DNA from: Salinicola socius
GTDB lineage: Bacteria; Pseudomonadota; Gammaproteobacteria; Pseudomonadales; Halomonadaceae
NCBI RefSeq assembly: GCF_001937195.1
Contig: NZ_MSDO01000004.1
Span: 1 to 64,000, forward strand
Length of the DNA: 64,000 bases
Direction of reading: 5' to 3'
Of this stretch, positions 1 to 64,000 are shown piece after piece. How positions within the stretch are numbered: the first letter of the stretch is position 1; every line of letters starts with the position of its first letter. The position numbers were made by a program, and so were the translations under genes. The notes under the pieces were generated by a model, which was not told the origin of the DNA, did no database searches, and worked only from the letters and a program-made list of their open reading frames with translations.

Positions 1-112
1 CCTGGAATGATGTTCAAAGGGAGGAAGGAAAATCCGCCGTTGCAAACGGGTTCCAGCAACGACGCCAACGCCTGTACTATAAAAATTCGAGTAATGGTCA
101 GCAGGAATCGCA

Positions 113-838
113 ATGAAGACCATCGGCATACTGGGCGGCATGAGCTGGGAATCCACGCAGAGCTATTATCGGTTGCTCAACGAGGGCGTGCGTGACCGTC
201 TTGGCGGGTATCACTCGGCGAAGATCGCCATGGTCAGCGTCGACTTTGCCGAGATCGAGGCGCTGCAACAGAGCGGTGATTGGGATCAAGCGGGAAAGAC
301 GCTGGCGACAGCGGCCCGTCAGATCGAGGCCGCTGGCGCAGAGTGTCTGTTGCTGGCGACCAATACCATGCACAGGGTGTCCGGTGCGATCGAGTCGGCA
401 CTGAGCATTCCGTTTCTCCATATTGCCGATGGCACCGGTTCACGATTGCGTGCCGCTGGCATCGATCAGGTCGGCCTGCTGGGTACGCGGTTCACGATGG
501 AACAGGATTTCTATCGAGGCCGGCTACTCGACGGGCATGGCATTTCCTGCCTGGTGCCGTCTCGGGAAGATCGGGATAGCATTCACCGAATCATCTTCGA
601 AGAACTGGTGCATGGCGTGATCACCGAATCGTCGCGACGGGTTTATCAGGAGATCGTCACCAGGCTTCAGGCGCAGGGCGCAAAGGGTGTGATTCTGGGG
701 TGTACCGAGATCGCCTTGCTGCTCCGACCGCAGGATTGCGATCTGCCGCTCTATGATACGACCGCGCTGCATGTCGACATGGGGCTCGAATTCGCTCTGG
801 ATGACGCGGCGACGATCCTGCAATCTCCCTCGGATTGA
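113..838 (+). CDS. Aspartate/glutamate racemase family protein
   Basis: A 241-residue cytosolic cofactor-independent amino-acid racemase. The N-terminal GGMSWEST motif is typical of the family. The first catalytic loop reads ATNTMH, with Thr in place of the usual Cys, as I recall for E. coli YgeA-type L-Asp/L-Glu racemases. The second catalytic Cys is in GCTEIALLL near residue 200. An AGGA ribosome site lies about 8 nt before the ATG. A strong terminator follows, so it is probably a single-gene unit. The substrate is inferred from the family only. Confidence 0.9.
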   Translation: MKTIGILGGMSWESTQSYYRLLNEGVRDRLGGYHSAKIAMVSVDFAEIEALQQSGDWDQAGKTLATAARQIEAAGAECLLLATNTMHRVSGAIESALSIPFLHIADGTGSRLRAAGIDQVGLLGTRFTMEQDFYRGRLLDGHGISCLVPSREDRDSIHRIIFEELVHGVITESSRRVYQEIVTRLQAQGAKGVILGCTEIALLLRPQDCDLPLYDTTALHVDMGLEFALDDAATILQSPSD

Positions 839-910
839 TCAGATAATTCAGTCTCCTGCTCCGACCCTGCCGATCGATAATGGCGCTGGGGACAATCCCC
901 TGCGTACTTG

Positions 911-936
911 CCCGGCCTTCGGGCCGGGGCTTTTTG
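911..936 (+). terminator. Rho-independent terminator after the racemase gene
   Basis: A seven-base-pair GC stem (911-917 with 922-928) closes a TTCG loop, and a five-T run starts at 931. It lies about 75 nt after the racemase stop and between convergent genes. Confidence 0.8.
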
Positions 937-948
937 ATGCGCGGCCGG

Positions 949-1173
949 TTAGCGCTTCTTCTTGCCGGTTTTACCCGCCCGTGATGTTCTTTCCCACAAC
1001 GCTTGCCGGTGGTAGACCCCTGAACCGGGTACTCCGGCATGGCTGTGAATGCCGTGTCGGCTGAAGTTCAGGTGGGCGCCGCGAGGGCCGATCGAGAGCG
1101 TCGGACCATGATTGTCGAGCCGAATCCGCAGCCCTGGAGCCAGCCGCAGCATGCGGCGAAAGCGAAGTCCCAT
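949..1173 (-). CDS. DUF4236-type small protein
   Basis: A 74-residue basic protein beginning MGLRFRRMLRLAPGLR, with SIGPRG and GVPGSGVYHR motifs. This matches the DUF4236 pattern (RFRK..., SVGPRGAS..., G-PGTGLSY). The start at 1173 has AGGAG just upstream; a longer in-frame start is possible but has no ribosome site. The function of the family is unknown to me. It ends in a lysine-rich tail. Confidence 0.7.
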   Translation of the reverse strand: MGLRFRRMLRLAPGLRIRLDNHGPTLSIGPRGAHLNFSRHGIHSHAGVPGSGVYHRQALWERTSRAGKTGKKKR

Positions 1174-1195
1174 GGGATATCTCCTGGAAGTTTCT

Positions 1196-1522
1196 TTACG
1201 ATTGACTGCGACTGACGGCATTCGTTCGGCGGTCTTTCAGCGTTTGCCATACCGGGCTACCAGGAACGATCAGGGCCAGCACGGCGCAGGCGGCAGCGGG
1301 AGAGAGAACATCGAAGCTGGAGTCCAGCGACCAGTGATGGAACAGCCCGTAAAAATATCCGACGTGATTGGGGCCGCCCCCGGCGTACTCGTGCTGGGCG
1401 ATCTCGCGCCCCAGGAATACCGCGACGATCAGCGAGCCGCCTACCCAGCGACCGACGAGGGGCCAAAGCAGACACTGGAAACTCAGGGCGATAATGGCGT
1501 GCTCGAAATGGCTGGTATTCAT
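1196..1522 (-). CDS. Small integral membrane protein, unknown function
   Basis: A 108-residue protein starting MNTSHFEHAI. It has hydrophobic segments near residues 8-35 and 78-95 and a His/Tyr-rich stretch between them (GYFYGLFHHWSLD). The start at 1522 is preceded by a GAGG site. An upstream in-frame extension is possible but looks non-coding (Ser/Arg/Pro-rich). I recognise no family with certainty. It is only 23 nt downstream of the DUF4236 start and could be its operon partner. Confidence 0.6.
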   Translation of the reverse strand: MNTSHFEHAIIALSFQCLLWPLVGRWVGGSLIVAVFLGREIAQHEYAGGGPNHVGYFYGLFHHWSLDSSFDVLSPAAACAVLALIVPGSPVWQTLKDRRTNAVSRSQS

Positions 1523-1583
1523 GCAAACCTCGCGGCAATCGGTTGGCGTCAGCATAGCTGCTCGCGAGGTGAGCGACGTTGGA

Positions 1584-2561
1584 TCATTCCTGGCGCGGCT
1601 GCCTGACCCGGCTGGCACCCGGCGTGACGTGGCGGCAGGCGGGCAGGACCCTGTCGCGCAGATAATGCCGATTGGCGGCGCAGACGCTGAGGCCGTCACC
1701 GCCGTAATGCTCGAGACAGATCACGCCGCGAAAGCCGGCTTCGACGGCGAGCTTCATCGCCTGACGGTAATTGATCAGGCCACTCTCCATCGGTGCGGGG
1801 AAGGCGACATAGTGGCCACGCTGGCTGTCCTCGTCTCGCATGTAGTTCTTGGCGTGCCAGAAGTTCGACCACGGCAATACCTTGCGGAAAGCCTCGAGCC
1901 ACGGTTCCACCGGCCGGTGCAGGCGGATCAGGTTGCCGATGTCCGGGTTCAGGCCGACCGAATCGAGGGCGATCTCTTCGACCATGGCGACGGCCGAGTC
2001 GGCGCTGCCGAGATAGGTGTCCTCGTACATCTCCAGCGACAGCACGATGCCCAGCTCGGCGGCGTGCTGGCCGAGTTCGCGGATACGTGTCACTGCCTTG
2101 TGCCACTGCGCTCGATCGTCGGGATCATCGCGGTGGCCTTCGACCGTCCAGAACCAGAGCTGTCGCCGCTGGGCTTCGGTCAGGGGGCGGTGCAGACCGA
2201 TCGAAACGGTGCCGATGCCGAGCCTGGCCGCGGCGTCCAGCGAGCGATGGCTGTAGGCAAGGTGGTCGTCGCCATGACGTTCGTCGATCACGCTTGCGCG
2301 CACTACCGAGATGGAGCTGGACTTGAGCCGCGCCGATTTGATCACGCTGGCGAGAGCGTCGAGCTGGGCATTCGACATGTCGCCGGGGCGAAAACAGTTG
2401 TCGGAGAGATCGACGCGATCGAAGCCCGCCTCGGCAATCTCCTGGAACAGCGGCTGCCACTGCTCGGCGCTGGCCTCATGCAGTGGAGTGCCATCCGGCA
2501 GACGATTGGGAAATGGCAGCATGGCAGCCGCAATCGGCCAGTCGGAAAGATCGGAAGTCAT
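1584..2561 (-). CDS. Sugar phosphate isomerase/epimerase (xylose isomerase-like TIM barrel)
   Basis: A 325-residue protein of the AP-endonuclease-2/xylose-isomerase-like fold. Metal-site candidates are in VLSLEMYEDTYLG (Glu), GLNPDIGNL (Asp), WHAKNYM (His) and GVICLEHYGGD (Glu). It is the last gene of the catabolic operon and its ATG overlaps the stop of the oxidoreductase by 4 nt, so translation is probably coupled. It probably isomerises or epimerises an intermediate of the sugar-acid pathway; the substrate is not deducible. Confidence 0.85.
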   Translation of the reverse strand: MTSDLSDWPIAAAMLPFPNRLPDGTPLHEASAEQWQPLFQEIAEAGFDRVDLSDNCFRPGDMSNAQLDALASVIKSARLKSSSISVVRASVIDERHGDDHLAYSHRSLDAAARLGIGTVSIGLHRPLTEAQRRQLWFWTVEGHRDDPDDRAQWHKAVTRIRELGQHAAELGIVLSLEMYEDTYLGSADSAVAMVEEIALDSVGLNPDIGNLIRLHRPVEPWLEAFRKVLPWSNFWHAKNYMRDEDSQRGHYVAFPAPMESGLINYRQAMKLAVEAGFRGVICLEHYGGDGLSVCAANRHYLRDRVLPACRHVTPGASRVRQPRQE

Positions 2562-4039
2562 CTCGGATTCTCGTTAGTGTCAGGGGTGGAAGGCTTAAGG
2601 GTAGAGGACTCGGTGTTAGAGGGGATGCCGCTGGCGGACATGGCCGAGGCGAAGAACAGGGCGTCCTGAGCCTGCCGCAGCTTCCACAGGTATGAGCTTT
2701 CGTCGATCGCGACATCACGTACGCGAATGGGCTCGCCCGCGCGGACCGGTCTCATCAGCACTCGGTTGGCGGCGAGATAGTAGGGCAGCGGGGCATCGTC
2801 GCCGAGTGCGCTGGCCGGCACCAGCGCCGATGATACCTGATCGATGCTGTGGTGGTGGCCATGAGCGGTGAGCGTCGTGCCTTCGGCCAGGTCCGATTGG
2901 GCCATCGCGATCAGATCGAGGTGCGGTCTTGGCTGGCTGACGCCGCTGGGAACACCGCGACGCACCATTTCCAGCAGGGTGGTTGCGGCTTCGAGCCCGA
3001 GCAGGTGGCGGGGCAGCGGCAGCATTGCGCTGTCGCCGCGGCGACTGACCAGGTGACCTTTCTCGGCCAGCATCTGCCAACTGGCGCGGTCGTGACCGCG
3101 TACGACCACGAATACGCCGCCCGCGAGGCTGAATTCGTCCGGGCGGCGCAGGCAGTGGAAGACTTCCAGCGCCGGCGTTCGCGTCAACAGCCCGCCCTGG
3201 GCAGCCGGCACGAACAGCTCGGCAATCTCGCTGATACGCGCGATGGGATAATGCAGCGCCGGGCGGTCCGGTAGCAGGCCAGTGGCGTTGGCGACGATTG
3301 CCATCTCGCACAGATCCGGCACCGCATGCTGGGGTAGCGCCCTGGCAATTCTGCTGCGATCCGCTAGCCACTGATGATGGCCTTGGTTGTCCAATCCCGC
3401 GGGGAGCTCCCAGCGCTCCCCGAAGCCGGGGACGGCGACAGATCGACCGTTGCTGGTCATGGTCTCCCTGGTGGCGTCGAACACGAAGTCGTACTCGCTC
3501 GATTTGCCGGCAGCCAGGATTTCCAGCCCCACCGTCTCGGCCCAACTGATGAGACCGATTGCCAATGCCGGCTGATCGCCATCCACCGGGCTGATCACGC
3601 AACCCTGCTTATGCGCCATGGCCGCCAGGCCGGGGCCGATCACGTTGTCGGCTTCCTTGGTCACCAGGGCGACATGGTGTCCGGCTTCAATGGCGAGCGC
3701 TGCGTGGCGAGCGCCGGCCTCGGGGTGACCGGTGGCTTCGATCACGACGTCCAACGGCAGTTCGATAACGGCTTCCAGTCGGTCGCCGACGATCCAGTGG
3801 CCGTCGTCCCAGGCGCGCTTGGCCTCTGCCGGCGTTCGGCAATGGCGGATCCGACGGGGTTCGATGCCGGCATCGGCCAGCGCCTTGGCCGCCAGATCGG
3901 GGTCGAGGTCGAGCACGATGCGAGTGTCGACGGTCGTCAGATGGCGGGCGTGAACCACGAAGCTGCGACCGAACCCGCCGGCGCCGATCACGCAGCAACG
4001 GATGGGGTCGCCGCCATCGAGGTAGTGGGAAAGATGCAT
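2558..4039 (-). CDS. NAD(P)-dependent oxidoreductase with C-terminal SAF domain
   Basis: A 493-residue protein. Its N-terminal Rossmann region has CVIGAGGFGRS at residues 15-25, and a homoserine-dehydrogenase-like middle contains EATGHPEAGARHA and a TKEADNVIGPGL loop. The C-terminal third looks like a SAF domain (GDDAPLPYYLAANRVLMRPVRAGEPI). Proteins of this architecture occur in carbohydrate-acid catabolic operons. A GAGGA site precedes the ATG. It lies between TctA and the epimerase and probably oxidises the imported acid; its exact reaction is unknown. Confidence 0.8.
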   Translation of the reverse strand: MHLSHYLDGGDPIRCCVIGAGGFGRSFVVHARHLTTVDTRIVLDLDPDLAAKALADAGIEPRRIRHCRTPAEAKRAWDDGHWIVGDRLEAVIELPLDVVIEATGHPEAGARHAALAIEAGHHVALVTKEADNVIGPGLAAMAHKQGCVISPVDGDQPALAIGLISWAETVGLEILAAGKSSEYDFVFDATRETMTSNGRSVAVPGFGERWELPAGLDNQGHHQWLADRSRIARALPQHAVPDLCEMAIVANATGLLPDRPALHYPIARISEIAELFVPAAQGGLLTRTPALEVFHCLRRPDEFSLAGGVFVVVRGHDRASWQMLAEKGHLVSRRGDSAMLPLPRHLLGLEAATTLLEMVRRGVPSGVSQPRPHLDLIAMAQSDLAEGTTLTAHGHHHSIDQVSSALVPASALGDDAPLPYYLAANRVLMRPVRAGEPIRVRDVAIDESSYLWKLRQAQDALFFASAMSASGIPSNTESSTLKPSTPDTNENPR

Positions 4040-4073
4040 GGGCGATGTCCTCGAATGGAACGCGGGCCTGGGT

Positions 4074-5627
4074 TTAGTGCCGAGAATCGGGCGTGGAGGG
4101 CTCGTGTGTCTGCGGCTTCTGGCGGTGCAGCCGCTGCCGCCAGCCGCGGAGCCCGACCAGTTTGGAGATCAGCGGCCATACCAGCATCAGTACGCCGAGC
4201 CCCATGATCGTGGTCACCAGCGAATTGGACCAGAACACGGTCAGCGAGCCGTCGGACATGACCATCGACTGCCGGAAGGCTTCCTCGGCGCGGTGGCCGA
4301 GCACCATGGTCAGTACCAGCGGCGCGACCGGGTAGTCGAGTTTCTTGAACAGATAACCGAGCAGGGCGAAGAACAGCAGCAGCCAGAAATCGAAGGTCGA
4401 GTTGGCGACCTGGTAGACCCCGGTAAAGATCACCGCGACGATGACCGGTCCGATGATGGCGAAGGGCACCCGCAGGATCGAGGCGTAGAGCGGCACCGTC
4501 GCGAGCACCAGAATGACCGCGACCACGTTGCCGAGATACATGCTGGCGATCAGGCCCCAGACGAAATCAGGGCGGGTGACGAACAGCATCGGCCCCGGGG
4601 TGAGGCCCCAGATCATCAGTCCACCCATCATGACCGCGGCGGTGGCGGAGCCGGGTACGCCCAGCGCCAACATCGGCAGCAGCGCAGAGGTGCCGGCAGA
4701 ATGATCCGCGGCTTCCGGCGAGACGATACCGTTGGGCTCGCCCTTGCCGAACCGCTCGGGATGTCGGGAAAAGCGCTTGGCAAGGCCATGGCTCATGAAC
4801 GAGGCGGCGGTCGGCCCGGCGGGGGTAATACCCATCCAGATCCCGATCAGAATGCTGCGCACCAGCGAGACCCAGTAGCGCGGCAGTTCAGCCATGGTGC
4901 GCAGGATATCCTTGATCCGGATCCGGCTCTTGATCCCATTGAAGCTCAAGCCCTCCTCGGTCGTCACCATCAGCTCGGCGATACCGAAAAGGCCCATGAC
5001 CGCGACCAGGAAGCTGATGCCCTTGACCAGGTCGGGAATCCCGAAGGTCAGTCGCAGGCCGCCGGAAACGCTATCCATGCCCACGGTGGCAAAAGCCAGC
5101 CCCAGCATCATCGAGACGAGCGTCTTAGAAGGTGCGCTGGAACTCATGCCGATGAAACTGCAGAACGCCAGAAAGTAGACGGCGAAGTACTCCGGCGACG
5201 AAAACTTGAGCCCGAACTGGGCCACCCAGTTGGCCAGCAGAGTGATCATCACCACGCCTGCGAGGGCGCCCAGGCCGGCGGACATGAATGCCAGCGTCAG
5301 CGCGCGGGTCGCTTCGCCATTGCGGGCCATCGGGTAGCCATCGAACGTCGTGGCGACAGACGAGGGCTCGCCGGGAATGTTGAACAGAATCGAGGTGGTG
5401 GAGCCGCCGAAAAGGGCGCCCCAGTACATGCAGCTCAACAGGATGATGGCCGAGACCGGATCCATGGTGAAGGTCAACGGCAGCAGCAAAGAGACGCCGT
5501 TGGGCGCGCCCAGTCCCGGCAGCACGCCGACCAGCATGCCCAGCATCACCCCGATCACCATGATCATGAGGTGATTCCAGGTGAGGATGGTGGCGAAACC
5601 GTCCATCAGCAGCGAGAGATTGTTCAT
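4074..5627 (-). CDS. tctA: Tripartite tricarboxylate transporter, large permease TctA
   Basis: A 517-residue polytopic inner-membrane protein with about twelve hydrophobic segments. It has the family glycine/proline-rich signature near residue 40 (VLPGLGAPNGVSLLLPLTF) and a second copy in the C-terminal half (LPMLALGVPGSATAAVMMGG), the internal repeat expected of TctA. It follows tctB by 25 nt. With TctB and the periplasmic TctC it forms a cation-driven carboxylate uptake system. Confidence 0.95.
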   Translation of the reverse strand: MNNLSLLMDGFATILTWNHLMIMVIGVMLGMLVGVLPGLGAPNGVSLLLPLTFTMDPVSAIILLSCMYWGALFGGSTTSILFNIPGEPSSVATTFDGYPMARNGEATRALTLAFMSAGLGALAGVVMITLLANWVAQFGLKFSSPEYFAVYFLAFCSFIGMSSSAPSKTLVSMMLGLAFATVGMDSVSGGLRLTFGIPDLVKGISFLVAVMGLFGIAELMVTTEEGLSFNGIKSRIRIKDILRTMAELPRYWVSLVRSILIGIWMGITPAGPTAASFMSHGLAKRFSRHPERFGKGEPNGIVSPEAADHSAGTSALLPMLALGVPGSATAAVMMGGLMIWGLTPGPMLFVTRPDFVWGLIASMYLGNVVAVILVLATVPLYASILRVPFAIIGPVIVAVIFTGVYQVANSTFDFWLLLFFALLGYLFKKLDYPVAPLVLTMVLGHRAEEAFRQSMVMSDGSLTVFWSNSLVTTIMGLGVLMLVWPLISKLVGLRGWRQRLHRQKPQTHEPSTPDSRH

Positions 5628-5652
5628 GGTGCGATCTCCGGAAGACGGGCGC

Positions 5653-6144
5653 TTAATAGATGCCGAACGCGTGTTCCAGCGGGCCTTTCAAAAGCGGCAC
5701 CTGGAAAACGAGTTCGAACAGCAGATAGAAGCAGATGCTGATGGCGATACCGCTGGCCAGCGATTTCCACCAGGCGTAATGGCCTTGCAGACGCATCGCG
5801 AACAACACGTAAAGCGTGGTGCCGACATAGAGCCCCAGCAGCAGGGAGACGATGGCAAAGCCGATGATCGGCAGCGTGAAACGAGCAAGCGATCGGAGTC
5901 TGGCGGCATCCAGGAAGGTTTCATCCTTGTGGCGATGGCCGATCACCGTACGCAGCAGGTTGACGAGGCTCCCGGCGACGATCAGTATCCCGATCCAGAA
6001 CGGGAAGTAGCCAGAGTCCGGCCCGCTCGGCGTCCAACCGGTGCCGACCTGCCAGGCGCCGTAGCAGATCGCCATGCCGATGGCGCCGGTCAGAAGTGCC
6101 GTGGCGATCTCCATGGTGTAACGGGAAATGCCATTGTGGGTCAT
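5653..6144 (-). CDS. tctB: Tripartite tricarboxylate transporter, small subunit TctB
   Basis: A 163-residue membrane protein with four hydrophobic helices, of the usual TctB length. It includes the common WQVGTGWTPSGPDSGYFPFWIG periplasmic segment (seen around residues 30-51). It sits between tctC and tctA in the standard order. A GC hairpin separates it from tctC, which may allow more TctC than permease to be made. Confidence 0.93.
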   Translation of the reverse strand: MTHNGISRYTMEIATALLTGAIGMAICYGAWQVGTGWTPSGPDSGYFPFWIGILIVAGSLVNLLRTVIGHRHKDETFLDAARLRSLARFTLPIIGFAIVSLLLGLYVGTTLYVLFAMRLQGHYAWWKSLASGIAISICFYLLFELVFQVPLLKGPLEHAFGIY

Positions 6145-6169
6145 GCTGTTCCCTCCCTCTGGAAAAGAA

Positions 6170-6188
6170 GGGCAGCGCGAAGCTGCCC
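6170..6188 (-). promoter_or_regulatory. Intercistronic hairpin between tctC and tctB
   Basis: A perfect seven-base-pair stem (6170-6176 with 6182-6188) with a five-base loop and no T-run. It lies just after tctC and before tctB on the minus strand. It probably stabilises or processes the tctC message, a common arrangement when a binding protein is needed in excess of its permease. This is inference. Confidence 0.5.
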
Positions 6189-6210
6189 TGCAAGGTCAAC
6201 CACTCGACAA

Positions 6211-6249
6211 CGTCGTCGGTTCAGGAAGCTCGTCGTCGGTTCAGGAAGC
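6211..6249. repeat. 19-bp tandem duplication at the tctC stop codon
   Basis: Two identical 19-bp copies (6211-6229 and 6231-6249) with a 20-nt period. The copy at 6231-6249 overlaps the last codons and stop of tctC, and the copy at 6211-6229 lies in the following intergenic DNA, duplicating the end of the gene. It probably arose by slippage and has no obvious function. Confidence 0.8.
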
Positions 6250-7254
6250 GCTCCAGCCTTCCTGCTCGAAGACTTTCTTGACGGTGCTGGCGTTGTCATC
6301 GATGTACTGCTTGAGTTCATCGCCGCTCAGGAACTGGCTGGTCTGCACCGTGCGAGTGACGTAGTCCTTCCACTCCGGGGTTTCGCTGACCTTCTTCAAC
6401 AGATCCTGGTAGTAGGTCACCGCTTCCTCGGAGGCGCCGGCCGGCAACCAGACGGTTCTCGGCATGCGGTATTCGGCGATATCGATCCCCTGCGACTGAC
6501 AGGTGGGAATATCCCCCCAGCCCTTGCCCTCATGGACGGGTTCGCCCTTGGGCAGCTGTTCCGGGCTGAACACGCACAACGGTTTGATCATGCCGGCCTG
6601 CCACTGGCCCAGGTTCTCGTTGGGATTGTTGACGTTGGCGTCGACATGGCCGCCGGCCAACTGCACCAGCGCCTGGCTGCCGCCGTTGAAGGGCACGTAG
6701 CGGAATTCGGTACCGGTGGCTTCCTCGATCATGCTGACCAGCGTCTGATCGGTATCCTTGGACTGGCTACCGGCGAACTGCATCTTGCCCGGGTTCTGCT
6801 TGGCGGCGTCGATGAACTCCTTGGCGCTGGCGTAGTCGGCGTCTCCGTTGACCCAGATCAGGAACTCGTCCATGGCCATGGCCGCGACCGGCTGGAGGTC
6901 GTCGGCGGCGTAGGGCATGTCACCGACTTCGGGCAGCAGATATTCGTTGTTGGTGCCGAACGTCAGCTTGTAGGGGTCATCCTTGGACGACGCCGAGTAG
7001 ACATAGCCTTCGGCACCGCTACCGCCGCCTTTGTTGGAGACGATGATCGACTCGTCCATCAGCTGATGCTTGCCGATGATCGACTGTACCGTGCGGGCGA
7101 AGGTGTCCGTGCCGCCGCCGGCGCCGGATGTCACCACGAATTCGACGGGGCGGTCCGGTTGCCAGGCCAGCGCGCTACCGGAGACGGTAAGTGCGGCGAA
7201 GAACAGGGCCAGCGGCCTGAGTTGATGAGTGCAAAGCGGTTTGAGCGTATACAT
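6241..7254 (-). CDS. tctC: Tripartite tricarboxylate transporter substrate-binding protein TctC
   Basis: A 337-residue periplasmic binding protein of the Bug/TctC family. The start at 7254 has AGGAGAA upstream and gives a Sec signal peptide ending near ...SGSALAWQPDRP. The family hallmark WQPDRPVEFVVTSGAGGGTDTFAR follows (residues about 31-54). Longer in-frame starts upstream lack a signal sequence. It binds the carboxylate substrate for TctAB. It lies downstream of the pdxA-type gene and is probably co-transcribed with it. Confidence 0.93.
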   Translation of the reverse strand: MYTLKPLCTHQLRPLALFFAALTVSGSALAWQPDRPVEFVVTSGAGGGTDTFARTVQSIIGKHQLMDESIIVSNKGGGSGAEGYVYSASSKDDPYKLTFGTNNEYLLPEVGDMPYAADDLQPVAAMAMDEFLIWVNGDADYASAKEFIDAAKQNPGKMQFAGSQSKDTDQTLVSMIEEATGTEFRYVPFNGGSQALVQLAGGHVDANVNNPNENLGQWQAGMIKPLCVFSPEQLPKGEPVHEGKGWGDIPTCQSQGIDIAEYRMPRTVWLPAGASEEAVTYYQDLLKKVSETPEWKDYVTRTVQTSQFLSGDELKQYIDDNASTVKKVFEQEGWSAS

Positions 7255-7372
7255 GGCGTTTCTCCTGTCATCTATGGCGTTATTGCTGTTGTGCGAATCG
7301 CTCGTGATCCATGGTCGACTCGTATGAGTCACTAGCTCTCCAGCGTGCCGGCCGATGCCGACAGGCTGAAAC

Positions 7373-8416
7373 TCAGTCCGCTGCCGCCTGGCGGGCTCGG
7401 CCGGCCATGCGTGCCGCCAGCAGCAACGCTTGGCGCGAGGCGCCGAGATCGGCAATGCCGCGGCCGGCGATGTCGTAGGCCGTCCCATGAGCGGGAGTGC
7501 AGACGGGGAAAGGCAGGCCGCCGAGCATCGTCACGCCGCTATCGAATCCCATCATCTTCATCGCGATCTGACCCTGGTCGTGATACATGGTCAGCACCGC
7601 GTGAAAGCCTTCTTTCACGGCGCGAAGAAAAACGGTATCGGCCGGGAAGGGGCCTTCGACATCCATGCCCTGTTCGCGCGCGCGCTGGATCGCGGGTTCG
7701 ATGATATCGATCTCTTCCATGCCGAAACTGCCGCCGTCGCCGGCGTGAGGGTTGAGACCGGCAACGGCGATGCGCGGATGATCGTGTCCGGCCTGCTGCA
7801 GGCAACGATGCGTCAATGTCAGCTCGTCGACGATCGATTCCGGCGTCAGCGCCGCGGCAACGTCTTTCAGCGGAATATGGGAGGTCACACGGGCATTCCA
7901 CACCGAGTCCAGGATGTTGAACTCCCGCGCCTTGCCCTCGAAGCCGATGGCGTCGGCCACGAAGCGGATTTCATCGTCGTAGCCCGGGTTGGCGTAGCGC
8001 ATGGCTTTCTTGTTGAACGGGGTGAAGCAGACCGCATCCGCCTGGCCGCCATGGGCCAGTGCCAGCGCTTTGCGGAAGTTGGCCGAGGCGAACTCGCCGC
8101 CGGCCGGTGTCGCCTTGCCTTGATCGACGTCTTCCAGTGCCAGATGGGCAAGGTCGAGAAAAACCGGGGTCGATTCGAGATCCGTGAGCGAGCGGTTCTC
8201 GTCGATGGATTGAAGTGATGGTGAGACACCGGCGACGCGGGCGCCTTCGTCGAAAATACGGCGGTCGCCGATGACGACCAGCCGGGCGGCACGGTTGACG
8301 GCATCATCGGCGGCCAGTTTGGCTGCCAGCTCGGCGCTGATGCCCGCGGGGTCGCCCATCGCCAGGGCGATGATCGGCAGCTCGGATGCGTCGTGACGCG
8401 ATGGGGAATGAGCCAT
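7373..8416 (-). CDS. PdxA-family dehydrogenase (PdxA2-like, 4-phospho-threonate/erythronate or related hydroxyacid)
   Basis: A 347-residue metal- and NAD-dependent oxidative decarboxylase of the PdxA family. Metal-ligand histidines are visible in VTSHIPL, LNPHAGDGG and TMYHDQGQIA, and MGDPAGIS near the N terminus fits the family. It sits in a transporter operon away from any pyridoxine genes, which points to a catabolic PdxA2 role rather than vitamin B6 synthesis. PdxA2 acts on 4-phospho-D-threonate or D-erythronate, but no DUF1537 kinase is present. PdxA relatives such as TphB use unphosphorylated diols, so that is an alternative. AGGAG precedes the start. Confidence 0.87.
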   Translation of the reverse strand: MAHSPSRHDASELPIIALAMGDPAGISAELAAKLAADDAVNRAARLVVIGDRRIFDEGARVAGVSPSLQSIDENRSLTDLESTPVFLDLAHLALEDVDQGKATPAGGEFASANFRKALALAHGGQADAVCFTPFNKKAMRYANPGYDDEIRFVADAIGFEGKAREFNILDSVWNARVTSHIPLKDVAAALTPESIVDELTLTHRCLQQAGHDHPRIAVAGLNPHAGDGGSFGMEEIDIIEPAIQRAREQGMDVEGPFPADTVFLRAVKEGFHAVLTMYHDQGQIAMKMMGFDSGVTMLGGLPFPVCTPAHGTAYDIAGRGIADLGASRQALLLAARMAGRARQAAAD

Positions 8417-8492
8417 GGTATCTCCTCGTCGTTTGGGTTGGCACTTCGTGGTGAAGTGCCCGCTTTGAGAAGGAGATTGCGCTCAAATCCAA

Positions 8493-8504
8493 AATGTATA
8501 CATT
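8493..8504. promoter_or_regulatory. Predicted GntR/FCD operator (palindrome)
   Basis: A perfect 12-bp palindrome, AATGTATACATT, in the divergent intergenic region 77 nt upstream of the PdxA-type gene and 138 nt upstream of the regulator gene. FCD-type GntR proteins commonly bind TNGTATACNA-like palindromes. It is the likely binding site of the adjacent regulator. This is motif-based inference. Confidence 0.6.
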
Positions 8505-8641
8505 ATACGTTGGTATTGAGCAGCGGTCGTTCCAGGCGCAGTATGATGGCTTCAGACTGATTCCGAAGCGCGTATCATTGATCGTGCCAAAGCTGAATCG
8601 ATACATTCGATGCGCCACTTTCCATCACCGGTCCCACATTC

Positions 8642-9325
8642 ATGAAGAAGACAGCCACGTCCGCCACGTCATCGCCTCGTTCCGCGATCACCCGGCATTC
8701 GCTTCATGATGCGATTACCAGCCACCTTCGGGACATGATCATCGAAGGCGACCTCGAACCGGGTAAACGCATCTACGAGGGTCCGCTCTGCGAACGCCTG
8801 GGCGTATCGCGTACGCCGTTGCGGGAAGCGCTCCGCTATCTGGCGAGTGAAGGACTCGTTGACCTGACGCCGCAGCGCGGTGCGTCGGTCCGCCAGTTTT
8901 CGGCCAAGGACATTCGGGACATGCTGGTGCTGATTCGTACCCTCGAAGAGCTGGCGGGGCGTCTGGCATGCGCCGAAGCGAGTGACGAGGAGATCGCCGG
9001 GGTTCGAGAGCTGCACGATCAGATGCTCGACTACTATCGGCAGGGAAATCGACTCGATTACTACAAGACCAATCAGCGCATTCACTCCGCCATCGTCGCG
9101 CTAAGCCACAACGAATCACTGATCCAGGTGCATGCATCGCTGCAGTCGAAACTCAAGCGCGTGCGATTCATCGGGCATGAAGGGCAGGAGAAATGGGCGG
9201 CGGCAGTCGCCGAACATGAATCGATGATCGACGCGCTCGAGCGGCGGGAAGCGCATGCGCTGGTGAGCGCACTGAGTGAACATCTTGCTCACGCCTGGGA
9301 GCGAGTCAGGGACGTCGTCTCCTGA
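8642..9325 (+). CDS. GntR-family transcriptional regulator, FCD domain
   Basis: A 227-residue regulator. The N-terminal winged helix (residues about 18-85) contains ERLGVSRTPLREALRYLASEGLV, the classic GntR motif. The C-terminal FCD ligand domain carries metal or acid-binding candidates (ELHDQMLDYY, NQRIHSAIV, AEHESMIDAL). It is divergent from the transporter/dehydrogenase operon and probably represses it until the substrate or an intermediate binds. The ribosome site before this ATG is weak, so the exact start is less certain. Confidence 0.92.
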   Translation: MKKTATSATSSPRSAITRHSLHDAITSHLRDMIIEGDLEPGKRIYEGPLCERLGVSRTPLREALRYLASEGLVDLTPQRGASVRQFSAKDIRDMLVLIRTLEELAGRLACAEASDEEIAGVRELHDQMLDYYRQGNRLDYYKTNQRIHSAIVALSHNESLIQVHASLQSKLKRVRFIGHEGQEKWAAAVAEHESMIDALERREAHALVSALSEHLAHAWERVRDVVS

Positions 9326-9457
9326 GTCTAAATGGTTAATTGTCTATATGACTAGCCCTTGCGTTGTAGGCAATCTCTTACACAAAAATCAGAGTATCTA
9401 CTCTATTGCCGTTTAATATGGAGAGTTATGATTTCCTTTCGTTGTAGATCCTTGGTT

Positions 9458-9483
9458 CCCCGACTTCGGTCGGGGATTTTTTT
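9458..9483 (+). terminator. Rho-independent terminator downstream of the GntR gene
   Basis: A seven-base-pair CCCCGAC/GTCGGGG stem with a TTCG loop (9458-9475), followed by ATTTTTTT. It lies 130 nt after the GntR stop, so it ends either a long 3' UTR or a separate short RNA from 9330-9480. No clear promoter could be assigned. Confidence 0.85.
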
Positions 9484-10062
9484 GCGTCAAAATCGACGCT
9501 CACGGTGTCTATTAATATGATTGGCTAGATGAATTGTTGATGGGAAAGTCATTTCGCTATTCAGTCAGTGCGGATAATCAATATAAGGATGTCGCCGGGT
9601 CATGTATGAAAAGAAGTGGCGCTAGCGTTATCATGGAGGTTACAAAAACACACCAAATAGAGGTTCCTAGTTAATCCACGTTAGTAGATCTATTTATTCT
9701 GCTGTCGCAGAATGGTCAGAACGCGGACGCTTTAATGTCAGTTTCCCAACCCCCATGACATTAAAATCATCACCTCTGCCGATCGACATTCAAGGCGGGG
9801 CATGAATAGCAGCGATGGCGGTTGGCGGGAACATGATCCCTCGACAAGAGGTGTCGGAGATCGGAACCCCCGTTATCGAACCGGCAATTATCGAAATTCC
9901 GGACACTGGAAAGTCCAGACACGAAAAATCCTAATATGGAAAGCCCGGTCACATTGCTTGTACGTCAAGGATGGCGACAGAAAGGAGTACCCGTGACGGA
10001 ATACGGGCCATGGAAGCGGTGAGCAATGCCGCACCTTTCAGCAGGGTAGGCACGTGCTGATT
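9484..10062. other. Non-coding, relatively AT-rich intergenic stretch with an inverted repeat
   Basis: No convincing gene is seen. Short open frames here lack ribosome sites and family motifs. The clear structure is a perfect inverted repeat with 10-bp arms (TTTAATGTCA at 9731-9740 and its complement at 9756-9765) and a 15-nt spacer. Smaller imperfect hairpins occur near 9900-9935. It may be decayed mobile DNA. Confidence 0.5.
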
Positions 10063-10107
10063 GAAAGCCCGGCCGGTCAGTGACGACCGGCCGGGCTTTC
10101 TCTTATC
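10063..10107 (+). terminator. Long-stem terminator-like hairpin before tRNA-Gly
   Basis: A perfect 16-bp stem (10063-10078 with 10085-10100), rich in GGCCGGGC, with a six-base loop. It is followed by TCTTAT, a weak U-run. It is about 90 nt upstream of the tRNA gene and may insulate it. Confidence 0.65.
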
Positions 10108-10190
10108 CGGCGATGGCACAAGTATTTCCAATGCGGGGGCGATCATGGCGCTTGCATGTCTAAGTCTTTGGATTTACGATCAAAACCATT

Positions 10191-10264
10191 GCGGGTGTAG
10201 CTCAATGGTAGAGCAGAAGCTTCCCAAGCTTAAGACGAGGGTTCGATTCCCTTCACCCGCTCCA
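10191..10264 (+). tRNA. tRNA-Gly(CCC)
   Basis: A 74-nt tRNA. The acceptor stem GCGGGTG pairs with CACCCGC. It has a D arm GCTC/GAGC, the anticodon loop TTCCCAA (anticodon CCC), the T arm GAGGG-TTCGATT-CCCTT, and an encoded 3' TCCA. It closely matches E. coli glyU. The phage integrase begins 163 nt downstream, so the 3' end of this gene is the probable left attachment site. Confidence 0.97.
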
Positions 10265-10379
10265 ATTACCCTCCCAGATACGTTCAAATACATCTCCTGA
10301 ATCACCTCAAGTCCACGCCACGTCTACGTTTTCCTGTTTAAATACGTCCATTCATGATTAGCGTTAGTCACAACTGCCC

Positions 10380-10416
10380 TGTATGGCCTAATGTATGGCT
10401 AGATTTCAGCCATACA
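10380..10416. promoter_or_regulatory. Repeat cluster upstream of the integrase (arm-type or operator sites)
   Basis: Three copies of TGTATGGC: two direct (10380 and 10392, 12 nt apart) and one inverted (10408-10416). The last two form a nine-base-pair inverted repeat with a seven-base spacer. It lies 12-48 nt before the integrase ATG, between attL and the gene. It could be integrase/excisionase arm sites or an autoregulatory operator. Confidence 0.5.
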
Positions 10417-10427
10417 AGAAAGGTTAG

Positions 10428-11672
10428 ATGAAGCGCAATCAGATCAAACGGCGTCCACTCGCGGATACCGTACTCGCCAAGCTTGAACCAGAGTCCCGAG
10501 AATACCGCGAGAGCTACGGTGTCGACCGGCTCTATTTCGTCGTGGCGCCATCGGGGCGCAAGCGTTGGGAAGCACGCTATAAGAAGCCATCCACCGGTCG
10601 GTGGGCGTGGATGGGCCTGGGCGGTTATCCTGACACCTCCGCCAAGCGAGCCCGGGCACAGGCCCAGCATGCCGCCGAACTGCTGGCCGATGGCATCGAT
10701 CCGGTAGAGCACCGGAAGGGCGGACACGAGCACCCGTTCCGCGAAGCTGCCGAAGCTTGGTACCAGGATAAGGTCGATCGCGGTCGGGCGGAGAAAACGA
10801 TCAAAGGCATGCGGTATTGGTTGGACAATGACTCGCTGCCCGCCTTTGGCGATATCGCGATTCATCGGGTGACGCGCCGAGATTGTGCCGCGCTGCAGGA
10901 GTCTATTGAGAAGCGGGGCGCGTTCAACACGGCAGAGAAATCACGCACCTGGTTGAACCAAATTTTCGGCCGCGGTATCGCCCTTGGGCATACCGAGAAC
11001 AACCCCGCCTCAAACTTGGCCGACGTAGCTGCTCAGGCCCCCAAGGAAGAGCGTTATCCACACCTACTTGAGCCAGAGTTGCCGGAGTTCCTTCGGGGTC
11101 TGAGCGAGTCACCCAGCAAAATGATCGTGAAAACTGCCGCTTGGATGGTCGTGCGCACCGCCTCGCGCCCCGGCATGGTTCGTTGGGTTGAGTGGTCAGA
11201 GTTGGATGGTGATGTGTGGCGGGTGCCGGCCGAGAAGATGAAGATGCGCCGCGATCACGTCGTACCGCTGACACGCCAGGTGCTTGAAAGTATCGAGGCA
11301 CTGCGGCCGCTGACCGGCCGATCGCGCTACCTGTTCCCTGGTGAAGGCGAGAAGACGCCGGTCATCTCGGACATGGCTATCAACACCTGCTTTTCGCGGA
11401 TAGGTTACAAGGGAAGGATGACCGGCCACGGCTCAAGACACACGGCGAAGACGCTGCTATCCGAGCACGGTTGGCCGACTGACTGGACCGAGGCCATGTT
11501 AGCCCATACGAAGAAGGGGCTGGAGGGGATCTATAACCAGGCCGAATACTTGCGCCACCGGCAGCAGATGATGCAGTGGTACTGCGACTACCTGGATGCC
11601 CTGGAGCAGGGCATCACGGAGGAGGATCGGCTGGCCTTTCGTGACAGGGTCAAGCGGCAGGTTGGAGGCTGA
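10428..11672 (+). CDS. int: Prophage tyrosine integrase (DUF4102/P4-type)
   Basis: A 414-residue tyrosine recombinase. The N-terminal arm-binding region (RLYFVVAPSGRKRWEARY, GLGGYPDTSAKRARAQA) is of the DUF4102 type, followed by a SAM-like core. The catalytic set is visible: Arg in VRTASRPGMVRW, His-x-x-Arg in GHGSRHTAKT, a second His in LAHTKKG and the Tyr nucleophile in GIYNQAEYL. It is placed directly after tRNA-Gly and transcribed away from it, as for tRNA-targeting integrases. AAAGG precedes the start. Confidence 0.95.
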   Translation: MKRNQIKRRPLADTVLAKLEPESREYRESYGVDRLYFVVAPSGRKRWEARYKKPSTGRWAWMGLGGYPDTSAKRARAQAQHAAELLADGIDPVEHRKGGHEHPFREAAEAWYQDKVDRGRAEKTIKGMRYWLDNDSLPAFGDIAIHRVTRRDCAALQESIEKRGAFNTAEKSRTWLNQIFGRGIALGHTENNPASNLADVAAQAPKEERYPHLLEPELPEFLRGLSESPSKMIVKTAAWMVVRTASRPGMVRWVEWSELDGDVWRVPAEKMKMRRDHVVPLTRQVLESIEALRPLTGRSRYLFPGEGEKTPVISDMAINTCFSRIGYKGRMTGHGSRHTAKTLLSEHGWPTDWTEAMLAHTKKGLEGIYNQAEYLRHRQQMMQWYCDYLDALEQGITEEDRLAFRDRVKRQVGG

Positions 11673-11676
11673 CGTA

Positions 11677-11907
11677 TCAACCCCTTCTGGCCCTCGCCAT
11701 CCGCTGGCGCATCCAGTCCTCGATTTCGTGCTCGATCCAGTAATTGGGGGCCTGACGACTGTCGCCGTCCTTGAGAGGCTTCGGAAAACCTGCATGATCG
11801 TCGTTCATCAACTCGTAGAGTCGAGAGCGTGAAACCGCGATCTTGTTGCATACGTCGCGCGCTCGTAGGAAGCGCAGCGGGGCCGGTTCTGTGATGTTTG
11901 CCTGCAT
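11677..11907 (-). CDS. AlpA/MerR-like DNA-binding protein, probable excisionase
   Basis: A 76-residue protein with an AlpA-like helix-turn-helix: LRFLRARDVCNKIAVSRSRLYELM, then GFPKPLKDG and a WIEHEIEDWMRQRM helix. It is convergent with the integrase, 4 nt from its stop, and is the last gene of the leftward operon. That position and fold suit an excisionase or recombination directionality factor. Confidence 0.8.
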   Translation of the reverse strand: MQANITEPAPLRFLRARDVCNKIAVSRSRLYELMNDDHAGFPKPLKDGDSRQAPNYWIEHEIEDWMRQRMARARRG

Positions 11908-11908
11908 A

Positions 11909-12259
11909 TCAAACTCCTCTCAATTTCTTCCTGAAAGCCATGTCTTTTTCACGCTGCCGCTCTTGCTGTCGTTCGTGCTCGGCGGCGAGCGCTTCTCGGA
12001 CCCCTGGGGTATGCAGTAGCTGGCGGTAATGCTGTCGTGCTGCCTCGATCTGGCCAGCGATCCGGTCGCGCTGGCGGCGTAGCATTGGCAGCAGATCCTC
12101 AACCGGCAGCGGCTCTCCGTTCTCGCCGACCAGACCGGTGCCATCACATACAGCGCACGGCCCGGACGAGAACATGCCGCGAAACTCGCCGGATCCGTTG
12201 CACTGCGGGCAGTTCTCGGTGGTCGGCTCTTGCCAGTGCAGTGGTTTGCTCTTCGCCAT
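11909..12259 (-). CDS. DnaJ-type zinc-finger phage protein
   Basis: A 116-residue protein. The N-terminal CPQCNGSGEF and CAVCDGTGLV repeats are the CxxCxGxG zinc motifs of DnaJ. A long charged helical C-terminal half (QRDRIAGQIEAARQHY..., rich in Arg/Gln/Glu) follows. There is no J domain. It lies 9 nt after the helicase stop and is unknown beyond zinc binding. Confidence 0.75.
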   Translation of the reverse strand: MAKSKPLHWQEPTTENCPQCNGSGEFRGMFSSGPCAVCDGTGLVGENGEPLPVEDLLPMLRRQRDRIAGQIEAARQHYRQLLHTPGVREALAAEHERQQERQREKDMAFRKKLRGV

Positions 12260-12268
12260 CCGATCTCC

Positions 12269-13924
12269 CTACGCGGCTTTCCGGCTGGCGAGGAACCGCT
12301 CGGCCAGCGCCTGGATGCGTGTCTTGTCGGAGTGCCTGGCGGCGAACTGGCGTCCCGGGTCGACGATACCGGTGGACTGGCTGGCTTTGACGCCCAGTAC
12401 CTCGACCATCGGCGGGTCTGAACCCTCGTCGGTGTTCAGGTAGATCGCGGTTACCTGTTCCTCTTGGCCTTCTCGATCCAGGCGACCGATGATCTGTTCG
12501 TGCACCTTGGGCGACCAATCCAGCTCGCCGAAGATCACCGTCGAGCAGCGATGCTGTAGGCCGTCCAGCCCGGCGCCGCTGCGCAGCGACATGATGAAGA
12601 GGTTGGTCTCTCCTTCGACCAGCCGGCGCACCGACTCCCGTTTCTGCTTGTCGCTCTCGCTGCCGGTGTACATCGCCGGCGCGTACTCGCCGAGTTCATC
12701 GAGCCAGATGTCGTAGACGTCCCGGTGCCAGCCCATCAGCATGACTGGCATGTCAGCATCGAGCAGGATTCGCGCGTAGCGGGCGACGTTCTTGGCCTTG
12801 GCTACGCCGGTGGCGTGTCGCACCAGCAGGTCTAGTTCCCGCCCGGCGCGGCCACGCTCCATGAACGTGCCGGTAGTCGTCTTCAGCGCGAGCTGGCGGG
12901 CAAGGTCGTCGATCGATGCCAGCGCGTCGTCATCGCTGTCGATGTGCTCGACAATCGTGTTGATCGCCGGCATCTGCTGGCCGACGTCCCGCTTCGTGCG
13001 GCGGAGCATGATGTTCTGTTCTCGCAGATAGGAGCCGAGGGCCTCGGGATCCTTCACCTGGCGGTCATCCTTGAGCCACTCCCGCGAGAAGTCGCCCCAG
13101 GTGCCGAGCACCATGTCGTCGAGGAACTGCATCACGTTCCAGATCTCGGCGCCGTAGTTGTAGATCGGGGTGGCGGAGAGTCCCAGGCGATAGATCGCGG
13201 CGCTGGCCAGCGCCTTGGCCGCTTCACCTTTGCCGCTTTCGGTACCGCGGCGCAGCTCCTGAATCTCATCGAACGCCACCGCCTTGAAGAATCCGTCACC
13301 GAAGGTGTCGATCCACCCCAGCAACTGGCTGTAGCGGTAGAGGTAGACGTCCGCTGGCGGCAGATCGTAGGGCCTTGTGCCCTTGATCTTGTGCACCCGC
13401 AGCGTGGTGAAGGCCTCGATCTTCTCTCGCCATTGGTCCTGTAGGTGGGTCTGCATGACCACGGCCGCCGGCAGCGCACCGGGCTCGAGCAGCATCGCCG
13501 CCGTGGTGTAGGTCTTGCCGAGACCGACATCGTCGCCCAGCAGTAGAGCCCGGCGCGCCAGACAGAGATCGACCGCCTGCCCCTGATACGGGCGGACGAT
13601 CTGCCCCGGTCGCAAACCTTGGCGCTCGCTGGGTCGATAGTCCGGCCGCAGAATCGTTTCCATCTCGGCCTGGCTTTGCTCGTACTGAGCGCGGCCACCA
13701 TCCAGAGAAACCTGATCATCCAGGCTCATCGCCATTGGGTAGCGCTGCAGGAACCAAGACAGGTCGGCGCATTGCTGCGTGTCGGCGGGGAAGTTGAAGG
13801 TACCGGTCTGGTGCTTTGGCACCCGTGGGAAAAGCTGCTTGAGGCGTATGGCGACGTGCGGTGGCACGTCGGACATTTGCCACCCGTCGCCGGTACGGCG
13901 AAGGGTTCCGTAGATCTTCGTCAT
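12269..13924 (-). CDS. SNF2-like DEAD-box helicase
   Basis: A 551-residue superfamily 2 ATPase. Walker A is GDDVGLGKTYT near residue 155, motif II is FDEIQEL, motif III is GLSATPIYNYG, and motif VI is IIGRLDREGQEEQ. The start at 13924 overlaps the preceding nuclease stop as ATGA, which decides it over longer in-frame starts. It is coupled to a small PD-(D/E)XK-like nuclease. It probably acts on phage or host DNA during replication or recombination. Confidence 0.88.
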   Translation of the reverse strand: MTKIYGTLRRTGDGWQMSDVPPHVAIRLKQLFPRVPKHQTGTFNFPADTQQCADLSWFLQRYPMAMSLDDQVSLDGGRAQYEQSQAEMETILRPDYRPSERQGLRPGQIVRPYQGQAVDLCLARRALLLGDDVGLGKTYTTAAMLLEPGALPAAVVMQTHLQDQWREKIEAFTTLRVHKIKGTRPYDLPPADVYLYRYSQLLGWIDTFGDGFFKAVAFDEIQELRRGTESGKGEAAKALASAAIYRLGLSATPIYNYGAEIWNVMQFLDDMVLGTWGDFSREWLKDDRQVKDPEALGSYLREQNIMLRRTKRDVGQQMPAINTIVEHIDSDDDALASIDDLARQLALKTTTGTFMERGRAGRELDLLVRHATGVAKAKNVARYARILLDADMPVMLMGWHRDVYDIWLDELGEYAPAMYTGSESDKQKRESVRRLVEGETNLFIMSLRSGAGLDGLQHRCSTVIFGELDWSPKVHEQIIGRLDREGQEEQVTAIYLNTDEGSDPPMVEVLGVKASQSTGIVDPGRQFAARHSDKTRIQALAERFLASRKAA

Positions 13925-14301
13925 AACCATCCGGCTCCGAGTGAGGCGACCCGTGCGGGCTTGCCGTTGATCTCTGGCGGTAGCTGCATCGCGGTTCCGG
14001 TCAGCAGCACCACCGCGTCGACTGATTCGTGGAGGGCGTAGCGCTCGAGCTGCCGGAAGATCCGCTTGCGCTGCGCCCTGATCTTGAGCTCGACCACCAC
14101 CGACACACCCTCGACCTTCACCAGGAAGTCGGGAATGTCCCGATCGGAAAGGCGGTGCTCTCGCGAGAACCTCCAGCCGGTGGCGGTGAGGGCCGACTCT
14201 AGATCGGCCTGAGCTCGCTTCTCGACGATGGCGTCGATGCGCTGGCCCGCGAGGAACGAGCAGAGTAGGGAAGCGGCGATATTGGCTGGCACCGGGGTCA
14301 T
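13921..14301 (-). CDS. Small PD-(D/E)XK nuclease-like protein
   Basis: A 126-residue protein with DIPDFLVKVEGVSVVVELKIRAQRKRIFRQLERYA. The spaced Asp, Glu-Leu-Lys and following Gln/Arg helix fit the restriction-endonuclease-like core. It is translationally coupled (ATGA) to the SNF2 helicase, suggesting a nuclease-helicase pair. It also overlaps the next upstream gene by 4 nt. Family membership is inferred from motif spacing. Confidence 0.7.
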   Translation of the reverse strand: MTPVPANIAASLLCSFLAGQRIDAIVEKRAQADLESALTATGWRFSREHRLSDRDIPDFLVKVEGVSVVVELKIRAQRKRIFRQLERYALHESVDAVVLLTGTAMQLPPEINGKPARVASLGAGWL

Positions 14302-14594
14302 GCAGCACCTCGGCGGAAGTCACGGAACAGATGGGTGGAGAGGCGGCCAGCCGGGGAGGCCAGCCAGGCATTCAGGTCTCGCTGAAACTTGCGGACGCGG
14401 TCGGCGCGGGAGGCGGTCTTCGTGCGTTTGTTGTGATTGCCGGTGGGCGGCTCGATCAGCTCGGCGCCGCGCTGGTTGAGCTGGTGGTAGCGATACTTGA
14501 GCGTGTCTTTGGCGATGCCGGAGAACCTCGCCAGATCGGGGAATGTGGTCGGCTCGCCGGTGAGCGGGTGGTCGATGATGGTTGAGGCACTCAT
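14298..14594 (-). CDS. Probable HTH DNA-binding protein
   Basis: A 98-residue basic protein with FPDLARFSGIAKDTLKYRYHQLNQRG, a recognisable helix-turn-helix, and a basic middle (NHNKRTKTASRADRVRKFQ). The start at 14594 overlaps the glutaredoxin stop as ATGA, so the operon is tightly packed. It may be a regulator or recombination accessory; its role is unknown. Confidence 0.6.
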   Translation of the reverse strand: MSASTIIDHPLTGEPTTFPDLARFSGIAKDTLKYRYHQLNQRGAELIEPPTGNHNKRTKTASRADRVRKFQRDLNAWLASPAGRLSTHLFRDFRRGAA

Positions 14595-14833
14595 GACGGC
14601 ACCTCCAGAGCGTTGATCTTGTCCGGGCGGAATCCCGACCACTCGTCGAGTGTCTCGCCGGCGTCGTTAGTGACGACAAACACCGGCAGCGTGCGGTGGC
14701 CAGCGGCGCGAAAACGCTCGCGGTGTTCATCGGCGGCGGGGGTGGCGATGGAGTTGTGTCCGGCTTTCAGAAGGGCGCGCTCGGTGGCGTCGCAGGCGTG
14801 GCAGGCCTCGCCGGTGTAGACGGTGATGTTCAT
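14591..14833 (-). CDS. Glutaredoxin-like (NrdH-type) protein
   Basis: An 80-residue thioredoxin-fold protein. It opens MNITVYTGEACHACDATERAL, with a CHAC redox pair at residues 12-15, and has the cis-Pro segment TLPVFVV near residue 50. A strong GTAGGAGG site precedes the start at 14833. Phage glutaredoxins usually serve ribonucleotide reduction; no reductase gene is seen here, so the partner is probably the host enzyme. Confidence 0.82.
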   Translation of the reverse strand: MNITVYTGEACHACDATERALLKAGHNSIATPAADEHRERFRAAGHRTLPVFVVTNDAGETLDEWSGFRPDKINALEVPS

Positions 14834-14935
14834 GCGACCTCCTACAAGAATTCGCGTGGACCGATGAGTAGCTTTAAGCGAAGGCTCCCCGTAGTCTGAA
14901 ATCGCCGCGTTCATGGCGATAACAAGGAGCAGGGA

Positions 14936-15319
14936 ATGGGATTCAAAAAGATGGCTCTAATGGTGGGTCTGCTAGCGTTTCCGGCAGTCTCCTTCAGCGC
15001 CGAGTTCACTCAGGCCGATCTATGCAGAGCGATGGTTTCAGCCACGATGGGTCGAGATGTATCGATCATCCATGTGGATCGACAGTCCGGTGGCATCACT
15101 CATCTGTCGTACAACCGCCCAAGCGACAACAGTCATTGGGCTATGCGGTGCAGGCTCGATGGCAATCGGATTATCTGGGCGACCGATACAGGCCGCTGGA
15201 GAACCCACAAGCTTGACGAAGTAATTACCTACGAGGTCTCGGGAGACAGGCTCACCATCACTCAAGACTGGGGCGATGGCTCAGCGAGCGTCGACGAATT
15301 CACGAAAGCCCAGTTCTAG
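14936..15319 (+). CDS. Secreted protein of unknown function (moron-like)
   Basis: A 127-residue protein with a clear Sec signal peptide (MGFKKMALMVGLLAFPAVSFSA) and a predicted beta-rich mature part with two cysteines. AAGGAG precedes the start. It is transcribed opposite to every neighbour in the leftward operon and overlaps the rdgC 3' end by 20 nt, as expected for a lysogenically expressed cargo gene. Function not recognised. Confidence 0.7.
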   Translation: MGFKKMALMVGLLAFPAVSFSAEFTQADLCRAMVSATMGRDVSIIHVDRQSGGITHLSYNRPSDNSHWAMRCRLDGNRIIWATDTGRWRTHKLDEVITYEVSGDRLTITQDWGDGSASVDEFTKAQF

Positions 15320-16226
15320 GATCGGCCTCGCCACCCAGCCACTCGATCAGTTGATCGACGAAGGTGCCGAGGGCGCCGGTCATCAGTGCGAAGTCGGTTT
15401 CGAGGCTGACCACCGGGTCATCGCCGTTATCGGTCTGGCTGGCTTCATCGAGTAGGGCGTCGTCGAACTGCAGGGACTTGAGCGCGAGGTCGTCATGCAG
15501 CACGGCGCGAAGCTGGCCTTCGCTGCCAATGCTCAGCTTGCTGGCCTGGCGGCCACCTTCCAGCAGGCTCTGCATCTCCTCGCTGTCCAAATCGACCGAG
15601 CGGGCGCCGATGACGCCGTCATCCTCCGCGGCGCGCAGCTCGACCCGGTCGCCCAGCAGCAGGCTGGCGGGGCGTTGGCCGGGATCGGATAGCCAGGCCG
15701 TCATGCCGCGCCCCGGCGGCGTCTTCGTGGCCAGCGGTGTGACCTTCAGCGAGCCCAGCGTCTGGCGGAGCAGGTCGAGCACCTCCTCGGCACGCTTGCG
15801 GCTGGAGGCGTTGATGCCGATCAGGTTGTGGGTGGTGTCCCACCAGAGTTCGACACGCTGTGACCGGGTGAAGGCTTGGGGAAGCAGCTCCTCGAGCACC
15901 TGCTCCTTGAGCAGCTGACGTTCTCGGCGGGAAAGCAGCTGGCCTTCGGCAAGCTCGCGGGCCTCGGCGCGCTCGCTGACTTCCTCATTGACAACGGCGG
16001 CGGGGAGCAGGCGCTCCTGACGCAACATGGCGATCAGGCGGTGGCCCTGGATCTCGTGGACGCGGACTTCGCTGCGCTTGCCTGCCGGTGTCGTCCAGCC
16101 AACGCGGCGAGCCTCACGCGGCGACACGGGGCGGAAGGCGAATTCAGCCAGAGCGGCTTCGAGAACGTCGAGTGGGATCGCCTCGGCGTCGTGGACTCGG
16201 TAGAAATGGGCATGTTTGAACCACAT
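15300..16226 (-). CDS. rdgC: Recombination-associated protein RdgC
   Basis: A 308-residue protein starting MWFKHAHFYRVHD. Its whole-length pattern (FRPVSPREARRVGWTTPAG, ELWWDTTHNLIGINASSRKRAEEVLDLLRQTLGSL, the MTAWLSDP segment) matches RdgC, which forms a DNA-encircling dimer and restrains RecA. It is a phage-borne copy in the early leftward operon, so it may tune recombination of replicating phage DNA. Confidence 0.93.
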   Translation of the reverse strand: MWFKHAHFYRVHDAEAIPLDVLEAALAEFAFRPVSPREARRVGWTTPAGKRSEVRVHEIQGHRLIAMLRQERLLPAAVVNEEVSERAEARELAEGQLLSRRERQLLKEQVLEELLPQAFTRSQRVELWWDTTHNLIGINASSRKRAEEVLDLLRQTLGSLKVTPLATKTPPGRGMTAWLSDPGQRPASLLLGDRVELRAAEDDGVIGARSVDLDSEEMQSLLEGGRQASKLSIGSEGQLRAVLHDDLALKSLQFDDALLDEASQTDNGDDPVVSLETDFALMTGALGTFVDQLIEWLGGEADPRTGLS

Positions 16227-16228
16227 GG

Positions 16229-16978
16229 CTAGGCCTCCTTGGCGTGCGTCAGGGTGTTGGGAGCGTGCTGCGCGATCTCATGGCCCAGCGCGACGCCGTC
16301 ACCGAAGGCCTTACCATTGCCGAAAGCCTCGGCTGATCGGATCTCTCCCTTGGGTTTCCAACCGTTGATCTTCCAGTCGGCGAGGAAGGCATCGATATCC
16401 GCCTGCGCGGCGTCGTACATGGGGGCCAGCACCGGCAGCTTGTCGCCGTCCTCGTCTTCCAAAGCGCCCTTGCGGCCCGCCTCGATAAGCTCGTTGACGC
16501 GCACGCGGATGCGGTACGACGCGCCTTCGCAAAAGCTGGTGATCCACGACATCGGGTGAACATGTCTCGGACGAAGCTCTCGGCTGCTGCGCTTGGCCTC
16601 TGCGTAGACCGACCGGACGACAGACTGAACAACGCGCATCGCTGTCTCCCGGTGTAGCTCTCGTCCGATCAGGGAGAAGCGCTTGCCTGCTCCCTCATTC
16701 GGACGCCGAAAGACCGGCTGGCCGTGGGTAAGGCCCTTGCAGAAGTAGAGCCGAGCGATGGCGAACATGACCTCTTGGCACCATTCCCCGCGAACCAGCA
16801 GCGTTCCCTTCTCGCTCGTGGAGATTCCATCACCGTCGTCGAGGTCGGATTCTTCCATACCGTGCTTGGCAAGCAGGGCGTGAAGTCGGCGAGCGGCGAT
16901 CATCGCCTCGTTCTCGCTGGTGGCGTCGTCCGCCATTGCCTTCAGGCGACGGAGACGCTCTTTCGTCTTCGCGTCCAT
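16229..16978 (-). CDS. DUF2786 domain protein
   Basis: A 249-residue protein. The N-terminal 45 residues (RLRRLKAMADDATSENEAMIAARRLHALLAKHGM) are the DUF2786 pattern. A larger domain follows with HPMSWITSFCEGASYRIRVRVNELI. It is common in phage early regions, with no assigned activity that I know. Its stop lies 2 nt upstream of the rdgC start. Confidence 0.8.
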   Translation of the reverse strand: MDAKTKERLRRLKAMADDATSENEAMIAARRLHALLAKHGMEESDLDDGDGISTSEKGTLLVRGEWCQEVMFAIARLYFCKGLTHGQPVFRRPNEGAGKRFSLIGRELHRETAMRVVQSVVRSVYAEAKRSSRELRPRHVHPMSWITSFCEGASYRIRVRVNELIEAGRKGALEDEDGDKLPVLAPMYDAAQADIDAFLADWKINGWKPKGEIRSAEAFGNGKAFGDGVALGHEIAQHAPNTLTHAKEA

Positions 16979-16996
16979 ACGGACCTCCTCAGATGG

Positions 16997-17296
16997 TTAT
17001 GCGTCCTCGCCGGGACCGGTGATCTTGATAGGGAAGGTTCCGATGATCTGGAGCGCTATCTGCACGCCGGCACGAAAGCCTTTGCATTTGTCGCTGCCTT
17101 TCTCGAAGACGATGGCGTCATCGGCGTCGCCCAATCGGATGCCCTTGTCTGTCTGGCTCACTACCAGCTGCAGCTGGTCGACGGCGTGCTGGTGGTGCTC
17201 CTGAGCCTTGAGGATCAGCCGGGCGAGGGCTTCATCTCCGTAGACGGCCTCGCTCTCATCGGAAAGGAACGATGTGTCGAGCTTGTCGTTGGTCAT
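16997..17296 (-). CDS. Phage protein of unknown function
   Basis: A 99-residue acidic protein beginning MTNDKLDTSF. The start at 17296 is chosen for its AGGAGG site. It has a mixed helical pattern, with a C-terminal segment KCKGFRAGVQIALQIIGTFPI. It is in the leftward early operon between a zinc protein and the DUF2786 gene. No family recognised. Confidence 0.65.
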   Translation of the reverse strand: MTNDKLDTSFLSDESEAVYGDEALARLILKAQEHHQHAVDQLQLVVSQTDKGIRLGDADDAIVFEKGSDKCKGFRAGVQIALQIIGTFPIKITGPGEDA

Positions 17297-17306
17297 TGCG
17301 GCCTCC

Positions 17307-17585
17307 TCAGGCAAACAGCCGCCGGTCTTCGTCTACCGGGTAAGCTGGGTTGTGGTAGCACCAGAGCGAGCCGCGCCGATGCGGGAAGTGATAGCCGTCG
17401 CAGCGGCAGGTATCGCGCCGCCAGGGCTTCGAGTCAGCCCATTTGTCGATCCGTAGCGTGTTCCGGCGGCCGCACCGGGTGCAGAGCGGGCCGATCACGT
17501 ACTCGTCTGGATGCCTGGGCTTCGTCTGGCGGGCGCCGCAGATACGGCAGCGGCAATGCCGTCGAACGGGTAGATAGACCTGCAT
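17307..17585 (-). CDS. Zinc-ribbon phage protein
   Basis: A 92-residue Arg/Cys-rich protein starting MQVYLPVRRHCRC. Paired cysteines in CRICGARQ and CTRCGRR form a zinc ribbon, and a further CRCDGYHFPHRRGS motif lies near the C terminus. It overlaps no neighbour and follows a short intergenic region in the leftward operon. It probably binds nucleic acid or protein; its role is unknown. Confidence 0.65.
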   Translation of the reverse strand: MQVYLPVRRHCRCRICGARQTKPRHPDEYVIGPLCTRCGRRNTLRIDKWADSKPWRRDTCRCDGYHFPHRRGSLWCYHNPAYPVDEDRRLFA

Positions 17586-17736
17586 GGCTGCCTCCGGATA
17601 GCGGGCAGCACAAAAGCCAGCACCCGGTCGGTCAGGCGCTCGCTGTTGTGCTGGTGGATACGAATTGGCAATGGTTGCCCGAGGCGCCCTTGTGATAAGT
17701 TCGCCGGTCGTCAACCTATTACTGGATAAGAATCAA

Positions 17737-17907
17737 ATGATTAAAGGCGTGATCTTCTGCGTTATTTTCCTGGTCGTTCAGCTCATTGGCTTGAACTACG
17801 TCGACAACAGGCTCAATTCCTCTCCGAAGGAAGCGCGCCAGGTAGTAACCACCACGCCGGCAATCAATCGTGAGGAGAAAGAGAAGAAGGACTCGCGCCT
17901 ATCTTGA
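17737..17907 (+). CDS. Possible small single-span membrane protein
   Basis: A 56-residue open frame beginning MIKGVIFCVIFLVVQLIGL, one hydrophobic helix followed by a polar tail rich in Lys and Glu. The ribosome site is weak and it runs against the leftward operon. The hydrophobic/polar split looks protein-like, but evidence is slight. Confidence 0.35.
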   Translation: MIKGVIFCVIFLVVQLIGLNYVDNRLNSSPKEARQVVTTTPAINREEKEKKDSRLS

Positions 17908-17930
17908 TCGCTCAAGAGAGCGGAATGAGA

Positions 17931-17956
17931 CATCACCCTGCGGGCGCAGGGTGATG
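17931..17956. terminator. Hairpin between the small membrane ORF and the leftward gene at 17970
   Basis: A perfect 11-bp stem (17931-17941 with 17946-17956) and a four-base loop, with no clear T-run on either strand. It sits in the convergent gap and may act as a weak or Rho-assisted terminator. Confidence 0.45.
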
Positions 17957-17969
17957 AGATACTGAGAAA

Positions 17970-18191
17970 CTATGTGCGACGGGGCCGACCTTGAGGGCCG
18001 ATAGGACGGAGAAGCGCGACTTCCACCGCCCGTTCACGATCCATACCCTTGTCGACAAGCTTTTTGACCCGGGTTTTCAAGGTGGCGAGCGGCATATCCT
18101 GCTTGGCTGCTCTGACAGCCATGCCTCCTTCTCTTGCAGCCCCGCCTTTCTTCTTTATGAGCAGCCTTTGATCGCGTGAGCAGATCTTCAC
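17970..18191 (-). CDS. Small basic phage protein, possible DNA-binding
   Basis: A 73-residue Lys/Arg-rich protein (GTG start at 18191). The segment LATLKTRVKKLVDKGMDRERAVEVALLRP resembles a short helix-turn-helix. An internal ATG at 18122 follows a purine-rich stretch but at poor spacing, so the start is unsure. It is the first ordinary gene after the RNA leader of the leftward operon. Confidence 0.5.
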   Translation of the reverse strand: MKICSRDQRLLIKKKGGAAREGGMAVRAAKQDMPLATLKTRVKKLVDKGMDRERAVEVALLRPIGPQGRPRRT

Positions 18192-18306
18192 TCGGGGGGT
18201 CCTTGAGGCGTGTTGCCTCGAGTTTGCTATGGTTTGAAACCAAAGAGCTCCGGTTGGTGGTTACTTACCTGAGCCCTTGCAATTTAAGCCAGAATTGCCA
18301 AATGTC

Positions 18307-18534
18307 CTAATACAATGCTGGTAGTTGCAGCCATACCCATTTTGACATCCCGTTGGTGAAAAAGAGCCCGGCACCGGGCCGGGCCAAAGGTACGCAGGGT
18401 ATGTAGGTGCCGGTCAGCCCCGGCTGCTCACCACTACGCAGGTGACGCGAGCCCACTATCACCACAACAGCGGGATTCGTTTGCTCATTTGCTGTGGTAA
18501 CTTGGGGTTTCACCACAACAGCAATGGGATACAT
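18307..18534 (-). CDS. Leader ORF of the leftward operon (Ash-like, uncertain)
   Basis: A 75-residue frame beginning MYPIAVVVKPQ. The first 30 residues contain AVVV twice, encoded by the two copies of the regulatory repeat described separately. A terminator hairpin lies inside the frame near residue 54. It resembles P4-type ash leader ORFs in position and in the segment LARPGAGLFFTNG. It may serve mainly as a translated leader rather than a functional protein. Confidence 0.45.
   Translation of the reverse strand: MYPIAVVVKPQVTTANEQTNPAVVVIVGSRHLRSGEQPGLTGTYIPCVPLARPGAGLFFTNGMSKWVWLQLPALY
18358..18385 (-). terminator. Early terminator inside the leftward leader
   Basis: On the minus strand, a GC stem (18379-18384 with 18366-18371, seven-base loop) is followed by TCTTTTTC. 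It lies about 150 nt after the leader ATG and inside the leader frame. This position suits attenuation of the leftward operon. Confidence 0.6.
18459..18522 (-). ncRNA. Candidate P4-type immunity RNA: two direct repeats flanking a complementary element
   Basis: In the leftward transcript the 13-nt sequence GCTGTTGTGGTGA occurs twice (complement of 18510-18522 and of 18459-18471). Between them lies TTACCACAGC (complement of 18491-18500), which can pair with either repeat through ten base pairs with a three-base bulge. This A-B-A order is that of seqA/seqB/seqC in phage P4 RNA immunity. It is followed by a terminator. It is inferred from structure; no RNA end is known. Confidence 0.5.
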
Positions 18535-18654
18535 ATGCCAGATAACAGAGACGGGCGGGACACACCGCGGCCTACTTCACCGCCGCCAGATTGGCAACGC
18601 AACCACGAGACGAGTAGGCGTGAGCCACCTCCACCTCCTAAAGAAGAGAAGTAG
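18535..18654 (+). CDS. Possible 39-residue proline-rich micro-protein
   Basis: A 39-residue frame, MPDNRDGRDTPRPTSPPPDW then RREPPPPPKEEK. It is very rich in Pro and charged residues and ends 4 nt before the two-helix membrane protein. The ribosome site is weak. If real, it is the first gene of a two-gene rightward unit divergent from the leftward leader. Confidence 0.35.
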   Translation: MPDNRDGRDTPRPTSPPPDWQRNHETSRREPPPPPKEEK

Positions 18655-18658
18655 TCAC

Positions 18659-19153
18659 ATGAGCCGAAACAGGACTGAGTTCAACATCTACGTGTCCTAC
18701 AACGTGGAGAAGCTCACCGAGACTTATTACTCGCGCCTGGATCGGCTCTTCACTCTCCTCATGATTCTCATGGGATCCGCCGTTTTTAGCGGTCTCAGCA
18801 GTCAGTATTGGATGGGCGTCGTTATCGTCATCGTGCCGGCTCTCCAGCTCGTCTACCGCTTTGGCGAAGTAGCTGGCCAAGCTGGTTCTCAGAAGCATCG
18901 ATATTCATCTCTCATGAACCGCATGCAACACATGGAGGATGAGGAGCTCGCTGATGCTTTTATCCGGACTCAAGAGCGCGATGTAAGGCCACTGAGTGCG
19001 ATCGAAAGCCTCGCCTTCAATAAGGCGTGCCACATGCGTGGGCAGGCTGACCATTGCGCCGATCTGAATCTCCTCGAGAAATTTCTAGCTGTGTTCATTG
19101 GCGCCAACCCTTGCTCCAGTCCAAAAGCGTTAAAGACCGATCGGCAAGCCTGA
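18659..19153 (+). CDS. Two-helix membrane protein resembling SLATT/S-2TM effector domains
   Basis: A 164-residue protein starting MSRNRTEFNIYVSYNVEKL. An N-terminal helix with YYSRLDRLFTLLMILMGSAVF leads into two adjacent membrane spans (residues about 28-45 and 50-66). A cytosolic helical tail follows (RYSSLMNRMQHMEDEELADAFIRTQERDVRPLSAIESLAFNKA). This layout resembles SLATT-type pore-forming domains found in nucleotide-signalled defence systems. It is an isolated cargo gene on the opposite strand to the early operon, so an exclusion or abortive role is possible. Assignment by pattern only. Confidence 0.6.
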   Translation: MSRNRTEFNIYVSYNVEKLTETYYSRLDRLFTLLMILMGSAVFSGLSSQYWMGVVIVIVPALQLVYRFGEVAGQAGSQKHRYSSLMNRMQHMEDEELADAFIRTQERDVRPLSAIESLAFNKACHMRGQADHCADLNLLEKFLAVFIGANPCSSPKALKTDRQA

Positions 19154-19448
19154 TCTCTGTCCCGCATCGATAAGCCGTCTCCACCGGGGCGCTACGTCCG
19201 CTTGCTTCCCGGCCGCTCCGTTCTGGTATTGGCCGTGGCCGGATCTACCGGCCCAGCCGATTTCCGGGCCCTCCTCTCGCGTGCGGTGCAGCTCGCTCGA
19301 GCACGGAGACGGCTTATCGATGGCCAGCGGATTACGCACCGCTGGCACTGCGTGGGGTCCGAGTTGTTAAAGAGCTACTGCATCCCGAAGCGCCCGCGTC
19401 CGCAGACGCTTTCGGATACAGGCCGCCATCCGCTGGCGGCTGCGTCGT

Positions 19449-19733
19449 TCAGTTGCTGGCGTAGGCGCTGCCGTCGACCGGTGAGAGCACCGGGGCGCAG
19501 GCGGTGTCCGCGATACCGTCGTAGTCCGGGTGGCCGTATCGGCGGGCTGGTGCCACGCCGCGGGCGGCTTCGGCGTTCCATGTCGCCACGCTTTCGCAGT
19601 ACTGCGCTTGCTGCATCAGCTGCACCTCGTAGTCGCTCGGGCCAGGCAGGCCAACGGAGGCAACCGTAAGAACGGCCAGGGTGGCGATCGCGCTGGCAAC
19701 GCCTGCCAGAGGGCTGGTGATCAGTTGGCGCAT
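19449..19733 (-). CDS. Small exported or membrane-anchored protein
   Basis: A 94-residue protein with an N-terminal hydrophobic helix (LAGVASAIATLAVLTVASVGL) and a soluble tail containing two cysteines. It overlaps the upstream gene by 13 nt. It is the last of three genes under the second CI operator cluster. Function unknown. Confidence 0.6.
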   Translation of the reverse strand: MRQLITSPLAGVASAIATLAVLTVASVGLPGPSDYEVQLMQQAQYCESVATWNAEAARGVAPARRYGHPDYDGIADTACAPVLSPVDGSAYASN

Positions 19734-20026
19734 GGGGTGTTCTCCTTCTGGCGCTTGCGGGTAATGGCGATCATCCGGATCTGGTCCGCCATCCAGGCGC
19801 AGGCGTTTCCCTCGCGGCCAAAGCAGCGGTCCATAATCACGACCAGGCGGTTCTTGCTCGGCACGTAGAAGGCCGGTCGGTAACCGCTGCTCGGCATGTC
19901 GTTCTCACGCGGTCGGGCGTGGTACTGGGTATCGACGTCCGGCACGCCATCGGCACAGATGTGCTCGTCGTAGGCGGCACCGACCTGATGGGCCGGGTAG
20001 CAGAAGGTGGTGGCGTCCAGATTCAT
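19721..20026 (-). CDS. Phage protein of unknown function
   Basis: A 101-residue protein with YRPAFYVPSKNRLVVIMDRCFGREGNACAWMADQIRMIA. Several cysteines and histidines occur, but there is no clear zinc motif. It overlaps the HTH gene stop by 4 nt and forms an operon with it and the exported protein downstream. Confidence 0.55.
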   Translation of the reverse strand: MNLDATTFCYPAHQVGAAYDEHICADGVPDVDTQYHARPRENDMPSSGYRPAFYVPSKNRLVVIMDRCFGREGNACAWMADQIRMIAITRKRQKENTPCAN

Positions 20027-20436
20027 GCCGCGATCCCCGCGATGTCGTACGACTCCTGGCGGCGCGACAGCTTGGTGATGCTGATCGTCTGGCGGCTGCC
20101 GCTGGAGCGGAGGCGCTGCATGTGGACGTCGGGTGAAATGGCGCTGACGGTGAGGGCCAGCAGCAGCGGGGCGATCCAGCCGCGTCGCATCGCTTTGGCG
20201 ACGGCATCGGTGGCGCGCTGGGCATGCAGCCAGAAGTAGAGGGTCTCGGCGGTGCTCTTCACGGTGGCGGGTGACACGCCGCGCAGCTTGGCGATCTCCT
20301 TCTGGGTCATCCCGGCAGCTATGCCGGCGATGACGTGCGCCTGCTTGATGGTGGGGAAGCCTTCAGCCTGGCGGCCGACTCGGCAGCGGTAGCCGAATGC
20401 CTCGATTGTTTGGTGGTCCTGCGTGACCTGGTTCAT
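20023..20436 (-). CDS. LuxR-type HTH protein
   Basis: A 137-residue protein starting MNQVTQDHQT. The segment HVIAGIAAGMTQKEIAKLRGVSPATVKSTAETLYFWLHA is a LuxR/GerE-like helix-turn-helix. A short hydrophobic stretch follows (WIAPLLLALTVSAI). Upstream lie two operator copies matching those of the CI switch, so it is probably repressed in the lysogen and is a candidate second early regulator. Confidence 0.65.
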   Translation of the reverse strand: MNQVTQDHQTIEAFGYRCRVGRQAEGFPTIKQAHVIAGIAAGMTQKEIAKLRGVSPATVKSTAETLYFWLHAQRATDAVAKAMRRGWIAPLLLALTVSAISPDVHMQRLRSSGSRQTISITKLSRRQESYDIAGIAA

Positions 20437-20472
20437 CTCGTTACCCACGATGTTCTGTTGTCGTGGATAAAG

Positions 20473-20510
20473 TAAAGCAACGCTTTCTTTATGAGTCAAG
20501 CGCAGCTTTA
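20473..20510. promoter_or_regulatory. Two repressor operators upstream of the LuxR-type gene
   Basis: TAAAGC-AAC-GCTTTC at 20473-20487 and TCAAGC-GCA-GCTTTA at 20496-20510, centres 23 bp apart. Both fit the consensus seen between cI and cro. They lie 37-74 nt upstream of the start at 20436. CI control is the likely meaning. Confidence 0.65.
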
Positions 20511-20532
20511 TATTTTTCTTTATGCCAAGAAA

Positions 20533-20554
20533 AACCCGCCTCGGTGGGCGGGTT
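20533..20554 (-). terminator. Terminator after the XhlA-like gene
   Basis: An eight-base-pair AACCCGCC/GGCGGGTT stem with a six-base loop. On the minus strand it is followed by TTTCTTGG. It ends the transcript of the genes at 21446-20573 and also insulates the operator pair next to it. Confidence 0.7.
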
Positions 20555-20572
20555 CATTTTCGACGAAGTGTC

Positions 20573-21073
20573 TCAACTGCCCAACTGGGCGATGATAGGA
20601 GAGAGAAACTCCCTGGCAAGCCACCATCCTCCACCAAGGATGGACGTGAGGGTAGCGACAAGAGCAAGGATAACGGAGCCATAAAGCTGGTTCTTCGTGA
20701 CAACATTGTCCAGCTTGTCTGAAATACGATCGATCTTGCCCTCGATGCTTGTAGCTTTGACGCGAATATCGCCAACGTCGCGCTCTAGCTGAGTCACGCG
20801 CGCGTGCAAGTCATCCATCGAAGACCCTCCTTTACCACCGTTAACCTTGTTTGCTCCTGAATCTCTTCCTTCAGACTGCCAGCTAGAGTCTCGGTTCCAT
20901 TCAGGACTGTTATCAAGCGGGAAGGGTATTGCTTGACTGATAGTATAGGTGCATCCGTCACCATCGGAATGCACAGGAGTATGCTTCATCAGAAACTGTG
21001 AGCCGTTGATCGAGGTCTCGACGCTTGTCGTGTGATCAACTTTTGTTGTTCGGGCCCCGCCGCTCTCAGCCAT
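20573..21073 (-). CDS. Coiled-coil membrane-anchored protein (XhlA-like), with possible internal start
   Basis: A 166-residue frame from 21073 (GGAGC site, overlapping the upstream stop). The C-terminal 81 residues, MDDLHARVTQLERDVGDIRV onward, form a heptad coiled coil, then one membrane span (SVILALVATLTSILGGGWWLA) and a short tail, like phage XhlA-type proteins. A second ATG at 20818 has a much stronger AAGGAGGG site, so a short form may be the main product. It may be made in the lysogen, next to cI. Confidence 0.6.
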   Translation of the reverse strand: MAESGGARTTKVDHTTSVETSINGSQFLMKHTPVHSDGDGCTYTISQAIPFPLDNSPEWNRDSSWQSEGRDSGANKVNGGKGGSSMDDLHARVTQLERDVGDIRVKATSIEGKIDRISDKLDNVVTKNQLYGSVILALVATLTSILGGGWWLAREFLSPIIAQLGS

Positions 21074-21446
21074 GCGAATATCGCTCCGGCTGATTCTTTT
21101 TGAGCCAGGCATGTATTGGGCCCACCATCATCCTACGAGCATTCCCACACCGATTACAGCCTAAAGTATAGGCAAATGAGCGAAATTCAGCATTTTCATT
21201 CTCGTTAAGCTGAAACTCATGACCCATAAGCTGGGCTAGGGCGGGCCGACTCTCATCTACGGTAACGCCTTGGCCATCGCTTGGAGGCATGAAAGCTTTC
21301 ATCACCTCCAATTTCCCATGACAGAGGTCACAAGCTCTCGGGACCCATAGCTCATCTAGGAACGACTCGATATCAGATACTGTCAATTTAGAGTTGTCTG
21401 AATCCATGTCCCCCTTACTACCAAGAGAGTGCAAATCGTCAGTCAT
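21066..21446 (-). CDS. Protein with two CxxC pairs, unknown function
   Basis: A 126-residue protein with CDLCHGKLEV and CNRCGNARRMMVGPIHAW, which together would bind one zinc. AGAGGG precedes the start. It lies just downstream of cI on the same strand, so it may be expressed in the lysogen. It is less GC-rich than its neighbours, which suggests recent acquisition. Confidence 0.6.
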   Translation of the reverse strand: MTDDLHSLGSKGDMDSDNSKLTVSDIESFLDELWVPRACDLCHGKLEVMKAFMPPSDGQGVTVDESRPALAQLMGHEFQLNENENAEFRSFAYTLGCNRCGNARRMMVGPIHAWLKKNQPERYSHG

Positions 21447-21518
21447 AGTTCCCTCTGGGGCTGGGTTTTGTATCGCTCAGTAACAGTAGGTGATTCTAAA
21501 TGCAGTAACTGCGTTGGG

Positions 21519-22289
21519 CTAGTGCAAAAGCACGCTGTACCAGAACACCTTGCCGATGATGCTCACCTTCTCTGGCCAGTTTTCGTCGAGGTCTTCGTCA
21601 GGATGCTCAAACTTGTCGGGGTTGGCGCTGCGAATGCGCAGCCCACCACCTGGCAAACGGTAGAGGAACTTCACCCTCAGCAACCCGTCATGATCGATCG
21701 CGTACATCTTGCCGTTCTTGATCTGCTTATCGGCTGTGTCTACCCCAACTGAAGCGCCATCCGGCAAGATAGGCTCCATGCTTTCCCCTTCGACATAGGC
21801 ACACGCTGCTGCCTCTTTCGACACACCCGCACTCCTAAGCGTGCTGCGCTTGAAGCGCAAGGCCGCCCCGTTGTTCTCGACTACCTGGGTTCGCCCACCA
21901 CCGCCAGACAACGCGACCTCGCGATACAGCGGAAGCTCTACCTCGTCATCGGCGAGGGGTTGGGAGCGATCCCACGGATCCATGTTCTCGGTGAAGGTCA
22001 GCTCGTTATCGCTGGCGGATTTTCCGTAATCAGCTGGTGACGTCTCGGATATAAGATCTGCAGGCACTGAATCCTCCTGCTCCTCATAAAACCAATCGAT
22101 GGTTTTCCCGCTCAGCTGGGCCAGCATCGCTAGATTCTGGTTGGATATCTTCCCAGAGCGCGGCCATTGACCGACCGCTTGCGCGGAAACCCCGGCTTTC
22201 TCAGCGATAGATGCCTGAGTGACACCCTTCGCCTTCGCCGCCTTGAGCGCTTCCCTGATTCTCGCCTTGAAGGCCTCTACGTTCTGCAC
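21519..22289 (-). CDS. cI: CI-like phage repressor (HTH plus S24 peptidase)
   Basis: A 256-residue LexA/CI-type repressor. The N-terminal XRE helix-turn-helix is VTQASIAEKAGVSAQAVGQW, and the C-terminal S24 domain has the catalytic Ser in VEGESMEPIL and Lys in LLRVKFLYR. I choose the GTG start at 22289 because GAGGG lies 8 nt upstream and one operator falls just outside it. The ATG at 22337 lacks a ribosome site and would put that operator inside the gene. RecA-stimulated self-cleavage would allow SOS induction. Confidence 0.9.
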   Translation of the reverse strand: MQNVEAFKARIREALKAAKAKGVTQASIAEKAGVSAQAVGQWPRSGKISNQNLAMLAQLSGKTIDWFYEEQEDSVPADLISETSPADYGKSASDNELTFTENMDPWDRSQPLADDEVELPLYREVALSGGGGRTQVVENNGAALRFKRSTLRSAGVSKEAAACAYVEGESMEPILPDGASVGVDTADKQIKNGKMYAIDHDGLLRVKFLYRLPGGGLRIRSANPDKFEHPDEDLDENWPEKVSIIGKVFWYSVLLH

Positions 22290-22302
22290 TCGGTTTCCCT
22301 CG

Positions 22303-22383
22303 TTAAGCGTTGCTTTAATTTTCGAGGGGGTAGGCATGCTAGGTAAAGCAAGCTATGCTTTACAGATATAAAGCCATGCTTTA
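22303..22383. promoter_or_regulatory. CI/Cro operator region (three sites)
   Basis: Three sites of the form TAAAGC-N3-GCTTTA: 22303-22317 (TTAAGC half), 22348-22362 (GCAAGC half, also overlapping a wider TAAAGC) and 22369-22383 (perfect). Centres are 45 and 21 bp apart. They fill the space between the divergent cI and cro starts, as in lambda. Confidence 0.75.
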
Positions 22384-22393
22384 GGTAATCGAG

Positions 22394-22639
22394 ATGATCA
22401 GCAAGGCCATTGCTTATTTTGGCGACTCTCGTTCTGCGTTATGCAAAGCGGTCGGCATGTCCCCCCAGTTCCTTTCCCAGGTCAGCACCGGTAAGCGGCC
22501 GTTGCCGCCCCGTTATGCCGTCCTGATCGAGGAGGCCACCTGTGGGCAGGTAACCGCTGCCGAGTTGTTGCCGAGCGTCTTCGCTCCTCGATCTACCCAG
22601 AAGCGTACCGCAGACGATGAGACCGCCACTTCCGCATGA
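22394..22639 (+). CDS. Cro/YdaS-like regulator
   Basis: An 81-residue DNA-binding protein: FGDSRSALCKAVGMSPQFLSQVSTGKRPLPPRYAVLIEEATCGQVTAAELLP is the Cro/YdaS helix-turn-helix pattern. It is divergent from cI with shared operators, so it is the lytic-side regulator and the first gene of the rightward early operon. Confidence 0.85.
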   Translation: MISKAIAYFGDSRSALCKAVGMSPQFLSQVSTGKRPLPPRYAVLIEEATCGQVTAAELLPSVFAPRSTQKRTADDETATSA

Positions 22640-22697
22640 CAGGGGTGGTTTTTCATACAGGTGTAGGGGAGCACGACATGAATTCGATCAAGCCCAC

Positions 22698-22928
22698 TCA
22701 GCTAGAAGGTCGACCCCAATGAGCCGCCTTCTCAACGATGCCGTCGATCTCGGCGCGGACGCGGGCCGACGGTCGATCCATTGCGGTACCGCCAACCGCC
22801 TGCAAAGCGGCCACTCGCGGATCCTTGTCCGTCACCACTGCTCGGTAAACACCCATTGCCTCAAGGCGCCCGAGAATCTCGGCCTGCATAAGCAAGATCG
22901 CATCCAGCTTTTCGTCAGTTGTGGCCAT
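22698..22928 (-). CDS. 76-residue protein, antisense in the rightward early operon (paralogue A)
   Basis: MATTDEKLDAILLMQAEILGRLEAMG begins this 76-residue protein. A near-identical N terminus and the same length occur in the gene at 23337-23567. AAGGG lies 9 nt before the ATG. The N-terminal part is an amphipathic helix suited to a coiled coil. It is encoded opposite to cro and the replication genes. Function unknown, but the paired conservation argues it is translated. Confidence 0.55.
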   Translation of the reverse strand: MATTDEKLDAILLMQAEILGRLEAMGVYRAVVTDKDPRVAALQAVGGTAMDRPSARVRAEIDGIVEKAAHWGRPSS

Positions 22929-23046
22929 GTCGTCAGCCCTTCGGTGCGGAGTGTTGAAACTCTGACTGTAGCCACTGACGGCATGGCCCTCTATTGCACA
23001 CAAGTCGACCACCAGCGGGCGGCGGCCACAACTCAGGGAGCGCGAC

Positions 23047-23340
23047 ATGAGCCTGATCAAACGCATCCGATTCGTTATCCGCGCTAGCCGCGCCGGTCGT
23101 GGGGAGGAACTCGACAAAGTGTTCGCAGGCATGGAGCGGGGTGCCACGTTCACTGGCGCCAAGGCCCACCTTGTGCTGGCGCTGGCGGATAGTCGCCGGT
23201 GGATCGAGATGAACATGCGGATGAACCACCACCGCTTCCTCACTGAAGAGATGCTCGGCCAGGCATGGGCGCGACGCGTGGAGAAGCACATCAAGGCGAC
23301 GCGCACTCACGACCTGACCGAAATTCTGGAGGAACGTTAA
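23047..23340 (+). CDS. Phage early protein of unknown function
   Basis: A 97-residue helical, basic protein, MSLIKRIRFVIRASRAGRGE..., with an AGGGAG site 8 nt upstream. It lies between the two antisense paralogues and overlaps the 3' end of the second by 4 nt. No family recognised. Confidence 0.6.
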   Translation: MSLIKRIRFVIRASRAGRGEELDKVFAGMERGATFTGAKAHLVLALADSRRWIEMNMRMNHHRFLTEEMLGQAWARRVEKHIKATRTHDLTEILEER

Positions 23341-23567
23341 TGGTCCTCGAAGGCAGCGATCTTGCGCAGCGAAAGCTGGAGGCTCTTCCACGTCTCGGGC
23401 CCAAAACCGGAATCGGCCAGGTAGTCGATAGCGGCGATGGCCTCTCCACGGTTGTCGTTCGCTTTGGCTTGATCAACGCCGATCTCTCGCTCGATGGCTT
23501 CGAGCCTTCCAAGAATTTCGACCTGCATCACAAGCACAGATTTCAGCAATTCATCAGTTGTGGCCAT
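23337..23567 (-). CDS. 76-residue protein, antisense in the rightward early operon (paralogue B)
   Basis: MATTDELLKSVLVMQVEILGRLEAIER begins this 76-residue protein, paralogous to the gene at 22698-22928. The C-terminal halves differ (here IDYLADSGFGPETWKSLQLSLRKIAAFEDH). AGGG lies about 10 nt upstream. The sequence around both starts is also duplicated, including a short stretch reading CGGCATGGCCCTCTAT. It was probably duplicated as a module with its upstream region. Confidence 0.55.
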   Translation of the reverse strand: MATTDELLKSVLVMQVEILGRLEAIEREIGVDQAKANDNRGEAIAAIDYLADSGFGPETWKSLQLSLRKIAAFEDH

Positions 23568-23686
23568 TTCGTCAGTCCCTCAGTCGGTTGTGTGAGAACT
23601 CCCACTGTAACCGCTGGCGGCATGGCCCTCTATCGCTCGCGGATCGGCCGGCAGCCGACCACAACCATGTCTCGGGGGAGCACACC

Positions 23687-24022
23687 ATGACAGTACACAT
23701 TCCGGATTACTCGAGCTGGACGCGGGACGAACTGCTCGACGAGACCCACAAGCAAGCATCGATCCAGGCGCGGTTATCGGGCGAGGAGGGCAATGACATC
23801 CACGCCCGTCGCATGAAGATCACCACCGCAGGCGCTCGCCATCACGCCGCGATGCTGGCGCTACTCGAGCTGACCGAGCCATTCGATCAGGATGCCGCCG
23901 CCCGGGTCGAGAAGGCCAAAGCCTGGCATCGCAGTGAGCGAGGTCGCTACTACGCCATCGCGCTTGGTACGGAGCACCTGCAACGACATGACGCGGAATC
24001 CATGGGGCAGGTGAGGGCATGA
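23687..24022 (+). CDS. Phage early protein of unknown function
   Basis: A 111-residue protein starting MTVHIPDYSSWTRDELLDETHKQASIQARL, with GGGGGAG upstream. It is mostly helical and charged. It overlaps the replication gene start by 4 nt (ATGA), so it is coupled to replication protein synthesis. Not recognised. Confidence 0.65.
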   Translation: MTVHIPDYSSWTRDELLDETHKQASIQARLSGEEGNDIHARRMKITTAGARHHAAMLALLELTEPFDQDAAARVEKAKAWHRSERGRYYAIALGTEHLQRHDAESMGQVRA

Positions 24023-24885
24023 GCCTTCTCGCCATGAGCTGGGCGCGTCAGTCGCTCAAGACGCTGCCCACTGACGTCAAGACGCCGTCTCGTCTGGCGC
24101 TGATGCTGCTGGCGGATTACGCCAACGAGCAGCACGTCTGCTGGCCGGGTCTGAGCACGATGGCGGAGGAGATGGGCTGTTCCAAGCGGAGCGTCCAGCG
24201 TGCCATCGATCTGCTCGAGGAGCGCGGTTTGGTGGTGGTCGAGAGCCGCCAGGACAAGACCGGTCGGCAGCAATCAAACCGGTACCGGCTGGCGGTCGGG
24301 GTAGGGTGTCAATCTGACACCCCCACTATCTCCACCAATTCGGGGGAGGGTGACAATCTGACACCCCGGGGTGTCAGCGGTGTCACCCCCGGGGTGTCAC
24401 GGCTGTCACCCCTTGAATCTTCCATTGAATCTACCACCAACCCCAACACACACGCCGCTGGGCCGGACGAGCTATTCGATTATTCGCAACTGGCAGACGA
24501 CGGCCAACCGCTGACCGGTGGTGCTCGCCAGTTCCCGATGACGCTCGACTGGCAACCTGATCCCGAGCAGTTCGCCGCGGCTTGTCTGCGTGCCGGGCTG
24601 CGATCCGACACCCAGCCGCCGGCTGCCCAGCTCGCCAACTTCACTGCTCACCATGCCGATTTTCCGAATCGTCGCCATGGCTCGATGTCCTGGACCCAGA
24701 AGCTCGTCGACTGGCTCCGCCGCGACCTGAGTCAATCCCACCCGAAACCGACCGGAGGTGCCGCAAATGCAAACGGCCGCCCACGTACTCCCCAACGCCG
24801 TCGCACAGCTGCCGAAGCACGGGCAGCCGCCGAAGCGGAACGCCGAGAACGAGAAGGTTCATTCGATGGGCAACGGCACCGCTAG
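24019..24885 (+). CDS. Replication initiator, lambda O-like (HTH N-terminus)
   Basis: A 288-residue protein. The N-terminal winged helix (residues about 15-90) has STMAEEMGCSKRSVQRAIDLLEERGLV. A Gly/Ser/Pro-rich linker (about 95-135) is encoded by the iteron cluster. A DnaT-like segment follows (MTLDWQPDPEQFAAACLRAG...FTAHHADFPNRRHGSMSWTQKLVDWLRRDL) with a basic tail. The organisation mirrors lambda O: origin-binding head, origin inside the gene, helicase-loader contact at the end. Its 3' end overlaps the P-like gene by about 119 nt. Confidence 0.82.
   Translation: MSLLAMSWARQSLKTLPTDVKTPSRLALMLLADYANEQHVCWPGLSTMAEEMGCSKRSVQRAIDLLEERGLVVVESRQDKTGRQQSNRYRLAVGVGCQSDTPTISTNSGEGDNLTPRGVSGVTPGVSRLSPLESSIESTTNPNTHAAGPDELFDYSQLADDGQPLTGGARQFPMTLDWQPDPEQFAAACLRAGLRSDTQPPAAQLANFTAHHADFPNRRHGSMSWTQKLVDWLRRDLSQSHPKPTGGAANANGRPRTPQRRRTAAEARAAAEAERREREGSFDGQRHR
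24304..24412. other. Predicted phage replication origin (iterons inside the O-like gene)
   Basis: Eight copies of a nine-base half-site GGGGTGTCA (or GGGTGACA) in alternating orientation, at 24304, 24315, 24348, 24359, 24368, 24381, 24391 and 24404. The first two pairs are palindromes with an ATC spacer; the last two pairs have four-base spacers. They lie in the linker-coding part of the initiator gene, just as lambda ori lies inside O. Confidence 0.75.
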
Positions 24886-25528
24886 CCCCGAGGTTGTCGA
24901 CGCGCTGTTCGATGGCATGCGCAACCTGTACGGCGCCAAGTTCGAAAAGCAGTGGGGCGAGTTCGACGAGCACGGGGTATGGGGCGCCGAGCTGGCACAC
25001 CTGGCGATCGGCAACCTCGAGCGCGGTTTCCATCGTTTGCGCGGCGAGATCCGAGACGCCGCACGTTCCGGTGACACGGCTTGGCCACCGCAGCCTGCAG
25101 CATTCGCCGCCATGTGCGAGCCCCGGCCGGAAGACATCGGGCTGCCTACGGTCGACGCGGCATGGCGTGAGGCCTGCGCCCACTGTCACGCCCCAGACGA
25201 GTGGCGCTGGAGCCATGAAGCCGTGCAGATGGCAGGGCAGACGGTGGGCTGGCGGGAGATCCACGGCACGACGGCGCAGTCAGTCCGCGCTCGGCTGGAA
25301 AAGCGGTTCGAGCGGGAATACGGCGCGTTGGTCAATCGGGTGATGTCTGGCCAGCCGCTGCAGGCCCAAGGGCTGATCGAATCAGACGCGACCCGGAACC
25401 GGGCCGAGCTGGCGGAGCGTGCCAGCTGTGAAGCCGCGCAGCAGCAAGCGGAGGCCGCCGGCCTGCCGCATCGCATGAATGCCAGTCAGGGGCTGGCGAT
25501 GTTGAAAGCCGCCACGGGGAGGGCGTGA
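24767..25528 (+). CDS. Replication protein P-like (helicase loader)
   Basis: A 253-residue protein. The start at 24767 is set by GGAGG 8 nt upstream. The segment VVDALFDGMRNLYGAKFEKQWGEFDEHGVWGAELAHL followed by FAAMCEPRPEDIGLPTVDAAWREAC matches lambda P/GpP-type loaders that recruit DnaB. It overlaps the O-like gene out of frame, as part of a compact replication module. Confidence 0.8.
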   Translation: MQTAAHVLPNAVAQLPKHGQPPKRNAENEKVHSMGNGTASPEVVDALFDGMRNLYGAKFEKQWGEFDEHGVWGAELAHLAIGNLERGFHRLRGEIRDAARSGDTAWPPQPAAFAAMCEPRPEDIGLPTVDAAWREACAHCHAPDEWRWSHEAVQMAGQTVGWREIHGTTAQSVRARLEKRFEREYGALVNRVMSGQPLQAQGLIESDATRNRAELAERASCEAAQQQAEAAGLPHRMNASQGLAMLKAATGRA

Positions 25529-25530
25529 GG

Positions 25531-26313
25531 ATGACGGATATCGTGATTGCCGGTGATGCCGGCGAGCTGCTGACCACCACCGCCGCGATTGCTGAGGGTG
25601 TCGATCGTGACCACGCCTCGGTGATCCGCCTGGTGCGCGAACACCAGGCCGATCTCGAGGACTTCGGAAGGGTCCGATTTGAAATCCAACCCTTCACGAC
25701 CAGCGGTGGCACCCAGCGCCGAGAGGTGGCCAGCCTCAACGAACCCCAATCGACGCTGCTGCTGACGTTCATGCGCAATAGCGACATCGTCCGGGCGTTC
25801 AAGAAACGGTTGGTGCGCACGTTCTACGAGATGCGCGACCAGATTCACGCCAAGCCGGCGCCGGTGGCGGTGGATGACACGACGGTGCTGTCCCGAGCAT
25901 CCGCTATTGCCAGCGTACTCGACGGAGCTGCCCGAGCGCTCGGCCTCGACGACAACATGCGGCTGCTGTCGGTCAATCAGGCCGTCCAGAAGCGAACCGG
26001 CGTCAACCTGCTGGGCGAGCTGGGGGCAACGCATCTCCTCAGCCCGATCAACGAGCGCTACCTGACGCCCACCGAGCTGGGCCTGCCGTTCGATATGAGT
26101 GCGGTGGCGGTCAATCGTGCGCTGCGTGACCTGGGCTACCAGCGCCAGGGGCGTGACGCCAAGGGCAAGGGCTACTGGGTGATGACCGAGCGCGGGCGCG
26201 CTGCTGGTGGCCGGATGATGGATACCGGCAAGAAGCATGGCGACGGCGTGGCGGTGCAGCAGCTGAAATGGCCGGAGAGCGTCGGGCAGGTGCTCGGGGA
26301 GGAAGCGGCGTGA
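25531..26313 (+). CDS. Rha-family phage regulatory protein
   Basis: A 260-residue protein. The N-terminal Rha domain (DHASVIRLVREHQADLEDFGRVRFEI...REVASLNEPQSTLLLTFMRNSDIVRAFKKRLVRTFYEMRDQ) is followed by a C-terminal KilA/ANT-like domain (YLTPTELGLPFDMSAVAVNRALRDLGYQ...GYWVMTERG). Such proteins act as antirepressors or development switches. GAGG lies just before the ATG. Confidence 0.9.
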   Translation: MTDIVIAGDAGELLTTTAAIAEGVDRDHASVIRLVREHQADLEDFGRVRFEIQPFTTSGGTQRREVASLNEPQSTLLLTFMRNSDIVRAFKKRLVRTFYEMRDQIHAKPAPVAVDDTTVLSRASAIASVLDGAARALGLDDNMRLLSVNQAVQKRTGVNLLGELGATHLLSPINERYLTPTELGLPFDMSAVAVNRALRDLGYQRQGRDAKGKGYWVMTERGRAAGGRMMDTGKKHGDGVAVQQLKWPESVGQVLGEEAA

Positions 26314-26666
26314 GCCTTCTGAAGCGAATTGGAGATCGTCTGACGGGTGTGCTGGGTCGGGATTGCAACGGCAAGCCGCTGCGGGTGGGTGACCGCGTGG
26401 TGCCTGGCCCTAATTCGAGATCACCAAACTCTATTGCTGGCGTGATGGTGATCTTGGGCGTCAAGGAACATCACCGATCACGTAGGACTATTTGGAAGCG
26501 GGCTGTTCATCTTATTGATGCTGATGGCAGCACCGTTTATGCCAGAACGTCGGGCTGTCTTCTTCGTATCGACGATCCGGAATTGGAAACCAGCTGGGAG
26601 AACGTCACCGAGCTGACCGGCTGGACGCCAAAGGTCGTAAAACATCCAAGCGAGGTGCCGGCATGA
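26310..26666 (+). CDS. Phage early protein of unknown function
   Basis: A 118-residue protein from a GTG that overlaps the Rha stop (GTGA), with GGGGAGGAA upstream. It has an SH3-like beta pattern (GKPLRVGDRVVPGPNSRSPNSIAGVMVILG) and a C-terminal SWENVTELTGWTPK. The function is unrecognised; it could be a Nin-like accessory protein. Confidence 0.6.
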   Translation: MSLLKRIGDRLTGVLGRDCNGKPLRVGDRVVPGPNSRSPNSIAGVMVILGVKEHHRSRRTIWKRAVHLIDADGSTVYARTSGCLLRIDDPELETSWENVTELTGWTPKVVKHPSEVPA

Positions 26667-26818
26667 ACCCACTTCGCCACAAGATCCAGTGCCCGACGTG
26701 CCGGGAGTTCAAGACCGCCGGGAAGATGAAGCGCCAGGGCGAGGTTTTGCATTCCTGCGTCGATTGCCAGTTGAGCCGCAACCGCCGGCACTACCGAGGC
26801 CGGAGGTACTTCGCATGA
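26663..26818 (+). CDS. 51-residue zinc-ribbon protein
   Basis: Starts MNPLRHKIQCPTCREFK, with a second pair CVDCQLSRNRRHYR. The two CxxC motifs about 20 residues apart would bind zinc. It overlaps both neighbours by 4 nt (ATGA at each end), which supports translation although it is short. Confidence 0.7.
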   Translation: MNPLRHKIQCPTCREFKTAGKMKRQGEVLHSCVDCQLSRNRRHYRGRRYFA

Positions 26819-26967
26819 CGCGATCGACACTACCCAATCGCCCGCGCCGTCGCCGGCCTGCTCGCCGCCATTGCGGGCTGTGCGGCCAATCACGCGATGC
26901 CCTCGGTTTCGCGCCGGGCTCGAGCGTCTGCAGCCTATGTGTCAGCCGCCGGGAGACAGGCCGATGA
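26815..26967 (+). CDS. 50-residue zinc-ribbon protein
   Basis: An Arg-rich head, then CGLCGQSRDALGFAPGSSVCSLCVSRRE, two CxxC pairs. ATGA overlaps at both ends place it firmly in the operon. It may be a second nucleic-acid-binding accessory; the exact role is unknown. Confidence 0.65.
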   Translation: MTRSTLPNRPRRRRPARRHCGLCGQSRDALGFAPGSSVCSLCVSRRETGR

Positions 26968-27248
26968 AACGACACGGCAGCAGCCAAGCGCAGCGGGCGG
27001 CCATGCTGGGCGCCAATCCCCGCTTCCAGCTCTATCTCGACGCCCGCAAGCGGCATCGCCACGGCCTCACGCTCGAGCAATTGCCGGACGGCACGCACAA
27101 CGCAGAAGACGCGGCCGATTTCATCCGCCAGGCCTGTGGCGTGGAAAGCCGAGCCGACATCGATCGAGACATTCATGCCGAGTCCATCCTCCGCCGGATC
27201 GTGGCGGACTACTCGGCTTGGGAACGACGACAAGCGAGGGGGCAGTGA
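26964..27248 (+). CDS. Phage early protein of unknown function
   Basis: A 94-residue helical charged protein starting MKRHGSSQAQRAAMLGANPRF. It overlaps its neighbours by 4 nt upstream and 1 nt downstream. No family recognised. It precedes the VRR-NUC nuclease. Confidence 0.6.
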   Translation: MKRHGSSQAQRAAMLGANPRFQLYLDARKRHRHGLTLEQLPDGTHNAEDAADFIRQACGVESRADIDRDIHAESILRRIVADYSAWERRQARGQ

Positions 27249-27724
27249 TGCAACCGGTAGCACTTCGAAGCCGCACGCCCCGGGCCCCGCGCATCGATCA
27301 CGAGGGCGTCGAGCAGATGGCGCTGATCCGTTGGCTCTACGGCGAGGAGCAGCGTGGTGAGGCGGTCGGCGCGTTCTATGAGGTCATCTATCACGTGCCC
27401 AATGGTGGGCAGCGCAACAAGAAGACTGCGGCAGATCTCAAGCGCCAGGGCGTGAAGTCTGGCGTCTCCGACCTGGTGGTGATGGAGGGGCGCGGGGGCT
27501 GGCTGGGCCTGTATCTGGAGTTCAAGGCGACGCCGCCCAAGCATGCGGCCACGGCCGCCAGCCAACGGGAATGGCTGGAGAAAGCCGACCACCGGGGATA
27601 CTGCGCGGTGCTGGGCCGGGGATTGGAGGAAGCGAAAGCGGTACTGAGGGAATACGCGTCGTGGGATTTTACGGTAACGCCCGCACGCAACGAGATGACG
27701 CTGGGGAGCAACTGGAGGGGATGA
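27248..27724 (+). CDS. VRR-NUC domain nuclease
   Basis: A 158-residue protein. The core VPNGGQRNKKTAADLKRQGVKSGVSDLVVM...GLYLEFKA matches the VRR-NUC domain (catalytic Asp, then Glu-x-Lys), a PD-(D/E)XK-type nuclease expected to cut branched or flap DNA. In this position it probably takes the place of a NinG or Rus Holliday-junction resolvase. Confidence 0.88.
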   Translation: MQPVALRSRTPRAPRIDHEGVEQMALIRWLYGEEQRGEAVGAFYEVIYHVPNGGQRNKKTAADLKRQGVKSGVSDLVVMEGRGGWLGLYLEFKATPPKHAATAASQREWLEKADHRGYCAVLGRGLEEAKAVLREYASWDFTVTPARNEMTLGSNWRG

Positions 27725-28320
27725 TGCGGCAACTTGAGCTGATGGGGATCAATCAACTGCTGGCGGTGATTCGTCGCGAGCCGGCAGAGAGCGAATTGCG
27801 GGCCCGGGCTTTGCGCCGGTGCCTCGATGAGCTGATCGAGGTGGAGATCGAATGGCGGATCGATTACAGGCATCTCAACCTCGGCCACCACAACGTGAGC
27901 ACGATCGCGCCGGGTGTGGGTGGTGGTGGAGTGACTGGCAGGGTAGACCACGTGATGGAGGCGGCAGAGCGTTTCCGCTACGCCTGCCGCTGGCGGAACA
28001 TGGCTAAAGCGTTATTGGGGCACGTCAACGAGCGTCAGCGGATGGCGCTGCTGCTGACCGGCTATGCAATCCCCGAGCAACGCTGCGCGCTGAATGCTGG
28101 CGGCGATCGGGCACTGCTCGAGGCGATCAAGCAGGGCAGCCGCGGGCTGACCCAGGCGGAGGTGTGCGGGGCCCAGCGGATCATCATGACGCGGCTGGGT
28201 TATCCGATGGGGGCAGGGCAAACGGTGTTTCAGACGGCTGAGGCGCTGCGCAACTCTGCAAAGAATGCTCGGAAGTCGTTGTTATTGGTCGTGGGTGAAC
28301 AGGCTAGGCTGGCGGCATGA
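27724..28320 (+). CDS. Last early gene; candidate late-gene regulator (Q-like position)
   Basis: A 198-residue protein with RALRRCLDELIEVEIEWRI, LLGHVNERQRMALLLTGYAIPEQRCAL and GLTQAEVCGAQRIIMTRLGY, which has HTH-like character. An ATG pair at 27721/27724 follows GGAGG; the second has better spacing. It occupies the lambda Q position, just before a promoter gap and a terminator that precede the lysis genes. The antitermination role is inferred from position only. Confidence 0.5.
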   Translation: MRQLELMGINQLLAVIRREPAESELRARALRRCLDELIEVEIEWRIDYRHLNLGHHNVSTIAPGVGGGGVTGRVDHVMEAAERFRYACRWRNMAKALLGHVNERQRMALLLTGYAIPEQRCALNAGGDRALLEAIKQGSRGLTQAEVCGAQRIIMTRLGYPMGAGQTVFQTAEALRNSAKNARKSLLLVVGEQARLAA

Positions 28321-28323
28321 CCG

Positions 28324-28515
28324 CTAAACTTGGCCAATGGGTCGTAATATTGCATGCCCCAACACCAGTACGATAACCACGATAACGCCTATCACGAAAA
28401 GAACTGTTGCCAGTGCGTTGTTAGCACTACGGCTACGAGGCTTATCACTGTACTTGTTAGACATGATAATCCCGGCCACGACGGCAATCATGATTGTTAT
28501 TGCTCCAAGTACCAT
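28324..28515 (-). CDS. Small two-span membrane protein
   Basis: A 63-residue protein: MVLGAITIMIAVVAGIIM, a short charged loop NKYSDKPRSRSANN, then ATVLFVIGVIVVIVLVLG. GGAGAAG precedes the ATG. It lies on the strand opposite to the early and lysis genes and is less GC-rich. It could be a lysogenic membrane protein such as an exclusion factor; that is speculation. Confidence 0.5.
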   Translation of the reverse strand: MVLGAITIMIAVVAGIIMSNKYSDKPRSRSANNALATVLFVIGVIVVIVLVLGHAILRPIGQV

Positions 28516-28777
28516 GTCTTCTCCGCTGTCCGGCGACTCTGAATTTTAAGGGGTCAATGAATAGGTAAAATAACATGGACACTACATGTTGTATCCATGA
28601 CCGCTTGTAAGTACTATTCAGCTAAGCTTGTATTTCCTGCGCCCTGATCGGTTACGACCGTTCGGGGCGCTGTCGTTTCTGACCCTGTTCGCCGCCCTTG
28701 CCTCGCTCCCGCGTGTTCCCCCACGTTTCCCCGGGCATGGGTGGCAACTTATTCGAGCGTCCACCTTGTTCGATCTT
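28516..28777. promoter_or_regulatory. Presumed late promoter region with inverted repeat
   Basis: No gene is seen. A near-palindrome with nine-base arms and one mismatch lies at 28574-28599 (CATGGACAC against CATGGATAC), with spacer TACATGTT. A GC hairpin follows around 28639-28670. The segment separates the early genes from the lysis genes and probably holds the late promoter. Confidence 0.4.
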
Positions 28778-28803
28778 GCCGCCCTCGCTGGCGGCTTTTC
28801 TTT
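28778..28803 (+). terminator. Terminator just before the lysis operon
   Basis: A six-base-pair GCCGCC/GGCGGC stem (28778-28783 with 28790-28795), then TTTTCTTT. It lies 15 nt before the endolysin-like ATG. A terminator placed here would need antitermination for late expression, consistent with a Q-like system. Confidence 0.7.
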
Positions 28804-28817
28804 GCCTGGAGTTCCCC

Positions 28818-29414
28818 ATGCGATTCATGCGCGATGTCGAGATGATCGGCAGCGGACGCTATCCGCTGCGCGTGCGCCTCGCTTGGGGCGCCCATGTGTC
28901 CGACGCCTTCGTCGATGCGCTGTTCGCGCTGGCGGCCGGCTTCGGCTGGTCGCTGGATCACGTCAACTGGCTGATGGCCTGCATGGCGTTCGAGACCGGC
29001 CGGACGTTCGATCCAGCTCAGAAGAACCTGGCGGGATCCGGCGCCACCGGACTGATCCAGTTCATGCCCCTAACGGCCCGCGGACTGGGCACGACCACCG
29101 AGGCGTTGGCGGCGATGACGCCCGTTGAGCAGCTCGATTATGTGGAAGCGTATTTCCGCCCCTATCACGCGCGAATCTCGACACTGCCCGATATGTACTT
29201 GGCCATCCTGATGCCAGCCTATGTCTCGGGCCCCGGCGGCGCGGTGATGTTCACCGACGGCACGACGGCGTATCGGCAGAATGCCGGGCTCGACGCCAAC
29301 ACCGATGGCCGCATCACGAAGGACGAGGCCTCTCAACGGGTGCAGGCGATGCTGATCGAGGGGCAGCTGGCGGCGAATTCACGCGACGTCTGGCAAGCAG
29401 AGGAGGCGGCATGA
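28818..29414 (+). CDS. Lysozyme-fold peptidoglycan hydrolase (endolysin candidate)
   Basis: A 198-residue protein with VNWLMACMAFETGRTFDPAQKNLAGSGATGLIQFMPLTARGLG, the catalytic Glu and GATGLIQFM motif of soluble-transglycosylase-type folds. An EF-hand-like GLDANTDGRITKDEA lies near the C terminus. It is the first gene of the lysis cluster, followed directly by holin-like genes. Confidence 0.8.
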   Translation: MRFMRDVEMIGSGRYPLRVRLAWGAHVSDAFVDALFALAAGFGWSLDHVNWLMACMAFETGRTFDPAQKNLAGSGATGLIQFMPLTARGLGTTTEALAAMTPVEQLDYVEAYFRPYHARISTLPDMYLAILMPAYVSGPGGAVMFTDGTTAYRQNAGLDANTDGRITKDEASQRVQAMLIEGQLAANSRDVWQAEEAA

Positions 29415-29686
29415 TCGGTTCCCTGATGGCAGCGGCCAATTTCCTGATCGCTGCCGGTCTCATCATCCAGTGCCTGATTGCGCTCAACCGCGTCGACGAC
29501 GGCTGGACACGTTTCGCCATCCACTTGGTGATCGCGACCGCCGGCGGGCTGTTGGCGTTTCGTGGTGCCGATATGGCGGTGGACATCGCGCTGAGCGACC
29601 GAACGGCCATCGGCCGGTTACTGCTCAACCTGTCGATGATCCCCGCCTGGATACTGATTCACCGGGCTTCGCACAAACGAGGGTAG
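29411..29686 (+). CDS. Three-span holin-like membrane protein
   Basis: A 91-residue protein with three hydrophobic segments (residues about 5-24, 34-50 and 66-85) and a basic end HRASHKRG. It overlaps the endolysin stop by 4 nt. Size, topology and location suit a class I holin or antiholin. Confidence 0.6.
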   Translation: MIGSLMAAANFLIAAGLIIQCLIALNRVDDGWTRFAIHLVIATAGGLLAFRGADMAVDIALSDRTAIGRLLLNLSMIPAWILIHRASHKRG

Positions 29687-29711
29687 CCGAGCGACCTAAC
29701 CGGGGATCGAG

Positions 29712-30044
29712 ATGCCGGACCAAATCACTGAGCTCTGGCTGACCGTTTCCACGTTCGCCCAGGAGCCTTCCCAGTCTGCGGCCCTCTGCGCTGTCTTCAT
29801 GTCCTCCCTGCGAGTGCTGACATCTGGCGGGCTGCGTAAGCCGAAGCGCTGGATCGAGACACTGATGGTCGGCTTCTTTGCCTGGACCTCGCTCCCATTC
29901 ATTCAGCATTGGGGATATGAGGCCGACACCGGCCGCTTCTTTGCCGCGTTCCTCGGCTATATCGGCGTGCATGGCTTCGAGAAGCGTGTCGATCGTCTGC
30001 TGGACAACATCGCTGACGTCACGTCGGCATTGAGGCGCAAATGA
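29712..30044 (+). CDS. Holin, lambda S/phage_holin_3-like
   Basis: A 110-residue protein with several hydrophobic segments and the segment FFAAFLGYIGVHGFEKRVDRLLD near the C terminus, typical of the lambda-type holin family, where a GF(l)G-IG motif precedes the cytosolic tail. It is the second membrane protein in the lysis cluster. It overlaps the next gene by 4 nt. Confidence 0.75.
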   Translation: MPDQITELWLTVSTFAQEPSQSAALCAVFMSSLRVLTSGGLRKPKRWIETLMVGFFAWTSLPFIQHWGYEADTGRFFAAFLGYIGVHGFEKRVDRLLDNIADVTSALRRK

Positions 30045-30394
30045 CTCGTTGGATCGGGAAGCTGAGCCGGGATAGCCGCTCGCATCTGCTCGTTGCTGCG
30101 GTGGCGGTTGCATGGGCGGTGATGTCGCAGATGCAGGCGAGCGATGCCGGCAAGCGCTTGGACGCCGCACAGGCCAGCCAGCAAGCCGTTAGCTATGGCC
30201 TCTGGTATGCGCTGGTCGAAGAGCAAGGAAAGGCTGGGCGGTACGAGGCCGAGCGCAACATCGCCCGGGAGAAGCTGGCCGACCTTCGCTACCAATTGGG
30301 CGTGGCCGACACGCGGCTGGCTGCATGCCAGGCCACTACCGATATGGCCACCGATGGCGGGTTCACCGGCGAGCTGCTGTTGAGAACGGAATAG
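30041..30394 (+). CDS. Inner-membrane-anchored coiled-coil protein, spanin-like
   Basis: A 117-residue protein with one N-terminal membrane helix (LLVAAVAVAWAVMSQM) and a long periplasmic helix rich in Ala, Glu, Arg and Gln, with one Cys. This is the layout of an i-spanin (Rz-like). No embedded Rz1 is seen here, and a better Rz/Rz1 pair occurs at 31178-31658, so its role is uncertain. Confidence 0.5.
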   Translation: MTRWIGKLSRDSRSHLLVAAVAVAWAVMSQMQASDAGKRLDAAQASQQAVSYGLWYALVEEQGKAGRYEAERNIAREKLADLRYQLGVADTRLAACQATTDMATDGGFTGELLLRTE

Positions 30395-30397
30395 ACG

Positions 30398-30637
30398 ATG
30401 GCCCTGCGCATTCGGAAAGACGGTCGCATTCTATGCGCGGCTCTTCACCCAGAATATGAAGGTGATCTTTACCTGAATGATTCTGATCACTACAGACTTT
30501 CGGTTGAGTTGCGAGTGCTCGTGACTGAGCCAATTGACAGTCATGTCGAAAGAGGGGAGTGGTGGTGGAAGAACCAGGTGCCAACAGGCATTGCTATCGA
30601 CCGCTTCTATCAAGATGAGAACGCGGGCTGTGTTTAG
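30398..30637 (+). CDS. Protein of unknown function in the lysis region
   Basis: A 79-residue beta-rich protein starting MALRIRKDGRILCAALHPEYEGDLYLND and ending EWWWKNQVPTGIAIDRFYQDENAG. The stop lies inside the terminator stem that follows. No family recognised. Confidence 0.55.
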   Translation: MALRIRKDGRILCAALHPEYEGDLYLNDSDHYRLSVELRVLVTEPIDSHVERGEWWWKNQVPTGIAIDRFYQDENAGCV

Positions 30638-30648
30638 GACAGCCCGCG
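30622..30648. terminator. Convergent terminator hairpin
   Basis: A perfect ten-base-pair stem CGCGGGCTGT/ACAGCCCGCG with a seven-base loop. It lies between the rightward gene ending at 30637 and the leftward 49-residue gene ending at 30655. There is no strong T-run, so it may work with Rho or serve both strands. Confidence 0.6.
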
Positions 30649-30654
30649 AATTGC

Positions 30655-30804
30655 TCAGCCTAGGCGCTGGCAGTGGCTGCACTTCGGCTTGCCTCCTGTG
30701 CCTGACTGACGATTACGGCTCTCGATGTTATTACCTTCAGTGCATGAGCTGTTGTCGTGGTGAACACTACTGTCTTTAGCATGAAAAGCTGCAACTTTAC
30801 CCAT
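30655..30804 (-). CDS. 49-residue conserved prophage micro-protein (two CxxC-like zinc motif)
   Basis: It reads MGKVAAFHAKDSSVHHDNSS, then CTEGNNIE and GTGGKPKCSHCQRLG. I recognise this His/Asn-rich pattern (FHAKDS.VHHDN..C..GNNIE...GTGGKP.C.HC) as a recurring small protein in prophages and genomic islands. AAAAAGGA lies 8 nt before the ATG. It is transcribed against the lysis genes, so it is a lysogenic cargo gene; its function is unknown. Confidence 0.75.
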   Translation of the reverse strand: MGKVAAFHAKDSSVHHDNSSCTEGNNIESRNRQSGTGGKPKCSHCQRLG

Positions 30805-30953
30805 TGGTCTAATCCTTTTTAAGTAAGTGCGGAAAATCCGCTGGGTCAGGTTATACGCCTCACATGATGTAACACTATTTCAATTCGATAAATTAGCTAT
30901 CAAAAAGTTTCAGTGTAGATATTTAAATAAACATCTAAATGTGGAGATAACCC

Positions 30954-31181
30954 ATGAAGCTCGTGCCAGAAGCCCCTAAGGCCCACAAGCTGTGGTCGGT
31001 GCGGCTGGCGATCCTATCTACGCTGATCTTTGCGCTGCATGACGTGCTGCCGCATTGGGAAGGGCTGCTACCCGACTGGGCTTACACGGCGCTGGCGTCC
31101 GTGGTGGGTATCGCTGGCGCCATAGCACGTTTGGTCCCTCAGAAGGCCATCGACGAATTCATCCGGAGCCGCCTGCAATGA
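30954..31181 (+). CDS. Second holin-like protein
   Basis: A 75-residue protein with two hydrophobic segments (LWSVRLAILSTLIFALHDVLP and WAYTALASVVGIAGAIARLVP) and a charged end. This pattern is common for small phage holins immediately upstream of Rz. It overlaps the Rz-like start by 4 nt. Confidence 0.72.
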   Translation: MKLVPEAPKAHKLWSVRLAILSTLIFALHDVLPHWEGLLPDWAYTALASVVGIAGAIARLVPQKAIDEFIRSRLQ

Positions 31182-31489
31182 GTCGGCTCTACGGTTGGCT
31201 AGCCGCCGGTGTGGCCCTGGTCGTCGGTCTACTCACCGCTTGGGGGCTTCGAATCCGTGGGCAGCGTGACGCAGCCCGCGACCAGCTCGAATGGACCAAG
31301 GCTAGAGCGGAGGGCGTCGAGCAGGCACGTGACGTCGAACGACGAATCGATGAGCGCCAGCGCGCGGATCAAGTGCAGGCACGGGAGGTCGAGCGTGAAC
31401 AGATGGCACAGCGCCGCGCTGGTGTTCGCCCTGAGCTGTTCGGCGATCCCCGGCTGCACGACGACAGCCCCAATACCGATCAGACCTGA
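31178..31489 (+). CDS. Rz: i-spanin, Rz-like
   Basis: A 103-residue protein: N-terminal membrane anchor (WLAAGVALVVGLLTAWGL), then a long charged periplasmic coiled coil (RGQRDAARDQLEWTKARAEGVEQARDVERRID...). A lipoprotein gene is embedded out of frame in its 3' part, the diagnostic Rz/Rz1 arrangement. It links inner and outer membranes in the last step of lysis. Confidence 0.82.
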   Translation: MSRLYGWLAAGVALVVGLLTAWGLRIRGQRDAARDQLEWTKARAEGVEQARDVERRIDERQRADQVQAREVEREQMAQRRAGVRPELFGDPRLHDDSPNTDQT

Positions 31490-31658
31490 ATGCACGGTGC
31501 CGTCAATGCCGGCGCTGCCGGAGATCAATTCGAACCACCTGCAGTGCCTGGCGGACGATGACTACTGGATGCTGCAGGACCGCGAGCGGCGGCTGACCGA
31601 CTGGGCGTTCGAGATGCGCGGGATGCTCGGGGAGTTGTGCTCTTCATCGCAGCCCTGA
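31395..31658 (+). CDS. Rz1: o-spanin lipoprotein, Rz1-like
   Basis: An 87-residue lipoprotein from a GTG with GGGAGG 6 nt upstream. The signal sequence ends in the lipobox SAIPGC, and a proline-containing mature part follows (TTTAPIPIRPECTVPSMPALPE). It overlaps the Rz-like gene in another frame and extends past it. The C-terminal extension (RERRLTDWAFEMRGM) makes it longer than lambda Rz1. Confidence 0.82.
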   Translation: MNRWHSAALVFALSCSAIPGCTTTAPIPIRPECTVPSMPALPEINSNHLQCLADDDYWMLQDRERRLTDWAFEMRGMLGELCSSSQP

Positions 31659-31880
31659 CTACTTCCGCGAGACCCTCTCCAGCTCGGAGCCGTCGGCGTA
31701 TCCCTGACTTGTGATGAGTGCGGCCACGGCTTCTGCGTCGTAAAGATGCTTAATGTCGAAGTCGATAACGATCTCGCCGCCGTGATTGATAGCGGCGATG
31801 GCGTATCGGTAGAGATTGCCGTTGTCGCTGCGGTACACCGGCAAAGGTCGAGCTGAAGAAAGGTTGTCGAATCGTTGCAT
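31659..31880 (-). CDS. 73-residue protein of unknown function
   Basis: Begins MQRFDNLSSARPLPVYRSDNG, with a compact alpha/beta pattern (GEIVIDFDIKHLYDAEAVAALITSQGYADG). GAGGGG precedes the start at 31880. It is transcribed against the late genes directly after Rz1. Not recognised. Confidence 0.55.
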   Translation of the reverse strand: MQRFDNLSSARPLPVYRSDNGNLYRYAIAAINHGGEIVIDFDIKHLYDAEAVAALITSQGYADGSELERVSRK

Positions 31881-31941
31881 TGCATGTCCCCTCGGTTGTC
31901 GAACGACAACGATGAGTCCTCGTCGCGGAAAGGTAAAGCCC

Positions 31942-32091
31942 ATGCCCGGCAGAGCTAAGCGGCCATGCCGCGCCCCTGGCTGCCGCCCCACTACCACCGA
32001 GTGCAGCGGCGCAAGGTCAAGAGCGGGCGCGTGGCATCGCCACCTGGTCGGCTCGCTAGTGAGATCGATGCCCGACAGTGAGATGAGCTAA
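31942..32091 (+). pseudogene. Possible remnant of an HNH-gene N terminus
   Basis: The frame begins MPGRAKRPCRAPGC, close to the start of the intact HNH protein at 32518 (MPSSPPRPCRSPACGN), and has a GGAAAGG site, but it then loses the expected pattern and stops. It looks like the broken head of an earlier HNH gene displaced by inserted DNA that includes the leftward gene at 32139. Confidence 0.35.
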
Positions 32092-32138
32092 GAAGCGCCA
32101 CTAACTGGCGGAGCATAGCTTTAATCTGAATCCTGTTA

Positions 32139-32447
32139 TTAAACTTCTGTAAGGCCTAGCCTGGCTTTAAGTGTGTTTGGATATTTGGCTCCCCTCTGGC
32201 GATACTCTCCTTTAGAAGTGTTAATGACTAGTAGAACGTCGTGACCCTCCAAGAGTTCGGAGCCAAAGTAAATGCTGTCTGCTACGTCTGACGTTGACCG
32301 GTCTGAGTCCAGCGCAAAAAATGACGTTGTTTCATCCCAGGCAGTATCCGAAGCGACCTTATTCACCGCTTCTTCCAGTGACTGATATACATCGTTGTAG
32401 TTTCTAGAACCTGCCGAGATAGTGAAACTTATCAAGTAACTGGCCAT
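32139..32447 (-). CDS. SinR/Cas2-like small ferredoxin-fold protein
   Basis: A 102-residue protein: MASYLISFTISAGSRNYNDVYQSLEEAV, TTSFFALDSDRSTSDVADSIYFGSELLEGHDVLLVINTSKGEY. The opening beta strand, helix, and a later D-x-LLVI strand recall SinR/VapD/Cas2-type folds. It is more AT-rich than the flanking late genes and on the opposite strand, as expected for transferred cargo. A nuclease role is possible but the key residues are not certain. Confidence 0.5.
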   Translation of the reverse strand: MASYLISFTISAGSRNYNDVYQSLEEAVNKVASDTAWDETTSFFALDSDRSTSDVADSIYFGSELLEGHDVLLVINTSKGEYRQRGAKYPNTLKARLGLTEV

Positions 32448-32517
32448 CGATATACTCCGATAAGATAAGTGAATGATTCTCAGGAATGATTACACAATAT
32501 TACAGCGAGCTGGAACT

Positions 32518-32874
32518 ATGCCTTCGTCGCCCCCTCGTCCATGTCGATCACCTGCCTGTGGCAACAAGACAATCTCGCGGCACGGCTACTGCGATGAGCA
32601 TGCCGACAAATCAACCGGTTGGACGCAACGTCGGAGCGGCAAGAGCGGCCGTGGCGGCCGACCATGGCGTCGCAAGCGTGATCGCATTCTCCAGCGTGAC
32701 CGTGGCCTATGCCAGCCGTGCTTGCGAGCGAATCGAGTGATGCCGGCGACCGAGGTCGACCACATCGTGAACGTCGAATCCGGCGGCACAGACGACGACA
32801 GCAACCTCGAGGCGATCTGTTCGCCTTGCCACAAGGCCAAGACGGCCCGCGAGGCGCAGGCCGGGCGCGGATGA
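32518..32874 (+). CDS. HNH endonuclease
   Basis: A 118-residue protein. The core RDRGLCQPCLRANRVMPATEVDHIVNVESGGTDDDSNLEAICSPCHKAKTARE carries the paired cysteines and the DH...N...H HNH motif. It directly precedes terminase, where HNH proteins assist cos packaging in HK97-type phages. The start ATG has only a weak ribosome site. Confidence 0.92.
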   Translation: MPSSPPRPCRSPACGNKTISRHGYCDEHADKSTGWTQRRSGKSGRGGRPWRRKRDRILQRDRGLCQPCLRANRVMPATEVDHIVNVESGGTDDDSNLEAICSPCHKAKTAREAQAGRG

Positions 32875-33021
32875 GATCGATTCTCGGCGATGCACCAAAA
32901 CGGTGCCCCGGGGAGGGGGATGTCGAAACTTCAGAGCCTTTCGCTCCCGGACACCGCCGCCTCCATTCAATTTTTATACCCGCGAAATTGAAAAATCAGT
33001 TTCGGCGAGAGGAGTTGCCAA

Positions 33022-33495
33022 ATGACAAGAGGTCGCAAGCCCAAGCCGAGCCACCTAAAGGCGGTTCAAGGCAACGCTGGCAAGCGGGCGATCAACCATG
33101 ACGAGCCCGTCGCCGACTCGCTAACCCAGGTACCGCCGCCACCCGAGTGGCTCTCCGAGATTGGCGTCGAGATGTGGGAGCGCGTCGGCCCTTGGTTGGT
33201 GAGCTCCAAAATTCTGACCGACTCGGATCTCGCCAACCTCGAGGCCTACTGCGCGGCGTACAACCGCTGGCGCCAGGCTGAGGAGAACATCGGCCAGCAT
33301 GGTCTCGTCGTCGATAGCCCGATGGGCGGCGTGGTGAAAAACCCCGCATGCACCGTCGCCAACGAAGCGCTCAAACAGATGAACACATTCGGTAGCGCCC
33401 TTGGTCTGGACCCTGCAAGCCGTGCGCGGCTGGCAGTGCCGGGTGCCAAGGACGCCGCCAATCCATTCGCCGCCTTGGTGGGCAAGAAGCGATGA
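33022..33495 (+). CDS. terS: Terminase small subunit, P27 family
   Basis: A 157-residue protein starting MTRGRKPKPSHLKAVQGNAGKRAINHDEP, the usual P27 opening, with PPPPEWLSEIGVEMWERVGPWL and ENIGQHGLVVDSPMGGVVKNP. It recognises phage DNA for packaging. It lies 6 nt before terL. The cos site is probably in or just before this region. Confidence 0.93.
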   Translation: MTRGRKPKPSHLKAVQGNAGKRAINHDEPVADSLTQVPPPPEWLSEIGVEMWERVGPWLVSSKILTDSDLANLEAYCAAYNRWRQAEENIGQHGLVVDSPMGGVVKNPACTVANEALKQMNTFGSALGLDPASRARLAVPGAKDAANPFAALVGKKR

Positions 33496-33501
33496 CGACA
33501 C

Positions 33502-35217
33502 ATGGCCAGCTATCCCAACGTCAATGCCGCGAACAAGTACGCTCGGGACGTTGTGGCTGGCCGCATCCCGGCGTGCAAGGAGGTACGTCAGGCGTGCCAA
33601 CGTCATCTCGATGACCTGAACGCCTCCAAGGGCCGAGCATTCCGATACAAGTTTGATAAAGACGCCGCCGAGTCGGTGTGCGTTTTCATCCAACTACTGC
33701 CTCACACGAAAGGGCGCTGGGCACGGGAGCGAAAGCTGGTCGAGCTGGAGCCGTGGCAGAAGTTCCTGTTCTGCGTGATCTACGGCTGGCTTCGGAAGAA
33801 GTCTGGGCTTCGCCGCTTCACTGAGGCCTATGTCGAGGTCGGCAGGAAGAACGGCAAGTCGGTAATCGCCGCCGGTGTCGCGAACTACATGCTCTGCGCG
33901 GACGGTGAATATGGCGCCGAGGTCTACTGTGGCGCCACCACCGAGAAGCAGGCTTGGGAGGTCTTCCGCCCGGCGCGCTTGATGCTGCAGAAGTCCCCGG
34001 CACTGATCAGCGCCGCGGGCATCGAGATCATGGCCAAGAATATCTCGCTCCCGGAAGACGGTAGCCGGCTCGAGCCGCTGATCGGTGATCCCGGTGACGG
34101 CTCGTCGCCGAGCTGCGCCCTGGTCGACGAATTCCACGAGCACCAGACGCCGAACCTCTACGACACCATGTCGACCGGCATGGGTGCCCGCGATCAGCCG
34201 CTGATGTTCATCATCACCACCGCGGGGTTCAACACCGCCGGGCCGTGCTACGACAAGCGCCGCCAGGTGCAGCAGATGCTCGACGGTGCGCTGCCCAACG
34301 ACGAGCTCTTCGGGATCATCTACACGGTCGACCAAGGCGATGACTGGCAGGATCCGACGGTGCTGCGCAAGGCCAATCCCAACTTCGGCATCTCCGTATC
34401 CGAGGAATTCCTACTCAAGGCGCAGCGTGATGCCGTCCGCTATCCAAGCCGCCAGAACTCATTCCTGACGAAGCATCTGGACATCTGGGTCAGCGCACGG
34501 AGTGCCTGGCTCAACATGGCCGATTGGCATGCCGCCGGCGACGACAGCCTGACGCTCGACGACTTCGAGGGGTGCGAGTGCTGGCTGGGCGTGGACCTGG
34601 CGAGCAAGACGGATATCGCCGCGATCGCGCTGCTGTTCCGCGACGAGGTCGAGGACAAGAACGGCCGCATGAAGACGCGCTGGACGGTGTTCGTGCGCAG
34701 CTATCTGCCCGAGGGTGCCATCGAGCGCGCCAGCAACAACCGCGCCGCCTATGAAAGCTGGGTGAACTCCGGCGACCTCATCATCACCGATGGCGAGGAG
34801 CTGGACTTCGATGTCATCCGCGAAGACATCAAGGATCTTGCCGGGCGCTTCCAGATCAACGAGATCGCCTACGACCCGTGGCGGGCAACGCAGCTCGCGC
34901 ACCAGCTCATGAGCGACGGAGCCGACATCGTGGAGTACCGCAACACCGTACAGAACATGAGCCCGGCGATGCGCGAAATGGAAGCGGCGATCACCGGCGG
35001 GCGCTGGCGCCATAGCTGCGATCCTGTGCTCACGTGGATGGCCTCCAACGTGGTCGCCAAGGCGGACGCCAAGGACAACATCTACCCGCGCAAGGAAAAG
35101 CCGGAGAACAAGATCGACGGCCCGATCGCCATCCTGATGGCGCTGGGACGCGCGGTGCTCACCGAAAACGACGAGCCCGACGAATCCATCTACGACACCT
35201 CGGACGTGACATGCTGA
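33502..35217 (+). CDS. terL: Terminase large subunit
   Basis: A 571-residue packaging ATPase/nuclease. The Walker A-like VGRKNGKSVIAAG is near residue 112, Walker B is SCALVDEFHEH, and a C-terminal nuclease region contains the Asp cluster WLGVDLASKTD. It is an HK97/phage_terminase-type enzyme of usual length. It overlaps the next small gene by 7 nt. Confidence 0.96.
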   Translation: MASYPNVNAANKYARDVVAGRIPACKEVRQACQRHLDDLNASKGRAFRYKFDKDAAESVCVFIQLLPHTKGRWARERKLVELEPWQKFLFCVIYGWLRKKSGLRRFTEAYVEVGRKNGKSVIAAGVANYMLCADGEYGAEVYCGATTEKQAWEVFRPARLMLQKSPALISAAGIEIMAKNISLPEDGSRLEPLIGDPGDGSSPSCALVDEFHEHQTPNLYDTMSTGMGARDQPLMFIITTAGFNTAGPCYDKRRQVQQMLDGALPNDELFGIIYTVDQGDDWQDPTVLRKANPNFGISVSEEFLLKAQRDAVRYPSRQNSFLTKHLDIWVSARSAWLNMADWHAAGDDSLTLDDFEGCECWLGVDLASKTDIAAIALLFRDEVEDKNGRMKTRWTVFVRSYLPEGAIERASNNRAAYESWVNSGDLIITDGEELDFDVIREDIKDLAGRFQINEIAYDPWRATQLAHQLMSDGADIVEYRNTVQNMSPAMREMEAAITGGRWRHSCDPVLTWMASNVVAKADAKDNIYPRKEKPENKIDGPIAILMALGRAVLTENDEPDESIYDTSDVTC

Positions 35218-35396
35218 CATCCATTCTGATTTTTCTGATCGGCCTCATCGGTGCCGGGCTGGTGTCGTTCGGCGCTTGGCTGATCGCGGCGCCGGCCGGG
35301 TACATCGTTGCCGGCGTGCTCTGTCTTGCCTGGTCGTGGCTGGCCGCGCGGACCAGCGCCCGACGGCAGTCTGAGCCGGTCGGGGAGGGTGGCTGA
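35211..35396 (+). CDS. Small membrane protein between terL and portal
   Basis: A 61-residue protein with two hydrophobic segments (ILIFLIGLIGAGLVSFGAWLIAA and YIVAGVLCLAWSWLAA). A small hydrophobic ORF often occurs at this spot in HK97-type phages. Overlaps at both ends support translation. Role unknown. Confidence 0.7.
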   Translation: MLTSILIFLIGLIGAGLVSFGAWLIAAPAGYIVAGVLCLAWSWLAARTSARRQSEPVGEGG

Positions 35397-36667
35397 TGTT
35401 TCTACCCGGCATGTTTCAGAGCACGCCCAAGCGGCCCCAGAAAGAACCCGGCAATTGGACGAACTGGGCAGGAGGCATGAGAAATACCCGCACTTCAGCC
35501 GGTGCCGGGGTGACCAGTGACACCGCGTTACGCGTTGGCGCACTTCGCGCCTGCGTCACGCTGCTGGCCGAATCGGTCGCGCAACTTCCCTGCGAGCTCT
35601 ACCGTCGCACGGATGATGGCGGGCGTGAGCGGGCCAGCGGCCACCCGGTCTACGACCTGCTGCACTCCCAGCCCAACCAGAAGGACTCATCGTTCGAGTA
35701 CTTCGAGCAGGGCCAGGGCGCACTGGGGCTTGAGGGCAATCACTACTCGCTGATCGAGCGCGACGGCGGTGGCTACCCGATCGAACTGATTCCAATCAAC
35801 CCGAAGAAAGTGCAGGTGCTGAAAGGTCAGGACGGGTTGCCGTATTACCACCTGACCGAGATCAACGAAGTCGTCTCGATGCGCCAGATGCATCACGTGA
35901 AGTCGTTTTCGCTCGATGGGTTTGTGGGCGTCTCGCCGATCGCCAGCAACGCCGACTCCATCGGCCTGGCGATGTCCACTGAGGAGCACGCCGCTGCGGT
36001 ATTCGAGCGTGGGGCCACGATGTCGGGCGTGATCGAACGGCCTAGCGATACGCCGGCTATCAAGGATCAGGCCGCCGTTGATCGGCTGCTCGACAAGTTT
36101 GCCGAGCGCCACGGCGGTCTCCGCAATGCCTTCTCCGTTGCGCTGCTGCAAGAGGGCATGAGCTACAAGCAGCTCTCGATGGACAACGAGAAAGCCCAGC
36201 TCCTGGAGAGTCGGCGATTCTCGGTCGAGGAGATCTGCCGGCTCTACAAGATCCCGCTCCACATGGTGCAGCTCAACGACAAATCGACGTCGTGGGGATC
36301 GGGCATCGAATCGATGTCGCTCGGCTACGTGATCTACACGCTGCTGCCCTGGCTCAAACGCTGGGAAGCGGCGATGCGCCGCGACCTGCTGCTGCCATCG
36401 GAACGGCGCGACCTCTACATCGAGTTCAACGTGTCGGGCCTGCTGCGTGGCGACCAAAAGTCCCGCTACGAGGCCTACGCGATCGGGCGCCAGTGGGGCT
36501 GGCTCTCGGTCAACGACATTCGCCGGCTCGAAAACATGCCGCCCATCGACGGGGGCAACCGCTACCTCACGCCGCTCAACATGAACGACTCGCAGCAGAC
36601 GCAACGTTCGCTGAACGCCACGCCCGACCAAATGCGAGACATCGAGGGAATCCTATGTCGCACCTGA
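35396..36667 (+). CDS. Portal protein, HK97 family
   Basis: A 423-residue protein with ALRVGALRACVTLLAESVAQLPCELY, HHVKSFSLDGFVGVSPI and RFSVEEICRLYKIPLHMVQ, characteristic of HK97 portals. It forms the dodecameric packaging vertex. It overlaps the protease start by 13 nt. Confidence 0.96.
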   Translation: MFLPGMFQSTPKRPQKEPGNWTNWAGGMRNTRTSAGAGVTSDTALRVGALRACVTLLAESVAQLPCELYRRTDDGGRERASGHPVYDLLHSQPNQKDSSFEYFEQGQGALGLEGNHYSLIERDGGGYPIELIPINPKKVQVLKGQDGLPYYHLTEINEVVSMRQMHHVKSFSLDGFVGVSPIASNADSIGLAMSTEEHAAAVFERGATMSGVIERPSDTPAIKDQAAVDRLLDKFAERHGGLRNAFSVALLQEGMSYKQLSMDNEKAQLLESRRFSVEEICRLYKIPLHMVQLNDKSTSWGSGIESMSLGYVIYTLLPWLKRWEAAMRRDLLLPSERRDLYIEFNVSGLLRGDQKSRYEAYAIGRQWGWLSVNDIRRLENMPPIDGGNRYLTPLNMNDSQQTQRSLNATPDQMRDIEGILCRT

Positions 36668-37581
36668 TTAACTACCCGCACCTGGCATCGCTGGCGTTCA
36701 ACACGCCGCTCTATGCCACCCCGGATCTGGTGCAATCCGTTCGCTCGGTACTCGAGCCGCGCCTGCTCGGCCGCCTCAATGATCTTCCCGAGCGACTCGA
36801 GGCTAGCGGTGATCCGGAGTCGCGCGAGATGCAGGGTCTACGCGTCGTTGGCCGGCTGGCGATCATTCCGGTTCACGGCATTCTGACGGCGCGCGCCGGG
36901 CAGATCGACGCGCTGTGCCAGGAAGTGCTGAGCTACGAAAAGCTGCGCACGCAGATCAACGCGGCGCTACGTCACGAGCTGGTCGAGGAGATCGTCCTCG
37001 ACATGCAGTCCGGCGGCGGCTCGGCCATGGGCTGCAAGGAGCTGGCGGACTTCATCCAGGCGAGTACCGCTATCAAGCCCATCACGGCGCTGGTCAACTT
37101 TGCCTCGTTCTCGGCTTGCTACTTCCTTGCGGCCGCGTGTTCGCGGATCGTCTGCAGCCCGACGGCCATGGTCGGCTCGATCGGCGTGATCATCGAGACC
37201 TACGAAGTCAGCAAGGCCGAAGAAGCCTTCGGCATCAAATTCAACACCTACTACCGCGGCGCCCACAAAAACGACTGCTCACCCCACGAGGCGATCACCG
37301 ACCAAGCGGTCGCGGAGATCGACCGGCGGCTGGATAGCGCCTACTCGACGTTCACCGAATCGGTGGCCAGCTATCGCGGCCTCGATCTCTCCGTCGTCAC
37401 CGGTACCGAGGCGCGGATCTACAACGGCGAGGATGCGCTGGCCGTGGGTCTGATCGATGAGATCGCCCCGGCCCAGGAGGCGCTCGACAGTATTGCCTCG
37501 CGCTACAGCGGCCAGAACGCACCGCGCCGTGCCCGCGTCTCCGCGCGAGCCGGCGCCATGGAACTCCAGAACACGCTCTAG
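36655..37581 (+). CDS. Prohead protease, S49/SppA-like
   Basis: A 308-residue serine protease. The core is VVGRLAIIPVHGILTARAG, VLDMQSGGGSAMGCKELADFI, the nucleophile region FASFSACYFLAAACSRIVCSPTAMVGSIGVI and a Lys-containing YRGAHKNDCSP. It is the S49 type rather than the HK97 gp4 type. It cleaves scaffold or capsid extensions during head maturation. Confidence 0.92.
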   Translation: MSHLINYPHLASLAFNTPLYATPDLVQSVRSVLEPRLLGRLNDLPERLEASGDPESREMQGLRVVGRLAIIPVHGILTARAGQIDALCQEVLSYEKLRTQINAALRHELVEEIVLDMQSGGGSAMGCKELADFIQASTAIKPITALVNFASFSACYFLAAACSRIVCSPTAMVGSIGVIIETYEVSKAEEAFGIKFNTYYRGAHKNDCSPHEAITDQAVAEIDRRLDSAYSTFTESVASYRGLDLSVVTGTEARIYNGEDALAVGLIDEIAPAQEALDSIASRYSGQNAPRRARVSARAGAMELQNTL

Positions 37582-37604
37582 CCACGCGGCGGAGCGGTAC
37601 CCCA

Positions 37605-37630
37605 GGCGGCCAAGAGGCCGCCTTTTCTTT
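37605..37630 (+). terminator. Terminator upstream of the major capsid gene
   Basis: A seven-base-pair GGCGGCC/GGCCGCC stem with an AAGA loop, then TTTTCTTT. It ends 27 nt before the capsid ATG. It may punctuate expression in the late operon or shape the capsid mRNA 5' end. Confidence 0.75.
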
Positions 37631-37656
37631 GCCCCGACGAAACCCAGAGGAACGTC

Positions 37657-38961
37657 ATGTCTAAGATCGAAGAACTCCGCCGCCAACGCGCCGACGTCAA
37701 TGCCAAAGTGCAGGCGCTCGCGAATGCGGAAAACGACGCCGGCGAACTGTCGGCCGAGCAGCTGGAGGAGTTTGACCAGCTCTCCACCGACTTCGACAAG
37801 CTCACCACCCAGATCAATCGCCTAGAGGCGACCGAGCGCATGAACGCCGCCTCGGCCGAGCCCGTGCCTTCACCCATCAGCCAGGGCGTGAAATCCGCCG
37901 CCGTCCACACCAAGGCCGAGCTGAAGCAGTACCCCGGCGCTAAGGCTGCACGCATGGCCATGTCGATCGCCGCGTCGAAGGGCGATATCAACATGGCCAC
38001 CAAGTTCGCCCGCGACGAAATCGGTGATAACGACGTCGCCATGGCGATCGAGACCAGTAGCGGTTCCGGCGGCGCGCTGATCCCGCAGAACCTTTACGAC
38101 GAGGTGATCGAACTGCTGCGGCCGAAGACCATCGTTCGTGCGCTGGGCGCCCGAGTGATTCCGCTGCCCAACGGCAATGTGTCGATCCCGCGCATGAGCT
38201 CCGGTGCCTCGTCCAGCTACGTGGGTGAAGGCACGGACGTGCTGGCCTCCGATGCCACGCTGGATGACGTGAAGCTCAACGCCAAGACCATGATCACCCT
38301 GGTCCCGATCTCCAACCAGATGATCGGCCGCGCTGGCTTCGCCACCGAGCAGCTGTTCCTGAACGACATGCTCAACTCCATGGCGAGCCGCGAGGACAAG
38401 GCGTTCCTGCGTGACACCGGCGCCGGCGACACACCGAAAGGCTTTGCCGAGACGGCACGCCAGGCCAGCCGCACGCTCGCCTGGACCGGCACTGCCACGC
38501 TGCAGGAAATCGACGCCTACCTCGACTCGCTCATGCTGGCGCTGATGAACAGCAACAGCCTGCTCGCCGAGCCGGGCTGGGGCCTCTCGCCGCGCACCTA
38601 CATGAAGCTGTTCGGCCTGCGCGATGGCAACGGCAACAAGGTGTATCCGGAACTGGCCAACGGCCAGCTCAAGGGCTACCCGATCCGCCACACCACCAAC
38701 ATCCCGGCCAACCTCGACACCAGCGGCGCCGGGAACAACAACGAGTCCGAGATCTACTTCGCCGACTGGAACGACGTCGTGATCGGCGAGCCCGGCGGCA
38801 TGATCGTCGATTTCAGCCGCGAGGCCACCTACAAGGACGGCAACGGCCAACTGGTCTCCGCATTCGCGCGCAACCAGTCGCTGATTCGTGTCGTTACCGA
38901 GCACGACATCGGGTTCCGTCATCCGGAAGGCCTGGTGCTCGGTACCGGTGTCACCTGGTAA
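37657..38961 (+). CDS. Major capsid protein, HK97 fold
   Basis: A 434-residue protein. The N-terminal coiled-coil delta domain (residues about 1-75, MSKIEELRRQRADVNAKVQAL) would be removed by the protease. The capsid body has IETSSGSGGALIPQNLYDEVIELLRPKTIVRALGARVI, GEGTDVLASDATLDDVKLNAKTMITLVPISNQMI and the final FRHPEGLVLGTGVTW. A strong ribosome site (AGAGGAA) precedes it. Confidence 0.96.
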   Translation: MSKIEELRRQRADVNAKVQALANAENDAGELSAEQLEEFDQLSTDFDKLTTQINRLEATERMNAASAEPVPSPISQGVKSAAVHTKAELKQYPGAKAARMAMSIAASKGDINMATKFARDEIGDNDVAMAIETSSGSGGALIPQNLYDEVIELLRPKTIVRALGARVIPLPNGNVSIPRMSSGASSSYVGEGTDVLASDATLDDVKLNAKTMITLVPISNQMIGRAGFATEQLFLNDMLNSMASREDKAFLRDTGAGDTPKGFAETARQASRTLAWTGTATLQEIDAYLDSLMLALMNSNSLLAEPGWGLSPRTYMKLFGLRDGNGNKVYPELANGQLKGYPIRHTTNIPANLDTSGAGNNNESEIYFADWNDVVIGEPGGMIVDFSREATYKDGNGQLVSAFARNQSLIRVVTEHDIGFRHPEGLVLGTGVTW

Positions 38962-38978
38962 TCGCGTCCACCCGAGAG

Positions 38979-39000
38979 ACCCGGGCCAGTCGGCCCGGGT
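38979..39000 (+). promoter_or_regulatory. Hairpin after the capsid gene
   Basis: A perfect nine-base-pair ACCCGGGCC/GGCCCGGGT stem with an AGTC loop and no T-run, 17 nt after the capsid stop. It probably protects the abundant capsid message from 3' decay. Confidence 0.55.
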
Positions 39001-39032
39001 AACTGACAACCCCGTCAATCAGGGAGGCCACC

Positions 39033-39452
39033 ATGGCCCGTTCCAACTCCACGCAGTCCAGCACCCCCACGCCGGCGGCTACTGCCAGCCCGCAGGACAA
39101 CGTCCAGCCCCAGAGTGGCGAGAGCACTAGCACGGCCGTCTCCGGCTCAACCGCAGACAAGATCACCGACGAAAAGCAGGATCTCAACGAGATGCAGAAG
39201 GCCGGGCAGGCCAAGACGCATCCTCAGCCCGACTCGACACCGCCGCCGGCGTCTCCTGGCGCGCAGTCCCAGGCGCAGAAGGCCAACGAGGCGGTGCGCC
39301 CCGAGTCGGCGTTGCACAACCTCAAGAGCAATCAGTTGACCCGCGTGAAGTTCCTGCACCCATGGCAGCGCTACGCGCCCGGCGACCGCGCTGGCTTCGA
39401 CCCGAAGACAGCGGCCGAGCTGGTCAAGCGCGGCATTGCCGAGAGCCTCTGA
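39033..39452 (+). CDS. Head-associated protein, low-complexity N terminus
   Basis: A 139-residue protein. The first 90 residues are Ser/Thr/Pro/Gln-rich and look disordered. The last 45 (LTRVKFLHPWQRYAPGDRAGFDPKTAAELVKRGIAESL) are a conserved-looking module often found in small head proteins after the capsid gene. It may be a decoration or completion protein. AGGGAGG precedes it. Confidence 0.6.
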   Translation: MARSNSTQSSTPTPAATASPQDNVQPQSGESTSTAVSGSTADKITDEKQDLNEMQKAGQAKTHPQPDSTPPPASPGAQSQAQKANEAVRPESALHNLKSNQLTRVKFLHPWQRYAPGDRAGFDPKTAAELVKRGIAESL

Positions 39453-39506
39453 CCGACCGCCGGCGGTTCGCGCCGCCGGCCCCATTCCTGAATTCGAGAT
39501 TGCCCG

Positions 39507-40049
39507 ATGCTGACCCTGGCCGACGTCAAACTGCAGCGCCGGATCGACGAAGATGACACCACTGAGGACGCGCTGCTGCAGCGGTTTATCGATGCGGCCT
39601 ATCGGCACGCCGAGGCGCACACGCAAACCGCCATCCGGCCCCGATCCAAAACGGTGGTTATCGATGGCTTCCCACCGGTGGATCGCGCGATCGATCTGCC
39701 GTGGTACCCGGTGCAAAGCATCGACGCCCTTGAATTCATCACGCCCAGCGGTGACAGCCATCCGCTGGACGAAACCGCACTGCGTCTCGACACCCGCGAT
39801 GACCCGCATCGGCTCTATCCGCGCTGGGGTGATCGGTGGCCCGCCACCATCGCCGAACCCGAGAGCGTCACCATCACCGCCACCGTCGGCTACGAGAAGA
39901 CGCCCGAGGACATCGAACTCGCGCTCCTGCTCCTCATCGGCCATTGGTACGAGAACCGGGAGAGCGTGGTCATCGGCACCATCACCGCCGAAGTGCCGAT
40001 GGGCGTCGAGATGTTGCTGTTCGATTACTGCCGACATGCTGTGGGGTGA
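39507..40049 (+). CDS. Head-tail connector, gp6-like
   Basis: A 180-residue protein: MLTLADVKLQRRIDEDDTTEDALLQRFIDAAYRHAEAHT, DLPWYPVQSIDALEFITPSG, and PEDIELALLLLIGHWYENRESVV. This is the gp6/QLRG head-tail connector pattern. It forms the ring below the portal. Confidence 0.9.
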   Translation: MLTLADVKLQRRIDEDDTTEDALLQRFIDAAYRHAEAHTQTAIRPRSKTVVIDGFPPVDRAIDLPWYPVQSIDALEFITPSGDSHPLDETALRLDTRDDPHRLYPRWGDRWPATIAEPESVTITATVGYEKTPEDIELALLLLIGHWYENRESVVIGTITAEVPMGVEMLLFDYCRHAVG

Positions 40050-40052
40050 GAG

Positions 40053-40394
40053 ATGAGAGCCGGACGCCTACGACACCGCGTGACGATCCAGCGCCAGCGC
40101 CAGGGCGAGGGTAAGGACGAGGTGGGCCAGCCGGTCGAAGGCTGGGAAGACGTGGCCACTGTCTGGGCGGAGGTCACTGGCCTAACCGGCCGTGAGTACA
40201 TCGCGTCCGGTGGAGAGCAGAGCGAGGTCTCCATGCAGATCCTGATGCGGTACCGGGCTGGCATCGACGAGACCATGCAGGTTATTCATCCGCCGCCGAC
40301 CGGTGGCGGCGAGACCTACGAGATCATCTCCGCGCTGCCGGACGCACGGCGTCGGCAGTTGACCCTGATGTGCAAGTCCGTGAGGCGCTCATGA
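40053..40394 (+). CDS. Head closure protein (SPP1 gp16-like)
   Basis: A 113-residue beta-barrel protein: MRAGRLRHRVTIQRQRQGEGKDEVGQPVEGWEDVATVWAEVTGLTGREYIASGGE and MRYRAGIDETMQVIH. This is the typical head-tail adaptor/stopper signature. It overlaps the next gene by 4 nt. Confidence 0.92.
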   Translation: MRAGRLRHRVTIQRQRQGEGKDEVGQPVEGWEDVATVWAEVTGLTGREYIASGGEQSEVSMQILMRYRAGIDETMQVIHPPPTGGGETYEIISALPDARRRQLTLMCKSVRRS

Positions 40395-40810
40395 ATACCA
40401 CCCACCTGGACTGGTCGACGTTGCCGGACCTCGAGGCCGAGTTGCGCCTGCTCGAGAAGGCCGAAAGCGAGCGCGTGCTCCGACAGGGCGCCCGGGCCGG
40501 TGCCGGTGTGTTCCGAGATGAGGCTCGCCGGCGGGTGAAGAAGCGCACCGGCAAGCTGGCTAAGAACATCATCAGCGACACCGCCAAGGTCGACAGCCGC
40601 ACGCGAGCGACGGCCGGCGTTAGGGTTCGCGAGGAAGGCAAAGCCAGCAACCCGCGCAACGCCTTCTACTGGAAGTTCATCGAATACGGCACCTCGACGA
40701 TCCCCGCGGCGCCGTTCATTCGCCCCGCATTCGAGACCAAGCAGGAAGAGGCAGCGCGCGCCGTGTTCGTGAAGTGCAACCAGGCCATCGACAAGGTGCT
40801 GACGCGATGA
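40391..40810 (+). CDS. HK97 gp10-like head-tail joining protein
   Basis: A 139-residue protein with GARAGAGVFRDEARRRVKKRTGKLAKNI and AFYWKFIEYGTSTIPAAPFIRPAFE, the gp10 pattern. It is in the usual order between stopper and DUF3168 protein, overlapping both by 4 nt. Confidence 0.93.
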   Translation: MNTTHLDWSTLPDLEAELRLLEKAESERVLRQGARAGAGVFRDEARRRVKKRTGKLAKNIISDTAKVDSRTRATAGVRVREEGKASNPRNAFYWKFIEYGTSTIPAAPFIRPAFETKQEEAARAVFVKCNQAIDKVLTR

Positions 40811-41136
40811 TCGAGTCGAAGATCTATGCCGTGCTCAAGGAACTGCAGGGCGGCCGCGTGTTCCCGCTGATCGCCCCGCAAGGCACGGCGCGGCCCTATC
40901 TGGTCTACATGCTCCCCAGTGACATCACCGAGAAGATGCTCCAGGGCTTCGGCGCGCAGCAGGTCACCGTTCAGGTGGATGCCTACGCCGACACCCTGAT
41001 ATCGGCGAGTCAGGCCGGTGACGAGATCGTCGAAGCATTACTGCCACTCGAGCCGGGCGACATCGAGCGCACGCCCGGATACGAAGAGGACACCGGGCTC
41101 TATCGGCAGACGATAGAAACTCAAATCTGGCTGTAA
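40807..41136 (+). CDS. DUF3168 tail completion protein
   Basis: A 109-residue protein: IYAVLKELQGGRVFPLIAPQGTARPYLVYMLPSD, VQVDAYADTLISASQAGDEIVEAL, ETQIWL. This is the DUF3168 tail terminator-like family. It is the last head-tail joining gene before a terminator. Confidence 0.9.
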   Translation: MIESKIYAVLKELQGGRVFPLIAPQGTARPYLVYMLPSDITEKMLQGFGAQQVTVQVDAYADTLISASQAGDEIVEALLPLEPGDIERTPGYEEDTGLYRQTIETQIWL

Positions 41137-41143
41137 CCCCTAT

Positions 41144-41163
41144 CCCGCCGCCGGCGGGTTTTT
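41144..41163 (+). terminator. Terminator upstream of the tail tube gene
   Basis: A six-base-pair CCCGCC/GGCGGG stem with a GCC loop, then five Ts. It ends 20 nt before the tail tube ATG, immediately ahead of its AGGAGG ribosome site. Confidence 0.75.
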
Positions 41164-41182
41164 CATGCCCAGGAGGCACGAC

Positions 41183-41665
41183 ATGGCAGGAAAAGCGAAG
41201 TTTCAACTCACCGCCGGTACCAGCATCGGGATCACCGAATCGGCCGTTGCGACCATCGAAGAGGTGGCCAGCGCCACCATGCTCGAGATTGGTACGACTC
41301 AGAAAGAGGTCAGCTACACCGGCGGCCAAAAGCAGGACATCGACGTCACGGTCTTGCTGAGCGAAGAGCAGGAGATGGACAACGGACTGGAGGCCCCAGG
41401 CGAGCTTTCTCTTTCCGGCAACTGGCTGCCGAGTGACACCGGCCAAACGTCACTGCGAGCTGCCGATGCCGACAACTCCATCCGAGGCCTGGTGTTGACC
41501 TTCAAGAGCGGGGCCAAGGCGACCATGCTCGTGCAGGTGCGCCAGGAAACGTGGGGCGTGTCGGCCAATGGTGTCGCCACCGGCGGCTTCACGCTGCGGG
41601 TGAAGGGAAAACCGAAGTATGACCCCGCTCCGGCTCAGGATTCGGGCACCGGGACGGGAGAGTAA
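41183..41665 (+). CDS. Major tail tube protein
   Basis: A 160-residue protein: GITESAVATIEEVASATMLEIGTTQKEVSYTGGQKQDIDVTVLLSEEQEM and ATGGFTLRVKGKPKYD. This is the beta-sandwich tube protein pattern of lambda-like siphophages, in the expected place before the chaperone genes. AGGAGG precedes the start. Confidence 0.85.
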   Translation: MAGKAKFQLTAGTSIGITESAVATIEEVASATMLEIGTTQKEVSYTGGQKQDIDVTVLLSEEQEMDNGLEAPGELSLSGNWLPSDTGQTSLRAADADNSIRGLVLTFKSGAKATMLVQVRQETWGVSANGVATGGFTLRVKGKPKYDPAPAQDSGTGTGE

Positions 41666-41668
41666 CCA

Positions 41669-42088
41669 ATGGCGAAATCCCAATCCCCCCAACTCGACCT
41701 GCGAGCGCTGGCGCTTTCTCCATTGGCCGGCTATCGGCATGACACGGCGCCGGTCGAGGAGTGGAAGGGCGCCACAGTCACTCTTCGCGAACCCTCTGCC
41801 GGCGACTGGACGGCCTGGCAGGCCAAGTTGGCAGAGCTGACCGGCGAGGATGTCACGCCGGATAACGTCCAGTCGCTCGCCGATAGCGTCGACGGCACCG
41901 ATCGCACGCTCGATGCCACGTTGCTGGTCCGCGTCCTCTACGACGACAAAGGCCAGCGCGTGTTCGAAGACAAGGACGTGGCCCAGCTTGCCGCCATCTA
42001 TGGTCCGGTACATGACCGGCTGTTGCGCCGCTCCATGGAGATTGGCGGTCTGACCGATGCGCCCCTGGAGCAAGAGGAAAAAAACTGA
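41669..42088 (+). CDS. Tail assembly chaperone (gpG-like)
   Basis: A 139-residue protein with REPSAGDWTAWQAKLAELTGEDVTP and DATLLVRVLYDDKGQRVFEDKDVAQLAAIYGPVHDRLLRRSMEI, typical of siphophage tail chaperones. It ends just after a slippery heptamer, so a longer fusion protein with the downstream frame is expected at low ratio. Confidence 0.9.
   Translation: MAKSQSPQLDLRALALSPLAGYRHDTAPVEEWKGATVTLREPSAGDWTAWQAKLAELTGEDVTPDNVQSLADSVDGTDRTLDATLLVRVLYDDKGQRVFEDKDVAQLAAIYGPVHDRLLRRSMEIGGLTDAPLEQEEKN
42079..42085 (+). promoter_or_regulatory. Programmed -1 frameshift site A AAA AAC
   Basis: The heptamer fits X-XXY-YYZ in the zero frame (GAA AAA AAC), directly before the gpG stop at 42086. A shift back by one nucleotide continues as LTESPGLFFLMTLALRLG into the T domain. 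This is the canonical G/GT mechanism of lambda-like tails. Confidence 0.88.
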
Positions 42089-42393
42089 CCGAGAGCCCCG
42101 GGCTATTCTTCCTCATGACGCTGGCACTTCGACTCGGACGAACTCTCGAGGAGCTGGGCCAGCAAATGACGGCCCGGGAGCTCATGCTCTGGACCGCTTT
42201 CGATAAACAGTCGCCCATCGGTGATCGTCGCGGCGACATTCAGCAGGCCAACACTGCAGCCTCCATCTGTCAGGCGCTGGGCGCCGAGGTGAAGCTGAGC
42301 GACCTGGTGCTGCAGTGGGGTGCTGCTGGCGAGGAAGACGCCGGCAACGATGACGATGCCTTTGAATCACTTTTCGCGGGGCTGGCGGGGTGA
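42085..42393 (+). CDS. T domain of the tail chaperone, made as a -1 frameshift fusion
   Basis: About 102 codons in the -1 frame after gpG. The sequence SPGLFFLMTLALRLGRTLEELGQQMTARELMLWTAF is the usual gpT-like motif, where the region across the shift is conserved. An internal ATG at 42115 exists but has no ribosome site. The full fusion (from 41669) would be about 241 residues. Confidence 0.87.
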   Translation: MTESPGLFFLMTLALRLGRTLEELGQQMTARELMLWTAFDKQSPIGDRRGDIQQANTAASICQALGAEVKLSDLVLQWGAAGEEDAGNDDDAFESLFAGLAG

Positions 42394-42467
42394 TTGTCGC
42401 CCCCTTTCTGGAATCTCGGATTCATAGGTTGCATGATGAAGGCGACACAACTGCGTAGGGGGCAACG

Positions 42468-43049
42468 ATGGCCGAAGTGAACAAAACACGTTACCAGGAT
42501 CTGCAGCGCCGCTTTCAGATTCGAGAATCAAAGCGAGAATCCTACTGGGGAGATCTCGATAAGATGGCGTTTTCGATCCGTTCAGAGTTCGAAGCGTTTC
42601 TTGGCCTAGACAAGCGAGCTGCGTGGGTCAATCGCAGCGAAGGCGAGCACACTCCGTATGTGGATATCGGTCGGTGGAGTGATGCCTATGATCCCGAATT
42701 CGAGAGAGTGCCTATCGGCGCTGGCTTCCCAGGTGAAGATGAGGCGCTGACGTTTGTCATTCGTCTTTGGCTTGAAGCGCCCAACAATCCAAGTTATCGC
42801 GGGTCTCTGGATATGACTTTCTCGCTTGAGAAGTCGCAGGACACCCATTTCGTGTCGATCTACGACGGGAAGGCTGGGAAAGGTGGTCTGAATTTCGACA
42901 AAAACCGCCCCGTGAAGAGCTTTGCCTTTGCATGGGATGATGAGGGTCGAACGATCTTGACGGATGCCATGCACGATATCGTCATGGAGCGTTTGAAGCT
43001 GAGTGACCGAATCGACAGCGAACCCTACGAGGAGCTCGCCGAAGACTGA
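42468..43049 (+). CDS. Protein of unknown function inserted in the tail operon (moron)
   Basis: A 193-residue soluble protein, MAEVNKTRYQDLQRRFQIRESKRESYWGDLDKMAFSIRSEFEAFLGL, with several Trp/Phe and an acidic tail. It is less GC-rich than the tail genes and is followed by its own terminator, between the chaperone and tape measure genes where no structural gene is expected. No family recognised. Confidence 0.7.
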   Translation: MAEVNKTRYQDLQRRFQIRESKRESYWGDLDKMAFSIRSEFEAFLGLDKRAAWVNRSEGEHTPYVDIGRWSDAYDPEFERVPIGAGFPGEDEALTFVIRLWLEAPNNPSYRGSLDMTFSLEKSQDTHFVSIYDGKAGKGGLNFDKNRPVKSFAFAWDDEGRTILTDAMHDIVMERLKLSDRIDSEPYEELAED

Positions 43050-43072
43050 GCATTCATACACCCCCACCCAGA

Positions 43073-43096
43073 CGGCTGCCTCGCGCAGCCGTTTTG
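43073..43096 (+). terminator. Terminator after the 193-residue gene
   Basis: An eight-base-pair ACGGCTGC/GCAGCCGT stem with a five-base loop, then TTT. It lies 23 nt after the stop and separates this gene from the antirepressor unit. Confidence 0.72.
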
Positions 43097-43175
43097 GTAT
43101 CCTGACCCTGTTCTGATCTATTGACGACTACGTCTGCCTGAGCCACTATCTCCTTGTCGCTGCAAAATCAGCGGC

Positions 43176-43336
43176 CGGGATTAGCAGCCCGATCACACGA
43201 AGGCGCACCAAAGCGCTGTCAGCGCTTTTTTTGTGCCCGTCAGTTATGGCGGGTCGTGCGTGGGAGGCTTCGGCCTGCCGGGTTCCTTTGTGTCCGGTCT
43301 GCTAACCCGCGTACGGTCCGCCTCCCAATTTAGCAG
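43176..43336 (+). ncRNA. C4-like antisense RNA region upstream of the antirepressor
   Basis: The stretch CTGCTAACCCGCGTACGGT around 43299-43317 and the flanking CCTCCCA match my memory of the C4 RNA of P1, P7 and P22-like phages. TGGGAGGC (43261-43268) pairs with GCCTCCCA (43320-43327). The element CTGCTAACCCG is complementary to TTAGCAG at 43330-43336 near the antirepressor and to CGGGATTAGCAG at 43176-43187. C4 blocks translation of the antirepressor leader. Exact ends are not known. Confidence 0.7.
43210..43232 (+). terminator. Terminator inside the antirepressor leader
   Basis: An eight-base-pair AAAGCGCT/AGCGCTTT stem with a GTC loop, and a T-run to 43232. It lies upstream of the most C4-like part. 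It could insulate the C4 unit from tail transcription or end a short upstream RNA. Confidence 0.65.
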
Positions 43337-43371
43337 TTGGTGGTGGACTCCAAGCACAAAGGAGAATCACC

Positions 43372-44352
43372 ATGGCTACGCAGGCCGCTGCAGTAATTCC
43401 GTTCCAGTTCGAAGCCCTCGAAGTTCGCACTCTGTTGATTGACGATCAGCCATGGTTTGTTGCCATGGATGTCGCTGCCGTGTTGCTGTATTCAGATTCA
43501 CAGGCGATGACGCGAAAACTCGAAGAGGATGAAATTCAAAACCGACAAATCGTCGGTTTCGGGAATCGGGGCGCAACGCTGATCAACGAGTCAGGCCTTT
43601 ACTCCGCGATCCTTCGGAGCCGAAAAGCTGAGGCTAAGCGCTTCAAGAAGTGGGTGACCGCCGAGGTGCTTCCGACCATTCGCAAGACTGGCGGCTACCA
43701 GGCCGAGACGATCGGCGGCGAGACCATTGGCACCGATGGCCTCAAGATCCTGCGGGAACTGATCGGCAAGAAGGTGCGCGTGTTGCCGCACAGCGCCCGC
43801 AACAGCGCCCAACACCGGCTCTGGAATTTGCTACACACCCGCTTCAACGTGCCCAAGGCCGAGATGATCGCAGCCAATGACTTCGACGCTGCTGCCAACT
43901 TCGTCGGCCAGTGGGCCATCGAAGGCGAATACCTGGAGCGAGCCCGGCCGCCGGGAGAGACAATGGTGATCAACTTCCCCAAGCGCCAGCAGGCGTTGGA
44001 TTTCACACCTACCGGGCTCTATGGCAACGAAGCCTGGAAGAATGATCTGAGTCTGTTGATGGCCGAACTTCGCCACGCCGCCAGGAACGGCAATACACTT
44101 CGCGTCGAGAATGTTGAAGGGCCGCTCGAGGAGATGCTGGCGCTTCGCCACTTCCTGGAAATCGCCGAAGGGGGCTTGTCACCCAGAAACCGGCAATTGC
44201 TAGCAGGCAAAGCCAACGCGCTGGAGTGCGCCTTCGTTCAGCGTGTTGGGCCAGCGCTCAAGCTGCTGGACTCAAAACTCTACGGCGACATGCGAGAACA
44301 CATTGGCGTGCTGGCGCGCTACTTACGGCAAGGCAGTTCCTTGTCTGCCTAA
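43372..44352 (+). CDS. Phage antirepressor, BRO-N domain
   Basis: A 326-residue protein. The N-terminal BRO domain (residues about 8-110) has FQFEALEVRTLLIDDQPWFVAMDVAAVL, LINESGLYSAILRSRKAEAKRFKKWVTAEVLPTIRKTGGY. The C-terminal part is distinct, with HSARNSAQHRLWNLLHTRFNVPKAEMI. AAAGGAG precedes the ATG. The C4-like region upstream implies RNA-level control. It would counter a repressor and so promote lysis or control superinfection. Confidence 0.92.
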   Translation: MATQAAAVIPFQFEALEVRTLLIDDQPWFVAMDVAAVLLYSDSQAMTRKLEEDEIQNRQIVGFGNRGATLINESGLYSAILRSRKAEAKRFKKWVTAEVLPTIRKTGGYQAETIGGETIGTDGLKILRELIGKKVRVLPHSARNSAQHRLWNLLHTRFNVPKAEMIAANDFDAAANFVGQWAIEGEYLERARPPGETMVINFPKRQQALDFTPTGLYGNEAWKNDLSLLMAELRHAARNGNTLRVENVEGPLEEMLALRHFLEIAEGGLSPRNRQLLAGKANALECAFVQRVGPALKLLDSKLYGDMREHIGVLARYLRQGSSLSA

Positions 44353-44417
44353 TGTTCGCTCAAGGCGTACTCCCAGCCAGCCGATAGCCTGAATAGGAAA
44401 CACTGGCTGGGGAAAAC

Positions 44418-44657
44418 ATGGCCGACTACTGCCAAACGTGCTCGATCAAGGTTCACGGGCGCGATCACCAAGACCTGGCTCGCTTATGCAAGCCGGGCGA
44501 AACCGTTTGGGAGCTTTGCGAAGGCTGCGGTGATGTGGTTGAGTTGGATCACGCTGGTAGGCGTATTGACCATAAAAAGCGTGATCAGGGAACTCATGAT
44601 GAAGTTAAAAACACTATTATTGGCCGCCTTATTTCCATGTTTCGCACTCGCAGATGA
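44418..44657 (+). CDS. Small zinc-ribbon protein
   Basis: A 79-residue protein: CQTCSIKVHGRDHQDLARLC and CEGCGDVVELDHAGRRI form two CxxC pairs. It follows the antirepressor and overlaps the next secreted-protein gene by about 60 nt in another frame. It resembles small host-interaction cargo; function unknown. Confidence 0.6.
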   Translation: MADYCQTCSIKVHGRDHQDLARLCKPGETVWELCEGCGDVVELDHAGRRIDHKKRDQGTHDEVKNTIIGRLISMFRTRR

Positions 44658-44988
44658 TCTTGACAACGACCAAGCAATAGCTCTTTTCAAGAGTAACAAG
44701 GAAGATATTGGGATCTTGGCGAACATGGCCCGGAACTGCAGTGATACTTTGGATGACGGTCTGTTCAATTTGGCCGAGCGTCGTTGTCTGCCATTCATGA
44801 AGTCTTTCTTCGAATTCTATGCAACGGTGAAGCCTGCAGTAGATTTCTCGAATGAAAGCTATGAGGGCGGTATTCCGCAGTTTTGCGCCCAAGACGATGA
44901 GCTTGGTGATATATGTGGAGATATGGCAACGATAATGCTCGCTTATAGCAAAACCATAAAGGCCGAGCGCTTAGGTGCTTTTGAATAG
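44596..44988 (+). CDS. Secreted protein of unknown function (moron)
   Basis: A 130-residue protein with a Sec signal (MMKLKTLLLAALFPCFALADD) and a helical mature domain with four cysteines, probably two disulfides (NCSDTL, RRCLPF, FCAQDD, DICGDM). It is AT-richer than the tail genes. A periplasmic protein expressed from the antirepressor-linked cargo could act in superinfection exclusion; that is speculation. Confidence 0.65.
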   Translation: MMKLKTLLLAALFPCFALADDLDNDQAIALFKSNKEDIGILANMARNCSDTLDDGLFNLAERRCLPFMKSFFEFYATVKPAVDFSNESYEGGIPQFCAQDDELGDICGDMATIMLAYSKTIKAERLGAFE

Positions 44989-45008
44989 TTGGTAGAAAAT
45001 AATTCACG

Positions 45009-45030
45009 ACCCGCTTCGGCGGGTTTTTTT
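45009..45030 (+). terminator. Terminator upstream of the tape measure gene
   Basis: A six-base-pair ACCCGC/GCGGGT stem with a TTCG loop, followed by a run of seven Ts counting the last stem base (45024-45030). It ends 17 nt before the tape measure ATG and closes the antirepressor-cargo unit. Confidence 0.82.
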
Positions 45031-45047
45031 ATGCCCGGAGAAACTGC

Positions 45048-48000
45048 ATGGCATCTTCACTTCGTGAGCTGATCGTCCGCATCAGTGCGGACTCGAGCCA
45101 GTACCAGCGTGAGATGAGCCGTGCCTCTCGCATGGGCAGTGACTATTACAAGAGCATCGAAGGTGGCGCTCGCCGTGCCGATGCCGCGATGCGTCGTAAT
45201 CAACAGCAGCTCGAGGCGGTGCGTGCGTCCATGGGCGCTGCGCGGCAACAGGCGGTCGCGTTCTTCGCGGCCTATGCCGGTATCGAGAGTGCTCGCGGCA
45301 TCGTGCGCCAGGCCGACGCGTGGAAGAACACCAGCGCCCGTATCAAGTTGGCGACGCAGGATCAACGAGAGTTCACCCAGGCCCAGACGGGTTTGCTCGA
45401 GCTATCGAATCAGACCCGCACGTCTTTTGAGGCCAACGCCAACCTGTTCGCCCGTTCAGCCCAGTCGGTGCGGGATTACGGCGGCTCGGTGGAAGACGCG
45501 CTCGGCCTGACCGAATCAATCGCGCTGGGCCTGCGCCTCTCGGGTGCGACAGCAGAGGAATCCAGCTCGGTCATCACTCAGCTCTCGCAGGCGCTAGCCT
45601 CCGGTGTGCTGCGGGGTGAAGAGTTCAACGCCATCAACGAGTCTGGCGGACGCGCTGCGCAAGCACTCGCGGATGGTCTCGGCGTAGCCCGTGGTGAGCT
45701 CCGCGCGATGGCGGAAGCCGGACAGCTGACGACGGGCCGCGTTCTGCAGGCCATGACCAGTCAGCTGGGCACGCTGCGCAAAGAAGCGTCCACGCTTCCC
45801 GATACCGTCGGATCCAGTATTCAGGTGCTGAACAACCAGTGGACCGCCTACGTCGGTCGTCAGGATGCGGCCACCGGTGCCACTCAGGTCATGTCGACCG
45901 CGATTCTCGGCCTTTCAGACAACCTCGATACGATCGCCAATGCGGCGGTAGCCGTTGGCGCTGGTGGGCTGGCTGCTTACTTCACCAAGGTCAGTCGTTC
46001 CGTTGGCGGTGCGACTGTTGACGTCCTCAAGGGGGCCAGAGCGCAAGTAGCTATGGCATCCGCGCAGCGCGAGGCCGCAGCCAGTACGTTGCAAAATGTG
46101 CAGGCAGAGAAAGCTAACGCGCTGGCGGCCCAGCAGTCGCTGCTGTCTCAGCTGAAATTAGCCCAAACCGAGCAGCAACGAGTACGGATTCGCCAACAAC
46201 TCTCTGTGAACAGCTCGGTATTGTCTGAAGCGTTGAGGCTTGAAGCCGCGAATACGACTGCTTTGGCAACTGCGACAAGCCGGCTTAACACTGTCACCTC
46301 AGTAGCTCGACGCGTTGGATCGGGACTGCTTGGCATTCTCGGTGGCCCCGCCGGCCTCGTTGGTATCGTCGCCTCGGTGGCCGCCGGATGGCTGCTGTAC
46401 CGAGACAACACGCAGGAAGCGGCCGGCGCCAACGTCGATATGTCGGCGACGCTGGATGATCTCCGCACTAAATTCCGCGCACTCAACGATGACCAGCAGC
46501 GTGCCGAGTTGGTCGCGTGGGGGCAGAGGCAGCGCGAGGAAAGCGAAAAAGCACAACAGGCCTACGACGAACTTCGTGAGTCGATCGCGGAAACGTTCAG
46601 CGGCCAATTTGGTCAGCGGGTGGCAAGCGAGTTTGACGCGGCGAGAGCTAGCGGAGAGTCGTTATCGGATGTCGTATCGCGTATTCAGGAGCGTTACGGC
46701 CTCAGTGACGAGCAGACCGAGTCCTGGCTGATCCTGGCGGGCAACATTGCTGATGCCGATGAGGCAGCCAAGAAAGCCGCGCGGCGCCAAGACGCCCTGA
46801 GTGGCGCCCTGGTGCAGGTCAGTGAAACCGCTATTCGTGCATCGCGCGCGCTGGCAGGCCTCAACGATACCGCCAACGAAGGCCCGAGCGATAAGGTTCT
46901 TGGAAAGTGGCGCACGTTCAACGAGCGACTGCGCGACCAGATGGCCGCGCTTCGTGACTCGTCCGAGATCGGCGGGGCATCGCGAGAACTCGACAGTCTC
47001 GGTATCGATGACTCGGTACTGCGTGGATACACGCTCTTTCAAGCTTCTCAGCTCGATGCGCTCCGGCAACAGCAGGATGCTCGCAAGGAAGCGGCTGCCG
47101 AGGCCAAGCGCGTAGCCGATGAGGCGATCCGCAACGCACAGCGCGTGTCACAGGCTTATGCCCAGCAGCAGGCAGGTCTCGAGCGAGAAATCGCTCTCTA
47201 CGGCGATACCAGCCGTGCAGCGGCGATGCTCTACGAAACGCAGCAGGGCAGCCTTCAAGAACTGAGCGATGCACAAAAACGTCGCTTGGTGGATCTGGCT
47301 GGCGAGCTCGACATGATCGAGCAGAAGCGAGAGGCCGAGAAAGGCTATCGGGACATGGTCGTCTCGCTTTATACCGATCAGGAAAAGCAGTTCGACCAGA
47401 CCCAGAAGCGATTCGAGCAACTGCAGAAATGGCGTGATTCCGGCGCGATCAGTGATCAGGAGTTCGGGGGCACCTCAACTCGAGCGTTCAACGCGGCATT
47501 CACGGAAGCGCCGAAATTCTCCGGCCTTAGCCCGGAAGTCGGCGGGGCCAGCAGTGATCTCTATCGAGTCGAGGACCAGCGCAAACAGCTTCAAGAGTGG
47601 CATGACGAACAACTCGAAATGCTGGAGTCGCTGAACGAAGCAAAGCTGGGTGGGGTGGAGGACTACCTGACCAAGAAGCAGAAAATCGAGGCGGAATACG
47701 CCGCGCAGTCTGATCAGATTTCCAAAGCCACAGCCTACGCTCAGATCGGCGTATTCAGTGAGATGACCAGCTCCGCCGCCGATCTCCTGAAAGGGTTGGG
47801 CGAAGAATCATCGGCGGCCTACAAGACGATGTTCCTCGCCAGCAAGGCAGCTGCAGTCGCGCAAGCGATCATCAGCACCGAGGTGGCCGCGAATAAGGCG
47901 CTTGAGCTCGGCCCGATCCTCGGCATACCGGCATCCGCTGTGATTCGCGGCCTCGGTTACGCTTCAGCGGGCGTCATAGCTGGAACGGCTATAGCCGGGT

Positions 48001-48371
48001 TTTCCAAGGGTGGTTACACCGGGGACGGTGGAAAGTATGACCCTGCGGGTGTTGTCCACGCTGGCGAGTACGTGCTGCGGCAGGAGGTCGTGAATCAGCC
48101 AGGCATGCGTGACTACCTCGACCAGCTCAACGCTCGGGGGTATGCCTCAGGTGGTCTCGTCACGCCGGCGAGCGGGCCAAAAGTAACCGCTGCATCGGAC
48201 AGCGCCAGATCCTCTTCTTTATCCCCCCCTATCGTCAACGTCGACGCCCGTGGTGCCACCGACCCAGCCGCCATCCGTCGCGCCGCCGAGCAAGGAGCCG
48301 AGATGGGTTATCGGCGTGTCTTTGAAGATGCCAAAGAAAATGGGCCTATCCGGCGAAAGCTAGGGGTATGA
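45048..48371 (+). CDS. Tail tape measure protein
   Basis: A 1107-residue protein. The N terminus ASSLRELIVRISADSSQYQREMSRASRMG and the TMP domain (residues about 75-270, with LSQALASGVLRGEEFNAINESGGRAAQALADGLGVARGELRAM) are typical. Long coiled coils and hydrophobic segments follow (about 420-445 and 960-1000), and a C-terminal GFSKGGYTGDGGKYDPAGVVHAGEYVL motif ends it. It sets tail length, predicted near 160 nm if the usual ratio holds. Confidence 0.96.
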   Translation: MASSLRELIVRISADSSQYQREMSRASRMGSDYYKSIEGGARRADAAMRRNQQQLEAVRASMGAARQQAVAFFAAYAGIESARGIVRQADAWKNTSARIKLATQDQREFTQAQTGLLELSNQTRTSFEANANLFARSAQSVRDYGGSVEDALGLTESIALGLRLSGATAEESSSVITQLSQALASGVLRGEEFNAINESGGRAAQALADGLGVARGELRAMAEAGQLTTGRVLQAMTSQLGTLRKEASTLPDTVGSSIQVLNNQWTAYVGRQDAATGATQVMSTAILGLSDNLDTIANAAVAVGAGGLAAYFTKVSRSVGGATVDVLKGARAQVAMASAQREAAASTLQNVQAEKANALAAQQSLLSQLKLAQTEQQRVRIRQQLSVNSSVLSEALRLEAANTTALATATSRLNTVTSVARRVGSGLLGILGGPAGLVGIVASVAAGWLLYRDNTQEAAGANVDMSATLDDLRTKFRALNDDQQRAELVAWGQRQREESEKAQQAYDELRESIAETFSGQFGQRVASEFDAARASGESLSDVVSRIQERYGLSDEQTESWLILAGNIADADEAAKKAARRQDALSGALVQVSETAIRASRALAGLNDTANEGPSDKVLGKWRTFNERLRDQMAALRDSSEIGGASRELDSLGIDDSVLRGYTLFQASQLDALRQQQDARKEAAAEAKRVADEAIRNAQRVSQAYAQQQAGLEREIALYGDTSRAAAMLYETQQGSLQELSDAQKRRLVDLAGELDMIEQKREAEKGYRDMVVSLYTDQEKQFDQTQKRFEQLQKWRDSGAISDQEFGGTSTRAFNAAFTEAPKFSGLSPEVGGASSDLYRVEDQRKQLQEWHDEQLEMLESLNEAKLGGVEDYLTKKQKIEAEYAAQSDQISKATAYAQIGVFSEMTSSAADLLKGLGEESSAAYKTMFLASKAAAVAQAIISTEVAANKALELGPILGIPASAVIRGLGYASAGVIAGTAIAGFSKGGYTGDGGKYDPAGVVHAGEYVLRQEVVNQPGMRDYLDQLNARGYASGGLVTPASGPKVTAASDSARSSSLSPPIVNVDARGATDPAAIRRAAEQGAEMGYRRVFEDAKENGPIRRKLGV

Positions 48372-48381
48372 GGAGATCCGC

Positions 48382-48963
48382 ATGATCGAATGGCCCGAAG
48401 GCCTCACGCCGTACAAGATGGACTGGGGCCGGGTGTTCAATAACCGCGGCTTCACCTCCACGTTCACGAAGTCGCAGCAGATTCGTACCTACCCGGGCGC
48501 TTACTTCCAGTGCTCGCTGCAGTTTCGCAACCTGTTCGAAGCCGACGAGCGTCGACTGACCACGTTCATCGGTGAGCTGCAGGGCATGGCCGGCACGTTC
48601 AAGCTCTACCCCTGGCGCCGATCCCGTGCAGCAGCCGCCGGTACCGCCCGCGTCAATGGCAACGGCAACGCCGCTGGTACCGTCCCCAGCCGGGGTTGGA
48701 AGCCCAGCACCAAGGTGCTTGCCGCCGGCGATTACATCACGATCAACGACCAGCTCCTCGAGGTGTTGAAGGATGTGATCAGCAACACCCAGGGCAACGC
48801 GACGATCAACGTCTCGCCCTGGCTGCGGTTGCCGCCGTCCGACGGTACCGAGATCAACTACACCAAACCCTATGCCGTCATGCGGCTGACCAGCGATGAA
48901 CAGGGCATGTCCATCGAGCCACTGATCGCCGGCGGCACGCTCGACTGCCGGGAGGCGTTCTGA
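48382..48963 (+). CDS. Minor tail protein (DUF2460/distal tail-like)
   Basis: A 193-residue protein: YKMDWGRVFNNRGFTSTFTKSQQIRTYPGAYFQCSLQFRNLFEADERRLTTFIGELQGM, a beta-rich tail-hub pattern. It follows the tape measure and overlaps the next gene by 1 nt. It probably forms part of the baseplate ring. Family placement is by position and general pattern. Confidence 0.7.
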   Translation: MIEWPEGLTPYKMDWGRVFNNRGFTSTFTKSQQIRTYPGAYFQCSLQFRNLFEADERRLTTFIGELQGMAGTFKLYPWRRSRAAAAGTARVNGNGNAAGTVPSRGWKPSTKVLAAGDYITINDQLLEVLKDVISNTQGNATINVSPWLRLPPSDGTEINYTKPYAVMRLTSDEQGMSIEPLIAGGTLDCREAF

Positions 48964-49559
48964 TGTCGGCATTCCCGTTTTCGGACCCCGTGGTCGAGCT
49001 GCTGAGCCGGCCCAACGTGAAGCTAGCCTACGCCTGCGAGCTGGATTTCCTGAGCGGCATGGTGCGGGCGCATACCGGTACCGGCCCGCTGATCATCAAG
49101 GGCGAGACGTTCGACGGTGTCGGCACGTTCGGGGATATCTCGTCGACGAAAGAGAAGTTGGACAGCGGATCGCCGGCCAGCGTGACGTTGACGCTCTCCG
49201 GACTGGATGCCGAGCTGATCGCCGGCACTCAGGTCGAGCGCTGCCGTGGCCGATTCGGCCGCCTGCTCTTGGTGGCGATCGATGACGACGGCAGCTATGC
49301 CGCCGATATTCTGTTCAGCGGCAAGATGGATGCACCCCAGTTCAGCTACGCCGGCAGTGAAGACGACAACGCCATCAGCGTCACGATCACCGACCGGATG
49401 GCCGACTGGCAACGCAAGGGCACTGAGCGCTGGACCGATGAGAACCACCGGCAGCGTCACCCTGGCGACCGGTTCTTCTTCGCAGTGGCCCAGCTCGCCG
49501 ATTGGCCAATCTACTGGGGCGCCCGTAAGGATGCACCGTCGTTCACCTATCCCAAGTAG
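48963..49559 (+). CDS. Minor tail protein (DUF2163-like)
   Basis: A 198-residue protein: SRPNVKLAYACELDFLSG, STKEKLDSGSPASVTLTLSGLDAELIAGTQVERCRGRFGRLLLVAIDDDGSYAADILFSGKMDA, ITDRMADWQRKGTERWTDENHRQRHPGDRFF. This is the baseplate hub-like pattern seen before NlpC-type tail proteins. It carries no obvious enzyme motif. Confidence 0.75.
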   Translation: MSAFPFSDPVVELLSRPNVKLAYACELDFLSGMVRAHTGTGPLIIKGETFDGVGTFGDISSTKEKLDSGSPASVTLTLSGLDAELIAGTQVERCRGRFGRLLLVAIDDDGSYAADILFSGKMDAPQFSYAGSEDDNAISVTITDRMADWQRKGTERWTDENHRQRHPGDRFFFAVAQLADWPIYWGARKDAPSFTYPK

Positions 49560-49564
49560 CGCAT

Positions 49565-49990
49565 ATGAACCGATACCCCAACTGGCCACGCCAGCTACAG
49601 CAAACCCTACAAGCCGCCCGCGAGGCGGCTTTTTTGTGGGGCGAAAACGACTGCTGCCTGTTCGCCGCCGATTGCTGCAAAGCCATCTGCGGCGTCGATC
49701 CCGCGGCGGATTATCGCGGCCGCTATCACACTGCGGTCGGTGCCAAGCGGGTACTGGCCAATACCCACGGCAGCCTCGAGGCGGCGTGGGATGCGTGCTT
49801 CGAGCGCGTGCCAGTCGCCCAGGCAATGCGGGGTGACGTGGTGCTGTTCGATGCGCCGCTGGGGCGATGCATCGGCGTCGTCTGGTCTGGCGGGATTTGG
49901 TGTGTGACGGAAGAAGGCGCGGCCCGGGCGAAAGCCGAGCCGCTGATCGCCTGGCGGGTCGAGGCCCGAGACGAATCGAGCGAGGAGTAA
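49565..49990 (+). CDS. NlpC/P60-like tail peptidase (DUF6950-like)
   Basis: A 141-residue protein. AAFLWGENDCCLFAADCCKAICGVDPAADYRG contains the likely Cys nucleophile in the WGENDC context, and later QAMRGDVVLFDAPLGRCIGVVW carries the second conserved block. It is tail-tip-associated and may open peptidoglycan during DNA entry. A terminator-like hairpin lies within codons 16-24. Confidence 0.82.
   Translation: MNRYPNWPRQLQQTLQAAREAAFLWGENDCCLFAADCCKAICGVDPAADYRGRYHTAVGAKRVLANTHGSLEAAWDACFERVPVAQAMRGDVVLFDAPLGRCIGVVWSGGIWCVTEEGAARAKAEPLIAWRVEARDESSEE
49612..49635 (+). terminator. Terminator-like hairpin inside the NlpC-type coding region
   Basis: A seven-base-pair AGCCGCC/GGCGGCT stem with a five-base loop and a T-run to 49635, entirely within the gene. 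The encoded residues (AAREAAFL) fit the family, so the gene start is not in doubt. It may cause partial termination or merely reflect codon choice. Confidence 0.55.
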
Positions 49991-49993
49991 CGG

Positions 49994-52900
49994 ATGGGTA
50001 AGGCGGTCAAGGCAGTCGCAGCGGTCGCGGTTGGTGTGGCCGTCGGGTTCGCCACCGGGAATCCTTATCTCGGCGTGCTCGCCGGCGGGGCGATGTTCGC
50101 CTCGTCGTCGCTGACGCCGGAAGCGAACATCGGCGCATCGACTCAGACCGAACTCAAACAGGTCATCCGCTCGAGTAAGGAGCCGGCCCACTACCAGTTC
50201 GGCCGCTGCGCGGTCGGCGGCCTGCTGGCATGGGCGCAGGAAGAAGAGGGCGACCAGACCAAAGAGTGGCTGCACCTGGTCTACGTGCTGAGCGAGGGCG
50301 ATATCGAATCCCTCGACGAGCTCTATCTCAACCAGGAACCGGCCGCCGACGCCGAGGATCTCGTCGACTACGCGCTGATCCGTAGCCCCAGCGCGGCCAA
50401 CCAGTACCTGCTCGACAACTCCCCGGACTGGCGCGACAGCCAGATCGGCAAGGGCCTGAGCTACGTGCGCCTGTCGCTCAAGTACGACCGCGACTACTGG
50501 GCGTCGGGCATCCCCACACCGCTGTTCGTGATGCGTGGCAATCGGGAAATCTACGACCCTCGCACCGAGACCACCGGCTACAGCGATAACTGGGCGCTGG
50601 TGATCCTCTGGTATCTGCGCACGCGGCTCGGAGTGCCCGATGACGAGATCATCTGGGAGATGTTCATCTCGGCAGCCAACGTCAGCGACGAGACCGTCAC
50701 CACGCCGGATGGTGGGACTGAGCGCCGCTACACCATCGGCGGCGGGTTCAAGGCCGACGCGCGCAAGGATCGTGTGCTGGCCGACATGGAGGCCGCCGGC
50801 GGCGGACAGGTGGTGCGTATCGGCGGCAAGTTCGGGCTGATGGCCGGCGCCTACTACGGGCCCTACGAGCTGACCATCGACGAAGACATGGTCATCGGCG
50901 CCGTCAGTGGCCAGACCGAGGTCGCCCAGGCCGACGCGGTCAACACCATGACCGGCAAATTCATCGATCCGGACCAGCGCTGGAGCGAAACCGATTATCC
51001 GGCGGTAAGCGTGGCGGAGTGGATTGAAGCCGACGGCGGCCCGATCGAGGATTCGCTCGATCTGCAGTACGTGTTCTCGCCGTATCAGGCCCAGCGCCTC
51101 GCCAACATCGCGCTTCGCCGCAAGCGCGCGGGCGGCTCGCTATCGCTGACGCTCAACTTCCGCGGCTACGCCTGCCGGCCTGGCCGCGTCGTGCGCGTCT
51201 ATCTGCCGTCGATCAACATCGACGGCGAGTTCCGAATCACCGACTGGGACTTCCATGGTGACAGCGGCTGCAAAGTCACCCTCTCATCCGAAGATCCCGA
51301 GATCTATGACGACGCCGTCGGCGAGCCCTACGACCCGCTCGGCTTCATCTCGCTGCCTACCGGTGGCATCGCCGCGCCGTCCGGGCTGACCTACACGCTC
51401 GAAACGGTCGGCGAGACCATCCAGGGGCGCCTCGACTGGTCTGCCGTCAGCGGGGCGCAAAGCTACAGCGTCGTGCTGCGTTCGAACGGCCAGGCCGTTC
51501 AAGCGATCGAGGTGCCGCCCAACTCGACCACCTGCACTATCGGCGGACTGCCGGCGGGGCAGTACGTCGCCGAGGTGCGCACGCGCGGGAGCTTCGGGCA
51601 GTCCGGTGCCGCGACGGTCACGTTCAGCGTCAACGCACCACCGATGCCGGACAGCGTCATCGTCCAGGTCACGAACAACGAAGTGACGCTGATCCCGCAA
51701 CTGGCGTGGAACGGCACCCCTGTCTCTTTCCGGTTCTACTACTCGCCGACACTGCTCGACGCCAACCAGGTGCGCGGCTCGGCCCAGCTACTCAGTACTG
51801 GCGCCAGTCTTGTCCACACCGGGCGCAGCTTCGGCACGACCTATTACTACTGGATCGAGAGCGTCAACGCCTACGGCCACAGCGATCTGTTCTTCCAGGA
51901 GGTTGCGACGACCAGTGATTTCACCGAGGAAGAAGCGCGGATCAACGAGATCATTTATCGGGACGGCGGCCTGGCCGACCAGTTCCAGAACGGCTTGGAC
52001 GAGAGCTACGAGGCAATCGCCGAAGCGCAGCAGTCCATCGACGATCTGAAGGCGCAAGTCGATGCGCTCGATCCGGAAGGCCAAGGCGCTCGCATCGACG
52101 AGCTTCAGCAGATCATCGAAACTGAAGAGAAGATGCAGGCTATTCGCTATCTCGGTCTGCGTGCTCAGTCAATGAACGGGGCCGCTCAGCAGGACACCGA
52201 CCGGATCGTCGAAGCCAACAATCGCTATGCAATCTCGCAGCGCGTCAACACGCTGTCGACTGACTTCAGCGGCAACAAAGCGACAGTAGACAACCGGCTC
52301 ACGGCATTGAGCCAAGCCGATAGCGCGCTTGCGCAGAGAGTCGATAACTACCAGGTCGAGGTGAGCGACCAGTTTGCATCCGTCAATCAGAACATCAGCG
52401 CTGTCTATAACCCGACCACCGGTGCCGTTGCTAGAGCCGTTACTACGGTCAACGTCAACGGCCGCCGAGGCATGCTGGGCATTCAAGTCGACGGACAGCT
52501 TGCCGAGATCATCGGCATCGCAGATCAATTTGCCATTCTGAATGAGATATCCGGCGAGCTCGTCACCGCGTTTGTCGTCAAGGACGGCCGTGTAATCATC
52601 CCCGAAGCGCTGATCGACTCCCTGGTCGTGACCAAGCTGCGGTCGACGAACGGCAATTTAGTGTTCGATGGCGACAAGCTGAAAGCCGACTATATCGACG
52701 TTAATAACCTCACGGGCAAATGGGCAAACGTCAAAGATATCGTCATCAAATGGGCCGATATTCAGGATGTGGAAATAGATGGAGCCACAATAAAAAATGC
52801 TTCGATAGACACTCTCCAGCTAGCCGGCAATGCCGTCACGATCAACGCTTCTCAGATTTATTCCGGCGCAATCGGAATTTCGGAATCATGGTCGAACATT

Positions 52901-53281
52901 ATCGATCTCGCCTACGATCCTCAGGGTAATGATCTCGATATCTTCTTCAGTGCCTCGTTCGATCTCACCGCCGCTGATTCCGGGACGGGTAGTAGTGTCT
53001 ATTGCCGCGCTCGCATTCAGCTACAGGTCACGATTAGCGGGGCTGTTGAATACGATTTCGGTTCAATTATGGACACCCGAAATACGGTTTCAAATCCCAA
53101 CTCAGGTAGCAATGTTACCTCCAGGGTCGATAGCGCGGATATCAAAACGCTGTTCACTCGGCTTCCAGGTTGGAGCGGGAATAGGACGGTGAGGATTAGA
53201 GCCAGGGCCATAGTCAACGGCACCCTCATTGGATGTAGCGCAGAAAAACGCGGCATCAAACTCTCTGTGACTAAACGATAA
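49994..53281 (+). CDS. Tail tip/host specificity protein, lambda J-like
   Basis: A 1095-residue protein. The N-terminal hydrophobic KAVAAVAVGVAVGFATGNPYLGVLAG segment and TELKQVIRSSKEPAHYQFGRCAVGGLLAW are J/tip-like. Fibronectin type III modules lie at about 455-640. A coiled coil follows (about 655-720), then a DUF1983-like segment (RGMLGIQVDGQLAEIIGIADQFAIL) and a beta-rich C terminus. It binds the host receptor. The C-terminal 150 residues are less GC-rich, as expected for exchangeable specificity modules. Confidence 0.93.
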   Translation: MGKAVKAVAAVAVGVAVGFATGNPYLGVLAGGAMFASSSLTPEANIGASTQTELKQVIRSSKEPAHYQFGRCAVGGLLAWAQEEEGDQTKEWLHLVYVLSEGDIESLDELYLNQEPAADAEDLVDYALIRSPSAANQYLLDNSPDWRDSQIGKGLSYVRLSLKYDRDYWASGIPTPLFVMRGNREIYDPRTETTGYSDNWALVILWYLRTRLGVPDDEIIWEMFISAANVSDETVTTPDGGTERRYTIGGGFKADARKDRVLADMEAAGGGQVVRIGGKFGLMAGAYYGPYELTIDEDMVIGAVSGQTEVAQADAVNTMTGKFIDPDQRWSETDYPAVSVAEWIEADGGPIEDSLDLQYVFSPYQAQRLANIALRRKRAGGSLSLTLNFRGYACRPGRVVRVYLPSINIDGEFRITDWDFHGDSGCKVTLSSEDPEIYDDAVGEPYDPLGFISLPTGGIAAPSGLTYTLETVGETIQGRLDWSAVSGAQSYSVVLRSNGQAVQAIEVPPNSTTCTIGGLPAGQYVAEVRTRGSFGQSGAATVTFSVNAPPMPDSVIVQVTNNEVTLIPQLAWNGTPVSFRFYYSPTLLDANQVRGSAQLLSTGASLVHTGRSFGTTYYYWIESVNAYGHSDLFFQEVATTSDFTEEEARINEIIYRDGGLADQFQNGLDESYEAIAEAQQSIDDLKAQVDALDPEGQGARIDELQQIIETEEKMQAIRYLGLRAQSMNGAAQQDTDRIVEANNRYAISQRVNTLSTDFSGNKATVDNRLTALSQADSALAQRVDNYQVEVSDQFASVNQNISAVYNPTTGAVARAVTTVNVNGRRGMLGIQVDGQLAEIIGIADQFAILNEISGELVTAFVVKDGRVIIPEALIDSLVVTKLRSTNGNLVFDGDKLKADYIDVNNLTGKWANVKDIVIKWADIQDVEIDGATIKNASIDTLQLAGNAVTINASQIYSGAIGISESWSNIIDLAYDPQGNDLDIFFSASFDLTAADSGTGSSVYCRARIQLQVTISGAVEYDFGSIMDTRNTVSNPNSGSNVTSRVDSADIKTLFTRLPGWSGNRTVRIRARAIVNGTLIGCSAEKRGIKLSVTKR

Positions 53282-53284
53282 CCC

Positions 53285-53304
53285 CGCCTTCGGGCGCTTT
53301 TTTT
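53285..53304 (+). terminator. Weak terminator before the fibre gene
   Basis: A four-base-pair CGCC/GGCG stem with a TTCG loop and a seven-T run (53298-53304), directly after the J-like stop and 14 nt before the next ATG. The stem is short, so efficiency is doubtful. Confidence 0.5.
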
Positions 53305-53318
53305 ATGTAGGAGATCCT

Positions 53319-54161
53319 ATGGCGACGGCATCGAATCAGGACCAGCTGAATGAGGTTGTGAACGGTCTTATCACTACCGTCGAAAACGCCCTCGCTTCGG
53401 CGTTCAACCTGACCGAGCGCGCGAACGATGGGAACGTTGGATTGCTCGCTTCTGCTAATTATCTCTCGGACGCCGGCGTAGGCGATGCGGCACTGCTGCG
53501 TAACAAGATGGGATTTGTGGCGGCAGCGTTGGTCGAGTTGAAAAAGTACGGGGTAGGCAATGTTGGTGCACAACCGACATGGTACGGTGGTCCAAATCTA
53601 GATCAGTTTGATATGGACTCCGACCCAACTAATATTCCCGCCGGTTGCTATAGGGCGACCTCAACTTTAGCAAACCGCCCCGGTGGATCTGGCACCATCT
53701 ATTGCAGCGGTTATAACAGCGGTGTAACCAACATTCTCTATCTTGAGAATGACGACGACGACCCCAGAGCCTGGACGCGTAGTTACGTCAACGCCACTTG
53801 GTCAGCGTGGAAGGAAATTGCCGCACCCAAGGTCTACAGCAACTCTAATGGCTGGGTTCTCAGGCTACCCAACCGAATCCAAGTTTGCGTCAGCCCTCTT
53901 CTAACATTGAGATACGATAATGGTAATCGGCTGGGCACAGACTGGTCTTTTCCTGCGGGCTTTTCGAACTGCTTCGTCGTGTTACCGGCTGCTGACTGGG
54001 GTTCTATCGCTTCCGCAAGGATGTTGCGTGCCACGCTAAGAGGTGACACTTCACCAGGCAACACAGGATGTCGTATCGCGGCGTGGTCTGGCTATGGCGA
54101 ATCATTCAACAGCGACGACACCTATCCCGAGTGTCGTGGCATTGCCATTGGAGTCTACTGA
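53319..54161 (+). CDS. Tail fibre protein with pyocin-knob-like domain
   Basis: A 280-residue protein. The N-terminal helix region (MATASNQDQLNEVVNGLITTVENALASAFNL) probably trimerises. A knob-like module follows (FDMDSDPTNIPAGCYRATSTL...GTIYCSGYNSGVTNILYLEN...RAWTRSYVNATWSAWKEI), then a C-terminal receptor-binding domain. It overlaps the next gene by 1 nt. Confidence 0.85.
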   Translation: MATASNQDQLNEVVNGLITTVENALASAFNLTERANDGNVGLLASANYLSDAGVGDAALLRNKMGFVAAALVELKKYGVGNVGAQPTWYGGPNLDQFDMDSDPTNIPAGCYRATSTLANRPGGSGTIYCSGYNSGVTNILYLENDDDDPRAWTRSYVNATWSAWKEIAAPKVYSNSNGWVLRLPNRIQVCVSPLLTLRYDNGNRLGTDWSFPAGFSNCFVVLPAADWGSIASARMLRATLRGDTSPGNTGCRIAAWSGYGESFNSDDTYPECRGIAIGVY

Positions 54162-54493
54162 TGAAGGTCGTTTACACACCACAAATTGCTGACTTCTTGG
54201 TGGTCTACTCATTCAGTGGCGAAACCGTCACTGCCACGATCGCGGGACAGACCGACAGCGTCGAATTTTCGGCACTCGCCATCGGGCATTGCCGCGCCGA
54301 CGAGATCGAGACGACCCTGCCGCATGACGTGTTCCGAGGCGCGGCGCGTGACGAGGACGGTAACCTGACCGTCTGGCTGCTCAATCCTTACCCAGAACGG
54401 GTGCTGCGTGACGACCACGAAACGAATGAAAGCTACGACGCGCGTCGTGCGCATTGGCAGCGGCAACAGACCGAATATGAGGAGATTATCTAA
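54161..54493 (+). CDS. Small protein after the tail fibre (possible fibre accessory)
   Basis: A 110-residue protein: MKVVYTPQIADFLVVYSFSGETVTATIAGQTDSVEFSAL, with a charged helical C terminus (RRAHWQRQQTEYEEII). The position suits a tail fibre accessory or chaperone. It shares one nucleotide with the genes on both sides. Confidence 0.6.
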   Translation: MKVVYTPQIADFLVVYSFSGETVTATIAGQTDSVEFSALAIGHCRADEIETTLPHDVFRGAARDEDGNLTVWLLNPYPERVLRDDHETNESYDARRAHWQRQQTEYEEII

Positions 54494-54945
54494 TGGGGCG
54501 CATCGCTAGCCAGACCCACATGCCGACTTCCATCGACCGACTCGAACAGGCCAAGACCAAGGCGCTCGAAAGTTTGAACGCCGACTACGAGGCAGGGGCC
54601 AAGCCGCTATTGCGCGAGTATCCTGCAATCGAGCGCCTGAGCTGGACTCAGCAGCAGAACGAAGCGACTGCGTACCAGGCGTGGCTCGATGCCGGTAGCG
54701 AAGGCGATGCTCCAGCGACACCCGCGCTATCAGCGATCCTCAAGGGCCGTAACGGTAGTGACGGTGCCGAGACGCTGACGGAACTCGTTGCCGCCGTGCT
54801 GCGCAATGCCGAGTCGTTCATCCAGTGGCAGGAGTATACCGGCCTGCGCCAACGTGGCGAGTGGATGATTCAAGGCGCGGAGACGGACGAGGAAGCCCAG
54901 GCGGTGACGTGGGAATCTCTGACAGATGAGGAGCCCACCGAATGA
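54493..54945 (+). CDS. Possible tail fibre assembly protein
   Basis: A 150-residue helical protein: RLEQAKTKALESLNADYEAGAKPLLREYPAIERLSWTQQQNEATAYQAWLDAG resembles DUF4376/fibre-assembly-like sequences, where a helical part senses fibre folding. It overlaps the next gene by 4 nt. The assignment is by pattern and position. Confidence 0.55.
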   Translation: MGRIASQTHMPTSIDRLEQAKTKALESLNADYEAGAKPLLREYPAIERLSWTQQQNEATAYQAWLDAGSEGDAPATPALSAILKGRNGSDGAETLTELVAAVLRNAESFIQWQEYTGLRQRGEWMIQGAETDEEAQAVTWESLTDEEPTE

Positions 54946-55229
54946 GCCAGTTCCCCGAGATCGACAAACTCAACGGCGCCGCCCGCGCCGCCCGCGCCGC
55001 CCGCGCCGCCCGCGCCGCGCGCGACAAGTGCGACAAGTGCGAAGCGAAGCTGCGCGAGACCCTGCCGCCTAGCACAAGGCTCAACATCCAGTCAGGGCCG
55101 GATTGGGTCGGGCTGTACGAGTTGCAGAATTACCAACGGTTCAGCTTCGGCCAAGTCGCGCTGCGCAACGTAGACACCGGCGTCGAGCGGCGCGTGGGGT
55201 ATGGGCAGGTGAGGGTGGCGGAGGAGTAG
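54942..55229 (+). CDS. Protein with five AAR tandem repeats and a CxxC motif
   Basis: A 95-residue protein. After MSQFPEIDKLNG come five exact Ala-Ala-Arg repeats, then DKCDKCEAKL and a folded C-terminal part (WVGLYELQNYQRFSFGQVALRNVDTGVERRVGY). It is the last gene of the tail operon. The repeat keeps frame when its copy number changes. Function unknown. Confidence 0.65.
   Translation: MSQFPEIDKLNGAARAARAARAARAARDKCDKCEAKLRETLPPSTRLNIQSGPDWVGLYELQNYQRFSFGQVALRNVDTGVERRVGYGQVRVAEE
54978..55022. repeat. Nine-base coding microsatellite
   Basis: Five tandem copies of GCCGCCCGC, the last with one base changed. It encodes (Ala-Ala-Arg)5 in the last tail-operon gene. The copy number probably varies by slippage without breaking the frame. 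Confidence 0.85.
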
Positions 55230-55282
55230 AGAGGAGCGGCCGGCGTGTGAGCCAATCACGCGCCAAAAAAGAATAGATGAGA

Positions 55283-55951
55283 TCAACTATCAGATTTCTT
55301 TCTCATCTCTTCTCGCCATTCCATCATGGCCGCGCGATCTGCCTCCCGATCGGAAGTGTCATACACGTCAGCTTTTAGCTTCCGGTTTCCCCGGAGCACT
55401 GGCGATAAGGCCTCATTTATCTTTTTAATATCGTTAGCAATCTGTGCCAACGGATCACTGCCTAGTTTGCTAATCCCTTCTTGGTCACTCATGCTTAAAG
55501 TGTATGAGTTGTATTCCCTCGCCTCATCTGAGGCCTTACGTTTCCAACTGATTTCTACTTTGAAGTCTACTCCCTTGATCGATTTGTACTCTGTCAAGTA
55601 GCTGGAAAGCCCATGGCCGGGCTTGAGAACGCTGATGTTTTGCAAAGGTGGAGCATACCCTTCTCGGACGTCTTCATTTTCGACTGGAGGATCAAAAGTG
55701 ACGGTCACGTCATAGGCAGGAGCATTCCCTGGGTTGTCAACATGTAAGTCGAAATGAATCATAGACCATCTGTTTGGCGATAGTGTGGCTACAACATGAG
55801 GCTGCGAAGAAGCATCAGCCATTCTAGTGGTTTCGCGAGCTAGTATCGTAGTTACTCTCCACAAAAATACTGTCGCTAGCGCAGTGACAATCGTGCCTAG
55901 AGCACCAGTGATAGCTATCAGAATAGTTGCCCAACTTGGTAATTTATCCAT
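55283..55951 (-). CDS. Membrane-anchored protein of unknown function (cargo)
   Basis: A 222-residue protein starting MDKLPSWATILIAITGALG, with one N-terminal span, a beta-rich extracytoplasmic or cytosolic domain (PHVVATLSPNRWSMIHFDLHVDNPGNAPAYDVTVTFDPP) and a charged C-terminal helix. The start at 55951 is preferred (GAGG upstream) over one 12 nt earlier. It is AT-rich and leftward, against the tail operon, so it is probably lysogenic cargo. Confidence 0.65.
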   Translation of the reverse strand: MDKLPSWATILIAITGALGTIVTALATVFLWRVTTILARETTRMADASSQPHVVATLSPNRWSMIHFDLHVDNPGNAPAYDVTVTFDPPVENEDVREGYAPPLQNISVLKPGHGLSSYLTEYKSIKGVDFKVEISWKRKASDEAREYNSYTLSMSDQEGISKLGSDPLAQIANDIKKINEALSPVLRGNRKLKADVYDTSDREADRAAMMEWREEMRKKSDS

Positions 55952-55988
55952 ACTCAGCCTCATTGATTGTTGTTGATTGGATCCTACT

Positions 55989-56651
55989 ATGTGCGGACGA
56001 TACGCTTTCTACAGCATGGACTTTTCAGCGCTCGCCGAGGCCGTGGCCCAGCCCGATCTCTTCGCTGATGCCGAGCCCCGATACAACGTGCCACCGGGCA
56101 CGTTGATCAGTGTCGCGCGTCGCGCTGACGACGAGGCACCCGTCACGATCGAGCAGCTCTGGTGGGGATATCGGCCGGCATGGGCCGGCGCTAAAGCTCC
56201 ACAGCCCATCAACGCCAAAGCCGAGACCGTGGCTACCAGCCGATACTTCGCGCCAGCGTTTAAGCGCCACCGTTGCTTGATACCAGCAAATGGGTGGTAC
56301 GAATGGCTGTCCCTCGATGGTCGCAAGCAGCCGCATTTCATCACCCGCAGCGATAGCCAGACGCTTTATCTCGCCGGCATCTGGACCGACCGCGGCGATG
56401 ACCTGGCGCCTGGGGTGGCGATCATCACTGAGCCGGCGCGGGGGAGTGCGCAAGAGGTTCACGACCGGATGCCGCTGGCGCTGGATAACGATTCGCTGGA
56501 ACCATGGCTGGATCCCCATTTCACGGAGCGCGACGCCATCCGTGGCGTCACTCGGCATATCGACGCCGGCCTGATCCGGCATTGGCCAGTAAGTACCGCA
56601 GTCAATAAGCCTGGCGATGATCGTAACGCGGCGCTGATCAATCCGCTGTAG
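55989..56651 (+). CDS. SRAP-domain protein (HMCES/YedK family)
   Basis: A 220-residue protein starting MCGRYAFYS. The Cys2 that crosslinks to abasic sites is present, as are NAKAETVATSRYFAPAFKRHRCLIPANGWYEW and the C-terminal HDRMP motif. It shields abasic sites in single-stranded DNA. Phage and SOS loci often carry one. A degenerate copy of its 3' end lies at 58902-58973. Confidence 0.92.
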   Translation: MCGRYAFYSMDFSALAEAVAQPDLFADAEPRYNVPPGTLISVARRADDEAPVTIEQLWWGYRPAWAGAKAPQPINAKAETVATSRYFAPAFKRHRCLIPANGWYEWLSLDGRKQPHFITRSDSQTLYLAGIWTDRGDDLAPGVAIITEPARGSAQEVHDRMPLALDNDSLEPWLDPHFTERDAIRGVTRHIDAGLIRHWPVSTAVNKPGDDRNAALINPL

Positions 56652-56842
56652 GCGATGCCTGACATCACGTGTGGGAATATTCGCACTCATGTCTCTTGGC
56701 GCGCGACCGACAGATACTTTAGTCGCGCGAGTTACGTCCTTGGAATGTGAATCTCAGCCCGTCCAAAGGCCGGCTTTTTGCTTGCGATTGATTCAGCTAT
56801 AGCGCCGGGCAGTACGCTTTCAAGGGCGTCGAGCCCCCTGTT

Positions 56843-57238
56843 TCAGTGTTCTGCCTCCCTTGCGGGTTCGTCGCCGTCCGTCTCTCCTGATGCTTCGCAT
56901 CGCAGAAAGGCCCAGTCGATGAGAGCCTCAATCGAAGGGCCCAGGGCGGTGCCCATCTCGCTGAGGGTGTATTCGACCTTGGGTGGGACTTCTGGATAGA
57001 TCTTCCGAATGACGATCCCATCCGCTTCCAGCTGTCGCAGCTGCTGGATCAACATTTTCTGGTTAACGCCCTCCACCCGCCGTTCCAGTTCCGAGAATCG
57101 CAGCGGCCCCCTTGCCGCGAAGAGCTGGATAATGATGACGATTTTCCACTTGCCTTCGAGCACGCGCAGCGTCTCGCCTGTCGCGGCAGCCCAGACGAGT
57201 TGCTGTTTGGGGTCTTCACATCGCCAGTCACGTTTCAT
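56843..57238 (-). CDS. HxlR-family transcriptional regulator
   Basis: A 131-residue winged-helix protein: LRVLEGKWKIVIIIQLFAARGPLRFSELERRVEGVNQKMLIQQLRQLEADGIVIRKIYPEVPPKVEYTLSEMG is the HxlR signature. It is divergent from the oxidoreductase and nitroreductase genes and probably regulates them in response to reactive electrophiles or oxidants, as known for several HxlR members. Confidence 0.92.
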   Translation of the reverse strand: MKRDWRCEDPKQQLVWAAATGETLRVLEGKWKIVIIIQLFAARGPLRFSELERRVEGVNQKMLIQQLRQLEADGIVIRKIYPEVPPKVEYTLSEMGTALGPSIEALIDWAFLRCEASGETDGDEPAREAEH

Positions 57239-57342
57239 CAGACTTACCTTTTGGTGTGTACCTTACTATCTTGTGTGTTCTTGCCCTTATTGCTGCTCCG
57301 TCCCATATTAGATGCCGAACCTACTTTGAAGAAGGGCAGATT

Positions 57343-58089
57343 ATGAAAATCGGCGTCATAGGCATAGGAAGTATCGGTAGCACAGTCGCGCGTAAGCTGG
57401 CGGCGACTGGCCATGAAGTTAGTGTTGCCAATTCACGAGGGGCTGACGCCGTGCGCGATTTCGCCCGCGAAATTGGCGCTACTCCCACCGACACCCGCGG
57501 CGCAGTTGAGGGGGCGGAGGCGATCGTATTATCGATCCCACTGCCCGCCTTGGCAGAGCTGCCGGAGGACTTCTTTGACGGCGTCCCGGCCAGCGTTCCG
57601 ATCATCGATACCAGCAATTATTACCCTGGCATACGCGACCCGAAGATCGATGATCTAGAGGCGGGGAAAGTCGAAAGTGTTTGGGTCTCCGAGCAGATCG
57701 GTCGACCGATCATTAAGGCATTCAACAACATCCTTGCAGAGTCACTGGCCAACAAGGCTGCACCGAAGGGCTCGCGCGAACGCTTGGCCATCGCCGTGGC
57801 GGGCGATGACGGCGACACCAAGCGTGTTGCCATGGAGATCGTGGACATTATGGGATTCGACCCAGTCGATACCGGATCGCTGGCCAACAGCTGGCGCCAT
57901 CAGCCCGCCGCCCCCGGCTATTGCTGCGACTATAGTGCTGAAATGGTGCTAAAGGGCGTGGCCCAGGCGAACGAAGCGGAGAGGATCAGGGCTCGCGGCC
58001 TCATATTCGAGCGGCTGATGACCTTTGATCGCGAGGTGATGCCTTCAGATCTGCCGGCGTTGAACCGCGAATATAACGGTGTCGCCTGA
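57343..58089 (+). CDS. F420-type NADP oxidoreductase family protein
   Basis: A 248-residue protein: MKIGVIGIGSIGSTVARKLAATGHEVSVANSRG is an NADP-binding Rossmann start, and AFNNILAESLANKA fits the family. AAGGG precedes the ATG. It is the first gene of a pair with the nitroreductase, divergent from the HxlR gene. It probably reduces a small dinucleotide-dependent substrate. Confidence 0.88.
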   Translation: MKIGVIGIGSIGSTVARKLAATGHEVSVANSRGADAVRDFAREIGATPTDTRGAVEGAEAIVLSIPLPALAELPEDFFDGVPASVPIIDTSNYYPGIRDPKIDDLEAGKVESVWVSEQIGRPIIKAFNNILAESLANKAAPKGSRERLAIAVAGDDGDTKRVAMEIVDIMGFDPVDTGSLANSWRHQPAAPGYCCDYSAEMVLKGVAQANEAERIRARGLIFERLMTFDREVMPSDLPALNREYNGVA

Positions 58090-58164
58090 CCCCGGTTACC
58101 TTGCCTGCTTTTTACGGACCCGCCCATCATGCAGGGCGGTCTCTCAGCAAACGGACTTACGGCT

Positions 58165-58881
58165 ATGACTCAACCGCAAGAGACCATCTCGTCCGCGCCG
58201 GATGCCGACGGCACTCTCTCCTTCAAGGAAACGGTCCGCACCCGGCGATCCTATCGCGGCTTCCTACCCACCTGCGTTCCCGACGCGGTGCTAAACGAGA
58301 TACTGCAAGACGCTCAGAACGCGCCATCGAACTGCAACACCCAGCCCTGGCACACCCATATCGTTCGGGGGGCGAAGCTAGCGGAGCTGTCCATGGCGAT
58401 GCACGCCGACAACGATGCTGGCCGACACACGCCAGATTTTACTTTTGACATGGAAGAGTTCGTCGAGCCCTATCTTGGGCGTCAGAAGGCTCAAGGCAAG
58501 GCTTATTATGAGGCCATGAACGTCATGCGAGCCGACGCGGACGGTCGGCATCGAGCCGCTGCCAAGAATCTATCATTCTTCGGCGCACCGCAGATCGCGC
58601 TGCTATTCATGCCTTTCTTCGGCGACAACGTCCGGGTGGGTGGGGATATTGGCATGTACGGCCAGACGTTTCTGTTGTCGCTCGCGGCGCGAGGCCTCGG
58701 CGGCATTCCCCAGACTATGCTGGGCTTTTTCGCCGGGACGGTCCGAAAGGTGCTCGACATACCTGAGAACCACAAAATGCTCTTTGGCATCTCGTTCGGT
58801 TATCCCGATGAGGACGCGCCGGGAAACCGCATGCGGATGGACCGCGTGCCTGTTTCGGAAAGCGTTACCTTTCATTCCTAA
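58165..58881 (+). CDS. Nitroreductase family protein
   Basis: A 238-residue flavoprotein: VRTRRSYRGFLPTCVPDAVLNEILQDAQNAPSNCNTQPWH is the FMN-binding nitroreductase motif, and GLGGIPQTMLG lies near residue 185. A start 36 nt earlier is possible; both have weak ribosome sites. With the preceding gene it forms a redox pair probably controlled by HxlR. Confidence 0.88.
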   Translation: MTQPQETISSAPDADGTLSFKETVRTRRSYRGFLPTCVPDAVLNEILQDAQNAPSNCNTQPWHTHIVRGAKLAELSMAMHADNDAGRHTPDFTFDMEEFVEPYLGRQKAQGKAYYEAMNVMRADADGRHRAAAKNLSFFGAPQIALLFMPFFGDNVRVGGDIGMYGQTFLLSLAARGLGGIPQTMLGFFAGTVRKVLDIPENHKMLFGISFGYPDEDAPGNRMRMDRVPVSESVTFHS

Positions 58882-58901
58882 TTGGATGCCGGCGGCCCGA
58901 G

Positions 58902-58973
58902 AGTGCCGCCGTCAATAAGCACGGAGATAATCGTAACGCGTAGTTGATCAATCCGCTGTAAGCGATCTCTGAC
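58902..58973. pseudogene. Degenerate copy of the SRAP gene 3' end
   Basis: 72 bp aligning without gaps to 56592-56663 (the last 60 nt of the SRAP gene plus 12 nt beyond) with 12 mismatches, about 83% identity. It carries no open frame of its own. The two copies bracket the HxlR/oxidoreductase/nitroreductase genes. Confidence 0.8.
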
Positions 58974-59080
58974 GCAACGCGTCTGATTACTCGTACTAAA
59001 GCGGCGTACCACTCCGCCGATATAGTCTATGTCTGGAGCGAAGAGAAGCCGCTCGAGAGGTTCCCGCGGTAAAGAAGTTT

Positions 59081-59107
59081 GCCCGGCTACTCGGCCGGGC
59101 TTTTTTT
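59081..59107 (+). terminator. Rho-independent terminator after the redox cassette
   Basis: A seven-base-pair GCCCGGC/GCCGGGC stem with a six-base loop and seven Ts from 59101. It lies about 200 nt after the nitroreductase stop and after the SRAP remnant. Confidence 0.85.
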
Positions 59108-59232
59108 CATGTCGGTGGCGCCGGATGTATCCTAGAGCATATTCATGTAGTTCTATCTGGTGATAGGATGATCCCGACGCCATGCCTATGCGTTCGTGCA
59201 CGTTCGCCGTATCACTCGCGTCTGCCTTCCGA

Positions 59233-59252
59233 CCCCGGCTTCCATGCCGGGG
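59233..59252. terminator. Hairpin at the end of umuC
   Basis: A seven-base-pair CCCCGGC/GCCGGGG stem with a six-base loop, directly after the umuC stop. The T-rich side favours rightward termination (TTTGTC), so it may mainly block readthrough from the left. Confidence 0.55.
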
Positions 59253-59256
59253 TTTG

Positions 59257-60531
59257 TCATTTCAGATGTGCCACCGGCAGTTCATCCCATCGCGTCGTGT
59301 AGCGCTGCGTCAGCAGCTCCGCCTTGAGCTTCCAGTCCGCTTTCCCTTTCGTGCCGCCCAGTCGTACGGTCCCGCTCCCCATGCGCCGGTTCAGCTCGTC
59401 CATAACCGCCGATGCCTTCGCCGATCGCTCCCGCTCGGCGTCACTCTCCGGGGAGTCGAAGATGTCGTGCTGCAGCGTGTCGGCCTGGGCGAGGTCGAGC
59501 ATCATCACGCCGGCCTTCATGTATCGGTACCCACCGAGGTAGACCCGCTTGAGTGCGGCCTGGGCGGCACCGACAATCACGCGAGTATCGTTGCTTGGAT
59601 GGGGGAGTTGCACGACTAGGACGGGGTGATACTGTGCCAAGTCTTCCCTGTGCTTGTTCGTTTTCAGGTGCACCTGGATCGCTCGGGCAACGCTGCCTTG
59701 CTTGCGGAGCTTCTCGGCGCCGCGGGCAGCGTGTGCGCGTATCGCTTGGCGCACCTCGTGCGGATCGCTCGAAAGCCGTCCGAATGATCGGGACGTCATG
59801 ATGTTTTTCTTTGGTTCGCCGTAATCGTCGGTATCGATGCAGTCGATGCCGCGAAGCTCATAGACGAGCCGCTCCTGCACGACCGAGAATCTGGCACGGA
59901 TGCGTTTGGGATCGGCTTCGCGCAGTTGCCAGGCATTGACGATGCCGAGCTGTGCGAGGCGCTGGCCCAGACGGCCGGACACACCCCAGAGATCCGTTAC
60001 GGGCAAGTCCTTGAGGACGGCCCGCGTCTCATCGCCATCCGAATCCATGAGGCACACGCCGCCGAATGTCGCATCTTTCTTCGCTCGGCGGTTGGCCAGC
60101 TTTGCCAGCGTTCGCGAGGTCGATAGCCCGACGCTGACGGGTATGCCGGTGTTTCTCCGGACGACGCGCCGCATCTCGCAGCAGTGCTCGATCAGCCCAT
60201 CGAGAGGGAACCCATCGAACCCGAGAAAGCTCTCATCGATTGAGTAGATCTCCACGTCCGGCGTGAACTCGCGTAGCGTGGCCGTCACGCGCCGGCTCAT
60301 GTCGCCGTAGAGCGTGTAGTTGCTCGAGACCAGGATCAGCTGCTGTCGAGCCGCCGGCGGGATCTTGAACGTCGGCGCGCCCATCTCGACCAGCTCTTTC
60401 GCCTCGTTCGACCTAGCGATCACGCAGCCATCGTTGTTGGACAGCACGGCCAGCGGCCGGCCTTCCCAATCGGGCCGGAACACCCGTTCGCACGAGGCGT
60501 AAAAGTTGTTGCAGTCGACGAGCCCGATCAT
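59257..60531 (-). CDS. umuC: Y-family DNA polymerase V subunit UmuC
   Basis: A 424-residue translesion polymerase. It starts MIGLVDCNNFYASCERVF, has the catalytic YSIDESFLGF (SIDE) motif near residue 100 and an HhH segment LPVTDLWGVSGRLGQRLAQLGI. The start at 60531 is preferred over upstream in-frame codons because the motif begins there and it lies 2 nt from the umuD stop. It is error-prone repair under SOS control with UmuD. Confidence 0.95.
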   Translation of the reverse strand: MIGLVDCNNFYASCERVFRPDWEGRPLAVLSNNDGCVIARSNEAKELVEMGAPTFKIPPAARQQLILVSSNYTLYGDMSRRVTATLREFTPDVEIYSIDESFLGFDGFPLDGLIEHCCEMRRVVRRNTGIPVSVGLSTSRTLAKLANRRAKKDATFGGVCLMDSDGDETRAVLKDLPVTDLWGVSGRLGQRLAQLGIVNAWQLREADPKRIRARFSVVQERLVYELRGIDCIDTDDYGEPKKNIMTSRSFGRLSSDPHEVRQAIRAHAARGAEKLRKQGSVARAIQVHLKTNKHREDLAQYHPVLVVQLPHPSNDTRVIVGAAQAALKRVYLGGYRYMKAGVMMLDLAQADTLQHDIFDSPESDAERERSAKASAVMDELNRRMGSGTVRLGGTKGKADWKLKAELLTQRYTTRWDELPVAHLK

Positions 60532-60533
60532 CG

Positions 60534-60977
60534 TTACCGTCTCCGACGCAGAGAGTGAATGTTGTCGGTCACCACGCCCCAGCAATGGCAATCGCAGCCG
60601 GTGAGCGGGATAGGGGGGAAATGCTCGTTGCCAGAGCACAGGTAGTGGCGCTTGCCGATCATGCGCAGCTGCTTGCACGTCAGCTCCCCGTCGACTGCCA
60701 TCACCACGATATCGCCCACCTGCGGCTCGAGCGACCGATCGACGATCAGCAGGTCGCTGTCATAGATCCCGTGACGCTCCATCGAGTGGCCCTTGGCGCG
60801 AACCATGAATGTCGAGCTCGGATGTGGGATCAGTAGCTCAGTGAGGTTGAGCTCGCTCTCGATGTAGTCATCCGCGGGGGAGGGGAAACCCGCACGGACC
60901 TCGCCGCCGACCAGCGGAATGGGTAGCGCCGGCGCGTTCAGGTTGGCCTGGCCAAGGACGTCGACAACGGTATTCAT
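60534..60977 (-). CDS. umuD: UmuD, S24 peptidase subunit of polymerase V
   Basis: A 147-residue protein. The self-cleavage site is Ala-Gly in VRAGFPSPADDY, the catalytic Ser is in KGHSMERHGI and the Lys in GELTCKQLRM. The ATG overlaps the upstream stop as ATGA, which decides the start. RecA-stimulated cleavage would give the active UmuD' form. Confidence 0.94.
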   Translation of the reverse strand: MNTVVDVLGQANLNAPALPIPLVGGEVRAGFPSPADDYIESELNLTELLIPHPSSTFMVRAKGHSMERHGIYDSDLLIVDRSLEPQVGDIVVMAVDGELTCKQLRMIGKRHYLCSGNEHFPPIPLTGCDCHCWGVVTDNIHSLRRRR

Positions 60978-61222
60978 GACGCCGCCTCCGCTTCCGCTGC
61001 GTTCCACGTAATGAGCGCCTCGGCAACGCCCACGCGACTGACGGACACGTAATCCAGCTCCTCGAACTCACCCAGCATCCGCTCCCACGCGGCGGGGTCG
61101 TCCTCGTCAAAGCGATAGACGGTGACAGCGAACTGCTCGCGATCACGAGCCCGGGCGATCTGCTGCTGTATGCGGCGGCTCAGCTGCTGATACGACGCGG
61201 CGGCTTTGAATTGTGCGGACAT
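60974..61222 (-). CDS. First gene of the SOS operon, unknown function
   Basis: An 82-residue protein: MSAQFKAAASYQQLSRRIQQQIARARDREQFAVTVYRFDEDDPAAWERMLGEFEELDYVSVSRVGVAEALITW. It has a helix followed by a beta/alpha pattern and an acidic middle. AGGGAG precedes it. It is translationally coupled to umuD and sits directly under the LexA box, so it should be strongly SOS-induced. It does not look like DinI or SulA. Confidence 0.75.
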   Translation of the reverse strand: MSAQFKAAASYQQLSRRIQQQIARARDREQFAVTVYRFDEDDPAAWERMLGEFEELDYVSVSRVGVAEALITWNAAEAEAAS

Positions 61223-61244
61223 GACAGCGTGCTCCCTAAGAATA

Positions 61245-61260
61245 CTGTATGTGCGTACAG
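61245..61260 (-). promoter_or_regulatory. LexA (SOS) box
   Basis: CTGTATGTGCGTACAG fits CTGT-N8-ACAG exactly, with TA...TA flanks. It lies 23 nt upstream of the first gene of the umuDC operon. It is the expected binding site of LexA. Confidence 0.92.
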
Positions 61261-61402
61261 TATCAGATAGGAATCATGAGTAGGCAAATAGCGAAATTTA
61301 GCTATACGGGGGTCGTATGCATCATTAGAGCTATAGGTGCTAGTTGTTCGGATGCTCGGCAGCTGATAAATCTGCACTAGATCACAGGCGAGGTAATCTA
61401 GA

Positions 61403-61696
61403 ATGGTGATGTTTAACCCGGTTCACCCTGGGGAGATACTACGCGAGGAGGTGATTGAGTCGTTGGGATTGACTGTCGACGAGAGTGCGCGCCGGCTCGG
61501 CGTGGATTCTCAGCTGCTCTCCGACATCACCAACTGTCAGACGAGCATATCCGCCGATATTGCGTGGCGGCTGGAGCTAGCTGGCCTGACAACCGCAGAG
61601 CACTGGTTGGCGATGCAGCAGAACCATGACCTGTGGCAGTTGAGACAGCGTGAGAGGCCCGCGGTGGAGCGCCTGATGGTAGACGGCAATTCATAG
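61403..61696 (+). CDS. HigA-like antitoxin/HTH protein without a toxin neighbour
   Basis: A 97-residue protein: VHPGEILREEVIESLGLTVDESARRLGVDSQLLSDITNCQTSISADIAWRLELAGLTTAEHWLAMQQNHDLWQL is the HigA/VapI pattern. HigB normally precedes HigA, but the 180 nt upstream hold no such gene. It may therefore be an orphan regulator or a remnant of a toxin-antitoxin pair. Confidence 0.85.
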   Translation: MVMFNPVHPGEILREEVIESLGLTVDESARRLGVDSQLLSDITNCQTSISADIAWRLELAGLTTAEHWLAMQQNHDLWQLRQRERPAVERLMVDGNS

Positions 61697-62596
61697 CTGT
61701 AGCCGCTTCCATTCGCCGGCGGTGCGCCCCCGATCGTGATTGTATTGGTCTGTCATCGACTGGTGCTGATGCCCGAGTAAATTCTGCGTATCGATGCCCT
61801 GAGCGCGATATAGCCGCTCTGATAGCGAACGAATCTCGTGGAGCGTTGGCGGTGTTTTCGGTGTCCAGCGCGAGTCGTCGTAAACCGCCATACGCGCTTT
61901 TTGAAACGATGGGGACAACCCCTTGGGGCAAAACTGGATGTCGTTGCGGCGTCGCAGCAGGAGATCTCCCGGGCGCCGGTAGTCATCAGCGAGTCGAACG
62001 GTCTCCTCGAGCGTGATATCAAGCGCCTCGAGCCGAAGAGATAGCGGCAGCTCGATTCGTGCGCCGGTTTTCTGTTGCTCCACTCTCAGGTGCCCATCCA
62101 CGATGTGGGATTTCCGCATGGTGATCAGGTCGGAGCGCCGCTGCCCTGTTACGAGCGCGAGGATGAGTAGATACGACTCCCAGGGTAACGCGTTGCGGCA
62201 TGACCAGGCGTAGATCGCCTGCCACTCCTCGAACATAAGCCGAGCCCGGTTGACCGGCACCCGAGGTGGTTTGACCGGGACCGCGGGATTCGAATCGATA
62301 ATCCCCTCGTAAACCGCTGCGAGGAACATCGACTCAGCCTCCCAGCGAACACTCCGCGCCGTGGATCCTCGGCCGGAATCCATGATGCTGTTGACCGCTC
62401 GTAACACATCAAATGGTCGGACATCGCGAACGGCCATCGTTCCGATGTGATGAGTGAGGTGGCGGACGTGAGTACGTCGGTTCGAGAGCGTCTTGGGTTT
62501 CAGGTTTTGGCTGCGAATCTGCTCGATGTATTGCTCGGCAAACGACTCGACGGTGACGCGCCGCTGCTTCCAGCGGTGAAAGATCGAATGCGCCAT
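61691..62596 (-). CDS. Second tyrosine recombinase/integrase
   Basis: A 301-residue recombinase. The N-terminal core-binding domain covers residues about 15-105. Catalytic residues are visible: Arg in TGQRRSDL, Lys in QQKTGAR, His-x-x-Arg in LHEIRSL, His in LLGHQHQS and Tyr in DQYNHDRG. It lacks a DUF4102 arm domain and differs from the integrase at 10428. It may belong to a different integrative element or be a resident of the right flank. Confidence 0.9.
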   Translation of the reverse strand: MAHSIFHRWKQRRVTVESFAEQYIEQIRSQNLKPKTLSNRRTHVRHLTHHIGTMAVRDVRPFDVLRAVNSIMDSGRGSTARSVRWEAESMFLAAVYEGIIDSNPAVPVKPPRVPVNRARLMFEEWQAIYAWSCRNALPWESYLLILALVTGQRRSDLITMRKSHIVDGHLRVEQQKTGARIELPLSLRLEALDITLEETVRLADDYRRPGDLLLRRRNDIQFCPKGLSPSFQKARMAVYDDSRWTPKTPPTLHEIRSLSERLYRAQGIDTQNLLGHQHQSMTDQYNHDRGRTAGEWKRLQL

Positions 62597-62598
62597 TC

Positions 62599-62949
62599 CT
62601 AGTAACCGAGCGATTCGATTAGTGCTACGCGCTCGGCGAGTGTCATATCGCGCACCCGAGCAGCGAGGTCGCGTCGTTCTGTTAGATCGCCGGCGTCGCT
62701 GTCCTCTATCTCGTCGTCGAGGTGTTTGATCAGTAATGGTTCGACGTGAGAGCCAGACAGTGTGCTGCCGACGATCACGCGTTCATTCTCGGTGAGCGTG
62801 GGAACATTGCTGCACACTAGCCGATAGCGTTCGGCCACCGTGGCCAGACGCTGGCTCAGGCTTTGACCGTTACGGAGATTGTCTGCGACCTGCTGGAGCG
62901 GTGGGCTCAGGTAGATGCTGGGGCGCTTGGCCTTGCGGTTCTCAGTCAT
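62599..62949 (-). CDS. Protein of unknown function next to the second integrase
   Basis: A 116-residue protein, MTENRKAKRPSIYLSPPLQQVADNLRNGQSLSQRLATVAERYRLVC, with a ribbon-helix-helix-like opening (basic strand then two helices) and an acidic C terminus. It lies 2 nt before the integrase start; a GGAGC site precedes it. It could be a directionality or regulatory partner of the recombinase. Confidence 0.6.
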   Translation of the reverse strand: MTENRKAKRPSIYLSPPLQQVADNLRNGQSLSQRLATVAERYRLVCSNVPTLTENERVIVGSTLSGSHVEPLLIKHLDDEIEDSDAGDLTERRDLAARVRDMTLAERVALIESLGY

Positions 62950-63037
62950 GGATAGCTCCAATGAAATGCCCCGGCCATGGCCGGAGGTAGCGTGGTCAGT
63001 GGTACCGCCCGCCGACAAAGGCGGACGGAGGTTGATT

Positions 63038-63523
63038 TCATGCCATCCAGGCTTTAGCGGTAGCTGCGTTGGCGGCATGGAGAGCCGTAATCTGATCAGC
63101 CAGCTTGATGATTATCGGCGTGTCGCCGTTGTCACGTGCGGTTGAAGCGGCGGCGGAGAGTTCCTGATACCGATTTTCCAGTGCGGGGGATTGCCAGATT
63201 GTTTGTGAGGCGCTTGTGATCATCCAGCATGCGGCCTTCATTCGGCTGAGGCTCACGTGATCTGCCAGACGTTCACCGACATCGAAACCCGCATCGTAGT
63301 GGGCGCTCAGAAGTTCCAGCAGTCGCTCCGGGGTGGTGTTGGTGACATCGAGTAGCGCGAGCTGCAGGGGTTCGGAAAACGGCTGAGTGGCTTTGTCGAT
63401 TTCATCGAGCCTCACGATCGAGAGAAGCTGAATCTTGATGGCAGTGTCAGCAGCACTTGCCGTAGTGGAGTAGGTCCGAAGAGTGCGGTCGGTGGCTTCG
63501 ATGAGAGCAATGTTCAGGGTCAT
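63038..63523 (-). CDS. Protein of unknown function
   Basis: A 161-residue helical, mostly soluble protein starting MTLNIALIEATDRTLRTYST, with ARDNGDTPIIIKLADQITALHAANAATAKAWMA at the end. It is first of three leftward genes leading to the integrase. A strong inverted repeat lies 77 nt upstream. No family recognised. Confidence 0.55.
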   Translation of the reverse strand: MTLNIALIEATDRTLRTYSTTASAADTAIKIQLLSIVRLDEIDKATQPFSEPLQLALLDVTNTTPERLLELLSAHYDAGFDVGERLADHVSLSRMKAACWMITSASQTIWQSPALENRYQELSAAASTARDNGDTPIIIKLADQITALHAANAATAKAWMA

Positions 63524-63599
63524 GATGTGGCTCCTTGGTTCTGCGCCCGGGATGGGCCAGTTCGCTTAGGATGTGGGCGTTGTCTGCCCTTCGTGACTA

Positions 63600-63624
63600 A
63601 AGGTACTACCCCAGGTAGTACCTT
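63600..63624. promoter_or_regulatory. Perfect inverted repeat, probable operator
   Basis: Eleven-base arms AAGGTACTACC (63600-63610) and its complement (63614-63624) with a three-base spacer. It lies in the divergent region between the leftward gene at 63523 and the rightward gene at 63721, where a dimeric regulator could control both. Confidence 0.6.
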
Positions 63625-63720
63625 GCAAGTTTTCGCGCAATTTCCTTTGAAGTCGCCTGCGTGGATCATTTGGCAAGCGTCAGGTAGGTTGCCCCTCCAT
63701 TTCCGTGATCGGGCAATCTT

Positions 63721-64000
63721 ATGACCGGCTGTAACAAGGGCTTTTCTACGGCTTCGCTAGTGCTTGCTTCATTCGGCTTCTCAATGGCAGCTAGTGCCGA
63801 CATTACCGTTGGTAGCTGGAACCTAAAGCACCTCGGCTGGAATAACGAGAAGCGCCTGGATGCCGTGGCCGATGTCGCGAAGGGCGCCGACCTGTGGGCA
63901 CTCGAGGAAGTGATGGATGACAACGCTGTCACCCAGCTTGAGGGCGAACTGGAGAGGCAGACCGGTGAGGAGTGGAGCTCGATGATCTCGCACACGGTGG
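63721..64000 (+). CDS. Secreted endonuclease/exonuclease/phosphatase-family protein (3' end outside the window)
   Basis: The first 93 residues are visible. A Sec signal (LVLASFGFSMAASA, cut before DITVGSWN) is followed by ITVGSWNLKHLGWNNEKRLDAVADVAKGADLWALEEVMD, the N-terminal motif of the DNase I-like family with its Asn and metal-binding Glu. It is probably a secreted or periplasmic nuclease or phosphodiesterase. The gene is truncated by the window, not by mutation. Confidence 0.85.
   Translation, partial: MTGCNKGFSTASLVLASFGFSMAASADITVGSWNLKHLGWNNEKRLDAVADVAKGADLWALEEVMDDNAVTQLEGELERQTGEEWSSMISHTV

Follow-up and report, generated by a model that had tools for sequence, protein, structure and literature searches.

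To our knowledge, there are few known ways in which a phage RNA can itself make RNA polymerase ignore stop signals, and put of phage HK022 is the textbook case of factor-free antitermination. The putL and putR sites form two stem-loops in the early phage transcript, putR lies downstream of pR, and antitermination proceeds without a dedicated factor via the β′ zinc-binding domain (PMC9378689). We compared put with a two-hairpin element, SL1-SL2, that we located in the left early region of a Salinicola socius prophage. If transcribed, as we suppose, SL1-SL2 would likewise present two stem-loops in an early phage transcript, and in some relatives it lies between Cro-like and CII-like genes, a place resembling that of putR. 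Put is about 70 nt long and SL1-SL2 about 40 nt, and in a one-way comparison our element model (R1) scored at best 8 bits over HK022 24-34 kb, which is no match. Whereas put works without a dedicated protein, a boxA near SL1-SL2 hints at Nus factors. Lambda nut shares with SL1-SL2 a same-strand upstream boxA (11 contexts), short hairpins with fixed loops and, in some members (L101, L034), the nutR place before cII. Unlike nut, SL1-SL2 has two hairpins and lies 0.6-2 kb from boxA where boxA was found; hairpins are present near boxA, and no N-like protein was recognized among the prophage proteins scanned against PHROG and Pfam. The P4 CI RNA has two pairing targets, seqA and seqC, which lie on its upstream and downstream sides (PMC4825925). 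This RNA and the P1 C4 RNA (RF01695), with isrK, resemble our locus at 18.4 kb in that a phage leader combines direct repeats with an element complementary to them and with a terminator; 18.4 kb itself has no C4 match, and the prophage's member of that family lies at 43242-43328. Lambda sieB is a plus-strand gene inside the leftward operon, as is the accessory pair described here, and in P22 an antisense RNA, sas, controls sieB (PMC12197685). The resemblance of our accessory protein to SieB is one of gene place.

The window, by which we mean the whole 64,000-nt stretch of DNA analyzed here, comes from a genome of 4.17 Mb in 156 contigs. The top phage DNA match to 15.0-22.7 kb is the Halomonas phage QHHSV-1. 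Leftward genes of the prophage include RdgC and a helicase, its head and tail genes run rightward, and the following features serve as landmarks:

10428-11672: integrase, adjoining tRNA-Gly at 10191-10264
17970-18122, minus strand: 50-aa basic ORF, possibly the first leftward gene past the terminator
18535-18654, plus strand: 39-aa proline-rich ORF, first gene of the divergent unit, with similar small ORFs in relatives
18659-19153, plus strand: 164-aa protein of phrog_6315 (unknown function), in a sieB-like place in the left operon
20472-20492: CI-operator-like site, a copy of the cI-cro palindrome GTAAAGCANNNNNTGCTTTAC with 2 mismatches, candidate left operator
20592-20619, minus strand: sigma-70-like leftward promoter TTGCCA-16-TATCAT from the promoter scan, candidate pL
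21519-22337: CI-like repressor
22343-22363: candidate CI operator in the cI-cro interval, the perfectly palindromic GTAAAGCANNNNNTGCTTTAC
22394-22639: Cro-like gene
24019-24885: O-like gene

The earlier note had described the 18.4-kb leader as driving the leftward early operon. We rejected a start at 18.5 kb in view of the second CI-operator-like site at 20472-20492. This site, together with the leftward promoter at 20619-20592, places the likely pL about 2 kb upstream of the 18.4-kb region, which is thus probably not the first leader of the left operon. The promoter is the sole promoter-like site to pass the scan in 17.6-22.7 kb, where 2.0 would be expected by chance. The phrog_6315 protein is helical and probably membrane-bound, as judged by eye. 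It occurs in 15 of 250 family genomes, this genome included; its predicted structure is poor (mean pLDDT 58), and a SLATT membrane domain gave a sub-threshold hint in one relative (E 0.019). The 39-aa ORF has no Pfam match, and the 50-aa ORF has neither a PHROG nor a Pfam match. Further right, two antisense ORFs between cro and the O-like gene (22698-23306 and 23337-23567, minus strand) have in common a similar stretch starting with MATTDE.

At 18.4 kb, the leftward strand carries four features that recall a P4-type leader:

18510-18522, minus strand: repeat A, GCTGTTGTGGTGA, 12 bases from the plus-strand start codon of the divergent gene, kept in 6 relatives
18491-18500, minus strand: element B, TTACCACAGC, complementary to A and C
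18459-18471, minus strand: repeat C, GCTGTTGTGGTGA, enclosed by a small inverted repeat
about 18360-18385, minus strand: intrinsic terminator-like site from the terminator scan, an 8-bp stem followed by CTTTTTC

Two 13-nt direct repeats with a complementary element between them had been described here, and we indeed find both copies without mismatch and B in its place; no further 13-mer in the window comes within 1 mismatch. Element B can pair with A or C as an 11-bp helix, and an inverted repeat CCCGCT...AGTGGG (18474-18452, arms read by eye) flanks repeat C. The hairpin reported for the leftward leader is also present, with stem and T-run at 18385-18365 on the minus strand. It is the sole terminator-like site on this strand between 17641 and 22700, in a scan of 17.6-22.7 kb that returned 4 sites on both strands against 4.4 expected by chance. 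The surrounding stretch (18399-18359, minus strand) recurs at about 80-90% identity in many family genomes, in the manner of a repeated host-type terminator unit.

The A-B-C arrangement exceeds chance, since in 6 of the 14 viral contigs that contain the repeat pair it stands directly in front of the same SL1-SL2 element; seven of the other eight are repetitive stretches, as seen by eye, and one (L152) is not. The complementarity behind the proposed pairing is kept in relatives. As with the two flanking targets in P4, B is complementary to A and to C in all seven distinct contexts (the window, L003/L022, L023, L026, L040/L099, L043 and L116), and in each of these the B-C complementarity beats 967 to 998 of 1000 shuffles of B. 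The pairing register varies between relatives, and folding of 18355-18540 is scarcely better than that of shuffles (z -1.98, with 9 of 200 shuffles equally good). The leader ORF to which the hairpin had been assigned (18307-18534, 75 codons) does not hold up, its start, end and length not being kept in 6 relatives. In some of them the reading across repeat C and SL1 is similar on account of DNA conservation, and the ORF's ATG comes from the CATATG at the divergent gene, seen on the opposite strand.

Viewed on the plus strand, A immediately precedes the divergent gene's ribosome binding site in the 5 relatives whose flank was inspected. In other SL1-SL2 members, a single phage-specific inverted repeat takes a comparable position and covers the -10 and the start of an opposite-strand promoter. 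A and B may represent that inverted repeat and C a further copy, and we infer that all three belong to the promoter/operator region of the divergent unit in one phage subgroup rather than to a P4 CI target set. It appears more likely that A-B-C form part of the control region of the divergent accessory pair in its sieB-like position; a plain operator reading leaves the conserved B-C complementarity unexplained. CI itself is unlikely to be the regulator because the cI-cro palindrome differs, and we rejected CI operators at A, B and C, the cI-cro stretch containing no copy of A within 1 mismatch. In the stretches searched at five other class-1 loci, which may or may not contain cI-cro, the search returned A and C and nothing else.

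Directly 3′ of repeat C lies the conserved element CGCGUCACCUGCGUAGUGGUGAGCAGCCGGGGCUGACCGGC, in which SL1-SL2 spans 18445-18409 on the minus strand:

18428-18445, minus strand: SL1, UCACC-UGCGUAGU-GGUGA, the first hairpin (element model 71.5 bits)
18409-18424, minus strand: SL2, GCCGG-GGCUGA-CCGGC, the second hairpin, whose stem changes with compensation among relatives

First seen in a search of 97 related genomes, SL1-SL2 forms a family that recurs across many viral contigs and prophages, in which the SL1 sequence is fixed, the stems change with compensation and the loops fall into classes. CGCG directly before SL1 is conserved in many members, and frequent SL2 loops are of the GGCUGA, GGCAGA, GAGAGA and GCU types. 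A strict pattern detected 18 viral contigs, and freeing the outer SL1 stem yielded 18 contigs with SL1 intact in all and no new contig. The short pattern CACCTGCGNAGTGGTG matched 87 contigs, near the chance estimate for 15 fixed bases in that collection. From its matches, 51 loci with a second hairpin or the CGCG prefix were chosen by eye for the model search and the others dropped. For context counts, 59 identifiers were reduced to 51 distinct contexts, several of which are close relatives and hence not independent.

Among named genome contigs, 13 of 16 look real, and L157, L160 and L164 were dropped for want of a convincing second hairpin. The 13 come from Pseudomonas entomophila, P. capeferrum, P. 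laurentiana, P. parakoreensis, Kushneria, Bisbaumannia, Modicisalibacter, three Halomonas, Advenella, a Burkholderiales MAG and a Nanoarchaeota MAG. In the last of these, CGCG-SL1 is found at 431-411 (minus strand) of L159, possibly a misbinned phage contig. Within the family of the Salinicola window, 22 of 250 genomes match the element at E 0.01, several weak matches being coding DNA by eye, and 10 of 250, this genome included, do so at E 1e-8 or better; class-wide, 2 of 369 match at E 1e-4, one of them this genome. The window has a single copy (next best 9.4 bits at 24.6 kb, minus strand) and none in the right operon. L023 and L079 each carry two copies on one strand, of which the second in L023 scores low (20.3 bits, E 0.015). 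About 170 nt upstream of the full element, L066 (12248-12279) and L100 (920-951) have an isolated SL2-like hairpin with a GAGAGA loop. SL1-SL2 has no Rfam match, and in a limited search of one open-access library no description of it appeared among the titles and abstract openings listed.

We analyzed the conservation of both stems. In 48 distinct rows, 97.9% of cells pair, and two-sided changes are found in 7 of 10 pairs (18 cells), with 0 of 500 shuffles as good; the alignment was fitted to the model and retains relatedness, and 8 of its matches are weak (E 0.015 to 0.87). In a model-free check of the 51 contexts, a stem weight of at least 5 follows SL1 in 71% of contexts versus 13% of shuffled windows, and one of at least 4 in 96% versus 42%. 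G-U versus A-C counts are 1 versus 4 for the outer pair of SL1 and 7 versus 6 for SL2; these wobble pairs do not settle the strand, nor the choice between RNA and DNA. We read SL1-SL2 on the leftward strand because of boxA, the terminators and the gene direction. An inverted repeat upstream of SL1 was considered as a third RNA hairpin (G-U versus A-C 39 to 22, many stems being false) and set aside, since most of the G-U excess in the credible stems falls, by eye, on one column shared with the opposite-strand -10. Readings as an anti-CRISPR repeat mimic or a ribozyme were considered and not retained.

Upstream of the element, the leftward strand contains two further features:

19364-19375, minus strand: boxA-like GCTCTTTAACAA, 0.9 kb upstream of SL1-SL2
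19323-19346, minus strand: hairpin GCCAGCGG-UGCGUAAU-CCGCUGGC after boxA, its loop resembling the SL1 loop

A boxA is located upstream on the same strand in 11 of the 51 contexts and on the opposite strand in 0, the single downstream match being the same site viewed from the second L023 copy; the other 40 contexts have none in upstream stretches of 3 kb or less. In the window, 19375-19160 (minus strand) holds boxA, the hairpin with loop UGCGUAAU and then, by eye, long complementary arms at about 19318 and 19170; the boxA-hairpin part recurs in L005, L006, L007, L009 and L026. A terminator-like site occurs within 150 nt after SL1-SL2 in 7 of 51 contexts, compared with 15 of 898 random windows, and is not found in that interval in the other 44. 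A CII-like gene follows in 5 of 51 contexts (L034, L101, L028, L032 and L120, the last by the same protein start as L034). In L101 and L034, CI-like and Cro-like genes come first, then a small antisense ORF, SL1-SL2 and a CII-like gene. The second gene downstream in L076 is O-like; elsewhere the element is followed by a regulator (L024), a repressor (L096) or a head gene (L110).

Taken together, we tentatively propose, at somewhat less than even confidence, that SL1-SL2 is the conserved core of a control region inside the left early operon, with leftward genes on one side and the divergent accessory pair on the other, and acts in cis as an antitermination-type RNA. This function, for a candidate read on the leftward strand, is our best guess, favored because of the covarying stems, the nutR/putR-like place before CII-like genes, the strand bias of boxA and the terminators. 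Starting from the element, its place, that bias and the terminator as observed, transcription might proceed as follows. After induction, a leftward transcript would start at about 20.58 kb, pass boxA, run antisense through the accessory pair and then make SL1-SL2. The nascent SL1-SL2, with or after boxA, would change RNA polymerase, much as nut sites and HK022 put RNA do, such that it passes terminators such as 18385-18365. Read-through past 18385 would then carry transcription into the 50-aa ORF and on to the recombination genes. Against this stand the single copy in the window, the lack of a match in HK022 24-34 kb, the wobble counts that leave the strand undecided, the 40 contexts lacking boxA, the 44 lacking a terminator and the members that precede non-early genes (such as the head gene in L110). 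It is possible, though we would sooner doubt than assert it, that SL1-SL2 represents a phage antitermination RNA of a new class with no sequence relationship to HK022 put or lambda nut. In temperate phages of Pseudomonas, Halomonas relatives and some Burkholderiales, it would serve early operons on the left as well as on the right, often with an antisense accessory gene's promoter lying across it. If true, a compact conserved element at the nut/put place outside enterics would provide a second, easily cloned system, and antitermination by SL1-SL2 could explain early expression in phages without a recognizable N protein.

A role as DNA in an opposite-strand promoter is the main rival to antitermination, even though we consider it unlikely. 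SL1-SL2 would here be an activator-binding stretch comparable to lambda pRE, which depends on CII and lies between cro and cII; SL1 would sit around the -35, and an inverted repeat would cover both the -10 and the start. Scanning with an E. coli matrix and without a shuffled control, we found that in 22 of 51 contexts the best opposite-strand promoter has its -10 (mostly TANGCT) at a single position, 11-14 nt beyond SL1, and 19 of the 22 use TNCGCA, inside SL1, as -35. The same strand has no such clustering, and we dropped the idea of a same-strand promoter ending just before SL1. Of the 36 contexts with a listed divergent ORF, 24 have their nearest start codon at a distance of 50-61 nt from SL1, a CII-like gene is next in the five contexts named above, and the wobble count is compatible with a DNA site. 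The loop classes of SL2, however, stay while its stems compensate, and no CII-like protein was recognized among five right-operon ORFs of the window. Moreover, SL1 and mostly a recognizable SL2 are kept in 13 contexts that we judged by eye to be without a divergent gene, yet in 0 of 13 is the best promoter at the usual place. SL1-SL2 is thus not merely part of the opposite-strand promoter. This class is a judgment, with a doubtful ORF in L030, L110 and L159 and a weak second hairpin in some (L061, L122, L159); L035, L079, L108, L111 and the window have no divergent ORF listed and were nevertheless left in the other class.

We weighed two other RNA readings. The two hairpins followed by a terminator could form one stand-alone sRNA of about 100 nt, to which weak sRNA-family matches resting on the terminator part may be added (RyhB 18.8 bits, E 1.4; SorX E 0.49). 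We regard this as improbable given the 44 contexts without a terminator-like site within 150 nt, the next gene starting 55-100 nt after SL1 in several contexts, and the absence of a fixed same-strand promoter. More improbable still is the P4-like control proposed in the earlier note for 18.36-18.53 kb, in which a processed RNA containing B would pair with A and C in the leader and cause termination at 18385-18365. The complementarity kept in 7 of 7 contexts, the position of C between inverted-repeat arms and a terminator-like site following in 4 of 7 (the window, L023, L026 and L043) speak for it. The differing pairing register, the place of A before the divergent gene's ribosome binding site and a region that is probably not the operon start speak against it, as does the Rfam C4 covariance model (RF01695). 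This model recovers the CI RNA of the P4 record itself (8420-8507, 74.9 bits; isrK matches at 8615-8692), but in a search with the Rfam models the C4 clan has no match at 17.9-19.0 kb even at E 10. We thus rejected a P4-like leader at 18.4 kb, its conserved A-B-C complementarity notwithstanding.

The Rfam models located an RNA immunity region elsewhere in the prophage, about 25 kb from the 18.4-kb repeats:

43143-43195, plus strand: c4-a1b1 (50.8 bits)
43156-43232, plus strand: isrK (68.1 bits)
43242-43328, plus strand: C4 (73.9 bits)
43372-44352, plus strand: antirepressor Ant (Bro-N; phrog_130, phrog_245), presumed C4 target

These RNAs stand in the order c4-a1b1, isrK, C4, matching that in P4, directly before the Ant gene. 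The expectation that protein and RNA immunity exist side by side is borne out by these matches in so far as an RNA immunity region of predicted P4/P1 type accompanies CI/Cro; its place is 43143-43328, upstream of Ant, rather than 18.36-18.53 kb. A northern blot for a P4-type RNA at 18.4 kb would consequently look in the wrong place, the immunity RNA being at 43.2 kb. No exact complementary run of 8 was found between C4 and the isrK side. A 7-nt stretch of C4 is complementary to 43330-43336, and a 9-nt stretch is complementary to 43355-43363, just before the ant start. The whole isrK/C4-Ant locus (43143-44352, plus strand) lies shortly upstream of the tape-measure gene.
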